DNA of 64,000 bases from the NCBI GenBank assembly GCA_021234155.1, contig JAJEKV010000064.1, forward strand, positions 3,782,001-3,846,000, in the 5' to 3' direction. The translations under genes were made by a program, and so were the position numbers. Shown here piece after piece: positions 1 through 64,000 of the stretch; position 1 is the stretch's first letter; each line of letters starts with the position of its first letter. The DNA comes from Isoetes taiwanensis (taxonomy: Eukaryota; Streptophyta; Lycopodiopsida; Isoetales; Isoetaceae). The notes beneath the pieces are model-generated. The model was not told the DNA's origin. It saw only the letters and a list, made by a program, of their open reading frames with translations, and ran no database searches.

Positions 1-186
1 AACCATCTCAGAGGGACTAGTTTCTCAGTACAGGAGGACCTCTCCCCTCTTCAATTGTGTAACCGTAAGGAGGAGCTCTGCAAGGTGAGGGCAGCCCGCC
101 TGCAAAAGAAATGGGCAGTGTATAGGGGAGGCGCAGCAATTATTCTAGATCAATGGCCTTCCAATCCTTGGACTGGCTATGTCTAG
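1..186 (+). CDS. C-terminal end of a LINE ORF1-like protein (partial)
   Basis: An open frame from base 1 to a TAG at 184-186, about 61 codons, 5' end outside the window. It has the texture of the C-terminal domain of L1-type ORF1 proteins: a short region resembling an 'LRGTSFSVQEDLSPLQ' start, then a basic helix and the segment KKWAVYRGGAAIIL. Compare the 'GIKVQESLTVMKR ... GKVYLHKR' segment of the larger LINE at 13.2-13.3 kb. Copy 2 keeps only the last part of the frame. The family call is inference from pattern. Confidence 0.4.
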   Translation, partial: NHLRGTSFSVQEDLSPLQLCNRKEELCKVRAARLQKKWAVYRGGAAIILDQWPSNPWTGYV

Positions 187-387
187 ATAATTTTAGAAGC
201 ATAAGTTTACCACTAGAATTAGCATTATCTTCTCTTATTCTAAGTAGCCTTTTAATATTTGGTTATTGTGTTTGGTGATGGGGCCTAGTCCCCAGGTTTT
301 AGATGGGCTGTTGCCCTTGCATGTGCCGTCCCATAACCCGTTGGGTTCCCGTGGACGTAAAAAATCATCTTATCTTATCTTATCTTA
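1..387 (+). mobile_element. Non-LTR retroposon, 5'-truncated copy 1
   Basis: The 3' part of a non-LTR retroposon, cut by the window start. It ends in a (TCTTA)n tail at about 368-387, the kind of microsatellite tail many plant LINEs and SINEs carry. From position 84 it matches 32360-32667 over about 300 bp with few differences, and that copy has the same tail. A conserved block just before the tail reads GGGTTCCCGTGGACG; the same block recurs inverted at 40517-40574 with a different tail. A short reading frame (1-186) runs into the 3' untranslated part with no reverse transcriptase between, so the element may be an ORF1-only, non-autonomous family. Confidence 0.75.
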
Positions 388-1806
388 CACTAGAGGGTGA
401 AACAAAAGTAATTTTGTACTTTACAATCCTAGGGTTCTTGGATTCATTTAGAATCATATAGAACTTGCAATTTTACCTACTTGAAAGGCGTAAAAATATG
501 GGACTTCTAACACAACTTCTATTCGTAAAGGATTCAATTAACATGAAATTTAGTATTTACTACTAAGAACATCACATTGACAACAATAAAGAAACACAAT
601 TACAAGTCCCAAGTGTTAGAACCCAAAAAATGCTTTTCAAGGTTGGCGTGACAAAAATGTCTATTTGAAATTATTTAAGCCTTCGTAATGACTTTTTAGG
701 TTTCTAATAAGTTGACCTATTTATCTCTTGCCACGCAACAATAAGATCGTTGTTAATAATGTAAGAGTTTCCTCTTTTGGTAATACACAAAATCAGTAGC
801 ACCATTGTTCACTAAGTCCTCCAAAAGCATTGTATAGCCCATTGAGAAATTATATGGCAAATTATTATTTGCTCGAAAATATCCTATAACTGTTTGAGAA
901 AGCGACATTTTTGTACATTGCAAACTGCTTTGGAGGACGTTGTTAGAGGTATGTTGCATGGTTGAATAGGTTGTTCCTTGCAATTGAATAGGTTGTTCCT
1001 TGCAATTGGGAGCAACGACTCAAAAAAAGAAAATCACATATTTTTTAGAAAGAGCAACACACAACTGTATAAGCGCAACAACACAACTGAGGTATAACTC
1101 CAAAAAATTACTTATATTCCAAATTGGGCCACACCACTTTATGTAGGTTATCTAACACCATAACCATTAAACTCTAATATTTACTCTGTAACCATTAACA
1201 CATCATTGAGCACGTGTTTTCAAAGATTCTTTCAAGCTTTTGCCTCTTATGTTTTAAGCAGAATGTCCAAGGATATTTGTAGGTTTACAACATCAAAGTC
1301 AACCCGGTTCACGAAATTCGAGTATGCACCTATAATGCCACCAAATATGGTATCATTTGCCATGACACACACCTCTACGAATATTGGAAGCCTGTATAGA
1401 TACACATGCATACATAGACCCCACATCACATGATTTGTATTAAAAGATCATCTCCAACACGATGCTTGCATGTAGCAATAGCAACAACAACGCATTTCAT
1501 GCATGTATACAACACCACACTTCAATTACCATCATGGTGAGTACCCATTACATCCACCACGTCTTATGATTCCATGACACTTACAGTTGTACAATCACTT
1601 TCAAATATGGCATTTATAGCCCAGTACCACTACCATTGTCTCACAGTTGCACTTCGTTGCATCATATAAAAGACCAATTTTCTATGCATTTCACTTGCAA
1701 ATCGTGTGACTATCCGTTAAGTCTACACACACCATTAAATCTACCTATTCCATTCTATCCCATGTAGGCTTGCATCACCATCTGCCTATCCATGTGCCCA
1801 CCACGA
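388..1806. other. AT-rich sequence without a recognisable gene
   Basis: Only short random ORFs on both strands. The 1440-1806 part (rich in short ACAACACC- and TGCATG-like words) resembles 4500-4530 just before the Helitron-type hairpin, for example CTACCTATTCCA, so it is probably the body of a decayed non-autonomous Helitron. Confidence 0.5.
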
Positions 1807-1840
1807 CTAATGCCCGGCATCGCCGGGCACACGTTCCTGT
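1807..1840 (+). repeat. Helitron 3'-end-like hairpin, copy a
   Basis: Contains the perfect hairpin GCCCGGC-ATC-GCCGGGC (1812-1828) followed by ACACGTTCCTGT. Helitron 3' ends have a short GC-rich hairpin about 10 bases before a terminal CTRR. Here the terminal bases read CTGT rather than CTAG, so this copy is degenerate or an internal relic. Related ends lie at 4535-4563 and 4887-4915. Confidence 0.55.
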
Positions 1841-2539
1841 TACATTTATAACTCTTTATTATATCTATAAATTCCACTTTGTGTGCCCACAACTAATGCA
1901 AAGGTGTTGTGCAACCATCGTGTTTCTGTAATTTATTTGCATATGAAACCAGTTAAATTGAATTGTATTGAAATGGTGCAAATCGTCAAGCAGAACGCGA
2001 CTCCAACAACTAATCTTTTCGTAGCACTATGCATGATTTTATTAAGGCACCCCAACGATGCAAGTAGAATGGTAGTATAATCTTATATTATAAAATACCT
2101 GAGGGTAACAAAATTGCAATTATGTACATCACAACCCCAAACCAATTTTCAATATGCACTTCATTAATCTACCCCTTATGCGCCAACATATGATTTCCAT
2201 TACTTCTACCCATTCGATGTGTTAGGGCTCCTTAAACCTTAAATCCTTCACAGTTGGTATTTCATTACATCTTCATATCATGAGTACATTTTACCCCTTA
2301 TTCCTTAATCTACACCGTACACAAAGTTCCTCATTTGTGGGGTATGGATGTATAGAATTTGTTATACTGTATAACAAGATTTGTAGAATACTATAAGATT
2401 TCAGGCAATATACTATATGGTGTTGATTTTGTACGTATAAAACATAATTACAGGGGCTCTCGCTGCCCTACGTCACCCCCCGTGTGAATATGCACCCAAA
2501 CGAAAGGGGGTTTAAGGGGGAATTTAATTTTAAGGCGTG

Positions 2540-2617
2540 TAATGTAATGGTTTGTGTTATAGGTTAAAAAATTTTTTGCCCCTTCGGGGCTAAAAACAAA
2601 CACAAATCATTACATTA
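2540..2617. repeat. 78-bp inverted repeat with nested hairpin
   Basis: The arm TAATGTAATGGTTTGTGTT (2540-2558) faces its near-perfect reverse complement at 2599-2617. The spacer holds a second hairpin, GCCCCTTCGGGGC (2578-2590). A related GGGCCCTTCGGACCC-type block recurs near 2737-2752. This is probably a foldback MITE; no target-site duplication was established. Confidence 0.6.
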
Positions 2618-2908
2618 TACAAAAACAAAATGATATTATAAGGGGGATTTTTGTTTAGAAGTATTGGGTATAACGGTTTATGTAAATTAGTATTAATGGT
2701 TGTTACATGCTAGTTGTTACATTAGAAAAAAATTGGGCCCTTCGGACCCTTAGGCCAAGAAATAGGATAATATATCATATTATGATAAAATATGTGTAAC
2801 TATTAGCTAGAAAGTAGACAAGAAAAAATATCTTTGAGATGAGAAGCAACTAGAAACAAAGGCAACTTTAGTGATGTCGTTACTGAGAAAGAAATATGCA
2901 TTCTTATC

Positions 2909-3006
2909 TTTGCCAAACAAATGTATCGGGTTTGAAGCCACAATGTGAATATACATATTTGCCAAACAAATGTATCGGGTTTGAAGCGACAATGTGAATA
3001 TACATA
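2909..3006. repeat. Tandem duplication, 49-bp unit, two copies
   Basis: The 49-bp unit starting TTTGCCAAACAAATGTATCG at 2909 is repeated from 2958 with one visible base change (GAAGCCAC versus GAAGCGAC). Confidence 0.85.
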
Positions 3007-4530
3007 GTAACAATATGTTTGGAATATTGGAATGCCAAAGCATATTTGTCCATAATTTGTACTGCAAAGGGTTCATATCACAATCAAGAGGACATGGCAT
3101 AGGTGCCAGATGATGAGCAGGAAGTTAATAGCATGAGCATCTCTAGCATCGTCAGCATGTCTGCACCTCTCCAGCATCGCCAATATATTTGCTTCTCATA
3201 GAGACATGAAGAAATGCAAAAAATCAAACATTAAAAGCTTCATATCTCAACTTTAGAAGGCAGGCCACAGATATGTGACAAAGACAAGGACATATTTTCA
3301 CTGACAAGGAAAAGATGCAGGGATTTATCAACAAGTCCATTTCTTATATATTCTCTCAAGTCTAGGTATGGACTTGAACTTCCTAGCAGACTGTAAAGGA
3401 AAGAGTTTTGTAGAAAATTGATCAGGATCAGTGCAAAGAGGTAAAGAAACTTGGAGAAATGCAGACTTGAATTCAGGAGTTTGTAGCTTCCCAAGGCATC
3501 TAGGATAGCATAGAATATTAAAAGAAGGTATGACAAACATTTCACATTGAATCTACGTTTTGGGGCGTAATATTTTCTGGAGTAAAGAGATCTGCGGGGA
3601 TATAAAAAGAGATAGGTACTATCGGCACTACTGGGATCTTTGCTAGTGGAGTATTATCTACAAATGGCAATCAAAATTACTGCTTTAGTTGCAGCACACA
3701 GATCTTTGTTTGACTAAATACTTTGATGTTGCAGCACACAGTATCTTCGTCTGCTTTGATGTTGCCTGTTGCCATTAAACAGATGCCGAATCCGAAACCC
3801 TGAAACCATAATCGTGGAAAAAAAGCAATATAAACATGTAGCATAATAAATCTGCTTCGGCTGCCTTTTGTCACCTGAACACAAAAGCATACTGTAGCGC
3901 ATAGGAATTGGAACCCTAAGTTGAAGGCCCAGTGGAATACCTGAATTGCTTGTAGGAGCCGATTCTGTGCAGTTGGCCTTGTTAAATTGGTTCAGAGGGA
4001 GCCGGAAGGAATTTCGCAGGGGCTGCCTTCCATGGAAAAAAAAAACCGTATGAAAACTGCCTTGCCGAAGCTCAAAGCCAACCAAAACAAGGAATAATTG
4101 GAAATGCAGTTGCTGACAAATTCTTCCAGGCCCGAGATGTCTGGCCCAGCTCTGTAACCTGGGCAGATTTGGATGAATCCCAACGACCCAACAGCCTCAA
4201 AGTTGCCAATTATCGACCCATCAGACCCATCGATGCACTGCGAAAACCGCAAACCCTAATATCAGGAACCCTTAATATTAACCTAACATTTAAAACCTAA
4301 AAAAAAAAACATGCAAACAATAAAAGCCTTACAACCACACGATTTTCCCTCCTCTTTAAAATCAATGGCTAGCAAATGTGTGCACTCTAGAAATACCATT
4401 TAGTACGTCCACGTGAATACGCCCGTGAAATCATATGAAAACCATGCCAAAAAGCGTATAAAATCACAAAAAAACCCCCGTTATAATGCTACATATTCCA
4501 TTACATCTACCTATTCCACATGTATATGAC
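3007..4530. other. Decayed sequence, possible captured gene fragment
   Basis: No intact gene. On the minus strand 3992-4252 there is an exon-like open stretch, preceded by an acceptor-like TTTTCGCAG near 4235 and reading about CIDGSDGSIIGNFEAVGSLG. It looks protein-like but I do not recognise the family. It is followed at 3680-3990 by further minus-strand open stretches without a common frame. The stretch ends at a Helitron-type terminus (4535-4563), so a Helitron-captured gene fragment is one explanation. The rest shows nothing. Confidence 0.3.
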
Positions 4531-4534
4531 TAAT

Positions 4535-4563
4535 GCCCGGCATTGCCGGGGACACGTTTCTAG
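4535..4563 (+). repeat. Helitron 3' end, copy b
   Basis: Hairpin GCCCGGC-ATT-GCCGGGG (4535-4551), then ACACGTTT and a terminal CTAG (4560-4563). It is preceded by GACTAAT, as is copy a. This fits the 3' terminus of a plant Helitron. The 5' TC end was not identified. Confidence 0.65.
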
Positions 4564-4886
4564 AGATTCACGTTTAACAACAAATAGACATAAGATGAAT
4601 CTCTCTCACACGTATCAACGTTTGTCACTGTTTCATTAGCTTTTTTGCATTGAAAGGTCATTTCTTTGGGAGGCATACATGTTTCGTATAAGATTAGTTC
4701 ATAGCGCATTTACACTTAAAAACAATGTTTGCTCCCATCCTTCATAGGGATGTACATTTCCTATTTCTATTCAACTACACTTATGCAATATGTCATTCTG
4801 CCCATTTCACCTACATAGACTCTATAAATTCTATTGTGGCCACAAAATCTAATACCCTAAAGCCATTCCCCACGCTCTCGAGAAAT

Positions 4887-4915
4887 GCCCGGCATCGCCG
4901 GGCACACGTTCCTAG
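4887..4915 (+). repeat. Helitron 3' end, copy c, abutting the chromovirus
   Basis: Hairpin GCCCGGC-ATC-GCCGGGC (4887-4903), then ACACGTTC and CTAG (4912-4915) followed by T. This is the textbook Helitron 3' terminus (hairpin, short spacer, CTRR, insertion before T). The next base begins readable integrase sequence of the chromovirus, so a Helitron end lies directly against that element. Confidence 0.75.
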
Positions 4916-4916
4916 T

Positions 4917-6309
4917 TTTAAGAAGGAAGGTAACATTTTGTACTATAGGAACAAGTTGTGTGTGCCCGAATCATCAGGAGTGAGGAAGTTGATTCTACAC
5001 GACACCCACAACAGTCCAATAGCTGGCCATGCAGGATTTATGAAGACATATTTCAAAGTGCGCAGCAGCTATTATTGGCCAGGGATGAAGAAGCAGATAG
5101 CTCGCTACATCAAAGAGTGTCAGATGTGTCAGCAGACGAAGGCAGAGCAGCTTCGAATTCCAGGAGCCTTGGAACCATTAGCGGTGCCGAACGCTAAGTG
5201 GGAGGTCATCAGTATGGACTTTATAATAGGGCTCCCGAGGACAGTAAGAGGGAAAGATGCCTTGATGGTTGTGGTCGACAAGTTGTCGAAGATGGCACAC
5301 TTTGTGCCTTGCAGGACCACTGACACAACTATGGATACAGCGAAGCTCTTCACCAAAGAAATCTTCAGGCTCCATGGCATGTCGAGAGAGATCATCTCCG
5401 ACAGAGACCCGAAGTTCATGAGTACCTTTTGGCAAGATCTTTTTGCGACGATTCAGATGAAGCTATCCATGAGCACGGCCTATCATCCTCAGACGGATGG
5501 GCAAACGGAATGGACCAACAGAATTTTGGAAGATATGCTACGAAACTATGTCTGGAACAAGCAAAGTATGTGGGAAGAGTATATTCACTTGGTTGAGTTC
5601 GCTTATAATAGCGCCAAGTAGGAATCATCCCAAAAGGTCGCCGTTCATGATCAACTACGGCTACCAATGTCTAACTCCAGACACTTGGCACAACCCCGTG
5701 TCAAAAGTAGAGGTTTCGCAGCAAATGTTGGCCGACATGCAGTAGCTAGTGGAAGAGGTTCGAGGATATCTTCTTGCAGCAAGGAGTCGACAAAAGAGCA
5801 TCGCCGACAAGCATCGGACAGTCAGAGAGTTCCAAGTTGGCGATGACGTGTGGCTCAAGAACAAAGTGAAACAGGCAAAGCTCCGCATCAGAAATTGTAA
5901 GAAGCTTGCTCCAAGGTGGGCTGGACCCTTCAGAATAGTCAGGAGAGTAGGTAATCAATCCTACAAGTTGGACCTCCCAGCACACCTAAAGATTCATAAA
6001 GTCTTCCACGTGAGTTTGTTGAAGAAGCATACTCCAAATTCAGATGAAGTCTTGGACACTCCAACGTTGTTGGAAATGACAGAAGAGCAACTCGAGATAG
6101 TTCCAGAATTGATTCTTGATAAAGCTTTCAAGAAAACAAGGAGATCAGAGTTTCTCCAATATTTGGTCAAGTGGAAACACTTGCCGGTGGAAGACGCGAC
6201 ATGGGTACTTAAGAAGGATCTATTAAAGCAGTACCCACAGTTCATGGAGCAATGGGACGGCAAGGTCATCTCCGAAGAAATCGGCTCATGCATGTCGATT
6301 TGTGTTTAG
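4917..6309 (+). pseudogene. Chromovirus integrase with C-terminal chromodomain (remains)
   Basis: The integrase inserts element cDNA into the host genome; the chromodomain is thought to steer insertion to marked chromatin. Seen in order: the HHCC zinc-binding region (HDTHNSPIAGHAG ... CQMCQQTKAEQ), the catalytic core (MDFIIGLPR, ISDRDPKF, YHPQTDGQTEWTNR), the GPFRIVRRVG.QSYKLDLP C-terminal fold with KIHKVFHVSLLKK, then a chromodomain (QYLVKWKHLPVEDATWV) near the end. This order is diagnostic for chromoviruses. It is a fossil with a small number of breaks. Confidence 0.93.
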
Positions 6310-6787
6310 ATTGATTCATGTGTAGTTAAGATTAATCTACGCATGCAGCTGATGCTAGGTATGGGTTGCATGCGTTGTTACCGATGATGGGACCACTACG
6401 ATGATCTCTAGGACGTGGTGTAATGTCATTGTAGGCATGACCGCGGTTTTGCTTGGATGGTAGATTAAAGTCTACTTCCGTCCCACGGAAGTAGACGACC
6501 TCGAGAGATAAGAGGTCATTCAGGAATGCATTGATAGGAAAGCACCTATAGTCAATGCCTACGGGGAGGACCCTATCCTTCACGCCCCAAATACGGGAAG
6601 GACCCTATCCTCCACGCTTGGGCAACTAAAGGTGTAGGCATGAGCACCATATAGGCATTATAGGGCGCTGTCTCCACGGCCACGATGGAAGAAGCATCCT
6701 CTTCCTACGCCGGGAGATTAGTCTTGCATCCATTTAGGTTAATTATATGGGGTGGGGAGCCACGATGCTGCGGACAGCATCATTTCA

Positions 6788-6799
6788 AGGTGGGGAGAA
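6788..6799 (+). other. Polypurine tract of the chromovirus
   Basis: AGGTGGGGAGAA sits directly before the LTR start TGTGACATTCC. It is the plus-strand priming site expected immediately upstream of a 3' LTR. Confidence 0.85.
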
Positions 6800-8395
6800 T
6801 GTGACATTCCAGCACAGTATACGGTCCTAAGACGTATACTGTACTGCCTCGTCACGCGTACACGCCATCCCAATTGACGTGTACGCCGACGTGTAGCCAA
6901 GCAGGTAGCACCCTAGGGGGCAACTTGCAAGGTGTGTACATTTTATTAATGTGCACATTTACCCATGTGCACATTTACCCAAGTGTACACACTTACCCAT
7001 GTGGACACTTTATGCCACCTAGTTAATAAAGGCAAGTAGGCCACACCCAATTATCCCACATGCTTAAAGGGATAATGGGAAACCCTAGCCCTAACCCTTT
7101 GTCTATTTAGGTAAAGGAAACCCTAACTTGCTATTTTCGTCCATAGCATTCTAGGTCTCTGCTTTGCTTGCTCCAAAAGCCAAACCCGCCTCCCAAACTC
7201 TGTCTGAGCAGTTTAGCTCATCAGTTCTCCTTTCTAGCTTCATCTTCTAGCAGTTCAGCAGGATGGTCGAGTTCAGGGCAGGAGAAGCGAGCCAAGGATC
7301 AGGTATTTTGTCAATTTAATAGTCTAAACCGCCTCTCAGTCATTGAATAAGTAGGTTTAGCCTATTAAATTGCCCATAGCAGCCATCTAGATCCCTAGAT
7401 ATCGAGCCCTAACTAAAGAACCTAACTCTGTGATTTAGATTAGATCTTGTTCTTTAGTTCTTCTGTGATATGTATGGATGATGTATCTCTGTGGACTCAT
7501 TGTATTGGGAAGGGGGGTAGAGACCTTAAAGCCTGGTAGTTGATGCTCCTAGCTAGCCTCTTTAGCACACTGTAAATTCGGCCTGTGTACAAGAGCCACA
7601 CCGAGTTGTGGGTCGAAGGGCTAGACCGGCAGAACAATGGGGTACTTGTCCCAACACAGAACGATCCCTCTGGTGTGTAAAGCCTACCGGGGATCCTTGT
7701 GGACTAGGTCTAATGGCTTGCCACTGCGTGTGGGCAAGGCATGGGCTCGACACCCGTGGAGTGATGCGTCACTCTCCATTGTGTTCAAGTCGAATAAGGG
7801 CATTGGCCCTCTAGTCACCTGTGTTGGGCATGGAAGTCCTTGGAGGAGAGGCGACTCTCTTCCTGCCTCATCAGGACTGGGGAGATGCAATCCAGCAGTA
7901 GTCCTTTCGGCTATGCACCTGGCAGGCTACGGTCCGGTCCCAACACTTTTCAACCCAACCTGCAAAGTGTGCACAGGAGGGGCGGATGGAGTGGACTACC
8001 CTAAGCCATGTTCTCATGCCAGCCAAATCCATTGCCATGAATTCTGTCTGCAATGAACTCTGGAGACCCAAGCCGTCAGTCATCCCTTTGAGTCTGAGCT
8101 TTGGGTAGGATTTCCATATGTGATGTGCTGATCTTTGTCTATGCAGATATGTGATGAGCCATCCTTCGAGATGGTTATGTGATGTGATATTGTATACTGA
8201 CATGTATGTTTACGCTTCCGCAGCTAGGTAGGCCCTGAGGAAGATAGGGTACAATGACCCCTTCATTCTTCCCACTGGAACTCATCAAGGTTGCAGTGAT
8301 ACGTGGAGGGCCCTGTATCAGTATGGAGCTGGTATGGGGGATGAACTCCTATTTGTATACGGTGAGTGCACCGTATATGAGTAGGGGACGTCACA
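6800..8395 (+). repeat. Chromovirus 3' LTR (1596 bp)
   Basis: Starts TGTGACATTCC and ends GGGGACGTCACA, with short inverted ends TGTGAC/GTCACA. Bounded by the purine tract and by TACAC. The reverse complement of 21302-22897 has exactly the same length with scattered substitutions (13 or so in the first 550 bp). Small ORFs inside both LTRs (for example 7637-8056) are shared only because the LTRs are copies. Confidence 0.93.
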
Positions 8396-8400
8396 TACAC

Positions 8401-9755
8401 AAGTCAACATATAGAGATTAGATTCTTAAATTTAATCAGAGGTAGATGGACAAGAATAGAGAGCCCAACACTATTCCTTAACTTCGGATCTATTGTATTC
8501 CAAGTAAGACGAGGCATTATATGCAATCAATCTATATTTATATGATGCTTACATTAATAGCTAAGCTACTGTCAAGTATATTTAGGTGTAGCCATCACTA
8601 AGGCTAAAATATTTTTCGGCATTGCTAGGTAAATTAGCATATAATTTCTACAAATACATGTGCAACCGAACTAATTTGAGCCCAACACTTATTTAATGAG
8701 CTTGGAACATATAACATCATTTATGTGCATACTTAATTATATCAGAACATGTCTAGTATTAACTGAACTACTACTAGTAAGGATATAACCTGATGAGCTT
8801 GACTTGAAGGTATATTTTCAGCATCCTGCTCCATGATGTCTTTGCCATTGCCTAGAGCTTCACTATTTTCTTTGTCCTGCATGGGAATAGCATCTGCCGC
8901 ATTGCCTTTCTCAGGAAGGCAGCCTTCTTGATTATTCTGCTCCCAGTCAGATGTAAGTGCATTGCTTGCCTTTGTGGTGGATCCTTCTGCTATATTGGTC
9001 ACATAGAAGATTTAGCTCTTTCTTCCTCCATTCTCTTCCTTGTAGCCATGCCAAGATCCTCTTTCTTCCTTATCATGCTGTCGAACAATCAGGGGGCGAC
9101 TAAAATGCATGGGCAACCGCATTTGGAACAACTGCTCTATTTATCTAATATTTTCCTTTTTCTAATTTCTAGCCCTTGCTACCGGTTGTGTCAATTTACA
9201 TAGGAGGCCAGAATCGTAAAGCATGCTATTCTTGACTCTTAACGGAATATACATCTATGTGTCATGCATGTATGAATCTTACCTGCATGGCTGAGCTACT
9301 TGCAGATCATCCAGGTTGGAGTCACGGCCAGCAGACGCATCCTATCCTTATCCGGATTTTTGTAGCCCTAATATTTTTCTTATATTGGGCGAGGGGCGAT
9401 GGGCGTATTCAATGGACGGGCGATAGCAGAGACGGGCGATAGCAGGTAAGTATCTAAGTCCAATCATAGATATTACAAATCTACAGATTACATGATTACT
9501 ATATTAGACGTCGATTAGGAGAAATATTTCTGTTTTTGATCCCCGAGATATGAGTAGCTTAGAAAGTTTCGGTATGATCATGGGAAAAACGAAGCAAAGT
9601 ACGGGCGAAACAAGAGGTATCACTGTGATCCAAGTATGGAGGCAGGCGTAAAAGGGAAATCGTTAAATCCATGGAATTACAGAGAAATGTAGGAAAGATG
9701 GCCGAGACTGCGACTTCTGGCGAATTTCAAAATATAGAGCCGTTAGAACGATCTG
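8401..9755. other. Gene-poor stretch with one exon-like segment
   Basis: Mostly non-coding. On the minus strand about 8794-9040 there is an exon-like open stretch: a basic segment MATRKRMEEERAKSSM, then in another frame an acidic, Gln/Asn-rich segment ending SSQAHQ before a possible GT donor. It could be a host-gene exon or a relic; no family is recognised. Confidence 0.3.
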
Positions 9756-9955
9756 CATTTAATTTAATTTAATTTAATTTAATTTAATTTAATTTATTAA
9801 ATTAAACTAAATTAACTTAAGGTAGGGGGAGGACGGTATATAACACAATTCAATTTAATTTAATTTCACCTAATGTAACTTGATATAAGTTAATTTAATT
9901 TCAGCTCATTTAACCTAATTATACCTAATTATATTTAATTCAATCCAATTTAAAA
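9756..9955. repeat. TTTAA-type low-complexity tract
   Basis: AATTT/TTTAA pentamers in an uninterrupted run at about 9758-9800, continuing in degenerate form to about 9955. Confidence 0.9.
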
Positions 9956-10373
9956 AATCCTATCAATTAAAGGGCTAGAAAATAATATTAAGTAATGTTA
10001 AAATGGTGCATAAATGTGCGAATCATAAAAGGAGGGGATAACGTGGCAATCTGGGGGTGATCGCGAAAATATGTGAATCATAATTTATAATGTGGGGGAT
10101 TAACAATTAAAATTAGCTCGGAGTAATCATTACAAGTGTCAGACCTAGGGGGGAAGGGAAGTAATGAAGAAATAATTATGGCTAATAGAGTTAGAAGGGA
10201 ATGGTACGAATGCCAGAGCAACAGATAGCAGACAGGTGGCGAATACACGTATATGAAAGAAGCAGGACAGGATAAGACAAGACCAGTAATTAAGACAGGC
10301 GGGCGTGATAAAGACGCGGGAATTCAGACAAATTTCGTAACCCTAACAGGATATAATAAGAAGAAGGTGAAGA

Positions 10374-11051
10374 GTGAAGCTCCGCTCCCGAGCGCCTCAA
10401 GTTCTCAAGTTCTCAAGTTCTCACATCTTTAGGAATCCCCGATCTCCGACTCCAGTGCAACGCCAAGCCCAGTGCCAGCGCCAACAGATTTCTGCACCAA
10501 CAATGGATAAGGGGAAAAGGATCATCAGAGAGGAAGATAAGGAAAGGAAATCAGCTGGGAAACGTCTGAGATCCGGAGTGCCGGGTAATCTTACCGTGCC
10601 TTACAATCCAGACCTTGAGGAGTTGAATCCCTGGTGTATCTGTGACCCAGACTGCATATGCTTGGAGAAGGGCTTAGGGTCATGCATAAGCTGTGGACGT
10701 GTGCATTGCTTGTTCTGCGAGTGCATACACCATGCGCAGTCGATGAAGGATGCCGGATACAACTTGGGTCTTCTAGGAGTGCTCGGAGTTCTGTCGGACA
10801 AAAACGACACAGTGCGGCGCCAAGATTTAGATAGAGTGATGCAGTGTTTTAATAGGCTTCAAATGCACGCAACGATACAAAAATCTGCCAGATATCAGCA
10901 CAATCTCTTGGTCGGTGACTATGGCAAAATCTGTATCTACTACTGCGAGAAGAACCCGGTGGATTTCTTATGCCAGGCTTTCTGCCACAGAAATCTGGAA
11001 AAGGTTCAGAACGTCGGGGAGCCATCAACGGGAAAGGAGCAAAAGAAGTAG
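10374..11051 (+). CDS. Cysteine-rich protein of unknown function
   Basis: Open for 225 codons (first codon GTG); the first ATG is at 10503, which would give about 182 residues. It has a basic N-terminus (MDKGKRIIREEDKERK), then a Cys/His cluster CICDPDCICLEKGLGSC..C...HCLFCECIHH, spaced like a zinc-binding domain, and a C-terminal half with CIYYCEKNPVDFLCQAFCHRN. I do not recognise the family. It lies upstream of a same-strand LINE in purine-rich sequence like the LINE's, so it may be an accessory ORF of that element or an independent gene. A T-rich stretch at 11100-11190 follows. Confidence 0.5.
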   Translation: MKLRSRAPQVLKFSSSHIFRNPRSPTPVQRQAQCQRQQISAPTMDKGKRIIREEDKERKSAGKRLRSGVPGNLTVPYNPDLEELNPWCICDPDCICLEKGLGSCISCGRVHCLFCECIHHAQSMKDAGYNLGLLGVLGVLSDKNDTVRRQDLDRVMQCFNRLQMHATIQKSARYQHNLLVGDYGKICIYYCEKNPVDFLCQAFCHRNLEKVQNVGEPSTGKEQKK

Positions 11052-11773
11052 AGCGGAATGAAGGGAAAAGTGGAGGAGGCCCGAGGTGGTTAGGGTATAA
11101 CCTTAGGTTGTTTTTGGTTCCTTTTATTAGTTTCTTTTTGTTATGTTCCCCCTATTGCTTTCTGTTTTTGTTTTTGTTTCTGTATTCTTCTTGAATCAAC
11201 CCCCTCTTTAAAGTATGATTCGAATGTGATCCCTGTCAATTGTTATATAAGGACAACGGTAACAGCCAGCGGCTGAGTTTAACGGCATGGATGCATAGAT
11301 GAAGTGAAATACCAGGCTCCGGGCTTGGCTGAGTGTTTCCCAGTTATATGGAACTGATTGTATTACCTCAGTTTTTGAGGACTTTTTCGGAATAGTAAAT
11401 CGGAATTTATGTTTATCAAAGGTGAAGTAGCTTCATTATATAATCAGAATTGCCTGCGTATGATAATTTGATTATAGTCTAAAACATTATGTTCCATGAC
11501 AAAAATTGTTGGGGAATTACGGATGTCTTTGTATACTATTTAAAATACACCAGAATCCACCAATCATGTGGTAAAAAATTAGAAATGGACCATGCTACGG
11601 CGAAGATCGAACCAGAACAAAAAGGGTGGCGAACACGTCGAAGCCAGGGAAAAATATAGGATGAAAGGTGACAGATAAACGAAGTACAAGGATAATATGC
11701 CATGCTGTACAAGCCTCACAAAGGTAAAAGCGGGGGACAATGAAGGTACAAGACAACGAACAAAGAACCTCAG

Positions 11774-12130
11774 AATAAAAGGCGGACGGGGAAAGCTACG
11801 GGACAGAGAGGCTAAGCCTCCGCCGTACACCAGGATAGTGAGGGCTAGACCCACCAACTGGTAACCCGGACCACTAAAAACTCGTTACACATGTGGAGAA
11901 CAGCATATGACTTTTAGCGGGGTATGAAGAATACCTCATTTATCGGTTTTTACCGACACAGAGTAAAAGGTGGACGGGACAGATAGGCTAAGCCTCCGCC
12001 GTAGACCAGGATAGCGAGGGCTAGACCCACCAACTGGTAACCCGGACCACTAAAAACTCGATAACATCTCGGAGAACAACATATGACTTATAGCAGGGTA
12101 TGAAGAATACCCTATGTGTCGAAATTGCCG
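11774..12130 (+). repeat. Two tandem 176-bp units in the LINE leader
   Basis: The block GGCTAAGCCTCCGCCGTA..CCAGGATAG.GAGGGCTAGACCCACC is present at 11810 and again at 11986, spacing 176 bp, with matching flanks on both sides (AATAAAAGGCGGACGGG versus AGTAAAAGGTGGACGGG; TATGAAGAATACC in both). Tandem 5' monomers act as promoters in some L1 families, mouse L1 for example; that role here is inference. Confidence 0.85.
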
Positions 12131-12606
12131 ACACGTCGGACAAAGGGGGCAGATTATGACCGGAGGGGTTAACCCCGCCACAGAGCAGGACAACGTGAGC
12201 ACAGCCCCCAAATGGTGCCAGATCACCAAAATGATGCAGGTACAGAAAACACAGAAATACAGAATTACAGAAATACAGATATACAGAAGTACAGAAGCAC
12301 GGAAAAGGACGGAATACTGGCACGTAAATACAAAATCAATACAGGCAGGCAGCTACCAAACTAATCGGCCCCGAAAGGATCGACCTCGGCAAACAGACGA
12401 AGAAGATTGAATAACAATAAAAAGAGACGGGTGGAATAATTACGGACATTTTAAAATTCAAATTAAAACAGTAATCTTATGAAAATACCGTTTAGGAGGA
12501 GGAGATATATAGTCCTAAGGAGGCACCGCGAATACCTTACAGGAGAAAGTCTAATACGAGTGCACTGCCCAAAGGTCATCACAGATCTATCTTGCAAACA
12601 GGAGCT

Positions 12607-13683
12607 ATGGCCGATAGCATCATCAATAGCAGCCAGCAGAGGAGAGCGGATGCGGCAAGAGCGCCAGCGAGCCAACAGGACCTTAAGGATTTCTTAGCAC
12701 AGATGGAATCAAAGATCCCGAACTTGGATGCACTCAACGCACTGGCGGAAAACGTGTAACAGTAACAAACTAGCCATCGCTAGCATGGATGTGAGAGTAG
12801 GAGGCGTGGAGAAGACGAATGAGGAAATGCAGCGCAGAATGAACGAGATCGAAGAGGAAAAAGCAAAGATCCTGCAAAGGTTGGTTGAATTAGAGAAATC
12901 AAATGTTGAACTGGATGCATGGGAGTCATTTGATAGGATAAAGTCACATTTAATGGAATATGAGGAGCAAAGTAAAATTAAGCATAATGTTAGGCTAATT
13001 GGGATAGCGGAGAGACCTAATGGGGATATATATCGAGTTACTGCAGAAGTGTTAGAGACAGTGTTCAAGGAACACAGGAGCGTCATCGTCAAGGCTCTGT
13101 GGTCAGGTCAGTGGAGGGGGAGATCGAGGATATAAACCTGACACTAAGAGACATGGCAACCAACGAAAGAATCCTGCGGATGGGATCCAGATTGAGGAAT
13201 GGGATCAAAGTACAGGAGTCCCTAACGGTGATGAAGCGACAAGGGCTACACAGGGAATTAGCCAAAGCCAGGGAACTGAACCAAGCAGGAATACAGGCGG
13301 GGGTCAAGAACGGCAAGGTGTACCTCCACAAGAGAGTAAGGGAACAAGCGACCCAACCCCAAGAGCAGACAATGGGGATGCAAGGGATAACAAAAGCAAC
13401 GGAAGCAGAAAAGGAAAAGGAAAACATACACCCCCTGAAGGCAATGCAACAGGAGCAGGAGAGCAGATTGCAAGGGGGAGTACTGAGGGCGATCACGTTA
13501 GAAGGGAACCAGAACAGAGTAACAGGAAGAAACGGAGGCGGGGGAAACGAAGACCGAACAGCACAAACAGGGTTCGGGGGGCCAACCCCGACAATGAAGA
13601 CCAGAGGGAGACCAAGAAGAATAGGCAATGGTACAGAAAACACGGAGACCCCGAAGGAGCAACCTCAGGGGAAAAGACGCTGA
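12607..13683 (+). pseudogene. LINE ORF1 (RNA-binding protein), frame-disrupted
   Basis: Binds element RNA in L1-type LINEs. ATG at 12607 starts MADSIINSSQQRR..., followed by a coiled-coil-like stretch (EEMQRRMNEIEEEKAKILQR), an RRM-like segment beginning HNVRLIGIAERPNGD, and a C-terminal domain (LTLRDMATNERILRMGSRLR ... GKVYLHKR) with a basic, Gln-rich tail ending at TGA 13681-13683. Reading moves between frames near 12760 and near 13095, so this copy carries two frame changes. The last part also overlaps a fully open frame that continues into ORF2 (open from about 13056). Confidence 0.7.
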
Positions 13684-15113
13684 CATTATGGTACTGGAAC
13701 TGTGCCGGGTACCCGTGGGATGATGGAGAAAGACTAGAAGGTGCCCACGGTTGCGACATAATATGCTTAGAGAAAAAATGGGAGCATAACGTCAAAAGGC
13801 TGCTAGAGGAAGAAGGATACCAACTGTTCACGTGCTGGAAAGACAAGGATTTCAAGATAGGGAGGGGCAGTGCAGGTTTGGCCTGTTATATAAAGAATAA
13901 TATCGTTAACAGTGCATGTATGTTACATTCAGATATCAATAAAAGATATATGGTCTTGAATATCCAATTGAAAAGCAAACAAGAAGTATTTCTGATAGTT
14001 ACATATTACCCGCCAAACAGTGATAAGCTAGAATTGCTGGACTTAGGGGAAAATATAATGAAATGGAAAGAACATGGACCAATGATACTAGTAGGAGATT
14101 TAAACGCCAGAACCAAACAGGAACAAGCACAAATCACACAAATAGAGAAAAATGATGGTCAGATAACATACACGGCAAAGGCACAGGAATGGCAGAGAGA
14201 CACAGAGGATAAGGCAGAGGTCAATGCTAGAGGTGAATTACTGCTGGAAGTTTGCACGGCAATAGGAATGATCATAGCTAATGGAGTAAAGAAATGGAGG
14301 GGATCAGGGGGTTTTACAAGCCAGAATGCACATGGTAAGAGCATAGTGGATTATGTAATCTTGAACGACCAAGCAGTAGGAAACATAGAAGGACTAGTGC
14401 TACAAGAGTCGCCGACAGGAAAAAGGGAAAGTCATAGACCGATCCAGTTAACAATCAGAATGGAGGGGACACCACAGGTTGATAGCACAGGAAGGAAGGA
14501 GGATAAGAAGGACAAAGTGAGGATTCAATTCCAGGAGAAATACGCAGATACATTTATACACACAATCAGGGAGGAAATGGGAAAATGGGATTGGGAAAAA
14601 CACAACGCGAACGACAATGGGAACACCCTCAATGACATCATGGTAAGAGTAGCAACAGAGGTGTTTGGGAAAAGGATCAAAAACAGAAAGAACAGGGCAT
14701 TTAGAGCATCAATATGGTATGATGACGAGTGTAGAGAACAAAAAAGGAAAACAAAAGGACACAGAGGAAAGGAGACATACCAGAAAGAAAAGGCAGCGTA
14801 CATAAGATTACTAAAGAAGAAATGGTATAATAACCTGCTACAACACCAATGGTATATGGGAAAATTGTTGAAGAGACAGTCCCGGAGATTTTGGAGGGGA
14901 CTCAAACACAAGGGAGGGGACAACAATATGAAAACAAGGAATGAACAAGATGGTATCGGAACAGCGGGATGGGAGAATTATCTGGATAAATTGTATAAAA
15001 CAGGGGCACCTCCAGTATCAATACCAATACTGCAGGATTTGGACAAACCATGCTTTAACATGCTAGAGGTAATGATAGCCCTAAACAGGATGCACCAGAT
15101 CTATATGGCCTGA
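13680..15113 (+). CDS. LINE ORF2, endonuclease domain, truncated before RT
   Basis: The apurinic-like endonuclease nicks the target for reverse transcription. The frame is open from about 13056 through 15113 without a stop. Motifs in order: LTLWYWNCAG (Asn of motif I), CDIICLEKKWE (Glu), VTYYPPNS, ILVGDLNART (catalytic Asp/Asn), GKSIVDYVILND and ESHRPI. The last normally reads SDHxP, and the Asp is replaced by Ser here. A Lys/Arg-rich linker follows, and the last residues (LEVMIALNRMHQ) look like the start of the RT region before the frame is cut off. No in-frame ATG is evident near the domain; ORF2 overlaps ORF1, so initiation may depend on ORF1. Confidence 0.8.
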   Translation: MTLWYWNCAGYPWDDGERLEGAHGCDIICLEKKWEHNVKRLLEEEGYQLFTCWKDKDFKIGRGSAGLACYIKNNIVNSACMLHSDINKRYMVLNIQLKSKQEVFLIVTYYPPNSDKLELLDLGENIMKWKEHGPMILVGDLNARTKQEQAQITQIEKNDGQITYTAKAQEWQRDTEDKAEVNARGELLLEVCTAIGMIIANGVKKWRGSGGFTSQNAHGKSIVDYVILNDQAVGNIEGLVLQESPTGKRESHRPIQLTIRMEGTPQVDSTGRKEDKKDKVRIQFQEKYADTFIHTIREEMGKWDWEKHNANDNGNTLNDIMVRVATEVFGKRIKNRKNRAFRASIWYDDECREQKRKTKGHRGKETYQKEKAAYIRLLKKKWYNNLLQHQWYMGKLLKRQSRRFWRGLKHKGGDNNMKTRNEQDGIGTAGWENYLDKLYKTGAPPVSIPILQDLDKPCFNMLEVMIALNRMHQIYMA

Positions 15114-15114
15114 C

Positions 15115-15620
15115 CGTAGAATTTCGGGCTCTTCGATCTCAAGCTTGAAGATATATGCTACCTGCTCGCTCTTTACGCACTTGAGCAGTCACTTACTAGA
15201 CATACACTGCATGATAGGGATGACTTCTTTACCTGTGATCTCTATGATCTTGCCGTTAGGCGCCGGGAAGTAGCCACAACTTTGCGCCCCCAAGAATGGT
15301 TGAGATGTTGAAGTTGAAACCGTTGAAGTCCAAGCCGAGACCCGTGGTGTTAGCAAACGGGGGAGTAAGGCACACGGCAGGCAAAAGGATAAACTTCGAC
15401 ATTGATTTGCCGGGAATCAACATCCAGATGGGGGCAGAAGTAATGAAGTATTGGGAAGTATGATTTAATCATTGGAATGGAGTAGCTTGGACCAGCAAGG
15501 GCCATCATTGATTGTGGAAAGCCTTCCCTACTGTGGAGATTACCTTATACTGATTTTCTGCTTGTTCTGTATCTATGGCAGCAAAAATGTGACACTCACC
15601 CTGAATATAGTCGCGTGGTT
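15115..15620. pseudogene. Chromovirus protease-region remains
   Basis: Short stretches recognisable from retropepsin-region sequence of Ty3/gypsy elements, such as KPRPVVLANGGVRHTAGKR and DLPGINIQMG, and a post-protease stretch (GKIIEITGKEVIPIMQCM). The pieces are not all in the same orientation. Fossil; no intact protease. Confidence 0.65.
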
Positions 15621-16903
15621 CTCCGCCGTCGTCGTCAGATGGAGTGTCCCATCTCCCCAACTCTGCTAATGCTGCACTCATGACGAAGGGGCAGTTCGCT
15701 ATTCTGTGGCCTGGCTGGAAGCACCTGAAGCAAAACTGTTTCTCTATGTACTCCTGCCTCTTCTCCTTGGGCATTGCTTGCAAAAAGGACCGCACTGCTT
15801 TGGAGTAGTTTGACCCCTCTTGCTTGTCCTTGAAGGACACCTGCTTCTTCTCCTGCTCCTTCCCATAGTTCCCATGGGGCCTTTGCTGGACCCGGGCTAG
15901 CTGATCTAGGGCTATAGCCTCCTGTTGCCTTGCCTTTATCCTGATAGTGCTGTTGTTTCTGCCCACTGTACTGAGGCCCCGTCCCTTGCAAGCTTACTGC
16001 CTTGGATTCCGCCTCTGACACTGTCTTAGGGTTTATTGCCCTAACTAGCTTTCGGATCTCTTCGTTCAACCCTTCTATATATCCTTCCACTGCGTGCCTT
16101 TCGCTCAACTTGGGCATATACAATCTGAGTCTCATGAACTCCTCTGTGTACTTTTGCACGGACTTGTTGCCCTGCTGCAATCGATGAAACTGCTGCATCA
16201 TGTGGCACTTATGTTTCCTTGGCACGTAGTGACGCTTGAATGCCTTAGCGAACTTCTTGAACCTGCAACCATCCCTGTTTAGGCCATGGGCCTTGGCATA
16301 GCCCTTCCACCAAATGCGAGCTTCTCCCTTAAGGTTGGCTGTTGCCACCCTACCTTTGTCCTTGTCTTTCATGCTGTAGGCGTTGCCATACTCTCTCATC
16401 TCATCTAGCCACGCCTCTGCTTCCATCCCAGACCTGTTATCTCCCGAGAATTGCTCCAACTTTCTTGCTTTCCATACATTGATGATCGCTGAGTCTACCT
16501 TCTTCTGGTAGTTCGAGGTCTTTGAGTCTTTGGGTCTGCCATCCCTACGGTCCTGCACCTGTTCTGCCTCTTCCTCGGAATCAGAGTCCGAATCCGAGCT
16601 TGAGTCAGAGGATTCCGTGCTGGGGGACCTCCTTCTCTTGCTCTTCCTCTTATCTTTTCCCGCCTTTCGAGCTGGTGCTTGCGGCAACTGGGTGTTGCCA
16701 TCTGGACCAACTCCTGCCTGTGCTGCCAAGAAGGCCTTTATCTGATCGAGGTCTGTTCTCATCTGCGATATCTCTTCTGTAGGGGTCATGGGGCCGAATT
16801 CCTCGTATAAGCTCCTTGCTGGGTGCGGCCTGGGCGGAGTCTGTTCATCCCTACGGGCTCGCCATTCTTGTTCAGCTGTGCCTGGACCTCTAGCTGCATA
16901 CAC
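15505..16903 (-). pseudogene. Chromovirus gag with CCHC zinc knuckle
   Basis: Gag packages element RNA into virus-like particles. The ORF starting at 16903 has a Pro/Arg-rich N-terminus, a basic tract (KAGKDKRKSKRRR) followed by a Ser/Asp/Glu run, then the retrotransposon gag core (KLEQFSGDNRSGMEAEAWLDE ... ARIWWKGYAKAHG ... FKKFAKAFKRHYVPR ... YTEEFMRLRLYMPKLSE). A CCHC knuckle, CFRCFQPGHRIANC, lies near the 3' end (about 15705-15750). It stands about 4.4 kb from the primer site, unusually far. Fossil, broken. Confidence 0.9.
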
Positions 16904-17057
16904 AGTAGATCATGGCCTTACGATTAGCTTTTTATATGTGTTTGTTGGTATAGTTGTGGAACAAAATACATCAACAAAACATTTAAAGTGCAAAAGAAAA
17001 TGTATTTATATAATATATAATATCTTAAGTACAATGCCCCCGGGATCAAGAGTCTAA

Positions 17058-17933
17058 CTATTCTTGAAATCGCCGGTAGGATGGGTTATCCTGGAGAAAC
17101 TTCTTAACTTGGGCCGTTCCTACGGAGCGTCCCAAGTTTCTGAGGATGTTGGTTGATGTTCCGCCCTGCCAGGCTTGCACCAAGTCTTCTACCCTGCAGT
17201 CGGATGTGTAGGCCGCGGTCACTGCTAGTCTTCCCTGCCGTCGGTAGGGCACAGCGAAGTCGAAGATGTCAAGTGCCATCATTCTCTTGACTAAGATGGC
17301 GTAGTCGGTGTTTGGGGCCAGCCGAGCATGCCTGCCAAAGCCCGAGAGTGCGATGAGCATGAACACTCCTTCTTCGCCCCTTGGGCTGAATTTGCGGTGA
17401 ATTACCGTTATTCTCCCGTCCATCAGCAGAGGAAGATAGTATCTTAGCGACCTGTCCCTGCCCGCTGCTGTTGACTCGTCGTCTCCTCGGGCACCGGCTC
17501 TATGTCTTCCCGCATACTCATCGACGTCGATCTCTGTGATATCTCCATAGTCCCTGACTGTCGATGTAATTCGCCGCAGGTCGATCTCGCCTCTTCTCTG
17601 AACACCCGTGGGGGTTGGCGTCGAAGGACTTGGCATCAAAATGTTCATGGTCTTGCCACGGATCCCCATCCGTTCTTGAATGGCATAAAACTCTTCTTCA
17701 GATGGTAGGTCTCGAGCTTCCATCATTTGGCGGATGCTGCTGTACGCCTGAATATCTGAAGTCGACTCCCCTGTATAGGTGTCGGCTTCTCTGACCTGGA
17801 TTGGAAAGTCGGAAGCCTCCCGGTCGATGAAGTCATCCAGATCTGGTTGTTGCCGCAGAAGATACAGCAACTCGTCGAGTCGGTACTCCCTGTCTCTGCA
17901 TTCGGGGAGGTTCTGGATGTCACTAAGGAGCAA
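17058..17933 (-). CDS. Accessory ORF E of the chromovirus, unknown function
   Basis: 291 codons, ending just upstream of gag on the same strand. The N-terminal third is acidic (DLDDFIDREASDFPIQVREA), a middle part is Ser/Thr/Pro-rich (MPSPSTPTPTGVQRR), and the C-terminal half is globular-looking (LRYYLPLLMDGRITVIHRKF, GVFMLIALSGFGRHARLAPN, VPYRRQGRLAVTAAYTSDC). No gag, envelope or polymerase motif is visible. I do not recognise it. It is the longest of the accessory ORFs and the least decayed. Confidence 0.6.
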   Translation of the reverse strand: MLLSDIQNLPECRDREYRLDELLYLLRQQPDLDDFIDREASDFPIQVREADTYTGESTSDIQAYSSIRQMMEARDLPSEEEFYAIQERMGIRGKTMNILMPSPSTPTPTGVQRRGEIDLRRITSTVRDYGDITEIDVDEYAGRHRAGARGDDESTAAGRDRSLRYYLPLLMDGRITVIHRKFSPRGEEGVFMLIALSGFGRHARLAPNTDYAILVKRMMALDIFDFAVPYRRQGRLAVTAAYTSDCRVEDLVQAWQGGTSTNILRNLGRSVGTAQVKKFLQDNPSYRRFQE

Positions 17934-18018
17934 GTACTCCTGGCCGTCGATGAATGATGGGAGCTAGGCTTGTGATACCTAGCCCGAGCGGGGGAGCAAT
18001 TCTGAGGGTCCGCCGGTC

Positions 18019-18315
18019 TTATTCGAAAATTGGCGTCACCTGTTCTGCTAGCTGGCGCTCTTCTTCGGGGTCGAACTCGACGTAGTCTTCGTCGTCTGTG
18101 TCGACCGCTTCATCATCTGCTCTTCCTTCTTGTTCCGCTTGATACTGCAGTAATAGCTGACCTTCTGCTGAAGAGGCTAAGGGGTCTACATCCATGGGAG
18201 GAATCGAGGTTTCCCCAATGGGGTTCTGGACCCGGTGGGAAAGAAACATGGCTAGGGCAGCGATGTAGGAAAAATACTTGTTTCTATTAGATGTCAAGAC
18301 CATGTAGTCTGGCAA
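18019..18315 (-). CDS. Accessory ORF D, acidic
   Basis: About 98 codons with a hydrophobic N-terminal segment (YFSYIAALAMFLSHRV) and a strongly acidic C-terminus (DDEAVDTDDEDYVEFDPEEE). Same strand and spacing as the neighbouring accessory ORFs. Function unknown. Confidence 0.4.
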   Translation of the reverse strand: MPDYMVLTSNRNKYFSYIAALAMFLSHRVQNPIGETSIPPMDVDPLASSAEGQLLLQYQAEQEGRADDEAVDTDDEDYVEFDPEEERQLAEQVTPIFE

Positions 18316-18332
18316 CCTAGCAGCTTTATTGG

Positions 18333-18653
18333 TCAGATATTTGGCAATGTTGGGGACATCACGTAAGGCTGCTTGGAGGGACTGCCTAGGGACAAAATAT
18401 CATGTGCAACAACTAGGGACGGTTCTACCTTAGCTTGGAATTCGGTCATGACTTCCAGGTAGGCTGGGGTTGCTTGCAAGGTGGCTTGGACATCTCTCTC
18501 TTTCCGGAAAACTTGAAAAATTGCATTGACATCAGCCTCGGCTGCATGGGCACTGGCGCTGTACCATCGCCTAAATTCAGCAGTTGCCATGGATCTAGAG
18601 GGTATTAGGCTATCAAACAGATGCAAAAGCACCTCAGGGAGCTGAAAGATCAC
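18333..18653 (-). CDS. Accessory ORF C
   Basis: About 106 codons from 18653; a second ATG at 18590 (MATAEFRRWYSASAHA) is a more natural start. Helical, Ala/Glu-rich (VNAIFQVFRKERDVQATLQA). It is the first ORF of the second accessory group; two of the 66-bp palindromes lie 250-580 bp upstream of it. Function unknown. Confidence 0.4.
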   Translation of the reverse strand: MIFQLPEVLLHLFDSLIPSRSMATAEFRRWYSASAHAAEADVNAIFQVFRKERDVQATLQATPAYLEVMTEFQAKVEPSLVVAHDILSLGSPSKQPYVMSPTLPNI

Positions 18654-18904
18654 CTAGAAGGTCGGGAGCAGACTTGTAGGATGCTAAGTGAGAAATGGGG
18701 GCCTATTTATAGACAAGGAAAAAACCCTAATTTTTGGATGACTTGAAAAACTGTTGGGGTTAGGCAAATCTGACCTATTTTGAGGTTCAAATGGGGATTG
18801 GAAGGCTAATTTGAGGGCTTGAGCATGAATAGGACTGTCTAATGAACCTATTGCAACAAACTAGAGGTCAATTGGGGGTGACATGATAGAGAAAATATTG
18901 GAAG

Positions 18905-18971
18905 GTCTCATATTGTGCGCCTGGGGCTCGACCTAAAATTTAGGTTAGGCCTCTGGCGCATAGTGTGAGAC
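18905..18971. repeat. 66-bp palindrome, copy 1
   Basis: Begins GTCTCATATTGTGCGCC and ends GGCGCATAGTGTGAGAC, arms about 17 bp with two mismatches; inner arms CTGGGGCTCGACCTAA / TTAGGTTAGGCCTCTGG also pair partly. Lies in the leader of the second accessory ORF group. Confidence 0.85.
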
Positions 18972-19106
18972 AATTGGCCCAACTTGGTCAATACTTGTCC
19001 AATCTGGGTAAATTAAGGGTCAAAACAACTAGTCTCATCGAGTTAGGCAAGGTTGACCCCTTACTTGGTCGATTTCGAGGTGTTTTGGACTACTTTTGGT
19101 GTGAAA

Positions 19107-19172
19107 GTCTCACATTGTGCGCCCAGGGCTCGACGTAAATTTTAAGTTAGTGCTCTGGCGCACAGTGTGAGA
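19107..19172. repeat. 66-bp palindrome, copy 2
   Basis: GTCTCACATTGTGCGCC ... GGCGCACAGTGTGAGA, about 200 bp from copy 1 and in the same leader region. Confidence 0.85.
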
Positions 19173-19318
19173 TATTTCTCACTGATCGGTCTAAATATGA
19201 CCAATTTGACTAAAACAAAAGCCATTATTTGCTAACTCAACTTAATTAAGTACATTTATACACTTATAATTTACTAAAAAAAAACACTTTGTATTCACAA
19301 AATTTTTGATTTACAAAA

Positions 19319-19504
19319 TTAATAAGGCTCTCCTTTAATATCATTCGCCAGTTGCATATCCTTCTTCATTAAGGTTACCCTTTTTGCGTGTACTGTGCAT
19401 GCCGTGGAGTCTTCGAAATGTTGGACCAGCTTCTGCTCTGCTGCTTCTTGCAAAGCCAATAGCATCTCGCCTGTCACTCTTATTTCGGTGCTGAATTCTT
19501 GCAC
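19319..19504 (-). CDS. Accessory ORF segment, helical
   Basis: 61 codons ([20 protein letters not shown] ... [20 protein letters not shown]), predicted helical. Last open segment of the first accessory group. Unknown function; fossil context. Confidence 0.35.
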
Positions 19505-19561
19505 AACTTCCTTTACCAGCCTGGCGAAGGGTGCACGGGGAATAAGGAAGCCGAAGCTCCT

Positions 19562-19750
19562 CTAAAAATGCCAGATCTCCCTGATTGCTCGATTCAGCTT
19601 CGAGTGGGCTTTCCTTTTCGGCGACTTCTTTGGAGGTACGGGCTTCTCTGGCGGCGGCTTTAGGGTCTGCTTCTTCGACGGCCGTCCACCTTCGACAAAA
19701 GTGACCTTATTCGCCTGATAATAGGAGTTGTAGGCCTCCCATTTCTTCAT
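19562..19750 (-). CDS. Accessory ORF segment, Lys/Pro-rich
   Basis: 62 codons with a basic, proline-rich middle (KKQTLKPPPEKPVPPKKSPK, then RKAHSKLNR) that looks like a nuclear-localisation or nucleic-acid-binding tail. Unknown function. Confidence 0.35.
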   Translation of the reverse strand: MKKWEAYNSYYQANKVTFVEGGRPSKKQTLKPPPEKPVPPKKSPKRKAHSKLNRAIREIWHF

Positions 19751-19777
19751 GTACTGCTGGTGCTCCTTCAGCTTCTA

Positions 19778-20032
19778 TCACATAGGGTCTATCACATATG
19801 ACTCCCTGGCAGGTCGAGGCAGTTTCTTGTTATCCTTATCCTTCTCCCGAGTTGGATATGGCGGGGGTGCCTGCACCTGCTGACTCTGCTCTCCCTCCTC
19901 TTGTGCTGGCTGGTCCTCACCTGGGGCCTTGGAAGAACTCCCACCTTCAAGATGAGGATTGAAATCCTCGTCGTCTGAGTCATCGGAGGAGACGGGCTGG
20001 TCGGCTGGCCGTTCCGTGATGACGACTTTCAC
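19778..20032 (-). CDS. Accessory ORF segment, acidic and Pro/Gln-rich
   Basis: 84 codons, with acidic SSDDSDDEDFNPHLEGG, then Glu/Gln-rich and a Pro-rich PPPYPTREKDKDNKKLPRP. Low complexity; unknown function. Confidence 0.35.
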   Translation of the reverse strand: MKVVITERPADQPVSSDDSDDEDFNPHLEGGSSSKAPGEDQPAQEEGEQSQQVQAPPPYPTREKDKDNKKLPRPARESYVIDPM

Positions 20033-20346
20033 GTTCGGCGTCTCCTCTTGGGCTCCTCCACATCCTTGCCCTTGCGCTTCTTCTTCTCTGTCGCCTCCTT
20101 AGCTTCCTTTTCCTCTCTCTTCCTCTTTTTCTCGGACTTTTTCTTCTCTCGGCGCCGTTCCTTCGCCTCGTGCTTCCGAATCCAGGCCGCGAGTTCTTCC
20201 TCCAGGGTCGGCTCGGGAATCGGCTCCCTCTGCTCTTCGTGCGCCTTTGCCTCCTGCTCTCGCTCGGCCTTTTCTTGTTTCTCTTTCTCCATCTGCTCGA
20301 GCACTCTCTGGATTTCGTCGTCGTCGCCTTCCATTTCCTCGAGCAC
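20029..20346 (-). CDS. Accessory ORF segment B, charged coiled coil with basic tail
   Basis: 105 codons. The N-terminal two thirds are a Glu/Lys/Gln coiled coil (MEGDDDEIQRVLEQMEKEKQ...), containing EEELAAWIRKHEAKER, and the C-terminus is strongly basic (KKKSEKKRKREEKE ... EPKRRRRT), a likely bipartite nuclear-localisation signal. It follows the H3-like ORF A directly on the same strand. A nuclear, chromatin-facing role fits the composition but is inference. Confidence 0.45.
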   Translation of the reverse strand: MLEEMEGDDDEIQRVLEQMEKEKQEKAEREQEAKAHEEQREPIPEPTLEEELAAWIRKHEAKERRREKKKSEKKRKREEKEAKEATEKKKRKGKDVEEPKRRRRT

Positions 20347-20396
20347 TTCTGTCGAGGCCTCCGAGTGTACCTCTGCCGACTCGTCTACCTGCTGGT

Positions 20397-20597
20397 CTAT
20401 CTCCTGGTCGATGATGTCGGCCAGGTTATCTTGTGCTCCCTGCTGGGATCCTTCTCCCTGGCGCTCCTCTGAAACTGTCCACTCGATGAAGGTTGGTCTC
20501 CTCTCGCAAGAAGACGCTCCCGAAGCATCTGCTGAATTTGGGCGCTGGTCGTTTCGTCTCCTCGAGGAACCCGAGCAGTTTGTTTGGTTCTCGCCAT
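20397..20597 (-). CDS. Accessory ORF A with histone H3-like N-terminus
   Basis: 66 codons from an ATG at 20597. The protein opens MARTKQTARVPRG. Residues 2-9 (ARTKQTAR) are identical to residues 1-8 of mature histone H3, including R2 and K4, the residues read by many PHD fingers and acted on by H3K4 enzymes. K9 is replaced by Val, and no histone fold follows. The rest is Gln/Arg/Ser-rich (TTSAQIQQMLRERLLARGDQ). It is the first ORF after the LTR and primer site, with two 66-bp palindromes between. Chance identity over eight residues right at the start is unlikely; mimicry is inference. Confidence 0.6.
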   Translation of the reverse strand: MARTKQTARVPRGDETTSAQIQQMLRERLLARGDQPSSSGQFQRSAREKDPSREHKITWPTSSTRR

Positions 20598-20813
20598 GTC
20601 TTACGGCTCGTCGATCGAAGGTCGGGCGCCCAAAAATCGCCTCAAAAAGCGGGAGCAGTTTTCTAAAGAGGAAAACGCATAAAAATGAGGGGGGATCTAG
20701 GTCTATTTATAGCTTGGGCAATTTTAGGTCAAATTTTAAGTTGCTCCTTTTAATGTGTCCGGGCACCTATTGACTTAAAACATATACTTATTTCAGAATT
20801 TTCTAAGCCACTT

Positions 20814-20880
20814 GTCTCACATTGTGCGCTGTGGCCTCGAGCTAATAATTAGATCAAGCCTCTGGCGCATAGTGTGAGTC
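20814..20880. repeat. 66-bp palindrome, copy 3
   Basis: GTCTCACATTGTGCGC ... GCGCATAGTGTGAG, with a more diverged centre than the others. About 215 bp upstream of the ATG of the H3-like ORF. Confidence 0.8.
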
Positions 20881-21025
20881 ATTATGCATTTTAGACTAAA
20901 TTATGTGATTTCTAGGCATATTCCTAGGGTTCTAATATACAAATCCAACTAATTCTTACCTAAAAACTCGATTTAGCATCTTACCTTATTGAAATTCATC
21001 AAGTTCTGAGGTGATTATGGCCAAT

Positions 21026-21092
21026 GTCTCGCATTGTGCGCCCAGGGCTCGACCTAAATTTTAGCTTGGTGCTCTGGCGCACAGTGTGAGAC
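21026..21092. repeat. 66-bp palindrome, copy 4
   Basis: GTCTCGCATTGTGCGCC ... GGCGCACAGTGTGAGAC, about 200 bp from the tRNA primer site and 212 bp from copy 3. The same pair spacing is seen for copies 1 and 2. Confidence 0.85.
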
Positions 21093-21288
21093 ATTTCTAC
21101 TTTTGGGTCAAAATTTATTCAACTTTTTTAGTTTTTCTTGGTTCTTCAATTCTTCTAACTGTTACTAGCTTAGCATATGCTACAAAAATGAGAAAAAAAT
21201 TTCCCACCTTTTCGAGGTTTGAGAATCCTACTAAGTTAGTACTACTGGGAGCATGGCCAGTGCTTTGCTCTTGGTCACCAAGAACATT

Positions 21289-21300
21289 GCTCTGATACCA
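21289..21300 (-). other. Primer binding site for tRNA-iMet
   Basis: On the minus strand TGGTATCAGAGC, the complement of the initiator-methionine tRNA 3' end used by most plant LTR elements, one base inside the LTR end. Confidence 0.95.
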
Positions 21301-21301
21301 C

Positions 21302-22897
21302 TGTGACGTCCCCTACTCATATACGGTGCACTCACCGTATACAAACAGGAGTTCATCCCCCATACCAGCTCCATACTGATACAGGGCCCTCCACGTATCA
21401 CTGCAACCTTGATGAGTTCCAGTGGGAAGAATGAAGGGGTTATTGTACCCTGTCTCCCTCAGGGCCTACCTAGCTGCGGAAGCGTAAACATACATGTCAG
21501 TATACAACATCACATCACATAACCATCTCGAAGGATGGCTCGTCACATATCTGCATAGACAAAAATCAGCACATCACATATGGGAATCCTACCCAAAGAT
21601 CAGACTCAAAGGGATGACTGACGGCTTGGGTCTCCAGAGTTCATTGCAGACAGAATTCATGGCAATGGATTTGGCTGGCATGAGAACATGGCTTAGGGTA
21701 GTCCACTCCATCCGCCCCTCCTATGCACACTTTGCAGATTGGGTTGAAAAGTGTTGGGACCGGACCGTAGCCTGCCAGGTGCATAGCCGAAAGGGCTACT
21801 GCTGGATTGCATCTCCCCAGTCCTGATGAGGCAGGAAGAGAGTCGCCTCTCCTCCAGGGACTTCCATGCCCAACACAGGTGACTAGAGGGCCACTGCCCT
21901 TATTCGACTTGAACCCAATGGAGAGTGACGCATCACTCCACGGGTGTCGAGCCCATGCCTTGCCCACACGCAGTGGCAAGCCATTAGACCTAGTCCACAG
22001 GGATCCCCGATAGGCTTTACACACCAGAGGGATCGTTCTGTGTTGGGACAAGTACCCCATTGTTCTGCCGGTCTAGCCCCTCGACCCACAACCCGGTGTG
22101 GCTCTTGTACACAGGCCGAATTTACAGTGTGCTAAAGAGGCTAGTTAGGAGCATCAACTACCAGGCTTTAAGGTCTCTACCCCCCTTCCCAATACAATGA
22201 GTCCACAGAGATACATCATCTATACATATCACAGAAGAACTAAAGAATAAGATCTAATCTAAATCACAGAGTTAGGTTCTTTAGTTAGGGCTCGATATCT
22301 AGGGATCTAGATGGCTGCTATGGGCAATTTAATAGGCTAAACCTACTTATTCAATGACTGGGAGGCGGTTTAGGCTATTAAATTGACAAAATACCTGATC
22401 GTTGGCTCGCTCCTCCTACCCTGAACTCGACCATCCTGCTGAACTGCTAGAAGATGAAGCTAGAAAGGGGAACTGATGAGCTAAACTGCTCAGACAGAGT
22501 TTGGGAGGCGGGTTTGGCTTCTGGAGCAAGCAAAGCAGAGACCTAGAATGCTATGGACGAAAATAGCAAGTTAGGGTTTCCTTTACCTAAATAGACAAAG
22601 GGTTAGGGCTAGGGTTTCCCATTATCCCTTTAAGCATGTGGGATAATTGGGTGTGGCCCACTTGCCTTTATTAACTAGGTGGCATAAAGTGTCCACATGG
22701 GTAAGTGTGTACACTTGGGTAAATGTACACATGGGTAAATGTGCACATTAATAAAATGTACACACCTTGCAAGTTGCCCCCTAGGGTGCTACCTGCTTGG
22801 CTACACGTCGGCGTACACGTCAATCGGGATGGCGTGTACGCGTGACGAGGCAGTACAGTATACGTCTTAGGACCGTATACTATCCTGGAACGTCACA
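21302..22897 (-). repeat. Chromovirus 5' LTR (1596 bp)
   Basis: Minus-strand LTR, start TGTGACGTTCC at 22897 and end GGGGACGTCACA at 21302, next to the primer site. Same length as the LTR at 6800-8395 and about 98% alike. The outer flank on the element strand is TACAC. Confidence 0.93.
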
Positions 22898-22902
22898 GTG
22901 TA

Positions 22903-24574
22903 GGCTGTAAGATGATGTAATTTAGCAGTATTTGGCTTCCATGATGCATTAATGTTACCACGAAGCTTCACAATAGAGGAATGGCCGACTGAGGTGGAGC
23001 TGTCATGAAGTTCACAAAAATGCAAAACAATACTTGCTAATATATATGTCTTGCATTTTTATTTCTTATACCAATTTGGGAACTCCTTCGACGTGAAGGG
23101 TGGTAAACCCAAGAAATTTATAGCTTACCTGCATGTCCTTTTGATTTTACCCTTCTTTGGCTAATAATTGAATGGTTGGCATGCAGGTAACCAAACTTCT
23201 TGCTCATCGTTTGGAGTTTATGAGTATTCTTCATGAAATAGACATCTATTTTGTCATATTGGCTAAGATTCAAAAGCTCTTGTAAGTATCTTATCTGAAA
23301 AATGTCCTAGTATTGTTTAAACAAGAGGTACAATCAATATCCATCTTACTGCTATACTGTTGACTGCCGGCAGCAAGGTATTTTGCAAAAATTGATACAA
23401 TGATTACTGATTTTTCATATATGAAAGATATTTTCATTTCATAATTACTCTTTTACTGAGGTTCAAATTTCTTAAAGCAATATATGATGGTCTTTTTTGG
23501 TAATGACAGTGTACATATTTGCTATTAATGCTCTCTAGTCATTAGGTTGATCTCTGATACAATATGTTAAGTAATAAGTATGATAGACCAAATCAGGGCC
23601 TAACAATATATGATCACCTGGTGTATTCTTAGGACTGCTAATTGGATATTAAATTCCCTGAACAGAGACTTTAAGATTAGAATTTTGTCTAGACTTAAAC
23701 AAGATTAAAGGTTTTTTTTTTATTTGATATTTCTCTCTAACATGTATTTATGTTTCGCCTTAGAATGTAAAATTTCAGCCCAAACAGAATCCTTAAAAAA
23801 AAAAAGATAAAAAAAAAAAAAAAAAAAAATTCATTAGGGGGGTGCTGGTGCTATGCTTGGATTTCGCGAAAATGCCCCCCAGCTACGTGCGTTTACCAAT
23901 GTATTTGCATATGCTTTTGCTTGCTGCTTTTATGTGTGAGTGATGGACGGTAAATATTATCTATTCTGTTTCTATTTTCTTTTTTTCAATAAAAATACTC
24001 TAAACAAAGTTTAAAATGAAACGCACTAATTTGCTATAAACGCACTTTAAAGGGAATCTTTGAAAGATTCCCTAAAATCCCCCCAAAAAGGTCCCTTTTC
24101 GTGGTATATTTGTGACAAGTGTGACAATTTGAAAATTTTAGGCATCATTTTTGAGGGGGGGGTGTGAACTTAGCTTTCATTCAAAATTGTTTGATATCCC
24201 TTTTTGGCCCCCTAGTTTGGTTTGAGAAATAGTAATATTTTCAAAAACTGAACAAAATAGACATTGAAAAAAACAGCAAGCACACTAAAGTGCCAAAAAG
24301 GTATTTTATTCAAAGTTTTCAAAATCAATACAAAACTATGAACAAAACTGTAAAAAATGCAACACATTTTGACATTGCCTCATCGAAGCAAACATTTTCA
24401 CATGAAAGTATGCCTCATTGAACAAACTTACACTTTGAAGTGTAAGTTGGAGTCGAAGACGCTCGCTCTTCATCTTATATACTTGCTCTTATTTGCTCAT
24501 TCGTCTTGCTATAGACTGATGTATACCGCGATGACAATGCGTGGACATAACGTCTTCAAAATAAATTTCTAGAT
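22903..24574. other. Non-coding stretch
   Basis: No gene seen. Contains an A-rich run at about 23795-23830 beside a GC-rich block (GGGGGGTGCTGGTGCTATG). A segment at 23996-24080 (TTTAAAATGAAACGCACT ... TTGAAAGATTCC) recurs in inverted orientation at about 31440-31520. Confidence 0.5.
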
Positions 24575-24972
24575 GGCATAAATTTATACTACAATAGATA
24601 GTGTTGTGTGGATATAACATGCCAGAGAGTTCGCATGGTATAAATTTATACCGCGAGAGGACTCGAGCGGTATAAATTTATACCGCGAGAGCTCTCTCGA
24701 TTCACTGCAAGAGCTCTCACGGTATAAATTTATACCGTGAGAGCTCCCTCGTTATACCGCGAGAGCTCTCTCGGTATAAATTTATACCGCGACAGCTCTC
24801 TCGGTATAAATTTATACCGCAGACAACCTTCAGACAACCAATTTATATACATATATGTGTATATATATATAATATGTACACATACTTACATATATATATA
24901 TATATATATCCGACAAGAAAAGAGAACTCTTGCGGTATAAATCTATACGGAGAAACGGTATAAATTTATACC
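24575..24972. repeat. Cluster of perfect 16-bp palindromes GGTATAAATTTATACC
   Basis: Six perfect copies start at 24637, 24669, 24721, 24773, 24803 and 24957; variants lie at 24575, 24751 and 24934, and one near-copy at 31028. Several are separated by CGCGAGAGCTCTCTCG-type sequence, itself palindromic. Spacing is 30-52 bp for neighbours, with one larger gap filled by a TA repeat. Not coding and not a CRISPR array. Confidence 0.9.
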
Positions 24973-25022
24973 GAATTGCATATATATATAAGACTTTTAT
25001 ATATATATGTATATATATACAA
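24838..25022. repeat. (TA)n-rich low-complexity DNA
   Basis: Runs of TATATATA and TATATGTATA at 24840-24910 and 24978-25022, interleaved with the last palindromes. Confidence 0.85.
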
Positions 25023-26800
25023 GTCTTTATACTATGAATGGGTGCGTCATCTAAGGATTATGAACATCTGGAAGCAAAATTCAAGCTTAAACAGACTAGT
25101 ATCTATACTTGAGTGTCAAGAATTAAGTTAGAAGAATTGCTTTGTAATTGATCTTCCCTTTAATCCCTTTTCATTTGTTTCATATGCAATGCACGGGTCT
25201 GTACATATCCCTTTTACAGCTTGGGGCCGAGGTGGAATGGCTCCAGGCTTGCGCCCCGTTTTTGAGACCGATCACATCGACCTTATGGAGAGGCTTCAAA
25301 AATTCCGTGTTATAAAGATAGATTCTCTTACATTCCCTTAAATTCCCCAAATATCCTCTTAGAAATGTTCCATCAAACAATTCCTAAAATATTCTAAGTA
25401 GATTCTCTCGAATATTCCCTACAATAAATACCATGACATCTCACTCGATTCAAATTTGATGCCTAATAAAAACCATGACACCGCAGCCTAATTGAAATTT
25501 AATGCCCAATAAAAACCATGACACCTCAACCCCAATTGAAAATTTCCTTTTAGCTTCTTAATAAAAAATTAACGGTTAGGGTTTTTCCTACCCTTTTTAT
25601 CTAACGGCCAAGATTTCCTACACCAATTCCACTTTAAGACAACTTTCTAACACGCCAAAAAAAAAATCAACGGCCAATATTTTGCCATCCCTCTTGATCT
25701 AACGGCACACGTGCCCGACAACAGTCCAAGGATGTAGAGATAAGAGATATGTATGGCCTGTACAAAGTTGAACGTATCTATTTTGAGAATTGTAGACAGT
25801 CGATTTTATGGGCCAACATTGGTCAGATTTGTGAGAATACGAGTGAAGATTGCATCTGATATGCCAAGTTTCAAACATGGGCAATGAGAAGTGCAATTTG
25901 TTTAAGAGTAGAGATGAATTGATAATAGCAAGATTAACTCCACAACTTGATGACAAAATGTGCAAGCCCGTCACTTATTTTATGGACAAAGAAGAAGCAA
26001 ATGCAATGTCATGCTATGTACACATTGAATCTCTATGGTAACAATGTCTCAAACAAAAATGCAAAGCACCATTCTATATTGTGATATATAACTCAAAAGC
26101 ATTGGCGAAAACCACATATAGGCGAATTAGGTAATCTCACAACAAACAAAGGAAGTGGTGTTGTTGCAATTTTCTAATGATTAGGCCTATGAACTTAAGT
26201 TCTCGAGTTAATGAGACGTAAGGAGGACTGATACAGACTATCAACTATGAGTTTAGTATGAACTAACCTTGCTAAGTTATAGTGCAATCCTAGTGGATGA
26301 AACCCTTGAGAGGACTTTGCCTATTAATATCTTTTTCTATTCTCTCATGGTGTCATTTTCAAGAAATCACTACAGATTTTGAGAATGTATGAGTCAGTTT
26401 GAACGAAAATATCTCCGTAATTTATTTCAAAATTGATCTATTCTATGGCTCCTATAGATAGGGCCGACTTGTGTCTTTCAATATGTAGCACAAACAATCA
26501 TCTATCACTGCAGAGGCATCACCGAAAGAAAGAGGACAATGTGCAGAAGAAATGCCACACACCTAAGTGGAGACCGAAGGCAATCCAAATGCCACATTTT
26601 GATAGATGACAACAAGCTCAAAAATACCTAAGCATCTAGAGACACACATGTATAAATGAAAATGACATCAGTTCCCTTCTAATTACGGTTCCTTATCAAT
26701 CCCTATACACTGTAGGAAGATGCATAATGGCATCATCTGCTAACAAAATAATCGATTTAAAAACCAACTCCCAAATCCACAATATGCCATGTTTGAAAGC
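25023..26800. other. Non-coding stretch
   Basis: No gene recognised. Contains several near-repeats of AATAAAAACCATGACA(C/T) at 25430-25530 and short open stretches without protein-like character. Confidence 0.45.
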
Positions 26801-26819
26801 AGTACAAACCTTCATTCAC

Positions 26820-26960
26820 CTTGCAACTGTACAAATTGCGCAAAACTACATTAGCGTCCCCAGGACTAAGCTGGCTTGCCATCCATGCAAGGACAACATT
26901 TCTACAATCTTCTAATACTTCACCCCCATCAGAAGTTATTGTTAACTCATTTGACTACAC
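26820..26960 (-). pseudogene. At1g61900-like exon (downstream)
   Basis: Minus-strand exon-like segment reading EDCRNVVLAWMASQLSPGD... and ending ...LYSCK at a GT donor (AAG|GTGAAT). It matches the plant GPI-anchored At1g61900-type family, as I recall it, in the stretch reading about CKNVVNRWLATKLDP ... LANCK. It lies downstream, on the same strand, of the exon at 29140-29443 that matches an earlier part of the same family. The intervening conserved Cys-rich exon and the later exons were not found, so the locus is probably incomplete. Confidence 0.55.
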
Positions 26961-27354
26961 TTCTCTAACAACGGCTTGTCTTAAAATTCGTTTTCTGCCA
27001 TATTTGTGCCAGTATTACTGGCTGCTCTTACACCAAATGTTGCGAAAAAACTCCCGCCGAAGGCCCAAAGAGCAAGCAAAACCATAAACTTATGCTAGTG
27101 GAAGAAAATCAGCAAAGCACATTCATCAACTGCCCTATTTCTTCCAGCGACGTCAAGGAAAACTAAATGCAGGAAAGAGTATTTGACCCTAGTTCCATTA
27201 TTGCTCCACTGGCACTGATTGCTAAGGATAGCAGCACTATCACTTGCTCTGCTTAGATAGGAAGTGCAACCATCCAAACATTTTGGAAACAAACTCAAAA
27301 GTTAAACATAGCTAGACATAGTTAGACATGTTGACTTATCTAGACATGGCAAAG

Positions 27355-28571
27355 GGGAATTCTTGGGACTAGACCACTCAACAGCTGCCCTTTCAATGCG
27401 CCGAAGTGTTGATGCAACAGCCTCCCTTGCAACAGTGCTTGCCCGCCCTGCATTTGTTACAATCTACAGCAGTGATAATTGAATAAGGCACAAGTCCCTT
27501 TTTCATTGAGAGCACTTGGGAAAAATTAGACAGGACCAGAAGTAAACAGTATCCTTCACGGTAAAGCTTAATGCCTGACACTAAACATATCCATAGAGAC
27601 GTCAGAAATTTGAATTCCAGAGTGATAAAAGCTGAACCAGATCCATAGTCTAATCAAAATTCCATGTCGAAGCACACAATTGTATGATTTAAGACTCCCC
27701 AAAGCTCACTTTGCAACTACAGCTGCATGGATGATTATAGTGGTCCTATGCTAAATTCTTCTATCAATAATGGCCAGATCAGAGATGCTATATGATCTAG
27801 ATCTATTTGCTCCATATCAATGGGAAGGAAATGAACTCTTCTTGGGATGGTATAAAACTTGGTAGAAGAGGCCAGTCCGAAGAGAAGCCACGTTAAATTT
27901 GACCTATACGAATTTCTGCAATGCACAAGCAAACGCAACATAAGATAAGCCCTTAATTCTTGAACATAATATAGCGGTGCTAAAGGCATGAAGCCCTAGG
28001 ATACATTAATCAACCTAAATGCTAAATCTTTTGCCATTCCAAAAAAAAGATCAGGATTGAATCTTACTATAAACTCTTCAAAATTCTTGACAGTTGGAAA
28101 CGCCTTGCTGCATAGCTCCACTCCTATGATTAGGGACACAACCAGCTCTGAAACGTGTGTCAGTTCTTAAAAAGCGCCTCCATCTGCAAAGACATCCTGA
28201 GACATTAACTCCACAAGAAGCTTGTTTGTTGGAAAATGTAATATCAGTACACTAGTACCCCTCTATTTGCCATACGTGAGGGTTTTAGCAGAGAAATTAC
28301 CCCACAGTTGTTGATATTGGAATTCTTATCAGCCAAGATCCTATATCACAATACTGTTGGCTCCACTTCTTCAAAAAAGGAACATACTATATATTCTCTG
28401 CATGGTTTCCATCCTTCCCGTCCTCTAGAAAAACCACCCTGGGAGGTCTCTTGTGCTTCTTAAGCAGGGCATCTTCGCATTCACTTTTGTTGATGATGAT
28501 ATCACAGTGTTCATTGTGGTCAACGTCCACAATCTCATTTTGCATATCATTATCTGATCCATGTCTTTGAA
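27355..28571 (-). other. Possible minus-strand exons of unknown family
   Basis: Two protein-like segments. At 27355-27465, after an acceptor-like CTGCTGTAG, a frame reads IVTNAGRASTVAREAVASTL and continues RRIERAAVEWSSPKN. At about 28389-28571, after an acceptor-like TTCTTCAAAG, an acidic frame (MQNEIVDVDHNEHCDIIINK, then KRPPRVVFLEDGKDG) runs to a stop. Both lie between the two At1g61900-like exons, but neither matches that family to my eye. They may be fragments of other genes. Confidence 0.3.
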
Positions 28572-28761
28572 GAATAAAGATTTGTTAAAAACCTTTTTCT
28601 TCAGCTCACACAACCAAGACGCAATACACATGGGCATTGTAAAATAACCTTCATCGCCTACAGAGAGTCCATTCAATCCTCCTCTGTTTTAGAGTAAGCA
28701 TGGCTACCATTCTCCTCAGGAAAAGCTCCATTTACCTGCACATTCTTTTGTCACCAGGTTG

Positions 28762-29093
28762 TCACCGGTGCCAGAATGCAAGCACCGATTTCAAAACCAT
28801 GAAGAAGATCAAGAGTCGCAAGATGAAACAGAATCCGCCATAAATAACATTTAGAAGCCCAGAATGAAGCCTGAGGATGGCCCCAGCTAGCTCGATCATA
28901 CAGTTTGGCCGAGCAACAAACGTTGGAGGATGCTTAAATGTTTCAACTGTACGAACAGTGGGAACACAAATCGTGTAGCGCCCAGCAACCGCAAACAGAG
29001 CCTGGGAGAAGAAACCGTCCAAAAGCTTATGGCTTCAGGAGCATCCAGTGTGGGACAAACTCTAAAAACCCAACAAGTATATTTCCTGTACAA
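28762..29093 (-). other. Minus-strand open stretch with hydrophobic end
   Basis: A frame reading FFSQALFAVAGRYTICVPTV, then a hydrophobic run (FCFILRLLIFFMVLKSVLAF) that could be a membrane segment. No family recognised; may be an exon of the neighbouring decayed gene. Confidence 0.25.
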
Positions 29094-29139
29094 TTTATGC
29101 TAGGCGGAAGGGGCCTATGAAAATTTAGATTTCATCCGG

Positions 29140-29443
29140 ATTGACACGCTTCTAATAAACCACTCGCATTCACTATGTTATGAAAATCGGCCATGCTGGT
29201 AACAGGACAGGAACCCTGCGGAAAATCGGTAGAATGAACTGAGCATAGCTCTGGAAGGCTGGTATTTGCACCTTTGCTTACAAGCAACTTTAGCGAATCT
29301 GAAAAGCAGTACTCTGCTTCTGTTGCATTAAGACCAGAAAGACCAGTATGCACTAGGAGGGAGGATCTGACACTCTTAAACCAGCAGAGATAGCAAACTA
29401 AGAGAGGCAGGCAAGGCATCGCCATTGTCGTCAGAAAACCCAT
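29140..29443 (-). pseudogene. At1g61900-like GPI-anchored-protein exon
   Basis: The frame reads GLNATEAEYCFSDSLKLLVS, then KGANTSLPELCSVHSTDFPQ and GSCPVTSMADFHNIV..LLEAC. The Cys pattern and the 'LN.T...C.SD...L...GA...L..(L/I)CS(I/V)H' arrangement match plant At1g61900-type secreted GPI-anchored proteins, where an earlier Cys-rich part precedes this segment. That earlier part is not visible upstream, and an HSP70 fragment stands there instead. Likely a gene fragment. Confidence 0.6.
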
Positions 29444-29868
29444 TAACTTCTGTAAACAAGAAACGAGAAAAGAACTAAGAAACTGTGTGGGCTAAACGAC
29501 ACTGAATCACAAAGAATATAAATGCCCCTCAAGTGCATAGTGGCATAACCAGCAGATATCTCTTAAGAGCTCCCAGATATACAACTTACCTGATATGCTT
29601 GCCGAACAACGCGTGACAGGTGCAATCCGGAACACAGCCTGAGTATGATATACAATTTTAAGAGTTTGTTCCACGGCCGGGTTCGAAAATCAAAAGCTAA
29701 GAAACTCCCAGAAACATATGGAGTTGGAGCGGTTTCTCACGTTTAGAAGTAGATCATATGAAGGATCAATTGAATACAAAAATGCTACGGTAAAAAGAAA
29801 ATACTTCAAGCGTAATGAACATGGGCCAATCTACGAAGAAATAGGAAGCCTGCGAGCAGCAAATGTGA

Positions 29869-29985
29869 TGCCTAACCTGTTACCCTTGTCATTTGCGATG
29901 ATCTCAACACGATCATGACACAAGAATAGGTAGTACCAAGATCGATACTAATGGCGGGGCCTTCACCCTTTCCGCCATCTCCAAG
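29869..29985 (-). pseudogene. HSP70 N-terminal fragment
   Basis: The minus strand reads G.[18 protein letters not shown] then [13 protein letters not shown], the start of cytosolic HSP70 (family text: [39 protein letters not shown]). The GVWQ-H stretch between the two parts is missing and the reading frame changes there; two bases also seem lost just after the ATG. The similarity stops after GNR. A short gene fragment, not an active gene. Confidence 0.85.
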
Positions 29986-32359
29986 ATCTAAGAAAAAAAA
30001 AAGACGGATTTTTGACAAAAACACAAGATCCCAAGCTTAACTTGGCCTGAGGAGCGGATCGAGTATGAATGGGTTATCGAACAAAGCGAAAGCGATCGGG
30101 GCTTGAAGAAATCGATATCTCAAAGATATTTTTTTGCCGAAACATCTCGAAGACTTTCTCTCGAGATTTCTGTAACTATAGGTTCTTGCCACTCGGTTGG
30201 CATTAATTATTACATTTAATATGGGCGATTAAATCTAAGCCATTGATCTAGCACATTCTAGGGCCCAGATCAAAAGCCCCAAATAAAGGGGTCATTTGAG
30301 GTGGCTTATTTGGGGGCTTCACGTGGGCCGTCCAGATCTGAGATGGACGGCCGAGATTTAATTGTCTACACACATCTACACACAAATATAATTGTATAAG
30401 AGATAAGAGATATGCAGTCCAGAGGCAAAATATATATCGTGTAAAATCTTTTGGGGTCTTTCTTGCTCGCCAAAGGGTTTGGCAACTGAAAACTACTAAA
30501 GTAACACACATAAGGGATAATTTTACACACTTTTCTTGGTTTTTTAGTCTAAAACTTTCTGAGCTTGTAATGCAATGTTAGAGCATAAAGTAGTCGAATC
30601 ATGTTATTATTTCTACTTTTTTTTCTCTATATACATGCGAACTTCACTTCAGGTAGCTCAAAAATTGCTATTAAAGGCAAAGAACTCCAAAATGTTATGG
30701 TGACACAGGTGTTTGACGAAAAGGAAACTACATGGTTTATCCAGAGGGGTGCGAGGAGTAGAAACCCCTCAGAAGTTTACCTATTTATTTGCAAATATAT
30801 AGGAAAGGGTAAGGCGCGAATACTTCAACGCCCAGAAATGTGCATGGTGCCCATCGCTTTCTGATGACGTAATTGTGATGAATATGCTCAACATTACTAA
30901 AGAGATTGACTATCTTCTGAGCATCACCATGTTGTAGAAAGACATGTGCATTCAAAAATACATCTCCGAGAATAAAAAAGGAGGGCATGTAATCACAGGG
31001 CTTCATTACTTCCACTTTTGTATCCTCGGTATAAATTTATACTGCATCATCAACTAAAACTTCAGCTTAGCTACAAGATATCGTGGATGTATTGGCATTT
31101 ATAATACTATGTGATGCAAAAACAATGGTTTGTCATTCAAGAAGTTTGTTCAACTGCCTCCCAATGTGTTTTAAGGTCCATTAGGATGTTTAGCAAAAAT
31201 GGTTGTGAAATAACAAATTTCTTGTCTTCTAAAATAGCTAATATAAAAGTTTTCAGGGACAAGGTACAAAAGCATCTAATTTCTTCATACGAATTTGCCC
31301 CATAGTAAATCTTTGAATTTCATTGTAGTTCTTTCCCCCTCTAAAATGGGATTTTTTTTTGTTTTGTGTTTTTCCTTAATATTAAAATGTCTGTTTTCAC
31401 GAGCAATTTTATAAATCTTTGGACTAATGGTAATAAAAGGGAAGGATTTTAGAATTTTATAAATTTTCAAAAGGAATCTTTCAAACGCACTTCTTAAATA
31501 AGTGCGTTTCATTTTAAACCTTGTTTCTATTCTTTCTTTTCAATCTTGCTTTTTAACATATCTTATATTATAATGTTTTGTGTAAGTAATGGACCATGCC
31601 CTAACTTTTATGGCTGAGATTTAATGACATTGATCCTATGGTCAAGATTTGATGAGTAACAGAAATAGTAGGTTAGTTCAAGCTTTTCTTTCGAAGTAGA
31701 TGCCTTTGATAAGTAGATGAATAGATGATCTTGATCGCTGGAGAGTAAAACAAATTCGTTTTTGCAAGTCGATTTGTTCTTAGGACTGGCTTATTCCCTA
31801 GCAAATAATGCACTGGTGCAAAGTTATGGTATTGCCCGATAGTACATAATATGGCATAAGTTCGATTTTGGGTATCTGTTTATCACAGTATTTTGGGAAT
31901 TCTGGCTCCTACGGGTGGCAAGTTTTTTAGAGTATGCTACGACATGCATTGATCATGCTAGGGAATTGAGTTATATGGTGGCACTTTGATTTCAAGATAT
32001 GATTTCATCATTTGCTTTGTTTGGCATTAGACCTCTGTTGTTGTGATGGTGATGGCATTGATAAATGGTGTTTACCCCTCTGCGAGAAGGAAAACGACTA
32101 TGGGATTCCAGCTTAAAAAAGATGAAGGAAAGGATACGACGCCCACTAATCAAGTTTGAATGTTTCTTCATGTCTATAGTTAAAGTTAGAAAAGGAATTT
32201 TTCACAACCATGTTCAAAGCATAGACGACTTTCATATAACAGAAGACATTTTGTAGCCCCTTAATGCAAGGAAACATCCAAATATCCTGTTTTATAAAAA
32301 AGACTTTTAAAGCATTTAGATTAACCTGAAGTTCGTCAATGTCATCTTCATACTCATGT
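29986..32359. other. Non-coding stretch with palindrome relics
   Basis: No confident gene. The ORF at 30601-30864 begins with a hydrophobic run but has no family resemblance. One near-perfect GGTATAAATTTATACT lies at 31028-31043, and a hairpin AACGCACTT..AAGTGCGTT at about 31486-31510. A short minus-strand exon-like piece (HEYEDDIDELQVNLNALK, about 32300-32356) ends where retroposon copy 2 begins. Confidence 0.4.
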
Positions 32360-32667
32360 GGTGAGGGCAGCCCACCTGCAAAAGAAATGGGCAGTGTACA
32401 GGGGAGGCGTAGCAATTATTCTAGATCAATGGCCTTCCAATCCTTGGACTGGCTATCTCTAGATAATTTTAGAAGCATAAATTTACCACTAGCATTAGCA
32501 TTATCTTCTCTTATTCTTGGTAGCCTTTTAATTTTGGTTATTGTATTTGGTGATGGGGCCTAGTCCCCGGGTTTTAGATGGGCTGTTGCCCTTGCATGTG
32601 TCATTCCATAACCCGTTGGGTTCCCGTGGACGTAAAAATTCTTATCTTATCTTATCTTATCTTATCT
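32360..32667 (+). mobile_element. Non-LTR retroposon, 5'-truncated copy 2
   Basis: Matches 84-387 over its length, including CAAAAGAAATGGGCAGTGTA, GATCAATGGCCTTCCAATCC and the GGGTTCCCGTGGACG block, and ends in (TCTTA)n at about 32640-32667. Inserted beside the minus-strand exon-like piece at 32.3 kb. No clear target duplication was seen. Confidence 0.85.
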
Positions 32668-34627
32668 CACGAATGTTCTGCTGCATTTATTGACGATTCC
32701 AATTTTTGTTTTGTGTCACAGGGTGATCACCAAGGCGCTCATGTCTCAAGAGGTGAGGTGCAGTACAAAAGAATTGGTGCAGGTAACAAGGCTTGCAGGT
32801 AACAAGGCTATATGGAAGGTTCCTTGATTTTTGAAGCAAGTATTATTTCAGGGCAGATGCCTTTCTTATTCAAAAACAGAAAAACAAATTTGTGGTCTTC
32901 ATTTCTGCATCTCAGATGATTAAAATCTTCCTACCAGAGACACAATTAATTGAACAGCTTGAGATGAGAGGGAATAGCTGGCTAGATTTTCTAGACAATG
33001 CCATAATAAGGCAAATGTAATTTTAAAATTCTAAGAGCAGTGTATCTTGCTTATCTGCATATTTGAAGTCTTTTTTATGGCTATTGCAGGTCTAAGATAT
33101 GTGGAACTATGACCTTTATTGACTGCTTTATAGACGGGTTTTGCTTCAGGTCTGCAGATTTAAGAACATTTTCAAGTGAAATATTCAGTTTGACATGGTG
33201 AACAAAATAATGGCTACTGCGGCAATGTACAAAAGTGCAACTGCATGGTAGTCTTTGACTTATCTTATAGCCATTTTAAATGGCGTGTGGCAAATAACTT
33301 CGTTGGGAAACTATTCGAATAATGTGTATCTTGATGAATGTTGTCTTCGTTGTTAATTGTCATCTATCTACAACAATGTATTTATAAATAAAGCATTTGC
33401 AATTCCCATAAAGAATCCAACAAAAGGCTCTTCCTATAAACAGAACATTTTGAAGAGTTTGGAGTTTAATTCTTCTCTTCAAATGACTATCTTTTAGATC
33501 TTGTTAAGATGATACTTTTACCGTGGCAAAATTGCTGCGGCATGTTGAAAAATTATGCACAAAGAAAAGCCTGAAAAGGTATTTCACAACATTGAGCTTA
33601 TTGAATGAAAAGAAATTATTATTATTTTTTTTTTCGGAGGCAAGATATTTTTTATTTTATTAATAAAGTATGGTATACAACCTTATTTCAAAGCCTCTCA
33701 ACAGGCTAGATAGGAAATATTGGCACCACACCCAAACAGGAGGATGGTGAAGAGCTAACTAACAAAGTACTGGAATAGGAAAAGCTCTCCATCTTCTGTG
33801 ATGTTTCTAGTACAGGAAAGAAATTATTGCTTCAAGAATTGCACACTTTTTCTTGGACATATGCAGGTAAAAGGGCCACTTACATGAGACAATCTATTTT
33901 AAATGACAATTTTATCTGCCCTCTTTGTATTTTGTGAATGCTTGACTGCCAACCAGAATGGGAAAATCAGGTATATATGCATGGAAAGTTATCGTTTCTA
34001 ACAAACAACAATCTTGGACGAATGACCCATGCATGGAATGTTATCGTTTCTAACAAACAACAATCTTGGATGAGTGACCCCAGAATTCAGTTTTTAGGCA
34101 TTAGATCTAATAATTAAGATTATAAGATTGTCTTGAAAGCATGCGCTCTTGAACATGGCAGACTGAGACATTGTTGTTGCAATACCCTGTAATATGCAAA
34201 ATGTTTTTAAACCCGGAAGATGCCCAAAGTATGTTTTATAGAATAAAATTTTAGAATAAAGATGTGATGTCATGGGATGTAATGATATTAGTATATGCTC
34301 AACATGGATATGGTCTCTTTTTTTGCAGAAATGCAGGACAATAACCTTAACATCCCAAAACTTTACCTTTTCCACTACATAGCTTGTGGTGCCATAGGAA
34401 CCATTGTACCTAGGGAGCTTCTGGTACCATAGGAGTCGTCGGGCATAGCAGAGAAAAGTGGGACAAAATGTGATGTTGTTCTTGCCAAAGCGTGGTGCTG
34501 CTCGCCAAGGTCTTTGTTATGGCACAAGCTCGAGGGAGCAGTTTAGAAGACTTGACGGATGAGCACAGGCAAGCACAACATTCCCATTAACTATAGCATT
34601 TCCATTGGCCAAGTAGAACATATAAGC
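32668..34627. other. Non-coding stretch with a tandem duplication
   Basis: No gene recognised. A 52-bp unit (ATGCATGGAA.GTTATCGTTT...) is present twice, starting at 33977 and 34029. A T-rich run lies at 33620-33640. Confidence 0.5.
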
Positions 34628-34632
34628 TTCTA

Positions 34633-34777
34633 TGTAACGAACCCATGGGAGACTGCTCGAGTAGATCTTGGTGTTGCGTTCCTGAGACACTGGCATAAAT
34701 GGGTAGAAGCGACTACTCATAAATGTCTAGACAGTTTTGCCCAGTTGGCTAAGGGCATGTCGGTTAGGAACGTTACA
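34633..34777 (+). repeat. Short LTR (TRIM-like), copy 1
   Basis: 145 bp, TGTAACGAACCC ... GGAACGTTACA, followed directly by the tRNA-iMet primer site. About 95% like 34913-35057. Confidence 0.85.
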
Positions 34778-34912
34778 TTTGGTATCAGAGCAGGGCTCGA
34801 ATTCAAGTCTCCATGGGGGCAAGTGTGACCCGGAATACCATTGGACGGTAGATCATGACTTGGTTTCTGATGCTCTGATGCTCGAGGACAAGCATAGTCT
34901 AGTGGAAGAGAT

Positions 34913-35057
34913 TGTAACGGACCCATGGGAGACCTCTCGAGTAGATCTTGGTGTTGCGTTCCCGAGACACTGGCATAAATGGGTAGAAGCGACTGCTCAT
35001 AAACGTCTAGACGGTTTTGCCCAGTTGGATAAGGGCATGTCGGTTAGGAACATTACA
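34913..35057 (+). repeat. Short LTR (TRIM-like), copy 2
   Basis: 145 bp, TGTAACGGACCC ... GGAACATTACA, preceded by a purine-rich tract TAGTGGAAGAGAT and followed by TTGGTATCAGTGC. The pair with copy 1 has the layout of a terminal-repeat retrotransposon in miniature. Confidence 0.85.
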
Positions 35058-35478
35058 ATTGGTATCAGTGCAATGTTGGATCTTTGGATGCTGACATTAT
35101 GATCTATGGATTGTAGGCTTGGATCTTTGAGTATTGACATGATGGATCATAGATTAAATTAAGGTTGGAATGTGCTAATGGCTCCTCTTTCAGAATTATT
35201 TGAAGATGGTGTTCTAAGCATATACTGTCTTGAAGCTCCATCATTGCTATGAAAGCGAATGATGTAAGAAGTATCCATGTAGTCAAATTGCTATGTTGAT
35301 CTTAAGTTAAGGGTTTCTTTGTGGCATGTCTAGTAAGGTAGGTAGCAGTTGTACATCTAAGGTGAAGTTTTGATTTGAGCTAGAGCTATTCTAAATTTGA
35401 GAAGTTGGAATCATAGAATGCTTCAGTAGACCTATGATCGACCCATGAGGACATGGGTTAAATTTTAGAAGGGGAGAC

Positions 35479-38400
35479 TGTAACAGGCCAGTATACGTAT
35501 TTATGTACATATGTACACATGTATAACATGTATGCAACATGAGTTTAGGGTTTTGTCTCTTTGGAGAAAGGACTATTGCAGAGCATGAAGGCAGGGAGCA
35601 ATTCTGGGCAGTTTTGAAGACGGAACTTGTAACAGACCTAGCAACCTAGCACCAACATTAAGATGTAAGTAACGTTGCCATAAGAGTGCATTTTCAATGG
35701 TAAAATAAATGATTATGCGCTAGGAATACATACATGAAATGTGTCCATGCATGCAGTGTGTGCATGCATGCAGCATGTGCATGCATGCAAGGTCATTGTT
35801 AGGTTATATAAGCGCAACAATATTATTCTTGATTTCTTGGGAAGGAGTTTTCCATGGGAAAGAAGCCTTTTTTTTGTTGTGGTGGATGCGCTTGCACCAG
35901 ATTGATCAGAATTGAACCGTGGAGAAGGAGCAAAGTATTTCCAGGTGGGGGTCAAGTCTTACACCTGGGGTTCTTGTGATGTCTATGTTTTGGTTGACGT
36001 AGTTTGTGAAAACTTAATGAGCTTTGATGATAGTTTGTAGATTTAATGGATTGAGGCATGATCTGAATTAAATTAACATAATCAAAGATAGATTCTTGAA
36101 TGTAAAAGAGACGGAAAAATAGTGCTTTTAGATTATCATCTGTGGTTTTTATATAATCTTACAGTAGAGATTGATTCTGAATAGATGAGAAATTGATGAG
36201 TTAAACACACATAATTGTATTACGGTTGGATGATGTTATTAAATTGTCCTAGGTTGTTGGTCCTTGAAAGTATATCATGTCGGTGATTTAATTGTTCTAG
36301 GAGCATGGAATCATACTTACTTTTGTCAATGTAGCGTGTTGCTAATGTTTGCATTTAATTAAAGGAATTATGATTTATCATATCTCTGATTTGGTTGGCC
36401 TAGTAAAGTATAATTATGCGTGCGTGGATTATTGTTAAAACATGTCTTTGGGATGTATCATGGTGTGGTTGGTTATCCACTAATATGGCATTATGATTTG
36501 CTACACAATTTGGTTGACATTGAGAATCCCTTGTTGGAATATGCTATGATATATTTTTATGCGAAGTGCTATAATAGTATTGGAATGCTTTGTGATATAA
36601 TCCTCTGGGGCCGGAGTCTAGGTACGATGGTCTAGGCTCGCGGTTATTGCACAGTGATATATGAATAGTTTATTTGGAACATCGGGCATTGGTACTTAGA
36701 GTACAACGTCTTGCACAGTTAAGTGGTCCTCCAATGCTGGACGCAGCGTGGATGGGTGTGTACACACGTGGTTTACCCCACCTCTATGTCACTGGCCTGA
36801 TCAGCCGAGTTGACCATGCTCAGACCCAAAGGAATATTGGTTGTTGTCTATGTTGCCATGGTTGCTAAGTTGTTATTATGTTAATTGGGATGTCTTGTAT
36901 TGAATTGCAGTGGTTGTAGTATGTAGTAGATATTCATGGGTAAATTGTGCATCGTGGGACATGCTTGTATGGATTACTAACTTGAGTTTCAGGGGCGAGG
37001 CTATGGTAAGGTTAAGTTATTGTTTTTGGATGGATGCATTATGTTGTTGATGCTTAGGCATGTCCTAGAACCTCGATCCCCACTTAGTCCCTGTGACTAA
37101 CCCCATTGTTGATGGTGTAAGCAGACGCGCAAGAGGCTTTGAAGTGTAACTAAGCTTTGGGAAGGCGATAGTAGGAATTGGATTGCAAATAAACAAACTT
37201 GTTGATTATTACAAGAAATGGGTTGAAACTATAATTGCTAAATTCATGGATGTAGCGTGAGAATATTATTATTGGTTATGCGGGAATAGTTTTTGGGACT
37301 TTGGAATATTGATATAAAGATTAAATTCTTTACCTAAGTGTTATTGCTGCGGATGCATGAGTTAATTTCTTAAGTCTTCAAGCTTAAATAGATCCAGTGG
37401 TCGAGATTGATGGGATCTCCAGTTACCATAAAGGTTAACTGGCCAGGCCCGTCACAGTTGGTTCAGAGCAGGTCTCGAGTTCGAGTCTCCATGGGTGCCT
37501 ATATGCATGGGTAATTTGCAAAGACTTGGTAATCATTGTGACATGGTATAGCCTAGGATACTCGAGGATGAGCATAGTTCTAGTGGGAGAGACTGTAACG
37601 GGCCCATGGTAGACCGCTCGAGTATTCGAACCTTGAATGTGCCTGTGGGGCGTTCCCGAGACAATGGCATAAATGGGTAGAAGTGACTACTCATAAACGT
37701 CTAGACGGTTTTGCCCAGTTGGCTAAGGGCATGTCGGTTAGGAACGTTACAGAACTTTGAAGCATCATATCTCGGTGACCCGAGATTCGTTTTTACAGAT
37801 CTTTCTTTTTCTTAAAAGACTTCAGAGTAAGCTTTCCAGAGTGTATCTGATCAGCCCAAAATTCAACCGTATGCAAAAGTTATAACAGAAATAGTGATAC
37901 TGAGTCAGAATTGACTGCACTATGTATGTTCTTCTGCAGTTTGATTCTTGGAATTAGAAAACGATCTTTAGAGGCACAATCAATTGCAAGAGGTCCAGAG
38001 GTCTATGCTCGAAGAAATTCTCAGGTGGGGTTTTGAAATTGATCAATTGAGATGCTATGAGCTGCCGTGATTAGTTTGTACATGAATTTTGGATGTAAAT
38101 ATGATAAATTATGAATTTGTTGGAGACTCGTAGACTAGAGAAAGTAATCAGTGAGTGGAAACATCTCTGAAAGGCTGATTCTGAGTCAAGAATGGCGGAA
38201 TATTACATGAAAAGCACCGATTCAGCATGGAAACTTCGAAAAAGGCTGAATTGAATTGGATCTGGTCGGCACCGAGCTCTCCAGCGCCATTTTGTGTTCA
38301 CGTTATGTTTTTGTCATTTTGTGTTTTGTGCTTTATCTTGCTGGACTTGTATTTGCTTCTTTTATCAATTTATTTGCATGTTATAATATAAAGCTAAATA

Positions 38401-40027
38401 CCCATGGATGGGAATTGAGTTGCATCCGAGCTTAGCAGCAGAGGAGATCAGAGCGTGAAGAGTTGGGCAGAATAATCATAAGTAGTAAGAATATGCATTG
38501 TTTGAATAATTGTCTAGCTATGGTAAAATTCTAAGGATTGGAATAAAGTATCTTTCTTAGCTCATGGAGATGGGCTAATGCTGAGAAGTAGCCTAGCACA
38601 GATGTAGAGCGTCAACGACCCCTCGGCATCAAGGATTTCAACCTCAAGTTCGCATGTGGATCTTGAAATGGGAATAAGCGGTCATCCGACACCAAGAATT
38701 ATTGAGATTGAGATGGGTCCACATTGGTACAAGGAGAGCCATGTGAAGCTTGGGTGTTTCTGAATGTGGCTATAGCATGAAGTATTGCTAGCCTGAGTGC
38801 ATAACTGTAAGTTTCTTTGTCGTTGTATTGTATTTTATGGATTCAAAGTATAAACGGTATGGAACATTGTATTCCTCATGGGAGGATGATTTTGAGGTAA
38901 GTTTTGCATTATAGAAGATGTTAGTATCTTTCCTTGATCAGTAACGTACATAGGTATTGGAGCTACATCAATGACAGTCAGGCTCCTAACTTCCTCCACA
39001 TGTTTGGATTGTGATCATGATCTTCACCAGTGAGTTAGCTACTTCGACATGGTTAGATTGTATGAGCAGCCTTGGCAATGGCAAGACCTAGGCACATGTT
39101 TAATAAATATTGTAATGAATATCACATGTTATGGTCTTTGCATTGTTCCACTGTTGTCTTGGTGTTTGATTATGTCTATTGGAACCTCCGGAGTCGGACT
39201 TCTAGGTTCAGTGGCCTAGGTTGCTCCGGCATGCTCATGTTCATATGTGATTCTCTGTGGTATTCTTGTATTCTATGATACCGAGCGTAGTTTCCCTGAT
39301 CAGGATGCTATGTCACCTCTGTGACTCCATGGTAAGAGGTCCTCCAGCGCCAGACATGGGCTGGGAGGGGTATGCACGTACGAGGTTTACCCCACCAACT
39401 CCGCCAATGGGGCTCGGAATGTGAGCTGGCTAGGCATTTCTCTGCTAATAGGGCCTGCATGTAGGCTGGCTGAGCTTTCCATTATCCCAGAGCTATGTGT
39501 CATGATGGTTATGTCTTTTCTTCTGATATTCATGTTTGGTATTTCCTTGGATTATGTTGTCATTGTCTTAGCACTGTACTCACATAGGATTTTCTGGCTG
39601 TGTTTATGCTTATCCAAGATTTGCAGAGTATTTCCATGCATGCAGTGGCAACCAGGGATCCCCACTTAGTCACGAGGACTAACCCCGTTGAAGGCACGTG
39701 CAGTTAATCCGCAAGGCAGTGGTCGGGTTGATGGCGGCGGTGTAGCTGGAAATTGTGGTTGAATTTCGGAGTTAAAGCATTGGTTTAGCTTGCTTAGCAG
39801 TTGTTTACACCTGTATATTGAGAGTATTATGGATAGTGCATCATTTGAATTTTATACTGTTGATGGATAATAGAAGTTAAGAATGGATCATTTCTACTTG
39901 CAAAATGGAAGATTAAATTCTTCACCAATACAATAGTTTCAGTAAAGTTTATATATCCATTTAGATCTAGCCTAAAGTTAGGCAAGATCCCGAGTTGCCA
40001 GGAAGGCAACTCGGCAGACTCGTCACA
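35479..40027 (+). repeat. Long LTR-like sequence (interrupted by a nested element)
   Basis: Starts TGTAACAGGCC after a purine tract and ends GACTCGTCACA. Just before the end sits an inverted repeat GAGTTGCC/GGCAACTC. About 2.4 kb without the nested insertion. Inside is GATCCCCACTTAGTC...GACTAACCCCGTTG (39655-39690), a block also found in the nested element's long LTR at about 37070, so the two long LTRs are related. Confidence 0.6.
35628..37751 (+). mobile_element. Nested mosaic LTR element
   Basis: Inserted in the long LTR, flanked by GAACT (35623-35627 and 37752-37756). It has a long LTR-like part (35628-37456, TGTAACAGACC ... CCCGTCACA), a 137-bp internal part starting TTGGTTCAGAGCAGG and ending in a purine tract, and a short LTR (37594-37751) of the same family as 34633-34777. 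The order long-short is the reverse of the outer element. No coding capacity. Confidence 0.7.
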
Positions 40028-40516
40028 TTCTATCCAAATGAAGCACTTGGGTGATATCGTTTATAGTAGTTGATCCCAGTTAAAATGATATTTTCCAAAT
40101 CTTATTGCCAGTCAAAGATATGCTTGGTATGCAAACACGGATGTATATAGATATAGAATGTCTTACGATCATTTATATAGTATAAAGAGCTTTGGCCTCC
40201 ATTTGTGTGGTAATTGGTTTGAGCCTCTGCTCATATTATCTTTTGCATTTGTTCATACAAAAATTCTCATGCTATGACACCATAATAGCTAAGTCTGAGT
40301 CACAAGGCATTATTATTGTGGGCTATATTTCGGTATATTTTGGCATATTCGGGGTCCCATCAATGTTTGCTTTGAGTTTCTTTGTTGCTATATGAACGAG
40401 TGCCAATAATATATTTGATTAGGAACCATGAGATTATGTTTTAGCTTTGTGTTCAACTGCTTTTGCAGACCATGTAATTTAACATGTTGGCTTCTCACAT
40501 CACACTCAAAATACCA

Positions 40517-40574
40517 TGGAAGGAAGGAAGGAAGAAATTTTTAACGTCCACGGAACCCAATGGGGTTATGGTCC
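40517..40574 (-). mobile_element. Retroposon 3' scrap, inverted
   Basis: On the minus strand GGACCATAACCCCATTGGG, TTCCGTGGACG and a (TTCC)n tail. It matches the last 40 bp of the retroposons at 1-387 and 32360-32667, but with a different tail repeat. Confidence 0.75.
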
Positions 40575-40752
40575 ATTTTATGCATCACCTCAGTAGTTAT
40601 GTACACGGTCTAACAACATGAAACATTTTAGGAACTTCTTGCTATTAACAACTAATTCAAATTCTTAGGTATCAACTTATAGGAGAAAAGACAATTGTTG
40701 TTGGTGATGATTAGCTATCCCACTGCACTATGCCCATGGAAACTTGCTAGCA

Positions 40753-40955
40753 ACTAATCCCTAGCAAGGCTGGGCACTTTACTTTTAAAATAATAACCTA
40801 TAATATCAAAGAGTATCTCACTTTATATATGCACACAACAATAACAAAAATAAGAATTACAGAGCGAGCATATCTTAGCCACGTTTTTTTCATTGCGGCC
40901 CAAACTATTTATATGCTCTCAACTTACGCCCAGCAACGCTGGGCACCATTACTAG
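40753..40955 (+). repeat. Helitron 3'-type ends, two
   Basis: A degenerate end at 40753-40778 (ACTAATCCCTAGCAAGG...GGGCAC) and a clear one: hairpin GCCCAGC-AAC-GCTGGGC (40928-40944), then ACCATTA and CTAG (40952-40955) followed by T. Same architecture as the ends at 4535 and 4887 with different stem bases. The 175 bp between could be a small non-autonomous element. Confidence 0.65.
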
Positions 40956-41123
40956 TACATATTCTAATGCGTTCTAGATTTAGGTATTAATATGAACATC
41001 GGCTTTCCAGGTGAACCAACTAGCAACTGTTGCTTAAAAGTATCAAACATCCATGATTCAAAATGCATCAAATGGACTATCCTCACAAGACTTGGATTCT
41101 ATCAAATATGTAAGGTGTTGCAT

Positions 41124-41160
<37 letters not shown>

Positions 41161-41509
41161 ACATTTGTACACATGTTAATGCAAAGCAATGTGCATGTCT
41201 TAAGTGCTTTGACAAGTGTAGACAAATCATTATTTTTATCAATGAACTTCCTAGAGGAGGAGGAGGTTGTTGTTTTTATGTCATGCTACTTGGCAGCATC
41301 CCTTAGGACATATGACAAACATACCACTCTAACATCGCGTAGTTATGTAATTGTTGGGTCCTGCCCCCAACCACCTTACATTGGATGCGACTCTGGGTGT
41401 CCTCGAACTCACATATTTGTTCTAGGACAATTGACGGAAGTTTAATTCTCTTAGACTATGACTTTATATGGTTTTTCATCATGTGCCTTGCGCACATGGC
41501 GAAGGAAAT
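40956..41509. other. Non-coding stretch with a 33-T run
   Basis: A run of 33 T at 41127-41159, probably a retroposed poly(A) tail in minus orientation. Nothing else recognised. Confidence 0.5.
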
Positions 41510-41515
41510 GTGTAT

Positions 41516-42830
41516 TTAATTCTCTACTGAACACTCGAGGCAGCATGTTTTTTCCATGAGCAAACTCAGGCAGCTCACATGATAATAATGTCCACATTTC
41601 ATCCACAAGCTGAGGGTGTATTCATCTTGGAATGCAATACCACATGTAGAGCATCTCTCCTCATTTCCAATTGGCAATCTGAATGGTATTGGAGTGATGT
41701 TGACAAGCTGATCATTTCTTTTGGTCATTTCCCTCAGCATAGTGACATTCTGTAAGTGTTGCTGGGCTTTTGCAAGGAGGGTCTCATTATTGGTAACCTC
41801 AGCAGTTAGAGCAGCCACCTGTTGTACTATGGTTTCATCTATTGGCCCACCCCCCATTTCAAGGAGGGACTTCAACATATACTCTGCGATATCTTTCTCC
41901 TTCTCCAAATTTTGAATCTCAACAGAGGCACCTGCGTTAGGATCTGAGAGGGCTTGAAGACATGTAATATTATCCTTAGTGTTGTTTCCATATGCGTATG
42001 GTAACTTTCAAGTACTTAATGTACCGTACCAGAGGTACAGTACGTACGGAATAAAAAATGCATTGTTTTTATGTCAAATTTTGGTAGCTTTCAACGAGTA
42101 CGGTAAGTTTTTTATAGGTACGGTACGTATTTTATAGGTCTTTTATAGGTACTGTAAGTATTTTATAAGTATTTTATAGGTATGGTACGTATTTTATAGG
42201 TACGGTAACAACACCTTTTAACGTACTGTTTTTTTTTTTTTGGTACGTTAAAAACTCAGAGGTATGTTACGAGGTACGATACGTAACATACTTACAGTAC
42301 CGTACAGGTAGGGTAAGTACATAACAACACTGATTATCCTTTATGGTCTGCAACTTCTGTTGTGCAGCCGAAAAGAATGTGCCCTTTGCCTGGAATTGTA
42401 CAACTAGTTCCTTCTTGGACATTAGATCACTCTGTTGTATTTTTAAGGCATCCTGCACACTTTGGATCATGCTTTCTAGACGGGCAATGTTTTTTCCATA
42501 AACTGAGAACGCTGCTGGGCACGTTGCAGTACTTTTGAAGGACAACCTCCCTTCTAATTTTACACCAGTGCGTGCTGAAGCTGGCCTTTCTGCTATGCTT
42601 TCAGGTGCTGTTGTCTACTGAGATTTGTTGGGCTCTGCTAGGTTCACAGGGCAGCTGGTGCTAGGTTCACATTTAACCTTGCTCGAATAGGCCCTACTCT
42701 TTGCTTGCACTGCTGCCCAATTAACCTTGAAATTCTCTGGACCCTGCTTGGCCCTCTCGCAATTGTTGAATGCAAATAAATAGGAAACCATTTTTCTTAA
42801 CTCTCTATTCTTCAAGCCTTCTGGGTATAT
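41516..42830 (-). pseudogene. Coiled-coil protein with C-terminal RING-like finger
   Basis: Reading down the minus strand: KMVSYLFAFNNCERAKQGPE, a linker, a coiled coil (LESMIQSVQDALKIQQSDLM), then after the MITE at 41977-42332 a second coiled coil (EKEKDIAEYMLKSLLE ... NNETLLAKAQQHLQN) and a RING-type finger CSTCGIAF...MKCGHYYHVSCLSLL..CCLEC near the end. The frame is otherwise continuous apart from one in-frame TAG after NLAEPNKSQ. It seems intronless, so a retrocopy is possible. RING fingers commonly mark ubiquitin ligases; substrate unknown. I do not recognise the parent gene. Confidence 0.6.
41977..42332. mobile_element. hAT-type MITE, 356 bp, inside the coding sequence
   Basis: Terminal inverted repeats TAGTGTTGTT / AACAACACTG with an 8-bp target duplication ATTATCCT on both sides (41969-41976 and 42333-42340), as expected for hAT. 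The interior is made of repeated GGTACGTATTTTATAGG-like units and GTACCGTACC palindromes. It separates the two halves of the coiled-coil gene. Confidence 0.85.
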
Positions 42831-42958
42831 CCTGCTCAGTTAGTTCAATTAAAGCTTCTTCAATGCTCTGGCCTTACCTTGTCAATTGAAGTTTTGTTGG
42901 GAATGACAGTATCCTGGAAATGGTTCTGAGGTAAAACTCTGCTACAGAATTTTAGAGG

Positions 42959-43790
42959 ATGATGTGGTTTACACATGGGATAGTAAAAAACAGAAAAGGG
43001 GATTCATGGTGTTATCTTGACAAAGAAGGTTTCTGTGAACTCAATATGTGGCTCCTTAATAATTGCTATATCATACAAGGAAAAGGGGTTTGGAAACAGA
43101 TCTGTGGCATACCCATGGGATTTGCTTGTTCCCCTGAGTGGTGCAATCTGTATTTATCATATTTTGAGTTAAAGCACATTGAAAAACTGGCTAACAAAGG
43201 TAGACTCCATGATATTGTGAAGTTTAAGGATGCCAGAAGATACATAGATGATGTTTGTATCCCTAACGGTGGTGACCTATCTAACTTCTTTCAAGAAGGG
43301 AAGAGCTGTAGTGAATGTGATAATATATACAATCTGCAACTTTTACAGATAAAAGATGAGACTGAGTATCAACCAATGGAAAGCAATAAGGGATCAATTG
43401 GTTTTAAGGGTAACTTTTTGAGTGTCACCATAGAAGTGATCAATTCTCCTACTGGTCTGTACACTACTTATAAGTATGACAAGAGAGATAAGAAGAAGAA
43501 GAAGAAGAAAAATAATCTGGTATGTTTGAAAAATGCTTTAGTTGTGAATTTATCATATGTTAAATTTCTAATGATGAAGGATTTATGGAAGTTGATATGG
43601 ACTAATATGGATAAATATGAGTTATGGGAAAGAAAATGAAGGAAAATATTCAAGCTATCTTTTACAATGTATTTGATGGGCCAAAGCCAAATGAATATCT
43701 ACCAAATGGAGATGTGATAAAATCTTTTTCACTAAAGGTTATTTTATCTCATGATCTAGCATTTATTGCTACACATGGAATTTAATGATA
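42959..43790 (+). pseudogene. Reverse-transcriptase remnant of unusual (Penelope-like?) type
   Basis: The ORF 42959-43639 contains WKQICGIPMGFACSPEWCNL followed by YLSYFELKHIEKL and the catalytic-type box FKDARRYIDDVCIPN. GIPMG...SP...NLYL with RYIDD is not the LTR or L1 type; it is closest, from memory, to Penelope-like and related single RTs. The N-terminal palm (first catalytic Asp) is not visible upstream, so the gene is truncated. A Lys run (43490-43510) comes from an AAG repeat, and coding texture continues to about 43785 in another frame (YNVFDGPKPNEYLPNGDVIK). Confidence 0.6.
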
Positions 43791-45605
43791 TGCTATGTGC
43801 AAAAGCACTTAGGCTTTTGAAAGTTGTGGTAATAATAAATTGTGTCAACCTATAAAGTTTCTATTGGGTCTAGTACCTTATATGCTTATGATTCGGTCCT
43901 TTGAAGCCGTAGATATGAATAAATTAATTGATTGAGACTTTACATAGGTAAATGCCTTTTCTTTGTTTCATATGGCCGATGGTAATTATGTCACCATTAT
44001 GGCATGGGATAAGGAAGCGGTTGCGAATATAAGGTAAGATACCAAGAAATAGGTTAAGGGTTTGAAACGGATAACCTAAAAGCCAAGTTATTGTGGAGAC
44101 TCTGTAGTTTGGCGCCCAAGTTGCCGCATGTAGTTTGGCGCCCAAGTTGCCGCCTGAAAAATCTGCTTGATGCAACATGCTGTATGAATCATGGCCGATA
44201 GTACTTGGACGATTCTATCCTGCTGTGATACACATGAAAATACATGATGGGTTTGATTCTTTGAGGGTTTTGAGATCTTCCATCAAAGAAGCCTATTTGA
44301 TACAGTGCAGACAAGAAGCCAAAGGATGGCGTTGATACAAATGATGCCTTTGTTGTCTGAAGCTGGACCAATGCATGGAGATGCTTCACCATAAAAGTAT
44401 GAACGAAACAAATACAACATGAAGTCTTAATCTGGAGCGAAACTATTCAGGTCAGCTTATGATGTGTTGAGCTTTATAACAGGTTTGAGGTTACCGTTAG
44501 TATTGTCTTGCTTCAATAACATGAAGAATATTTGTTCATAACTAAGTTATCTTCCACAAAATACAATATTGATGGTTCTTTAGCTTATGTTTGCTTTTTA
44601 TTTGGAAAATAATGTTTGTTGCTACCAAAATCAAGATTAATGAACTATTTGATTATTAGACTACATGTTCTATACTTCTGGCTGTCACATATTTTTGATG
44701 GGAATCCAGAATCAGAAGGCTGTAGTAAACAGCCAATACTATATGCTTTTCATTTTTCTTGAAATACTTACTGTCTTTTTGCATACTTCACTATTATATT
44801 GACCCATAATACTTTGGGAATCTCTAGGTGAAGGGCGAAGAGCCAAGATATCTAACTGCTTACCTGTCATCCCTTATACTATTACCAAGATTATTGCTAA
44901 CTAGTATATTGGTTGGATGCAGGTAACCCAGATATCTTCTCCTTGGAGTTCTCTTTTGTATTGTCAAAGGTCATTATGCTATGGCATTTTGGGCCGTGTA
45001 TGAAGAACAGGCATTAAATGGTGCTATGAGAAGTTTAGAACCTTATGAGACATTATGGTGAGATCCTTCCGATTTGAAAGTTTAAGGAGATTACCTACAA
45101 AGACTCAATCAGCATAAAACAAGGATTTGGTATTCATATGTAATGGTCTGATTTTTTACATAAAAGCTTGAGAATTTTGCTGTTATATGCTCCTTATCTG
45201 TTATATTTCAGAAATGATGACTTGACCTTCATAAAATAATTATAGTCTTTCTTGAGATAATCAACCTTTGTACTCTTTATGATGAAATCACATATAATGG
45301 TCTGTTTTTTATGATTAAATCTTACTTCTCTTTTTGTCTTTAAACTGAATACATGAATAAGACTCTATTTAAAGCTGAAAAAATAAATTTCCTAATATAT
45401 TAAGGTGGTACATTGTACCATAGACTGTGGCCTAGTGCATAACTAGGAAGGATATTAATGAAACGTTTACATCATATATGGAACAATATTTCTGTTATTA
45501 AACAAAATAATGTGAAGTTTTGATGTAAATATGAATAAGAAGAAGAAGAAGAAGAAGAAGAAGAAAAAGAAGAAGAAGAAGAAGAAGAAGAAGAAGAAGA
45601 AGAAG

Positions 45606-45637
<32 letters not shown>

Positions 45638-46787
45638 GTGACTATAATTGACCTACAACACGTCTTGATGTTGGGCGATAAAGATGCGACAATAAAGGCT
45701 CAGATAGAAACTCCCTATTCAAAAAAAGATCTTGCAGAAGGTTAGAATGGTATGTAAAAAATTTCAAGACTAGTAGAAAGACAGATCTTATCTTCATATT
45801 TAGAGCTTAAGAGATAGATCAAACGAAGAAGCAAGGAATTCTTATCACATGTGAAGAACAATTCACATTGTTCATTGCTCATTGAAGTGGGGCAAAAAAA
45901 TAAAAAGAGCTTGAAGAGGTTAATGTGTTGCAATGCCAGTTCAAGAAGACTGCCTTTAAAATAGATGAGGCCTCTGACTGGCGAGCCTTTGACACCTAAC
46001 AAAGTATGCGAGGGGCTCTCAATTATCAGAAGAGACGTTAATACAAGGTCGCCAGGTAGTGTCTATACACAAGCGTTGAAGGATAAGGAAGATGCAAGTT
46101 GTAGAGGCAGAGAGGCAACGGAAGATCCACAAAATACAGATCTTATTGGCGACAATGATAAGGCGAGACAGTTGGAGGTTATGATCAAGCTCAGGAAATA
46201 TGTTAACAAGTATTCACTTGGCCTTAGCTTTACTTATCCTGTTCACATTGATAGACTTTTCAGGTTTAAAACGTGCTATGTGCATAAGCAGAAGATATGA
46301 TAAGAGCACTCATTGGAAATCACCAACCACATCATCAAAAACCTAGGCCAATGTCAGTTGATGTACTGCCTTATGATATGAACAAGAAGAAGCCATTGAT
46401 ATGGAACAAGCTTGAAGATTTTATCGATAATGATAATATTCATCTCATGATAATAGACGGGGCTCCATAGAGGCCCAAAAAGTTCTAGTTAGTCATGCAA
46501 AAAAAAAAAAATTGGAAACCAACTATCTTATAATTCGTATTGAATCAGAAACTGTAGGTTTCTAAGCGCACTTCTTAATGACATAGGATACACTTTCCTT
46601 TACAAAATGTATTTCGTGATCTCTTGCATATTTTTTCATACATAATTGTGCCTAGATGTAGCTTACCTTCATTCATATAGCAGACCTAGTCTTTCCTTTC
46701 TCATGTACATAATGCTTGCATTGTGATTTCCTTATTCGAACACGAAGTTACTCAAAACATTGAGTAACAACATGTCTGAACAAGGAA
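43791..46787. other. Non-coding stretch with a GAA microsatellite
   Basis: A (GAA)n tract at 45537-45635. The ORF at 45965-46300 (MRPLTGEPLTPNKVCEGLSI..., 111 codons) and a following open piece to 46469 (MNKKKPLIWNKLEDFIDN) look mildly protein-like but match nothing I know. A 31-bp near-exact duplication (TGTAGTTTGGCGCCCAAGTTGCCGC type) lies at 44103-44155. Otherwise nothing. Confidence 0.4.
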
Positions 46788-47104
46788 TGTTAGAAAAACG
46801 TATCAGCTATGGACTGATGCAAACCTGCAGCAAGGAGACACAATAGGAATAGGATAGGAACAATCTCCATACTCTTTGTATAGCATGTAATCTATAAGCA
46901 CATGGAATAAAAGGCACTGAAAGGCCAACAGCCGGAAACAAAAGGCCAAAGGCCAGAGATGTACATAATGTACTTCAATGTATCTAATGTACTCTAATGT
47001 ACATCAATGTATCTAATGTACAGCTCGAATTCTAGCAATCTGTGCATTGCAGGACCAAGCTTTCATGCCCTATAATCATGTGCTAAACCTTCAAAATTCT
47101 AACA
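46788..47104 (-). repeat. Copia 3' LTR
   Basis: 317 bp with TGTTAGAA ... TTCTAACA ends; contains repeated AATGTAC/ATGTATC words. Confidence 0.93.
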
Positions 47105-47109
47105 CTCCT

Positions 47110-50100
47110 CCTTCAGCACATAATTCTGCTACTTTCAAATCAGCCGTGAATTGATGAAATTTGCTTTCTGGTAAGGCTTTCGTGAATAAGTCTGCAATCT
47201 GCTGGGTTGTATTAACATACTGCATCTGCACATAGTTCTTAGCTACTAGATCCCTAATGAAATGAATATTTAATTCAATGTTTTTGGTACGTTCATGATC
47301 TACAGGATTTTTTTTACAATGGCAATACAGCTCTGACTGTTAGTTAATATTTGTGTTGGTCCTGTTTGCTAGCAGTTTAGTTCATCAAGTAGTCTTCTAA
47401 ACCATGATATTTCTTTTGCCACTAAGGATCAAGCTGCATATTCAGCTTCTGCTGAGCTCATAGCTATTGCACTTTGTTTCTTGCATCTCCAAGCAATTAC
47501 ACCACCACCTAGAAATATTGCATAACCTGATGTGGATTTTCTGCAAGACAAATCTCCTCCCTAATCAGCATCACTGTAAGCATATAATGTCAGATCTTCT
47601 GAGTCATATATAGTTCCATGATGTTTGGTCCCTTTTAAATATTTTAGAACACGCTTCCCTGCCATCCAATGGTCTTTTGTTGGATTGTGACACCTTCTAC
47701 TCAAAAAATTAACCACATACGAGATGTCTGGCCTTGTATTGTTAGCTAAAAATAGTAGACACCCAATTAAAGCTCGATAAAGGATATTCTCTCTAATATC
47801 TTTTTCTGTCTCTCTAATATCTTTTTCTGAACTAGGTGTTTCTGCTGTTAATCTGTGCCCTGGTACTATTGGAGTTTTAGCAGGATATGCTTCAGTCAAA
47901 TTAAATCTTTTGAGCATGTTCTCACTATGTATACTCTGTTTCAGTTGCAGAATCCTTCTTTCCCTATTTCTGATCACTTCTATTCCTAAAAACTGTTTTA
48001 ACTCTCCAAGATCCGACATTTGGAATCTAGATTTCAGAAGTTCTTTGCATTTATTTAATACATGAAGAGTGTTTTCTTCCATAATGCAATCATCAACATA
48101 GGCCATGATGCAAAAATCCTTTCCAAAGTTGTATCTATAAAGGTTTCCATCATTTTTGAGCTTCTCAAGACCTTGATCCCTGAGGAGTTTGTCCATACAA
48201 AGATACCATTCTCGAGGAGATTGTTTCAACCCAGATACTGCCCTAATAAGTTTTTAGACCATATCTTTTCCTTGTTCAAAGCCTGGGGCCTGATTCATAA
48301 AGACTTTTTCTTCTAGTTTTGCATTGAGGAATGTTGTTTTTACATCTATGTGGTGCAGTTCAAGATCTGAGGCATTTGCAAGTGCCAATGAAATTCTTAT
48401 GCTTGTTAGTTTAACATGGAGAATATGTTTCATCATAATCTCTGAGTATACCCTTGTGCTACAAGACGTTCCTTGTATCTCCTGCTTCCATCTGAATTTA
48501 CTTTAACTTTATAAAGCACTTGCTTCCTATTACATTGTGTTCTGCTGGATATTTTGTCAGTTCATAAGTCTCAGTTTCTTTGAAGGAATCTAGCTCATCA
48601 TGCATGGGCCTTCAGCCATATTTCCTTATCATTACTTTCCATTGCTTCCTCAAAGGATTTGGGAATCATCACATCCTCTAGAATTGCCATAATTTGATTT
48701 GATTCAATATTTTAGTGTCTTCATCAAATAAAACATCTCTGCTGATTATCACTTTCTTGCTTTCTGGAATATAGATTCTCTACCCCTTTGTGTCCTCATC
48801 ATATCCAACAAGCAACCCTATCTCAGCTTTATTGTCAAGTTTCTTTCTCAATTCATTTGGAACATGAGCATATACCAGACATCCATATGTTTTAAACATG
48901 TTATAATTTATCTGTTCATTTCCTTTTGACCATATCAGATCTGGTACATTATCTCTTAAGCTTGATGATGCAAGTTTGTTTTGTACAAGAATTGTAGTTT
49001 TCAAGGCGTCCTCCCATAAGTTGTTTGGCAGCCCACTGTGTTTGATCATTGATCTTACTGCATCCATAATGATCCTATTCTTTCTTTCTGCAGATGTACC
49101 TGCAAGTTAATTACCTTTTGATGCCATTAGTAATACAAAAAAGTTTAAATTTGACAGACAGGTACTCTCCTCCTCGATCAGATCGGATACACCTTAGCTT
49201 TTTCCCAGTTTCTCTTTCCATTTCTGTAACATATTGTTTGAATGCTGCCAATGCTTGGGATTTTCTTTCCAGACAGTAGCATTTGGTTTTTCTGCTATCA
49301 CCATCAATGAAGGAGATAAAATACCTTTTATTTGTTCTCCCTCTCACATTCAAAGGACCACACGCATCAGCGTGCACTAGTTTCAGGATTTCTTTAGATC
49401 TTGTTTATGACTGCTTGAATGGTAATCTATTTAATTTTCCTCGAATGCATCCTTCACACATGAATTTATTAGCCTTTACATCATTGCACTTGATCCATCC
49501 CTTCTTTGCAAGGTATTTTACATTGTTACAGTGTACATGTTATGCCAGAGCTGAATTTAAAAGTTTCAAGCTCTTGCAAATTGAATCATTCATTTGGAAC
49601 AATTTCCACAACCTTTTGCAAGAAACTTCAATTCATTTCCAAGATAAATGTAACAAGCTTTTGAGTCAAAGGTAGCTCTATAACCCAAATCTACCATTTG
49701 GCTGACTGAAATCAGATTTTTTATGATTGTAGGAACACATAGAACATTCTCAATATCAACAATATTTCCATCAAGATCTACTAGTTGCAACAACCCCTTC
49801 CCTTCGATTTCTTGAAGATTTCCATTTCCCACTTGAATTCTTCTAGAATTTGTAGTTGCTAAGTTCTTGAGCAGACCAGTAGATTGAACTACTGATTGTT
49901 CAGCTCCACTATCAACTACAAGAGGGTCATTTTTATTGGCATCTATATTTTTGTCAATAACTGCAAAAGCATGTATTACCTCATCATCATCTTCATCCCC
50001 AGATGTATCTTTCTCCTCCTTTTTCTTAGCAGCATAAGCTCCAGCTGGTTTTCTGCCTCGTGCCCCTTGAGTCTACTCTTCCCCCTCTGATTTCAGACCC

Positions 50101-50830
50101 TCATAGCATGTGATTTTGTCTCTTTTTCCAGCAAACAAAATTTCAGTGGGCTCATCTCCTTCTCTCATTATTTTCTTTTGTTCAAATGTTGTTCTAAGTA
50201 TATTTTCAGCTTCTTCCCTTATCTTGCTCATATTTCTAATAAATAGAGCAAGATTTTCATTTTCACTAATAGCCCTAGAGATCTGTAACACTTGACTTCG
50301 TTCTGACACATCTAGATAGGTCAGCAATAATGTTATCAAATTTGTTAAAAAATTCTGCTACATCTCCATCCTTTTTAATTTTAGCCCTCTTAATTCATAT
50401 TCGAGCACATCAATTTGTGATGATGTTTTTTCTTCAAAATGTTTCAGCAGGACTACATCTGCCTTGGACTTAAACTTCTTAGTTTAAGCCTGATAGTAGG
50501 ATTGAATAAGAGATTATCCCCTGGGCTTCTTTGACCTTTGAGCACAATGATCTTCCTCCTCCCAGATTACTGCCTTCAGCATTTGCCTGACCTGTACCAT
50601 CATTAAGTCTCATGTTAATAGATCCTTCAGATACTGACCGTGTCATTGTGTTTATGTTCACATTTGTACCACCATCTCGATCAACTAGATCCCAGAGATC
50701 CTCTACTTCCAGGATGTGCTTTACAATGTCTTTTCACACTTGGAATCCTGGTCCACCATTGTAGACTTCTACAGTGCTCAAAAGCGTAGCTCCAAATCTG
50801 CTAGTCATTGTACAAGACAAGATGATCTTC
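47110..50830 (-). pseudogene. Copia gag-pol remains
   Basis: Recognisable parts on the minus strand: a gag-like helical region (about 50073-50500), a protease-integrase region with GKGLLQLVDLDGNIVDIENV (49590-49832), the integrase core with YFISFIDGDSRKTKCYCLER and RSDRGGEYLS (49111-49377) and its C-terminal part (48780-49067), RT with CIMAYVDDCIM (47561-48229) and an RNase H start (ADISYVVNFLSRR-type text, then IYDSEDLTLYAYSDAD). Fossil, many breaks. Confidence 0.9.
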
Positions 50831-50846
50831 CTGCTCTGATACCAAT

Positions 50847-51181
50847 TGTTAGAAAACCGTATCAGCATGGACTGATGCAAACCTGCAGCAAGGAGACACA
50901 ACAGGAATAGGATAGGAACAATCTCCATACTTTTTGTATTGCATGTAATCTATAAGTACATGGAATGAAAGGCATTGAAAGGCCAACAGCCGGAAACAGA
51001 AGGTTAAAGGCTAGAGATGTACATAATGTACTTCAATGTATCTAGTGTACATCAATGTACCTAATGTACTCTAATGTACATCAATGTATCTAATGTACAG
51101 CTTGAATCCTAGCAATATGTGCATTGCAGGATCAAGCTTTCATGCCCTATAATTATGTGCTGGACCTTCAAAATTCTAACA
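50847..51181 (-). repeat. Copia 5' LTR
   Basis: 335 bp, same ends as the 3' LTR, with one extra AATGTAC-type unit. Next to the tRNA-iMet primer site. Confidence 0.93.
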
Positions 51182-51186
51182 AGGAA

Positions 51187-52747
51187 ATCGCTCCTAGCGT
51201 GATTTCAAATTCTGTTTTATGCGCATTATGTTGATAAAACTATCTAGACGGATTTGCTTTCTATTAAAATCGTGTTTGGCGCAATTTAAGATATTTCATA
51301 TTTGCATGAACTGTTTCTAGATACAAATCTAGCATCTTCTATTCTATGGTTCTTATGTGGACCAGTTGCAGCATGCTCGTAGGATCGAGTACAAAAAACT
51401 AATTAATGCCGACCAGACAAGGTCAATCTAAAAGTGCTAAATTCAAATTGCTAAAACGGACTTTCTGCAAAACCACAATACACGACAAGAGTAAGAGAAC
51501 TAGATCAGAGAAAAAAGGAGGGGATGAAAGGGGAGATGCTTTGGAATCCCAAACTGTGCCAAAGGACTTGTAAAATAATATTTTCATTTGATCAGGACTA
51601 GACAAAGTGGAACAAATTCAGGGATGCATATACCAAAAAGAAATTGCCTGATTCGAGAGGCAAATTTCTCATTGTCTGAATTGGGCTTAATGCAAAAATA
51701 TAATGTATCTACTAATGATCTCAAGAAATATATTTTTTAGTCCAAGAACTTTGTCAAACAACAAAAGTAAAAATGTTGCACACCTTAGTGGGATTCCTTC
51801 TAAAGTGGCATCTGATTTGAAAAGAAAAGTTGCTTTAGTCAAGTAGGCGTCGTCAACAGAAGTGAGGTTTCAGTATCAAGTGTCAACTGGTTATAAGTGT
51901 GCAACATCAGATGTTAGAAAAAGGGGCCAAACGATATCACTCTTTTTGTTATGGGGATAGCAGAGGCACAAGATGGTCATGGGAAGAGTACAACATCTTC
52001 TACAATATATGTGCTGGTGCTACAACTGAGATGCACTATACCATCGTAACAATTTGCTCCTCTGACATGTCATACTCATATGTTCTATCTGCTACAAAAA
52101 ACATAGAATGTGTTAAAGTAACATGTCAAGCAGTAATGATAGAAAAGATCAAAGATAATGAGCTCAGGAGCAAAAGTAATATGCTAGTCATTGTGGTAGC
52201 CATGCTGGCAGATAAGGAATATGAAAGGTTTAAAGGAAAATAAGAGGGCGAGAAAATTGCATGGCAATGCTATCAAATGGATGGAGCTCTGATGAAAAAT
52301 TGAACAAAAAGAAAAGGATAATGGAAGGAATGCGATGACAAAAGAGGAAGAGGATGAAGATGAAGAAGATGTAGATGTGATCCTTGGAGCTCAATCAAGT
52401 ATGGGCTCCTGACGATGCATAAAGGGAGGTTAAACAAGAAGGGGTATGTCCTTTTCAAGTTATCCCATTGAAGTATTTTGCCTTTTAGAGCCAACGTGTT
52501 GAGTGCTTCATGTCAGAGGGTACATTAGTCGGGAAGCTTTAAAATTAGGCAGGAAATGCCAAAGCTTTATTTTCAAGGATCAAGTGAAGAACTTCTTGGA
52601 GCATTTCTTTGAAAAGGTGCTAGAGAAATCAGAGTGGGATCCACTTGATGGTGCAATAAATGTAGCCCTCACATCGAAAGCCAATTTACCTCCAGATCTG
52701 AGAGATGAATGGGAAAAAAATTTGTCGATATCCAAAAGGGTTTTAAC
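51187..52747. other. Decayed sequence with possible plus-strand exons
   Basis: Open stretches at 51899-52243 and 52503-52751 look mildly protein-like (the second reads SFIFKDQVKNFLEHFFEKVL and then LPPDLRDEWEKNLSISKR). The second stops at the hAT-type insertion. They may be parts of the same decayed plus-strand locus as the FCP1-like piece downstream. Family not recognised. Confidence 0.35.
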
Positions 52748-53675
52748 CTGAGTTACCTGGAATGGGACAGGAACGGGACCGTGGACCTGAAATTTGGAAT
52801 GGGAACGGGAATGGGAACAAATTGGAGCGGGAACGGCCAACATTTGAATTTTTAAAATCTAAAAACAGTTTTGGCATTTACTTTGCATAATGATCATTGT
52901 GGATCACTTGGAATTTAAAAATGATTCATAGAGACCGCTTTGTAGATGGAAACATATTAAACCACTCCGTGGATGTTTAGTTTTTTATATAATATTATAT
53001 TTAAGACTTAGGACATAGTATTACATCTATAATTCTAACACAATAGAAGTCTAAAATAAACTGTGACGCTCCCGGAATATATACGACCCTCGGACGTATA
53101 CATACGGGGACTTTCCCCTCCCATGGCAATCATCTCACCATGAGCAGGGCCCTCCGTCTATTTCAGGCCATCTATAAAATGAGGCCCGAAAGAAGGACAC
53201 GAAGGGGTCATTCGGCCCACGCCTTCAATGGGACTCCTACGTCGCTTGAAGCCTAACGAAGCGAAATTCCCACCATCAAAATGCAAAATGGATAAATTAT
53301 TAATGAGATCGCAAATCGAGAGATACAGCAAAGGAGGAACATAAATTAAACAACAAACAAGAGAGAGACAGTCATGACACATTTGTGTGATCCATTGCAG
53401 AGCACTTTATATGCGTGTTTATGAAAAAGACTGAGCAAAGAGCCATTGCTAATTGCACCAAAAAAAGAAGCAAAGAAGGGAAAAAAATGAATTATAAAGA
53501 ATTGGTTTTCTTACTTTTTTTAGGAACTTACCAGGAACGCGGTTCCCAAATATGGGAACGGCGTTCCCGGTAACAAACCGTCCAGAACTGGTACTTGGCA
53601 TTCCGAGAACGTACAACCCTAAGGAACGCGTTCCGGAATGGGAACGCGTTCGGAACGACGTTCCTGGTAACTATG
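52748..53675. mobile_element. hAT-type non-autonomous element, 928 bp
   Basis: 8-bp target duplication GTTTTAAC on both sides (52740-52747, 53676-53683). Ends CTGAGTTACCTGGAA and, inverted, CATAGTTACCAGGAA. Both subterminal regions are packed with GGAACG/CGTTCC motifs in both orientations (for example GGAACGCGTTCC near 53633). No transposase. Contains an LTR scrap (53061-53280). Confidence 0.8.
53061..53280 (-). repeat. LTR fragment related to the chromovirus LTR
   Basis: CTGTGACGCTCCCGGAATATATACG...GGACGTATAC, then AGCAGGGCCCTCC and AAGGGGTCATT, in the same order as the inner end of the LTR at 21302-21460 (CTGTGACGTCCCC..., CAGGGCCCTCC, AAGGGGTTATT). A diverged relative of the same LTR family, in the same orientation. 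Confidence 0.6.
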
Positions 53676-53859
53676 GTTTTAACACAGAGCTGACTATGGG
53701 GGCAACTTTGAACGAGATTGTAACTGTGCATACAACCTGTAACCATGCCGAGGGAAAATGTAGACACCACTCTAGATGCCCAAAATGACGAGAAAAGAAG
53801 ATGAGGATGAGGATTTATAATCTGACAACTCTAGCTATAGCTAGGTTAGCGTAAAGCGT

Positions 53860-54640
53860 AATGAAGCACAGACCATAGCTCAGACTATACAGAAACTAAG
53901 TGATGTGGTTGGTACTTCTGGCAGCACAAAAGTGCAGGAGATTGTCATATATTCAAAGGTTCAAAGCCAAAAAGGTTTGAAACGGAAAGGTAACTATGTT
54001 CATGCTAATTGTCATATATAATTATTGATCAATTCGCGCCAGGTGCGATTTGAAGCTTTAATATTTTTTTGTTTTAACGGGCCATGTTGTTTGCTCCATT
54101 CATTTAAATCATGCCAGACATGATAACACTATCTGAATATCTCTATTATGATAAGTAACTTGCTGCTTTACAGAAATAATCTTCTCTCCTCCAAAATTTT
54201 GGTATTTGATTTGAATGGGGTCCTTTGCAAAACATTACCAAAAGCAACTTTTGATATATCATGGTATGCGGTAAAGCCATTTGAAACAAGGACATAATAA
54301 ATTTTTCTGCGTCCTTATGTGAAGGAGATGTTGGACCAATTCTTCACTTTTTGTGCTATTTGGTCATCTATGCAATATAGAAGCATATAAAAGCCTTGAA
54401 TGTAGTTCCCGGGTTTCTGTCTGAGATCAAAAGCAAATGTACTTCATATAGAAATCTGAAGGATCATAAAGGCAAAAAGATATTGTGAAGTGCTTGCACA
54501 ACATGATATAGGTGACCAAGGTGTAGAGGAGAAGAAAGACATTATCATAGTTGATGATGATGCCTTGAATTGTTGCTTCAATCAATCACAATCACAAATC
54601 CACCCATTGAGAAAATTGTCATAAAAAAGAGGACTATTTA
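53860..54640 (+). pseudogene. FCP1/NIF-like phosphatase-domain protein, broken
   Basis: An exon-like segment with a donor (AAAG|GTAACT at 53990) and, after an acceptor (TTTACAG, 54167-54173), the text SSKILVFDLNGVLCKTLPKA, later FLRPYVKEMLDQFFTFCAIW SS and EEKKDIIIVDDDALNC...IHPL. The order (DLxG start, RPYV...WSS, (I/L)VDDD near the end) is that of the FCP1/NIF homology domain. DLNG replaces the catalytic DxD, as in some plant members thought to be non-catalytic. Several in-frame stops separate the pieces, so this is a pseudogene. Confidence 0.65.
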
Positions 54641-55444
54641 ATATGTATGTTTCGTATTCATGTGTGTGGTGCAACATTTTCCAATTTTCTAGTTAATGTT
54701 ATCCAAGTTTAAGTGATATATGTATCCTTCTATAGAACGATGGTTTAAATATGCACATTTGTAATTAACCAAGAGGTCAAATATGAAACGAAGTTTTCTT
54801 CATTTATTTGTAAAGAAGTATGCTTACATCCTCAAATGATGCACCAAGTTGAATGTTAAAGATATAATATGTTATATTGTTTGTTACTTTCTCTCATGTA
54901 GAAATTGCTTCCCTAAAACATGTGGTGCACCTAAAGAACATCAAAAGCTAGAAGATAAAGATTTGCCTAGAGCTAGATTCGGCAAGGAGTATGATACAAG
55001 GCAACCTCCAAAGCCAAAATGTAGGTTCAAAGGATGTCTTTTACACGTCTCTCGCACCATTCTGAACTGATAGAAAACCCCTTCAGAAATAAGTTGATAA
55101 GATTAAATATTCACAGGGCCGTGACTGCCGTGATAAATTTCTTGTAGAACGTAGAAACTGAACAAGTGCAACAATGTGGCAACATGTTTGAGGTATTGTT
55201 TATTACTGTTTGCCTTATTCAGAGAAGAGAACGAGGAGGAGGATTGCCAGGATTGCTAGGTTGGCAATAGCGCGAGGAGAGAGGAGACATGCAAATAATA
55301 GTAAAAGGAGTCATATGGTCCAACAACATGAATGATGACTTAATATAAATGATATAGAACTTAAAATACAAGTGTTTGACGTAGTCCATTGAACTTACAA
55401 TCCCAATTGCTCAAAATGTAGCAAACTGAAGAGCATTCTAAGAC
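54641..55444. other. Non-coding stretch
   Basis: The ORF 54849-55070 (with NCFPKTCGAPKEHQKLEDKD) follows an acceptor-like CTCATGTAG and may be another exon of the decayed plus-strand locus; no family recognised. Confidence 0.35.
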
Positions 55445-55989
55445 TTATATGCTATGCCCATGCGAGTGGTGCAGGCATACTATTGATGTACAGTGGGCAA
55501 TCACAAGTCCTGCAAATAGGATGAACAGAAAACACAAGACCCATATCCTGGTATTCAAGTATTCATAATGTTTAATTTTCTCTCTCTTTGTTTCAGTTTC
55601 TGGATCGCAAGCGACAGGATCGAAACCCGGCTTCTTAAAATTAAAATTATCTATCCACAGCCTGATAGCTACTTGCTGGGCCTTCTCTTCTTGGATTTCA
55701 TAATCAATTATCTCCTTCTCATAGAGTTTACTGTTTAACCCATACAAGGCAGCGCATGATGCAATGAAAGATAGAATCATTGGAAGCGGCATTTTACCTT
55801 TGTAGAATCCTGCTGAGAGATTGCAGTAAGAACTACTCCCTGGAACACAAAATAAAAGCCTAGTAGCTGGTACATTTCATTCCTTATATTCCTTGAATCC
55901 TGTTCTTTCCGTTCTACGCGCCTAGTGTGAACGTCATCTTCTCTCAGATACTCCTGATACTTCTCTTTCCCCGCTGTTTCTGTTGCCAT
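55445..55989 (-). CDS. Small membrane protein, plant family of unknown function
   Basis: ATG at 55989. The N-terminus (EYLREDDVHTRRVERKEQDS, RNIRNEMYQLLGFY) is hydrophilic and charged, then comes a first hydrophobic segment (GFYFVFQGVVLTAI). After 55792 a second frame gives PLPMILSFIASCAALYG (membrane), a charged loop with EKEIIDYEIQEEKAQQVAIR and ETETKREKIKHYEYL, then IWVLCFLFILFAGLVIA (membrane) and a His-rich end. I recall similar anonymous proteins in mosses, lycophytes and conifers (inference). The two open parts overlap at 55777-55792 in different frames: a one-base frame change or a sequencing error. Three predicted membrane segments; no enzyme motif. Confidence 0.65.
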
Positions 55990-56280
55990 TGAGATTTTCG
56001 TTATCTAGGTATTAAGTTGTAGCTACAATAAGCACATAATTAAGTGTCAGAGCATGAAATGCCATGAAAAAGGAAATCCAAATGTATGCAAATTTGCAGC
56101 TTTATTTTTCGTTCTCTACACCCAAAAATTCAATCAGTTGTGAAGTCATTTACCTGAAATTTAAGATCTTTTTCTGGACGCCTCCTCCTTAAATTCCTTA
56201 TGGTAAATGGCTCTATAGCCGGAATATTGAACGAAAGGCACTTTCAATTCCTAATGAATTTCCTCATAACTTAAGCGACA

Positions 56281-56840
56281 GAATGACAGGATGAAGTTAA
56301 AGTGTGGTATGTAAGAAACAAAATCAAACAAGCACGATGGCCCAGAAACATAAATTAGAGTCACCAGACACCACATTACAGCTCAATTGTTATCAGTCAT
56401 GTCACTAGTGATCTTGCAACTTGTGTTGTAAAACATGTTCTAGGTACTATTTGTGGCTTGTCAACACAGAGAATGACAGGATGAAGTTAAAGTGTGGTAT
56501 GTAAGAAACAAAATCAAACAATCACGATGGCCCAGAAACATAAATTAGAGCTACCAGACACCACATTACAGCTCAATTGTTATCAGTCATGTCACTTGAT
56601 CTTGCAACTTGTGTTGTAAAACATGTTCTAGGTACTACTTGTGGCTTGTCAACACAGAGAATGACAGGATGAAGTTAAAGTGTGGTATGTAAGAAACAAA
56701 ATCAAACAAGCAGGATGGCCCAGAAACATAAATTAGAGTTACCAGACACCACATTACAGCTCAATTGTTATCAGTCACGTCACTAGTGATCTTGCAACTT
56801 GTGCTGTAAAACATGTACTACTTGTGGCTTGTCAACACAG
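56281..56840. repeat. Tandem triplication, about 189-bp unit
   Basis: Three copies start at 56281, 56471 and 56659 with GAATGACAGGATGAAGTTAA and end with GGCTTGTCAACACAG. Copies differ by a few substitutions and short deletions. They lie upstream of the minus-strand membrane-protein gene. Confidence 0.92.
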
Positions 56841-57107
56841 GGGAGCTGCTAGCAGCACATTGCTTATATATTTTTTATTTTGAAGGTACCTATTTTAAAC
56901 TTTATACTGTGATGTGTACCGCTGTATTGCCTAAAACGGCTTAATATCGACAACTAGGCCTATAGGTGTGATGTTCAATCCAAATTATCGTCAACCTTGC
57001 AACATGTATACACATGTTCATCCACGATTTAAAATATTTGAATCCCACCTAATAAGAGCACAACATGGCCTCTGTAGTATTTATTACCCAACAACTAACA
57101 AATATGC

Positions 57108-57182
57108 AGAGACAAGGGTTACTTCAAACCACTTATGTATTTCAATACCTGCCATAAGTGGTTTGAAGTAACCCTTGTCTCT
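57108..57182. repeat. Perfect 30-bp inverted repeat with 15-bp loop
   Basis: The arm at 57108-57137 (AGAGACAAGGGTTACTTC...) is the exact reverse complement of 57153-57182. The RNA of either strand would fold into a perfect 30-bp hairpin. Confidence 0.93.
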
Positions 57183-57356
57183 GTTTAAAGAGTGTTCTAT
57201 CAGATTTCTCTAAGAATAACCTGATTTTAAAGAAGAAAACCCCTGTGTGTTTTCAAACATAATCAAATTTTGGCCTTCACAAAAAGAACAAAGCGGTTCT
57301 TCTGGGAAATGTTTCCTTAAACTTTCTTTATGGAATTCACTTCCATGAGAAGTACA

Positions 57357-57490
57357 ATGCATTCTCTAATTCATATGAGGAGGATAACCCTTGAGATGAT
57401 TATGGTAGATAACCCTCGAGGCCAGATGCATTCTCTAATTCATATGAGGAGGATAACCCTTCTCTTGAGATGATTATGGAAATATGTACT
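57357..57490. repeat. Tandem duplication, 69-bp period
   Basis: ATGCATTCTCTAATTCATAT...GATAACCC occurs from 57357 and again from 57426, the second with a 5-base insertion. Confidence 0.85.
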
Positions 57491-57653
57491 TCTTGTCTTG
57501 TTGATCCTTTCCTCTTTTTGTGGGTGCATGGGTTGCAGCCCCAAGTTGCTAAGACAGTATACAAGATCTAATAACAACAAAAAATAACTTAAGTATCTTT
57601 TGCCAAAAATTTAGAGTCACAAAAATAGACGAGTTCGCCAGGGAGATGGAGTA

Positions 57654-57799
57654 GATAACGCCCTGGGCCGAGGGTGTTACTGAAAAAAAAAAATTGAGGG
57701 CCATCAAAATGGCGAGGGTGTGCGCGTAGCGCACGCCCGAGCCATTTTGATGGCCCGAAATTTTTTTTTGAAGTAACACCCGAGGGCCAGGGCGTTATC
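57654..57799. mobile_element. Foldback MITE, 146 bp
   Basis: Almost the whole length is one hairpin: GATAACGCCCTGG at the left, CCAGGGCGTTATC at the right, with GGCCATCAAAATGGC and GTGTTACT / AGTAACAC matching inside and a CG-rich centre (GTGCGCGTAGCGCAC). A/T runs on each arm. Confidence 0.85.
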
Positions 57800-57803
57800 G
57801 CCC

Positions 57804-57983
57804 TTAACACACTGCCCCGAGAGTTTTGGGCCATCCGATCATTATCAAAATTGATCTGGATCTGTCCATTTCATAACATCCTAGGGTGTTATGGAGTAGC
57901 AGTGTGTTATAGCTCCAGTAACACACTGATCAAGATTGATCTGAACCATTGGATCACTATAAACTTGAGGGGCAGTGTGTTAA
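57804..57983. mobile_element. MITE, 180 bp, next to the foldback element
   Basis: Inverted ends TTAACACACTGCCCC / GGGGCAGTGTGTTAA, with further inner similarity (GGGCCATCCGATCA / TGGATCACTATAAAC, GATTGATCTG). The TTAA ends could be target site or terminus. It directly follows the foldback MITE. Confidence 0.8.
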
Positions 57984-58376
57984 GGACCAGTTAGCACCTC
58001 CCTTGCTAACTCATTATATGTTATTTTGCCGTTAGCTAACTAATAACTCCTTAACGCCTGCCAATGCTTCCATGCAATGCAATTTTTTGCTGGGTTGCAA
58101 AACTTTGCATTGCTTGGTTTGCCAAACTTAATAAGATAGATAGGAAGCAGTCCGAGAGGTAGAAAAGGGATAAGTTTCTATTCCAATTTAGGTAGGATAC
58201 AATTGTGCAGAGAATCACGCAAAACAATTCAGCTTGAAAGTTAAGTAGATATTTTGCCTACCCATTTTATATATTTTTTAATCACAACTCATGAAATCCG
58301 TGTGGAACAAGAATTTCATTTTATTCATCAAACCAAGAACATAGGAAAGCAACATCAAAGAAATATCGAATTTACT
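57984..58376. other. Non-coding stretch
   Basis: No gene recognised. It holds the 3' flank of the small host gene whose stop is at 58377-58379. Confidence 0.5.
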
Positions 58377-58549
58377 TTATCGGGGTGCCTGTGCCTCCTC
58401 ATCGCCACCTTCTGGAATACTTGGTATTGGTATGTCAATTGGAATCATCTCATATACGTGGTTGGCCTCATTGACAGCTCTGATAATGTATTTGCTTTTC
58501 TGGGAGAGCTGCTCATTTGAAATGGCCCCGACGAAAACGTCTTGAGTAG

Positions 58550-58756
58550 TGATAAGTTTAGGAATGAACAGATGTAACTATAATGCAGATATTGTATTCA
58601 ATAGAGAAAACTCGGTGGGACAAGCTCCACACCTAGCTTGATATTTAAGGAAGATGCGACTCTACATATGAACAGACACGACTCTTTATTGTAGATTGCC
58701 ATGTCATATGATGACGTGGCCTATATGATGAGGTGGAGGGTTGCATATATTCAACA
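58550..58756 (-). repeat. 3' LTR of the young element
   Basis: 207 bp, identical by eye to 60973-61179. Confidence 0.95.
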
Positions 58757-58782
58757 CCCTCCCTCAAACCTACACCTCTGAA

Positions 58783-59121
58783 TCAACCAAAATCATCATG
58801 GCCAGGTTGATAAGTTAGCCATCTCTGGCGTTTTCTGCATTTCTTAATATTCTTCTGAATGTTCTTATTCTTCAAATTTGTATCAGGAAGTTTTCTTTTC
58901 ATATATAAATTTCTCCTTTCAAATTCTCCAGTTTCAGGTTGCAGAATTTTATCAAAAACATTTACAACTTCTGGGAACATCAAATTCATATTCTTGCCTT
59001 CCAAGATTGATTGCATCATGTCCGGATCGATCTGCAAATTAAGTAACACATATCCCAAAGATCTTGCTTTCTCTCTTTGACATGCTAAAGGAGTCATCTC
59101 TTCTTTCACATTCTTAAGCAT
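58783..59121 (-). CDS. Third ORF of the young LTR element
   Basis: 112 codons (ARSLGYVLLNLQIDPDMMQS ... LKNKNIQKNIKKCRKRQRWL), basic C-terminus. No known domain. Ends just before the purine tract. Confidence 0.4.
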   Translation of the reverse strand: MLKNVKEEMTPLACQREKARSLGYVLLNLQIDPDMMQSILEGKNMNLMFPEVVNVFDKILQPETGEFERRNLYMKRKLPDTNLKNKNIQKNIKKCRKRQRWLTYQPGHDDFG

Positions 59122-59406
59122 TTCTAGTCTGGTAGCTCTTTAGGGTGCTTATATTCATCATTCCCTCCCTTAGCGGCTAAAGTTTATGCCATTAGAACTC
59201 AAATGAATACCTTTGAAATTAGTTTCTTCATCTTTATCTTGGCCGTGATCTCAATCGAGGCTTGGGCCCTCCACGAATCTCCGGATCTTCAATTTGGGTG
59301 GGCCGATGGAGAGTCGTGCATTATGAGCAGCAAAGGCATTGGCGTCTTCTCTCGCCTCGGATGTCTTTGCCATGTGCTTGATCCATAGGTCTACTACTCA
59401 ATATCG

Positions 59407-59607
59407 TCATGGCTTTTCCCCGGCATTTATCTGTAATGTAAATAAATTTGCATCTCCAATAGCGTGACCAGCCTTGCCTTTTTCATAGTCTGCAGCCTCT
59501 CTAGCGAGCCTTTGGCTTTCATCTTTGGTTTGGCCAGCCTTCTCCTTTCTTTGGACCAGCTCATCCTTTGCAAACACCCTTCTCATTTGGCATATCCAGA
59601 ACCTCAT
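59407..59607 (-). CDS. Second ORF of the young element, LEA-like
   Basis: 66 codons. Its ATG overlaps the TGA of the first ORF (ATGA at 59607-59604). The middle part, ERKEKAGQTKDES-like (VQRKEKAGQTKDESQRLARE then AADYEKGKAGHA), has the Lys/Glu/Ala/Thr periodicity of LEA-type stress proteins. LEA origin is inference. Confidence 0.45.
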   Translation of the reverse strand: MRFWICQMRRVFAKDELVQRKEKAGQTKDESQRLAREAADYEKGKAGHAIGDANLFTLQINAGEKP

Positions 59608-60926
59608 CCGCTTCGATTTGCCCCTTCTTTATTAGTGGATTTCGAGCTTGTCGGCTTTGCAAGAATTTCATCGGCAACTACTTCTTGGCCAATTAACGAT
59701 GGGTCTTTTACGACCAAGGCATCTGCAGGATGTTCAACTGCATTGGAAATATCTGCAACAACGATTGAATCTTCTAAAACCACTCCAATCTGCATCTCTT
59801 CTGTAATGATTTCAGAATCAACAACTTTATCTGCTATATTGGAAATTGGGTCCTTCTCCAGCGCAATCTTATGTGGAATAGATCTCAGCCCTCTTTCAGC
59901 AACAAAATCTGCTGCAAAACCTTCAATGGCTATGGCATCTTCGATCCTATAAACTGCTTTTGTATTCTTCTTGGCAGTCTTCTTGGGGTATTCAATTTCG
60001 ACCCCATGAAAGCCGAATTGGGCTTCTGTAGCCTTTTTAAGGGCTTGAATTTCTGTGGGTTCTCCAGAGGCCCCAAATTTCTTCTGGTCTTGGCCAACGG
60101 CATCCTTCTGGCCATCTCCCTTCTGGCCATCTCCAACTGGCTTGTATCCATTTGGGGTTTCAACGGCTGCATCAACGGCTTCAACGGTGGCTACTTCTGG
60201 ATTCTTGGCGATGTGGGCTTCAAATCCGACCTCCTCTGGGTCCTTCTTAATGATTGGGTCTTCTGCAACTCCTTTTCCATGATTTAGGGCCCTGATAATC
60301 CCTTTCGTTTCCAACGAAACGGTTTCTTCTGTCTCCAACTGTCTCCAAACGGAATCAAAGGATTGTGGGTTATCTGCACTCCCAGCTCCAGCCATCTCTT
60401 GTGTGGCAGATCCTCTGGTAATCATCCATAAACGCCCAACAAAATCGGCCTGTGCTGCAATTCCGAATTTGTCAGAGGCAGATTTGCCTCTTGATTCTTC
60501 TGCTATATCCTTTTCGACGGCATCTGCATGTGCGGCATCTGCAAGAAAAATTTGTGCCATATCTGCCCTAACTACGATATTCTTGGGCCTTTCTTTAACG
60601 GCCTTAGGGCTGTGCTTCACACCTGGGTCTTCAACAGCCATTACTGCCATACCAGCTTCTTCCTTAAGGATTTGGACCTCTGCAACGGGATATTGCCTCG
60701 TGCAAAGAACTTCATGCAAAGAGGTCATTTCGGAAGTCCTAAATCCTAATTTTTCTGATGAATCTACACTGGCTGCCGAAATAGAGATGCAGGTAATTAG
60801 TTTTGCCTTCACCTTGGCTTGAAATATCTCCAAGCTTTTCTTCAATCTAGTAATCCCTTTCTTCATTGATTTCTTCTTTCTAGCTTTCTTGAATCGGGGA
60901 GGAGGTTCCCCTACTTCGTCCTTCAT
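59604..60926 (-). CDS. 440-codon ORF of the young LTR element, unknown
   Basis: ATG at 60926, 34 bases after the primer site, open to TGA at 59604. The N-terminus is very basic (RFKKARKKKSMKKGITRLKK). The body is Ala/Glu/Val/Lys-rich, with loosely repeated units of the type 'V.KDP...IA...V....' (ALNHGKGVAEDPIIKKDPEE, EKDPISNIADKVVDSEIITE, ADALVVKDPSLIGQEVVADE). There is no CCHC knuckle, protease, integrase or RT, and it does not look like gag. It could be a captured host gene or a structural protein specific to the element. It is intact over 1.3 kb, which fits the zero-divergence LTRs. Confidence 0.7.
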   Translation of the reverse strand: MKDEVGEPPPRFKKARKKKSMKKGITRLKKSLEIFQAKVKAKLITCISISAASVDSSEKLGFRTSEMTSLHEVLCTRQYPVAEVQILKEEAGMAVMAVEDPGVKHSPKAVKERPKNIVVRADMAQIFLADAAHADAVEKDIAEESRGKSASDKFGIAAQADFVGRLWMITRGSATQEMAGAGSADNPQSFDSVWRQLETEETVSLETKGIIRALNHGKGVAEDPIIKKDPEEVGFEAHIAKNPEVATVEAVDAAVETPNGYKPVGDGQKGDGQKDAVGQDQKKFGASGEPTEIQALKKATEAQFGFHGVEIEYPKKTAKKNTKAVYRIEDAIAIEGFAADFVAERGLRSIPHKIALEKDPISNIADKVVDSEIITEEMQIGVVLEDSIVVADISNAVEHPADALVVKDPSLIGQEVVADEILAKPTSSKSTNKEGANRSG

Positions 60927-60972
60927 CCCTGCGTCCCAGGATCAGATTAAGAGCACTCAGGCTCTGATACCA

Positions 60973-61179
60973 TGATAAGTTTAGGAATGAACAGATGTAA
61001 CTATAATGCAGATATTGTATTCAATAGAGAAAACTCGGTGGGACAAGCTCCACACCTAGCTTGATATTTAAGGAAGATGCGACTCTACATATGAACAGAC
61101 ACGACTCTTTATTGTAGATTGCCATGTCATATGATGACGTGGCCTATATGATGAGGTGGAGGGTTGCATATATTCAACA
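60973..61179 (-). repeat. 5' LTR of the young element
   Basis: 207 bp, abutting the primer site on the minus strand. Confidence 0.95.
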
Positions 61180-61702
61180 AGTAGGATCACCGGGATTGAC
61201 TTCCAGGAAAACAAGATGCCTTAAATAAGTTCCTCCGGGGGCAGGGCGAGGCAGCTTTAGCACATTAGTATTCGATCCGTCGTTGCGGGGAATTGTGTGC
61301 CTGATAGGGCTATTCACGCAACGGTTCTTCTCGCGAAGATGTGCTACCCATCTTGTGGAGTTCTCAATGGAAATACAATCCCGCCATACATCGGACATCG
61401 GCCCCGCTGCTCCATGGCTGGAAGAGTTGTTCCCCATCAATTTGTCCAGGAATTCCAGTGCCAAATTGCACATATGAAGCAATGAACGAAAATAAAGGGG
61501 GCTTTCTGCATTTCATCTCGCATTCCCGGTCGGGCTTAACTTTTTACGTCCCATCCATCCCAAAATTTCACTTTCCCCTCCCCATTTGGACACGTATTTC
61601 ACAAGTCGAATACCCCCAAAGTTAAAACTTATTCCACAAGTCAAATACCCTAAAGTTAAAAAATGTTAAAAGACCCAAAGTTAAAAAAAAATGTTAAAAA
61701 AT

Positions 61703-61755
61703 GGCTCGAACTCACAAGTTGAAAACCAAATGAACTAACCATCTGCGCCACGCAG
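61703..61755 (-). ncRNA. tRNA-related (SINE head or tRNA relic) sequence
   Basis: On the minus strand GCGTGGCGCAGATGGTTAG resembles a tRNA 5' part with A box, and GTGAGTTCGAGCC resembles a B box about 35 bases on. Acceptor-stem pairing is not evident, and A/T-rich repeats follow, so a tRNA-derived SINE or a tRNA relic is likelier than a working tRNA gene. Confidence 0.4.
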
Positions 61756-63336
61756 CGTTACTACAATAATTTAATTCTCATATTATAATAAACTATAATA
61801 ATTATGCACGGCGTATTCGGCTCGTCGTTTTTTGGAATCCAACCCCCTTTCGAGAGCCAATATTTCGCTCGCACTTTCCCCAGTCTGATATCTTGTGTTT
61901 AGAGCCTTTTAGAGCTGGAACTTTTTTATTATCTTAATAGAAACCCATAAGAAAACTTGTCGGAAAAATTCCTACGATACACTAGCTTGATCAGAAAATT
62001 TCAATTGGTTTATAGTGTTCCCCAGAATTTGCCCAACAGTAGCAAAGACAAGTTGGAAGCTTACTGAGAATTCAAAATTGGGGCACATTTCAAGCTCAAG
62101 TTTTCTTTTTGGAGAATTTTGCTCCAGAGAAAATTTCTTCCCAAGTCGGCCCCTTGTGGACCCCCAAGTCAGCTAGACGCCGCCAAAAAAATTTCAACCT
62201 TAATTTTCTCCTCACCAAATTACTCCTTCTCAACCCTGTTGTCCTCAAAGATTATCTTGATCTTACGGCTGCCCACCATTAGATCAAAGTGGAGTTATTT
62301 AATTATTTATTTATTTATTTTTTGAGGGTAAGAATATAAATTTATAGATATAAAGTGAGTACATAAAGAACCCCTGAATAGGATAGATAGGCAGAGTAAG
62401 GACAGCACGTGAGTGCACCTATTTTATCGCTAGAGTGTGTACTAGTAGAGCTAGCAGTCGTCTTCGCCATCAAGCAGATACTATAGAGTCATCTTCTTCT
62501 CCACAATGACGGGTACTACGGACTAAAACCAGTCTACTTCCACATCTCCAAGCAGTTGATAGGCTCAGGAACAGTAAGAGTAGAAGTTACCTTATTTGCA
62601 GAGTACTTGTGTCAGAGGGCAAAATATCATCTTTGTCACACCAGTGGCATTTGAAGTAGGCATAGAATCCTGTAATTCTTCCAATAAGATCCCAAGATTT
62701 AGTCTCATGCCTCTACATTGCCGTGTCATAAGGATTGAAGTTAGAACTATCCTTTCAAGTGGTCCCCATGAGTTATTGTATTTGGAGATCACTATTGATA
62801 TACCTCTCTTTTCAAGATGGATGAGAGGGCCTGATTTATCTTGTAGGTCACCACCAAGTAATCATGATGCATCAAACGTATTATCAATAAAGATCTTGCA
62901 GTTGACCTAGTATGGTAGGTCATGTAACCATAATGATTGAGGACAAAAGTTAACTGAACGTATTGAGGACCATTGAGCGCTATTTGGAGTCATTTTGCAT
63001 ATCTCATATAATCAATTGATCTTAAACATCCATGGTATTTGATCTTCAGATGCTCTTTTTATGAAAACTGAAGAGGACCTGAGAGTGTTGAAATAGTTCT
63101 AGATCAAGAACTGAATAAATTAAGAGGCTAAGATCTTATTTGCAATATTGAAGCAAGAAAAATGGCAAAATGTTTGGCACTGCTGTCTTATAAAAAAGTA
63201 TACAGAACTATGACTGTTTTTGTATTGAAATAAACAAAGAAGAATAATAAACGAAAAGGCTGACTTTCCATTCGGAAAAAGAACCTGTAATCTGAACAAA
63301 CCAATTACGAACATATGATGCCTAAGACATCAAAAA
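61756..63336. other. Non-coding stretch, 3' flank of the receptor kinase
   Basis: No confident gene. TTATT repeats at 62300-62322. The overlapping ORFs at 62592-62910 on both strands show no family resemblance. Confidence 0.45.
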
Positions 63337-64000
63337 CTAACGTGCTTCATGCAGTAGCGGGGTGGGAGAGGTAATGCGCTCGTTAGACTTGTTGCTAGAG
63401 GTAAAGGAACTCTTAGAAGTGACATTTCTGGATGATGTGGTACCACTACGTGGTGAAATAAAAGTGAAGAGAGGTTTGAGACGGGGCAGATCTGGAAGGG
63501 GGGTTTCTGCCTTCAACGTGAGGCAACATCTTCTGGAGCTTGGTCTTGAGTCTGCATCAGGCTGGGCACAAAGCAACCCAAGAGATAATACTAGCACTAC
63601 CTCTGTTTCATCATAATCACTTCCCAGCCGGGGATCAACAACCTCAAGCAAGGAATCATTTTGCTGTGCATTCCAAACCCAATCCAGCAAGGAAACACAA
63701 CCATCATTCTGTGTGGCTAGTGTGGGATCAAGAGCACTTCTTCCACAAACTATCTCTAACAAAAGTACCCCAAAGCTGTAAACATCTGACTTCTCATTAG
63801 CCACACCTATGAAGGCCAATTCTGGAGCAATATATCCTTTGGTACCTGCCTGTGTCATGCTCTGTTGTTGTTTGGCCTCGTCCATGAGTTTTGCTAGACC
63901 AAAATCTCCTAAATGTGCCCCAAATTTGTCATCTAGAAGAACATTTGCAGCCTTTACATCTCTGTGAACGATTTTCTGATCCCATCCTTCATGCAAGTAG
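63337..64000 (-). CDS. L-type lectin-domain receptor kinase, C-terminal kinase part
   Basis: A membrane receptor kinase that would signal by Ser/Thr phosphorylation; only the C-terminal part of the kinase lies in the window, the gene continuing beyond 64000. Seen: catalytic loop VHRDVKAANVLLDD, GDFGLAKLMDE, activation-segment end TKGYIAPELAF, DVYSFGVLLLEIVCGRSALD, and RPSS...LTLKAETPLPDLP near the kinase end, followed by a Ser/Thr-rich tail to TAG (63337-63339). The HRD form marks an RD kinase, and the 'RPS...L.....PLP.LP' ending is typical of legume-lectin receptor kinases. The frame is intact. The lectin and membrane parts cannot be checked here. Confidence 0.88.
   Translation of the reverse strand, partial: YLHEGWDQKIVHRDVKAANVLLDDKFGAHLGDFGLAKLMDEAKQQQSMTQAGTKGYIAPELAFIGVANEKSDVYSFGVLLLEIVCGRSALDPTLATQNDGCVSLLDWVWNAQQNDSLLEVVDPRLGSDYDETEVVLVLSLGLLCAQPDADSRPSSRRCCLTLKAETPLPDLPRLKPLFTFISPRSGTTSSRNVTSKSSFTSSNKSNERITSPTPLLHEAR

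Follow-up and report, generated by a model that had tools for sequence, protein, structure and literature searches.

The question raised by this locus is whether a reading frame which opens with the exact N-terminus of histone H3, inside a plant retrotransposon, carries only a borrowed tail or belongs to a histone, and what such a protein may do for the element encoding it. The window analyzed here is the whole stretch of 64,000 nt from Isoetes taiwanensis, covering positions 3,782,001 to 3,846,000 of contig JAJEKV010000064.1 on the forward strand. The original prediction described an ORF at 20397-20597, the first one after the primer site, which opens MARTKQTAR and of which the first eight residues after Met equal those of H3, with Val in place of K9. 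All these points were borne out. The ORF reads MARTKQTARVPRGDETTS at its start, no other minus-strand ORF of at least 50 aa begins between the primer site TGGTATCAGAGC (21300-21289) and 20597, and the translation gives Val at residue 9 in the window copy. The strand, which had not been given earlier, is minus (20597-20397). The beginning of this frame, called ORF1 here, is mapped in the window as follows.

20397 to 20597, minus strand: first open segment of ORF1, 66 aa, taken from the ORF listing, opening MARTKQTARVPRGDETTS
20571 to 20597, minus strand: start codon of ORF1 and H3-identical tail MARTKQTAR, taken from the translation

When the 66-aa first segment was used alone as a query, no homologue was retrieved. 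The original prediction held that no histone fold follows the tail, and that an acidic stretch with a basic end comes in the adjoining ORF. The acidic and basic stretch is present, at 20346-20029 on the minus strand. The statement on the fold is wrong, as ORF1 itself goes on to encode an H3 fold some 1 kb further downstream (frame 0, minus strand, 19561-19322). The remaining parts of ORF1 are given below.

20029 to 20346, minus strand: ORF1 linker, acidic coil and then a Lys/Arg-rich stretch, in another frame (frameshifted copy)
19589 to 20098, minus strand: second half of the ORF1 linker, frame 0, with two adjacent stops in the window copy
19322 to 19588, minus strand: alphaN helix and histone H3 fold of ORF1, ending IKGEPY and a stop, identified through Pfam PF00125, PDB H3 chains and genome copies

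The fold at 19561-19322 (minus strand) was matched to the Pfam family Histone (PF00125) with E=4.3e-22 and to the best PDB H3 chain with E=3.6e-21, and it aligns without gaps to H3 residues 59-134 in solved nucleosomes; its identity to two canonical H3s is 53-56%. The alphaN helix comes immediately before the fold in the window and reads REIRHFQRS in other copies. The window ORF1 is disrupted by two frame changes and three stop codons, and an in-frame stop at 19562-19564 lies within the alphaN/fold segment itself; because these frameshifts and stops break ORF1 in the window copy, the fold was missed from the letters of the window alone. A tail without a histone is ruled out by the frame-0 fold at 19561-19322 and its Pfam and PDB matches.

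The full anatomy of the protein was read from 58 genome copies picked solely by their fold (L009-L038 and L044-L071, L009 being the window itself). ORF1 is uninterrupted from tail to fold in seven of them, with a length of 412-428 residues, and the other 51 are broken by the rule used. The acidic-then-basic order of the window linker is also found in the uninterrupted copies. In all seven the linker spans 308-332 residues from residue 9 to alphaN, with an acidic block at residues 51-100 (net charge -12 to -17) and a basic block before the fold at residues 301-350 (net charge +11 to +14). The canonical H3 layout, in which a tail of about 36 residues with K9, K14, K27 and K36 is set directly on the fold, is not the layout of ORF1. 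The ORF1 protein is an H3 N-terminus followed by a long insertion and a constrained histone fold, and not an H3 tail placed on a non-histone protein. A PPPY motif was also observed in the linker of five of the seven uninterrupted copies (L020, L036, L038, L046 and L055), which in our view resembles viral late-domain motifs and may be a chance occurrence in a proline-rich stretch.

Within the fold, C110, H113, D123, L126, R69, R83, R116 and T118, which we take to be residues of the H3-H3 interface and DNA contacts, are each kept in 53 or 54 of 54 in-register copies, a count biased towards conservation because the copies were picked by fold similarity. Of the 43 columns at which 90% or more of other H3-type folds agree, the element keeps 34, against 15 of the 45 less conserved ones. 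Other positions have changed: the chaperone-recognition residues 87-90 have become EMLL, almost without exception in the copies, K56 is replaced by R, R63 is replaced by P and K79 is lost. Because of these changes the normal deposition pathways may reject the ORF1 protein. Nor are histone folds confined to use in nucleosomes.

The frame belongs to an LTR element, of which the following parts were located in the window.

22898 to 22902, minus strand: TACAC, putative target-site duplication at the 5′ end of the element, the same 5 bp being present beyond the other LTR
21302 to 22897, minus strand: 5′ LTR, 1596 nt, TGTGAC...GTCACA, with an inverted copy at 6800-8395
21289 to 21300, minus strand: primer-binding site TGGTATCAGAGC, read from the sequence
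20811 to 20886 and 21023 to 21098, minus strand: two hairpin units of about 76 nt in the leader, found by repeat comparison, with computed folds
18902 to 18977 and 19104 to 19179, minus strand: two hairpin units in the spacer between ORF1 and ORF2, found by repeat comparison
17058 to 18653, minus strand: ORF2, from open reading frames, broken in the window copy, with no assigned function
15505 to 16909, minus strand: gag, Ty3 capsid and weak CCHC zinc knuckle, frameshifted, from Pfam
4698 to 5621, plus strand: integrase, H2C2 zinc-binding domain and rve core, 3′ part of the element, from Pfam
5746 to 6309, plus strand: integrase C-terminus with chromodomain, Pfam Chromo 1.3e-10
6800 to 8395, plus strand: 3′ LTR, inverted relative to the 5′ LTR, from LTR comparison
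8396 to 8400, plus strand: TACAC, matching target-site duplication, the same 5 bp as at 22898-22902

The primer site TGGTATCAGAGC is presumably complementary to initiator tRNA-Met, and a leader of about 0.7 kb separates it from ORF1. Of the roughly 76-nt hairpin unit (GTCTCACA...TGTGAGAC), two copies precede ORF1 and two precede ORF2; the unit is a possible regulatory or translation signal, or possibly the trace of a duplicated leader. The pieces of ORF2 gave nothing above the curated cut-off in Pfam or NCBIfam, and its 301-aa piece gave no PDB match. The two LTRs of the window show 35 differences over 1596 sites (K2P 0.0224, 98% identical), and the outer flank of each is TACAC in element orientation. 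The simplest reading of this arrangement would be one insertion that was later split by inversion or misassembly. Because of the LTR identity and the TACAC flanks, the chromodomain is assigned to the same element as ORF1, and the name chromovirus used in the original prediction is supported by the integrase and chromodomain at 4698-6309, which are followed by an LTR 98% identical to that on the ORF1 side. The chromovirus features found are LTRs, a primer-binding site, a Ty3-type gag and a chromodomain at the integrase C-terminus, the chromodomain in the window only; no reverse transcriptase of the ORF1 element was identified within the window. Two further frames were observed: a LINE-like endonuclease ORF at 13056-15113, between the inverted LTRs, with an Exo_endo_phos_2 match of 7.7e-06 just below the cut-off, and an ORF at 42956-43639 (plus strand), which in our judgement looks like a Penelope-type reverse transcriptase and gave no Pfam match at E<=0.01.

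The chromodomain at 5746-6309 was read by eye, and its first and third aromatic-cage positions are not aromatic, which is the type II pattern and not type I. Under the aromatic-cage rule as outlined in PMC6317226, such chromodomains are type II, for which the binding partner is unknown. A K9me-based link between integrase and tail would find no support here, and any link through the chromodomain appears weak because the window chromodomain shows the type II pattern.

The distribution of ORF1 was then followed across the 1.66-Gb genome. A degenerate pattern for the MARTKQTAR start occurs at 904+984=1,888 places, some of which may be true host H3 genes; the reversed control occurs at 0 places, and the count expected from the base composition of the window is 0.005. 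A chance match of the tail is ruled out by the 1,888 places against these two figures. With the 80-residue fold as query, 8,249 candidates came up at first look, and all of the 150 that were scored matched at E<=3.6e-36; a second fold query gave 8,166 candidates, with matches again in 150/150 of those scored. Remains of an H3 fold are present downstream of the tail in all eight fetched tail-pattern loci, the best at 1e-37 (L002), with 5e-12 or better in five loci and 2.5e-9, 9e-8 and 7e-4 in L007, L003 and L005, respectively. The genome holds ORF1 at hundreds of sites at the least, and probably at thousands.

Three 9.5-kb loci around further copies (L039, L041 and L043), a non-random choice made for a long ORF1 frame, were compared with the window. 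All four have LTR, leader, ORF1, hairpin spacer and ORF2 in one and the same order, the LTR being partial in L041 and L043 and ORF2 being partial in L039. The gag probe matched in L041 and L043 and not in L039, and the exact primer site TGGTATCAGAGC is present in the former two and absent as an exact match in L039. The LTRs of the other copies read are only 82.6-88.3% identical to that of the window. The three loci and the window alike have ORF1 as part of an LTR element. The integrase-chromodomain probe gave no match in L040 and L042, the loci downstream of L039 and L041, so the link between ORF1 and the chromodomain rests on the window. In L042 an ORF from 4393, holding MAAAADLAAWYHDGEKW, resembles by eye the ORF2 start MATAEFRRWYSASAH, and perhaps belongs to a second element family with an ORF2-like protein.

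The start codons of the 58 copies were located by DNA alignment to five probes, four of them with an intact tail, and 51 copies were mapped; as this alignment spans the start codon, badly decayed tails may be those missing. Going upstream from the start, an in-frame stop is reached no more than three codons away in 33 of the 51 mapped copies, at 4-40 codons in 15 and further away in three. In the 33 copies the frame therefore cannot begin much earlier, and because an in-frame stop is close upstream in most mapped copies, the ATG of MARTKQTAR is a plausible start codon of ORF1. ARTKQTAR is exact in 31 of the 51 mapped copies (58 sampled, seven unmapped) and at least seven of its eight residues are kept in 46, the exact copies being encoded by 22 distinct DNA versions. 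At residue 9 the 51 fold-anchored copies, a set centred on the subfamily of the window, have V in 40, K in four, I in three, L in two, and P and R in one each, whereas K is present in six of the eight fetched loci found by the tail pattern. The loss of K9 stated in the original prediction thus stands for the window copy and for most of the fold-anchored copies, and does not hold in general; it is a subfamily trait.

The copies with the fold had been picked by protein similarity to two folds, and the tail played no part in the picking. Two copies with a frameshift in the first codons were set aside, which left 49 for the tail. In these the pN/pS of codons 2-9 (H3 residues 1-8) is 0.105 (bootstrap 0.073-0.144), against 0.760 (bootstrap 0.648-0.868) for codons 10-19, and the tail value was below that of codons 10-19 in 200 of 200 bootstraps. 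The check on motif conservation and synonymous change that the original prediction had proposed therefore comes out in favour of the motif: the tail is kept and its neighbours vary. The pN/pS of the fold is 0.092 in 54 of the 58 copies, a value biased low because these were picked by protein similarity. In the seven uninterrupted copies the values are 0.052 for the tail, 0.113 for the fold and 0.312 for the linker. The tail and fold of ORF1 both appear to be under purifying selection by this measure. A neutral-drift simulation of the fold alone left 17% of neutral runs free of stops, which is too weak to discriminate; it was the genome copies that settled the matter.

The origin of the fold was considered between H3 and CENH3. 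Its top database matches include plant CENH3 and fern proteins, and the best single match is a plant CENH3. Loop 1 has a length of 22, as in H3.3, whereas it is 23 in all seven of the plant CENH3-type hits that were checked; the source names two of these CENH3 or HTR12. In a tree, the ten element folds used form a group apart from the 22 other sequences (support 99.5/100) on a long stem, and their attachment point is not placed; an earlier tree of 123 sequences gave no resolution either. A CENH3 origin is disfavoured, short of full exclusion, by the loop 1 of H3 length and by the tree, which separates the element folds. Descent from H3 rather than CENH3 would rest on the tail together with loop 1, as loop length alone is not decisive, the longer loop (23) being also present in some non-CENH3 hits, e.g. 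P0010.

A similar arrangement was found in another set of proteins. P0007 (346 aa) opens MVKTKQMARK and has a long insert and a C-terminal H3 fold. Its search gave 6,297 proteins at E<=1 among 8,000 scored, and the family, drawn from the best 120 listed, was counted as at least 104 members (P0007 and P0121-P0226 less P0136, P0157 and P0203); it occurs on ENA contigs, and a cluster holds as many as 41 member sequences. A recognisable start is present in 66 of the 104, by a rule which itself forced K4 and limited positions 1-3 and 5; among these R8 is found in 66/66 and K9 in 65/66, positions 10-16 vary, and exact ARTKQTAR is found in none of the 66. No homology was detectable between the P0007 insert and the ORF1 linker (hhalign probability 0.45%), and the fold of the family forms a separate clade next to canonical H3 with support of 99.7/100, and for these two reasons the P0007 family looks independent of ORF1. 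The two are alike in having a tail, a long insert and an H3 fold in multi-copy proteins; they differ in that ORF1 lies within an LTR element, whereas the P0007 family was read from protein matches. Searches of viral contigs gave no relatives for the ORF2 piece, the fold, P0007, the P0007-family alignment (A2) or gag, and no relatives of alignment A2 were found in prokaryote genomes.

We regard it as close to certain that the element encodes an H3 variant which is under selection. The full explanation, with its mechanism, by which ORF1 of a chromodomain-bearing Ty3/gypsy family encodes a divergent H3 variant, is probable. The pattern of what is kept suggests that the element may use a home-made histone on host chromatin. 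The ORF1 protein would be translated from the element RNA, would enter the nucleus and pair with host H4, and would be built into nucleosomes or H3-H4 tetramers on the DNA of the element or of its integration sites; that it works by entering nucleosomes is a proposal for which we put the chances at even. The K4-bearing N-terminus of H3 would then be offered on a long arm to host readers and writers, and the usual modifiable tail residues past position 9 would be missing. The most likely benefit would be a silencing-resistant chromatin or a marking of the element's own copies, although anti-silencing as the benefit of the ORF1 histone is a tentative proposal on the doubtful side. A wider possibility, which we place somewhat below an even chance, is that a retrotransposon family makes its own nucleosomes and by them sets the chromatin state of its copies or integration sites, with P0007 as a second, independent invention; such a histone would go without the usual modifiable tail beyond residue 9, and in the subfamily of the window without K9 as well, and would carry a selected K4-bearing tip on a long arm.

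A pure tail decoy is less likely than a working histone, because the protein that the tail begins is itself an H3, one with a constrained fold and a long insertion. Such a protein would stay off the DNA, or pair with H4 for stability only, and its free tail would titrate readers, H3K4 enzymes and silencing factors. The tail position on a long and more variable linker, and a constraint on residues 1-8 about as strong as that on the fold, agree with such a role, yet a decoy needs no DNA contacts, and R69, R83 and R116 are kept in 53-54 of 54 copies (picked by fold); we consider it unlikely. Otherwise the protein may compact the cDNA or RNA of the element, within the particle or the pre-integration complex, for which viral histones on giant-virus genomes offer a precedent (PMC9145170). 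This packaging role is improbable in our estimate: it would fit the strong acidic and basic blocks of ORF1 and its place upstream of gag, with ORF2 between, in L041, L043 and the window, but packaging alone leaves the constraint on ARTKQTAR unexplained.

Gene capture by elements is common, and 51 of the 58 sampled copies are broken, as may be expected of a host H3 gene fragment which was swept up and merely copied. A transduplicated fragment of this type would show no selection on the captured coding sequence, whereas pN/pS is about 0.1 in tail and fold; moreover, the same arrangement recurs in copies with LTRs only 82.6-88.3% identical to that of the window, conserved H3-type columns are retained preferentially (34/43 vs 15/45) and the folds form a single well-supported clade with a long stem, all of which makes a passive passenger very improbable. 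A host family of divergent H3 variant genes merely lying beside LTRs is scarcely credible: divergent H3 genes exist in many genomes and CENH3 is among the database matches, but the same succession of LTR, leader, ORF1, spacer and ORF2 is seen in the four copies read (a non-random sample) and the copy number is far above the scale of a gene family. A chance match or a convergent short-motif mimic without histone ancestry, to which the window copy lends itself by seeming fold-free in one frame, is ruled out for practical purposes by the H3 fold that ends the same ORF in uninterrupted copies.

The element-encoded histone bears on how transposons are viewed, as these are thought of as targets of silencing which read marks through chromodomains and not as suppliers of histones. 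A retrotransposon with its own selected H3 would show a parasite acting on the nucleosome itself. Its copies form a natural experiment, in which the parts of H3 that are kept (residues 1-8, tetramer interface and DNA contacts) can be set against those discarded (most of the tail), and they make it testable whether an element can escape silencing through histone composition rather than DNA sequence.

Histone mimics are short H3-like motifs, as in influenza NS1. ORF1 shares with them an exact H3 N-terminal sequence outside canonical H3, and differs in that the mimics have no fold whereas ORF1 carries a constrained histone fold in the same ORF. Among the results listed by searches of open-access full texts, a body which leaves most subscription papers and all bioRxiv preprints outside, no retrotransposon-encoded histone was found. 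Among plant Ty3/gypsy elements, those of orchids captured an AlkB-type domain, an RNA demethylase, and the extra domains listed in the same source are AlkB, G-patch, KOW, ArgoL2, B3, AIR1, CHROMO and PMD, with no histone among those listed (PMC9289625). The orchid case resembles the present one, as in both an additional ORF encoding a conserved domain became fixed in a Ty3/gypsy element of a plant; the domain is an RNA demethylase there (PMC9289625) and a histone here. Single H3 histones are described in DNA viruses, namely a xenomavirus, a prasinovirus and Sylvanvirus, with 75-87% identity to eukaryotic H3 (PMC9145170). These also are parasite-encoded H3s expected to work with host histones (PMC9145170); ORF1 is unlike them in that it matches H3 closely over the first eight residues only, with a fold of 53-56% identity to two canonical H3s and a long linker in between. 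The nearest case found there is the H3-like gene of a fungal hAT DNA transposon in Pyrenophora tritici-repentis (PMC3538342). This H3L gene has a PF00125 domain and occurs in 26 copies, its proteins have insertions in the N-terminal tail and match fully neither H3 nor CenH3, and according to the authors the genes may have undergone drift (PMC3538342). ORF1 resembles H3L as an H3-like gene carried by a mobile element with an insertion in the tail; H3L belongs to a fungal DNA transposon with few, near-identical copies (PMC3538342), whereas ORF1 belongs to an LTR retrotransposon, its copies are divergent and far more numerous, and its pN/pS is about 0.1 in tail and fold.
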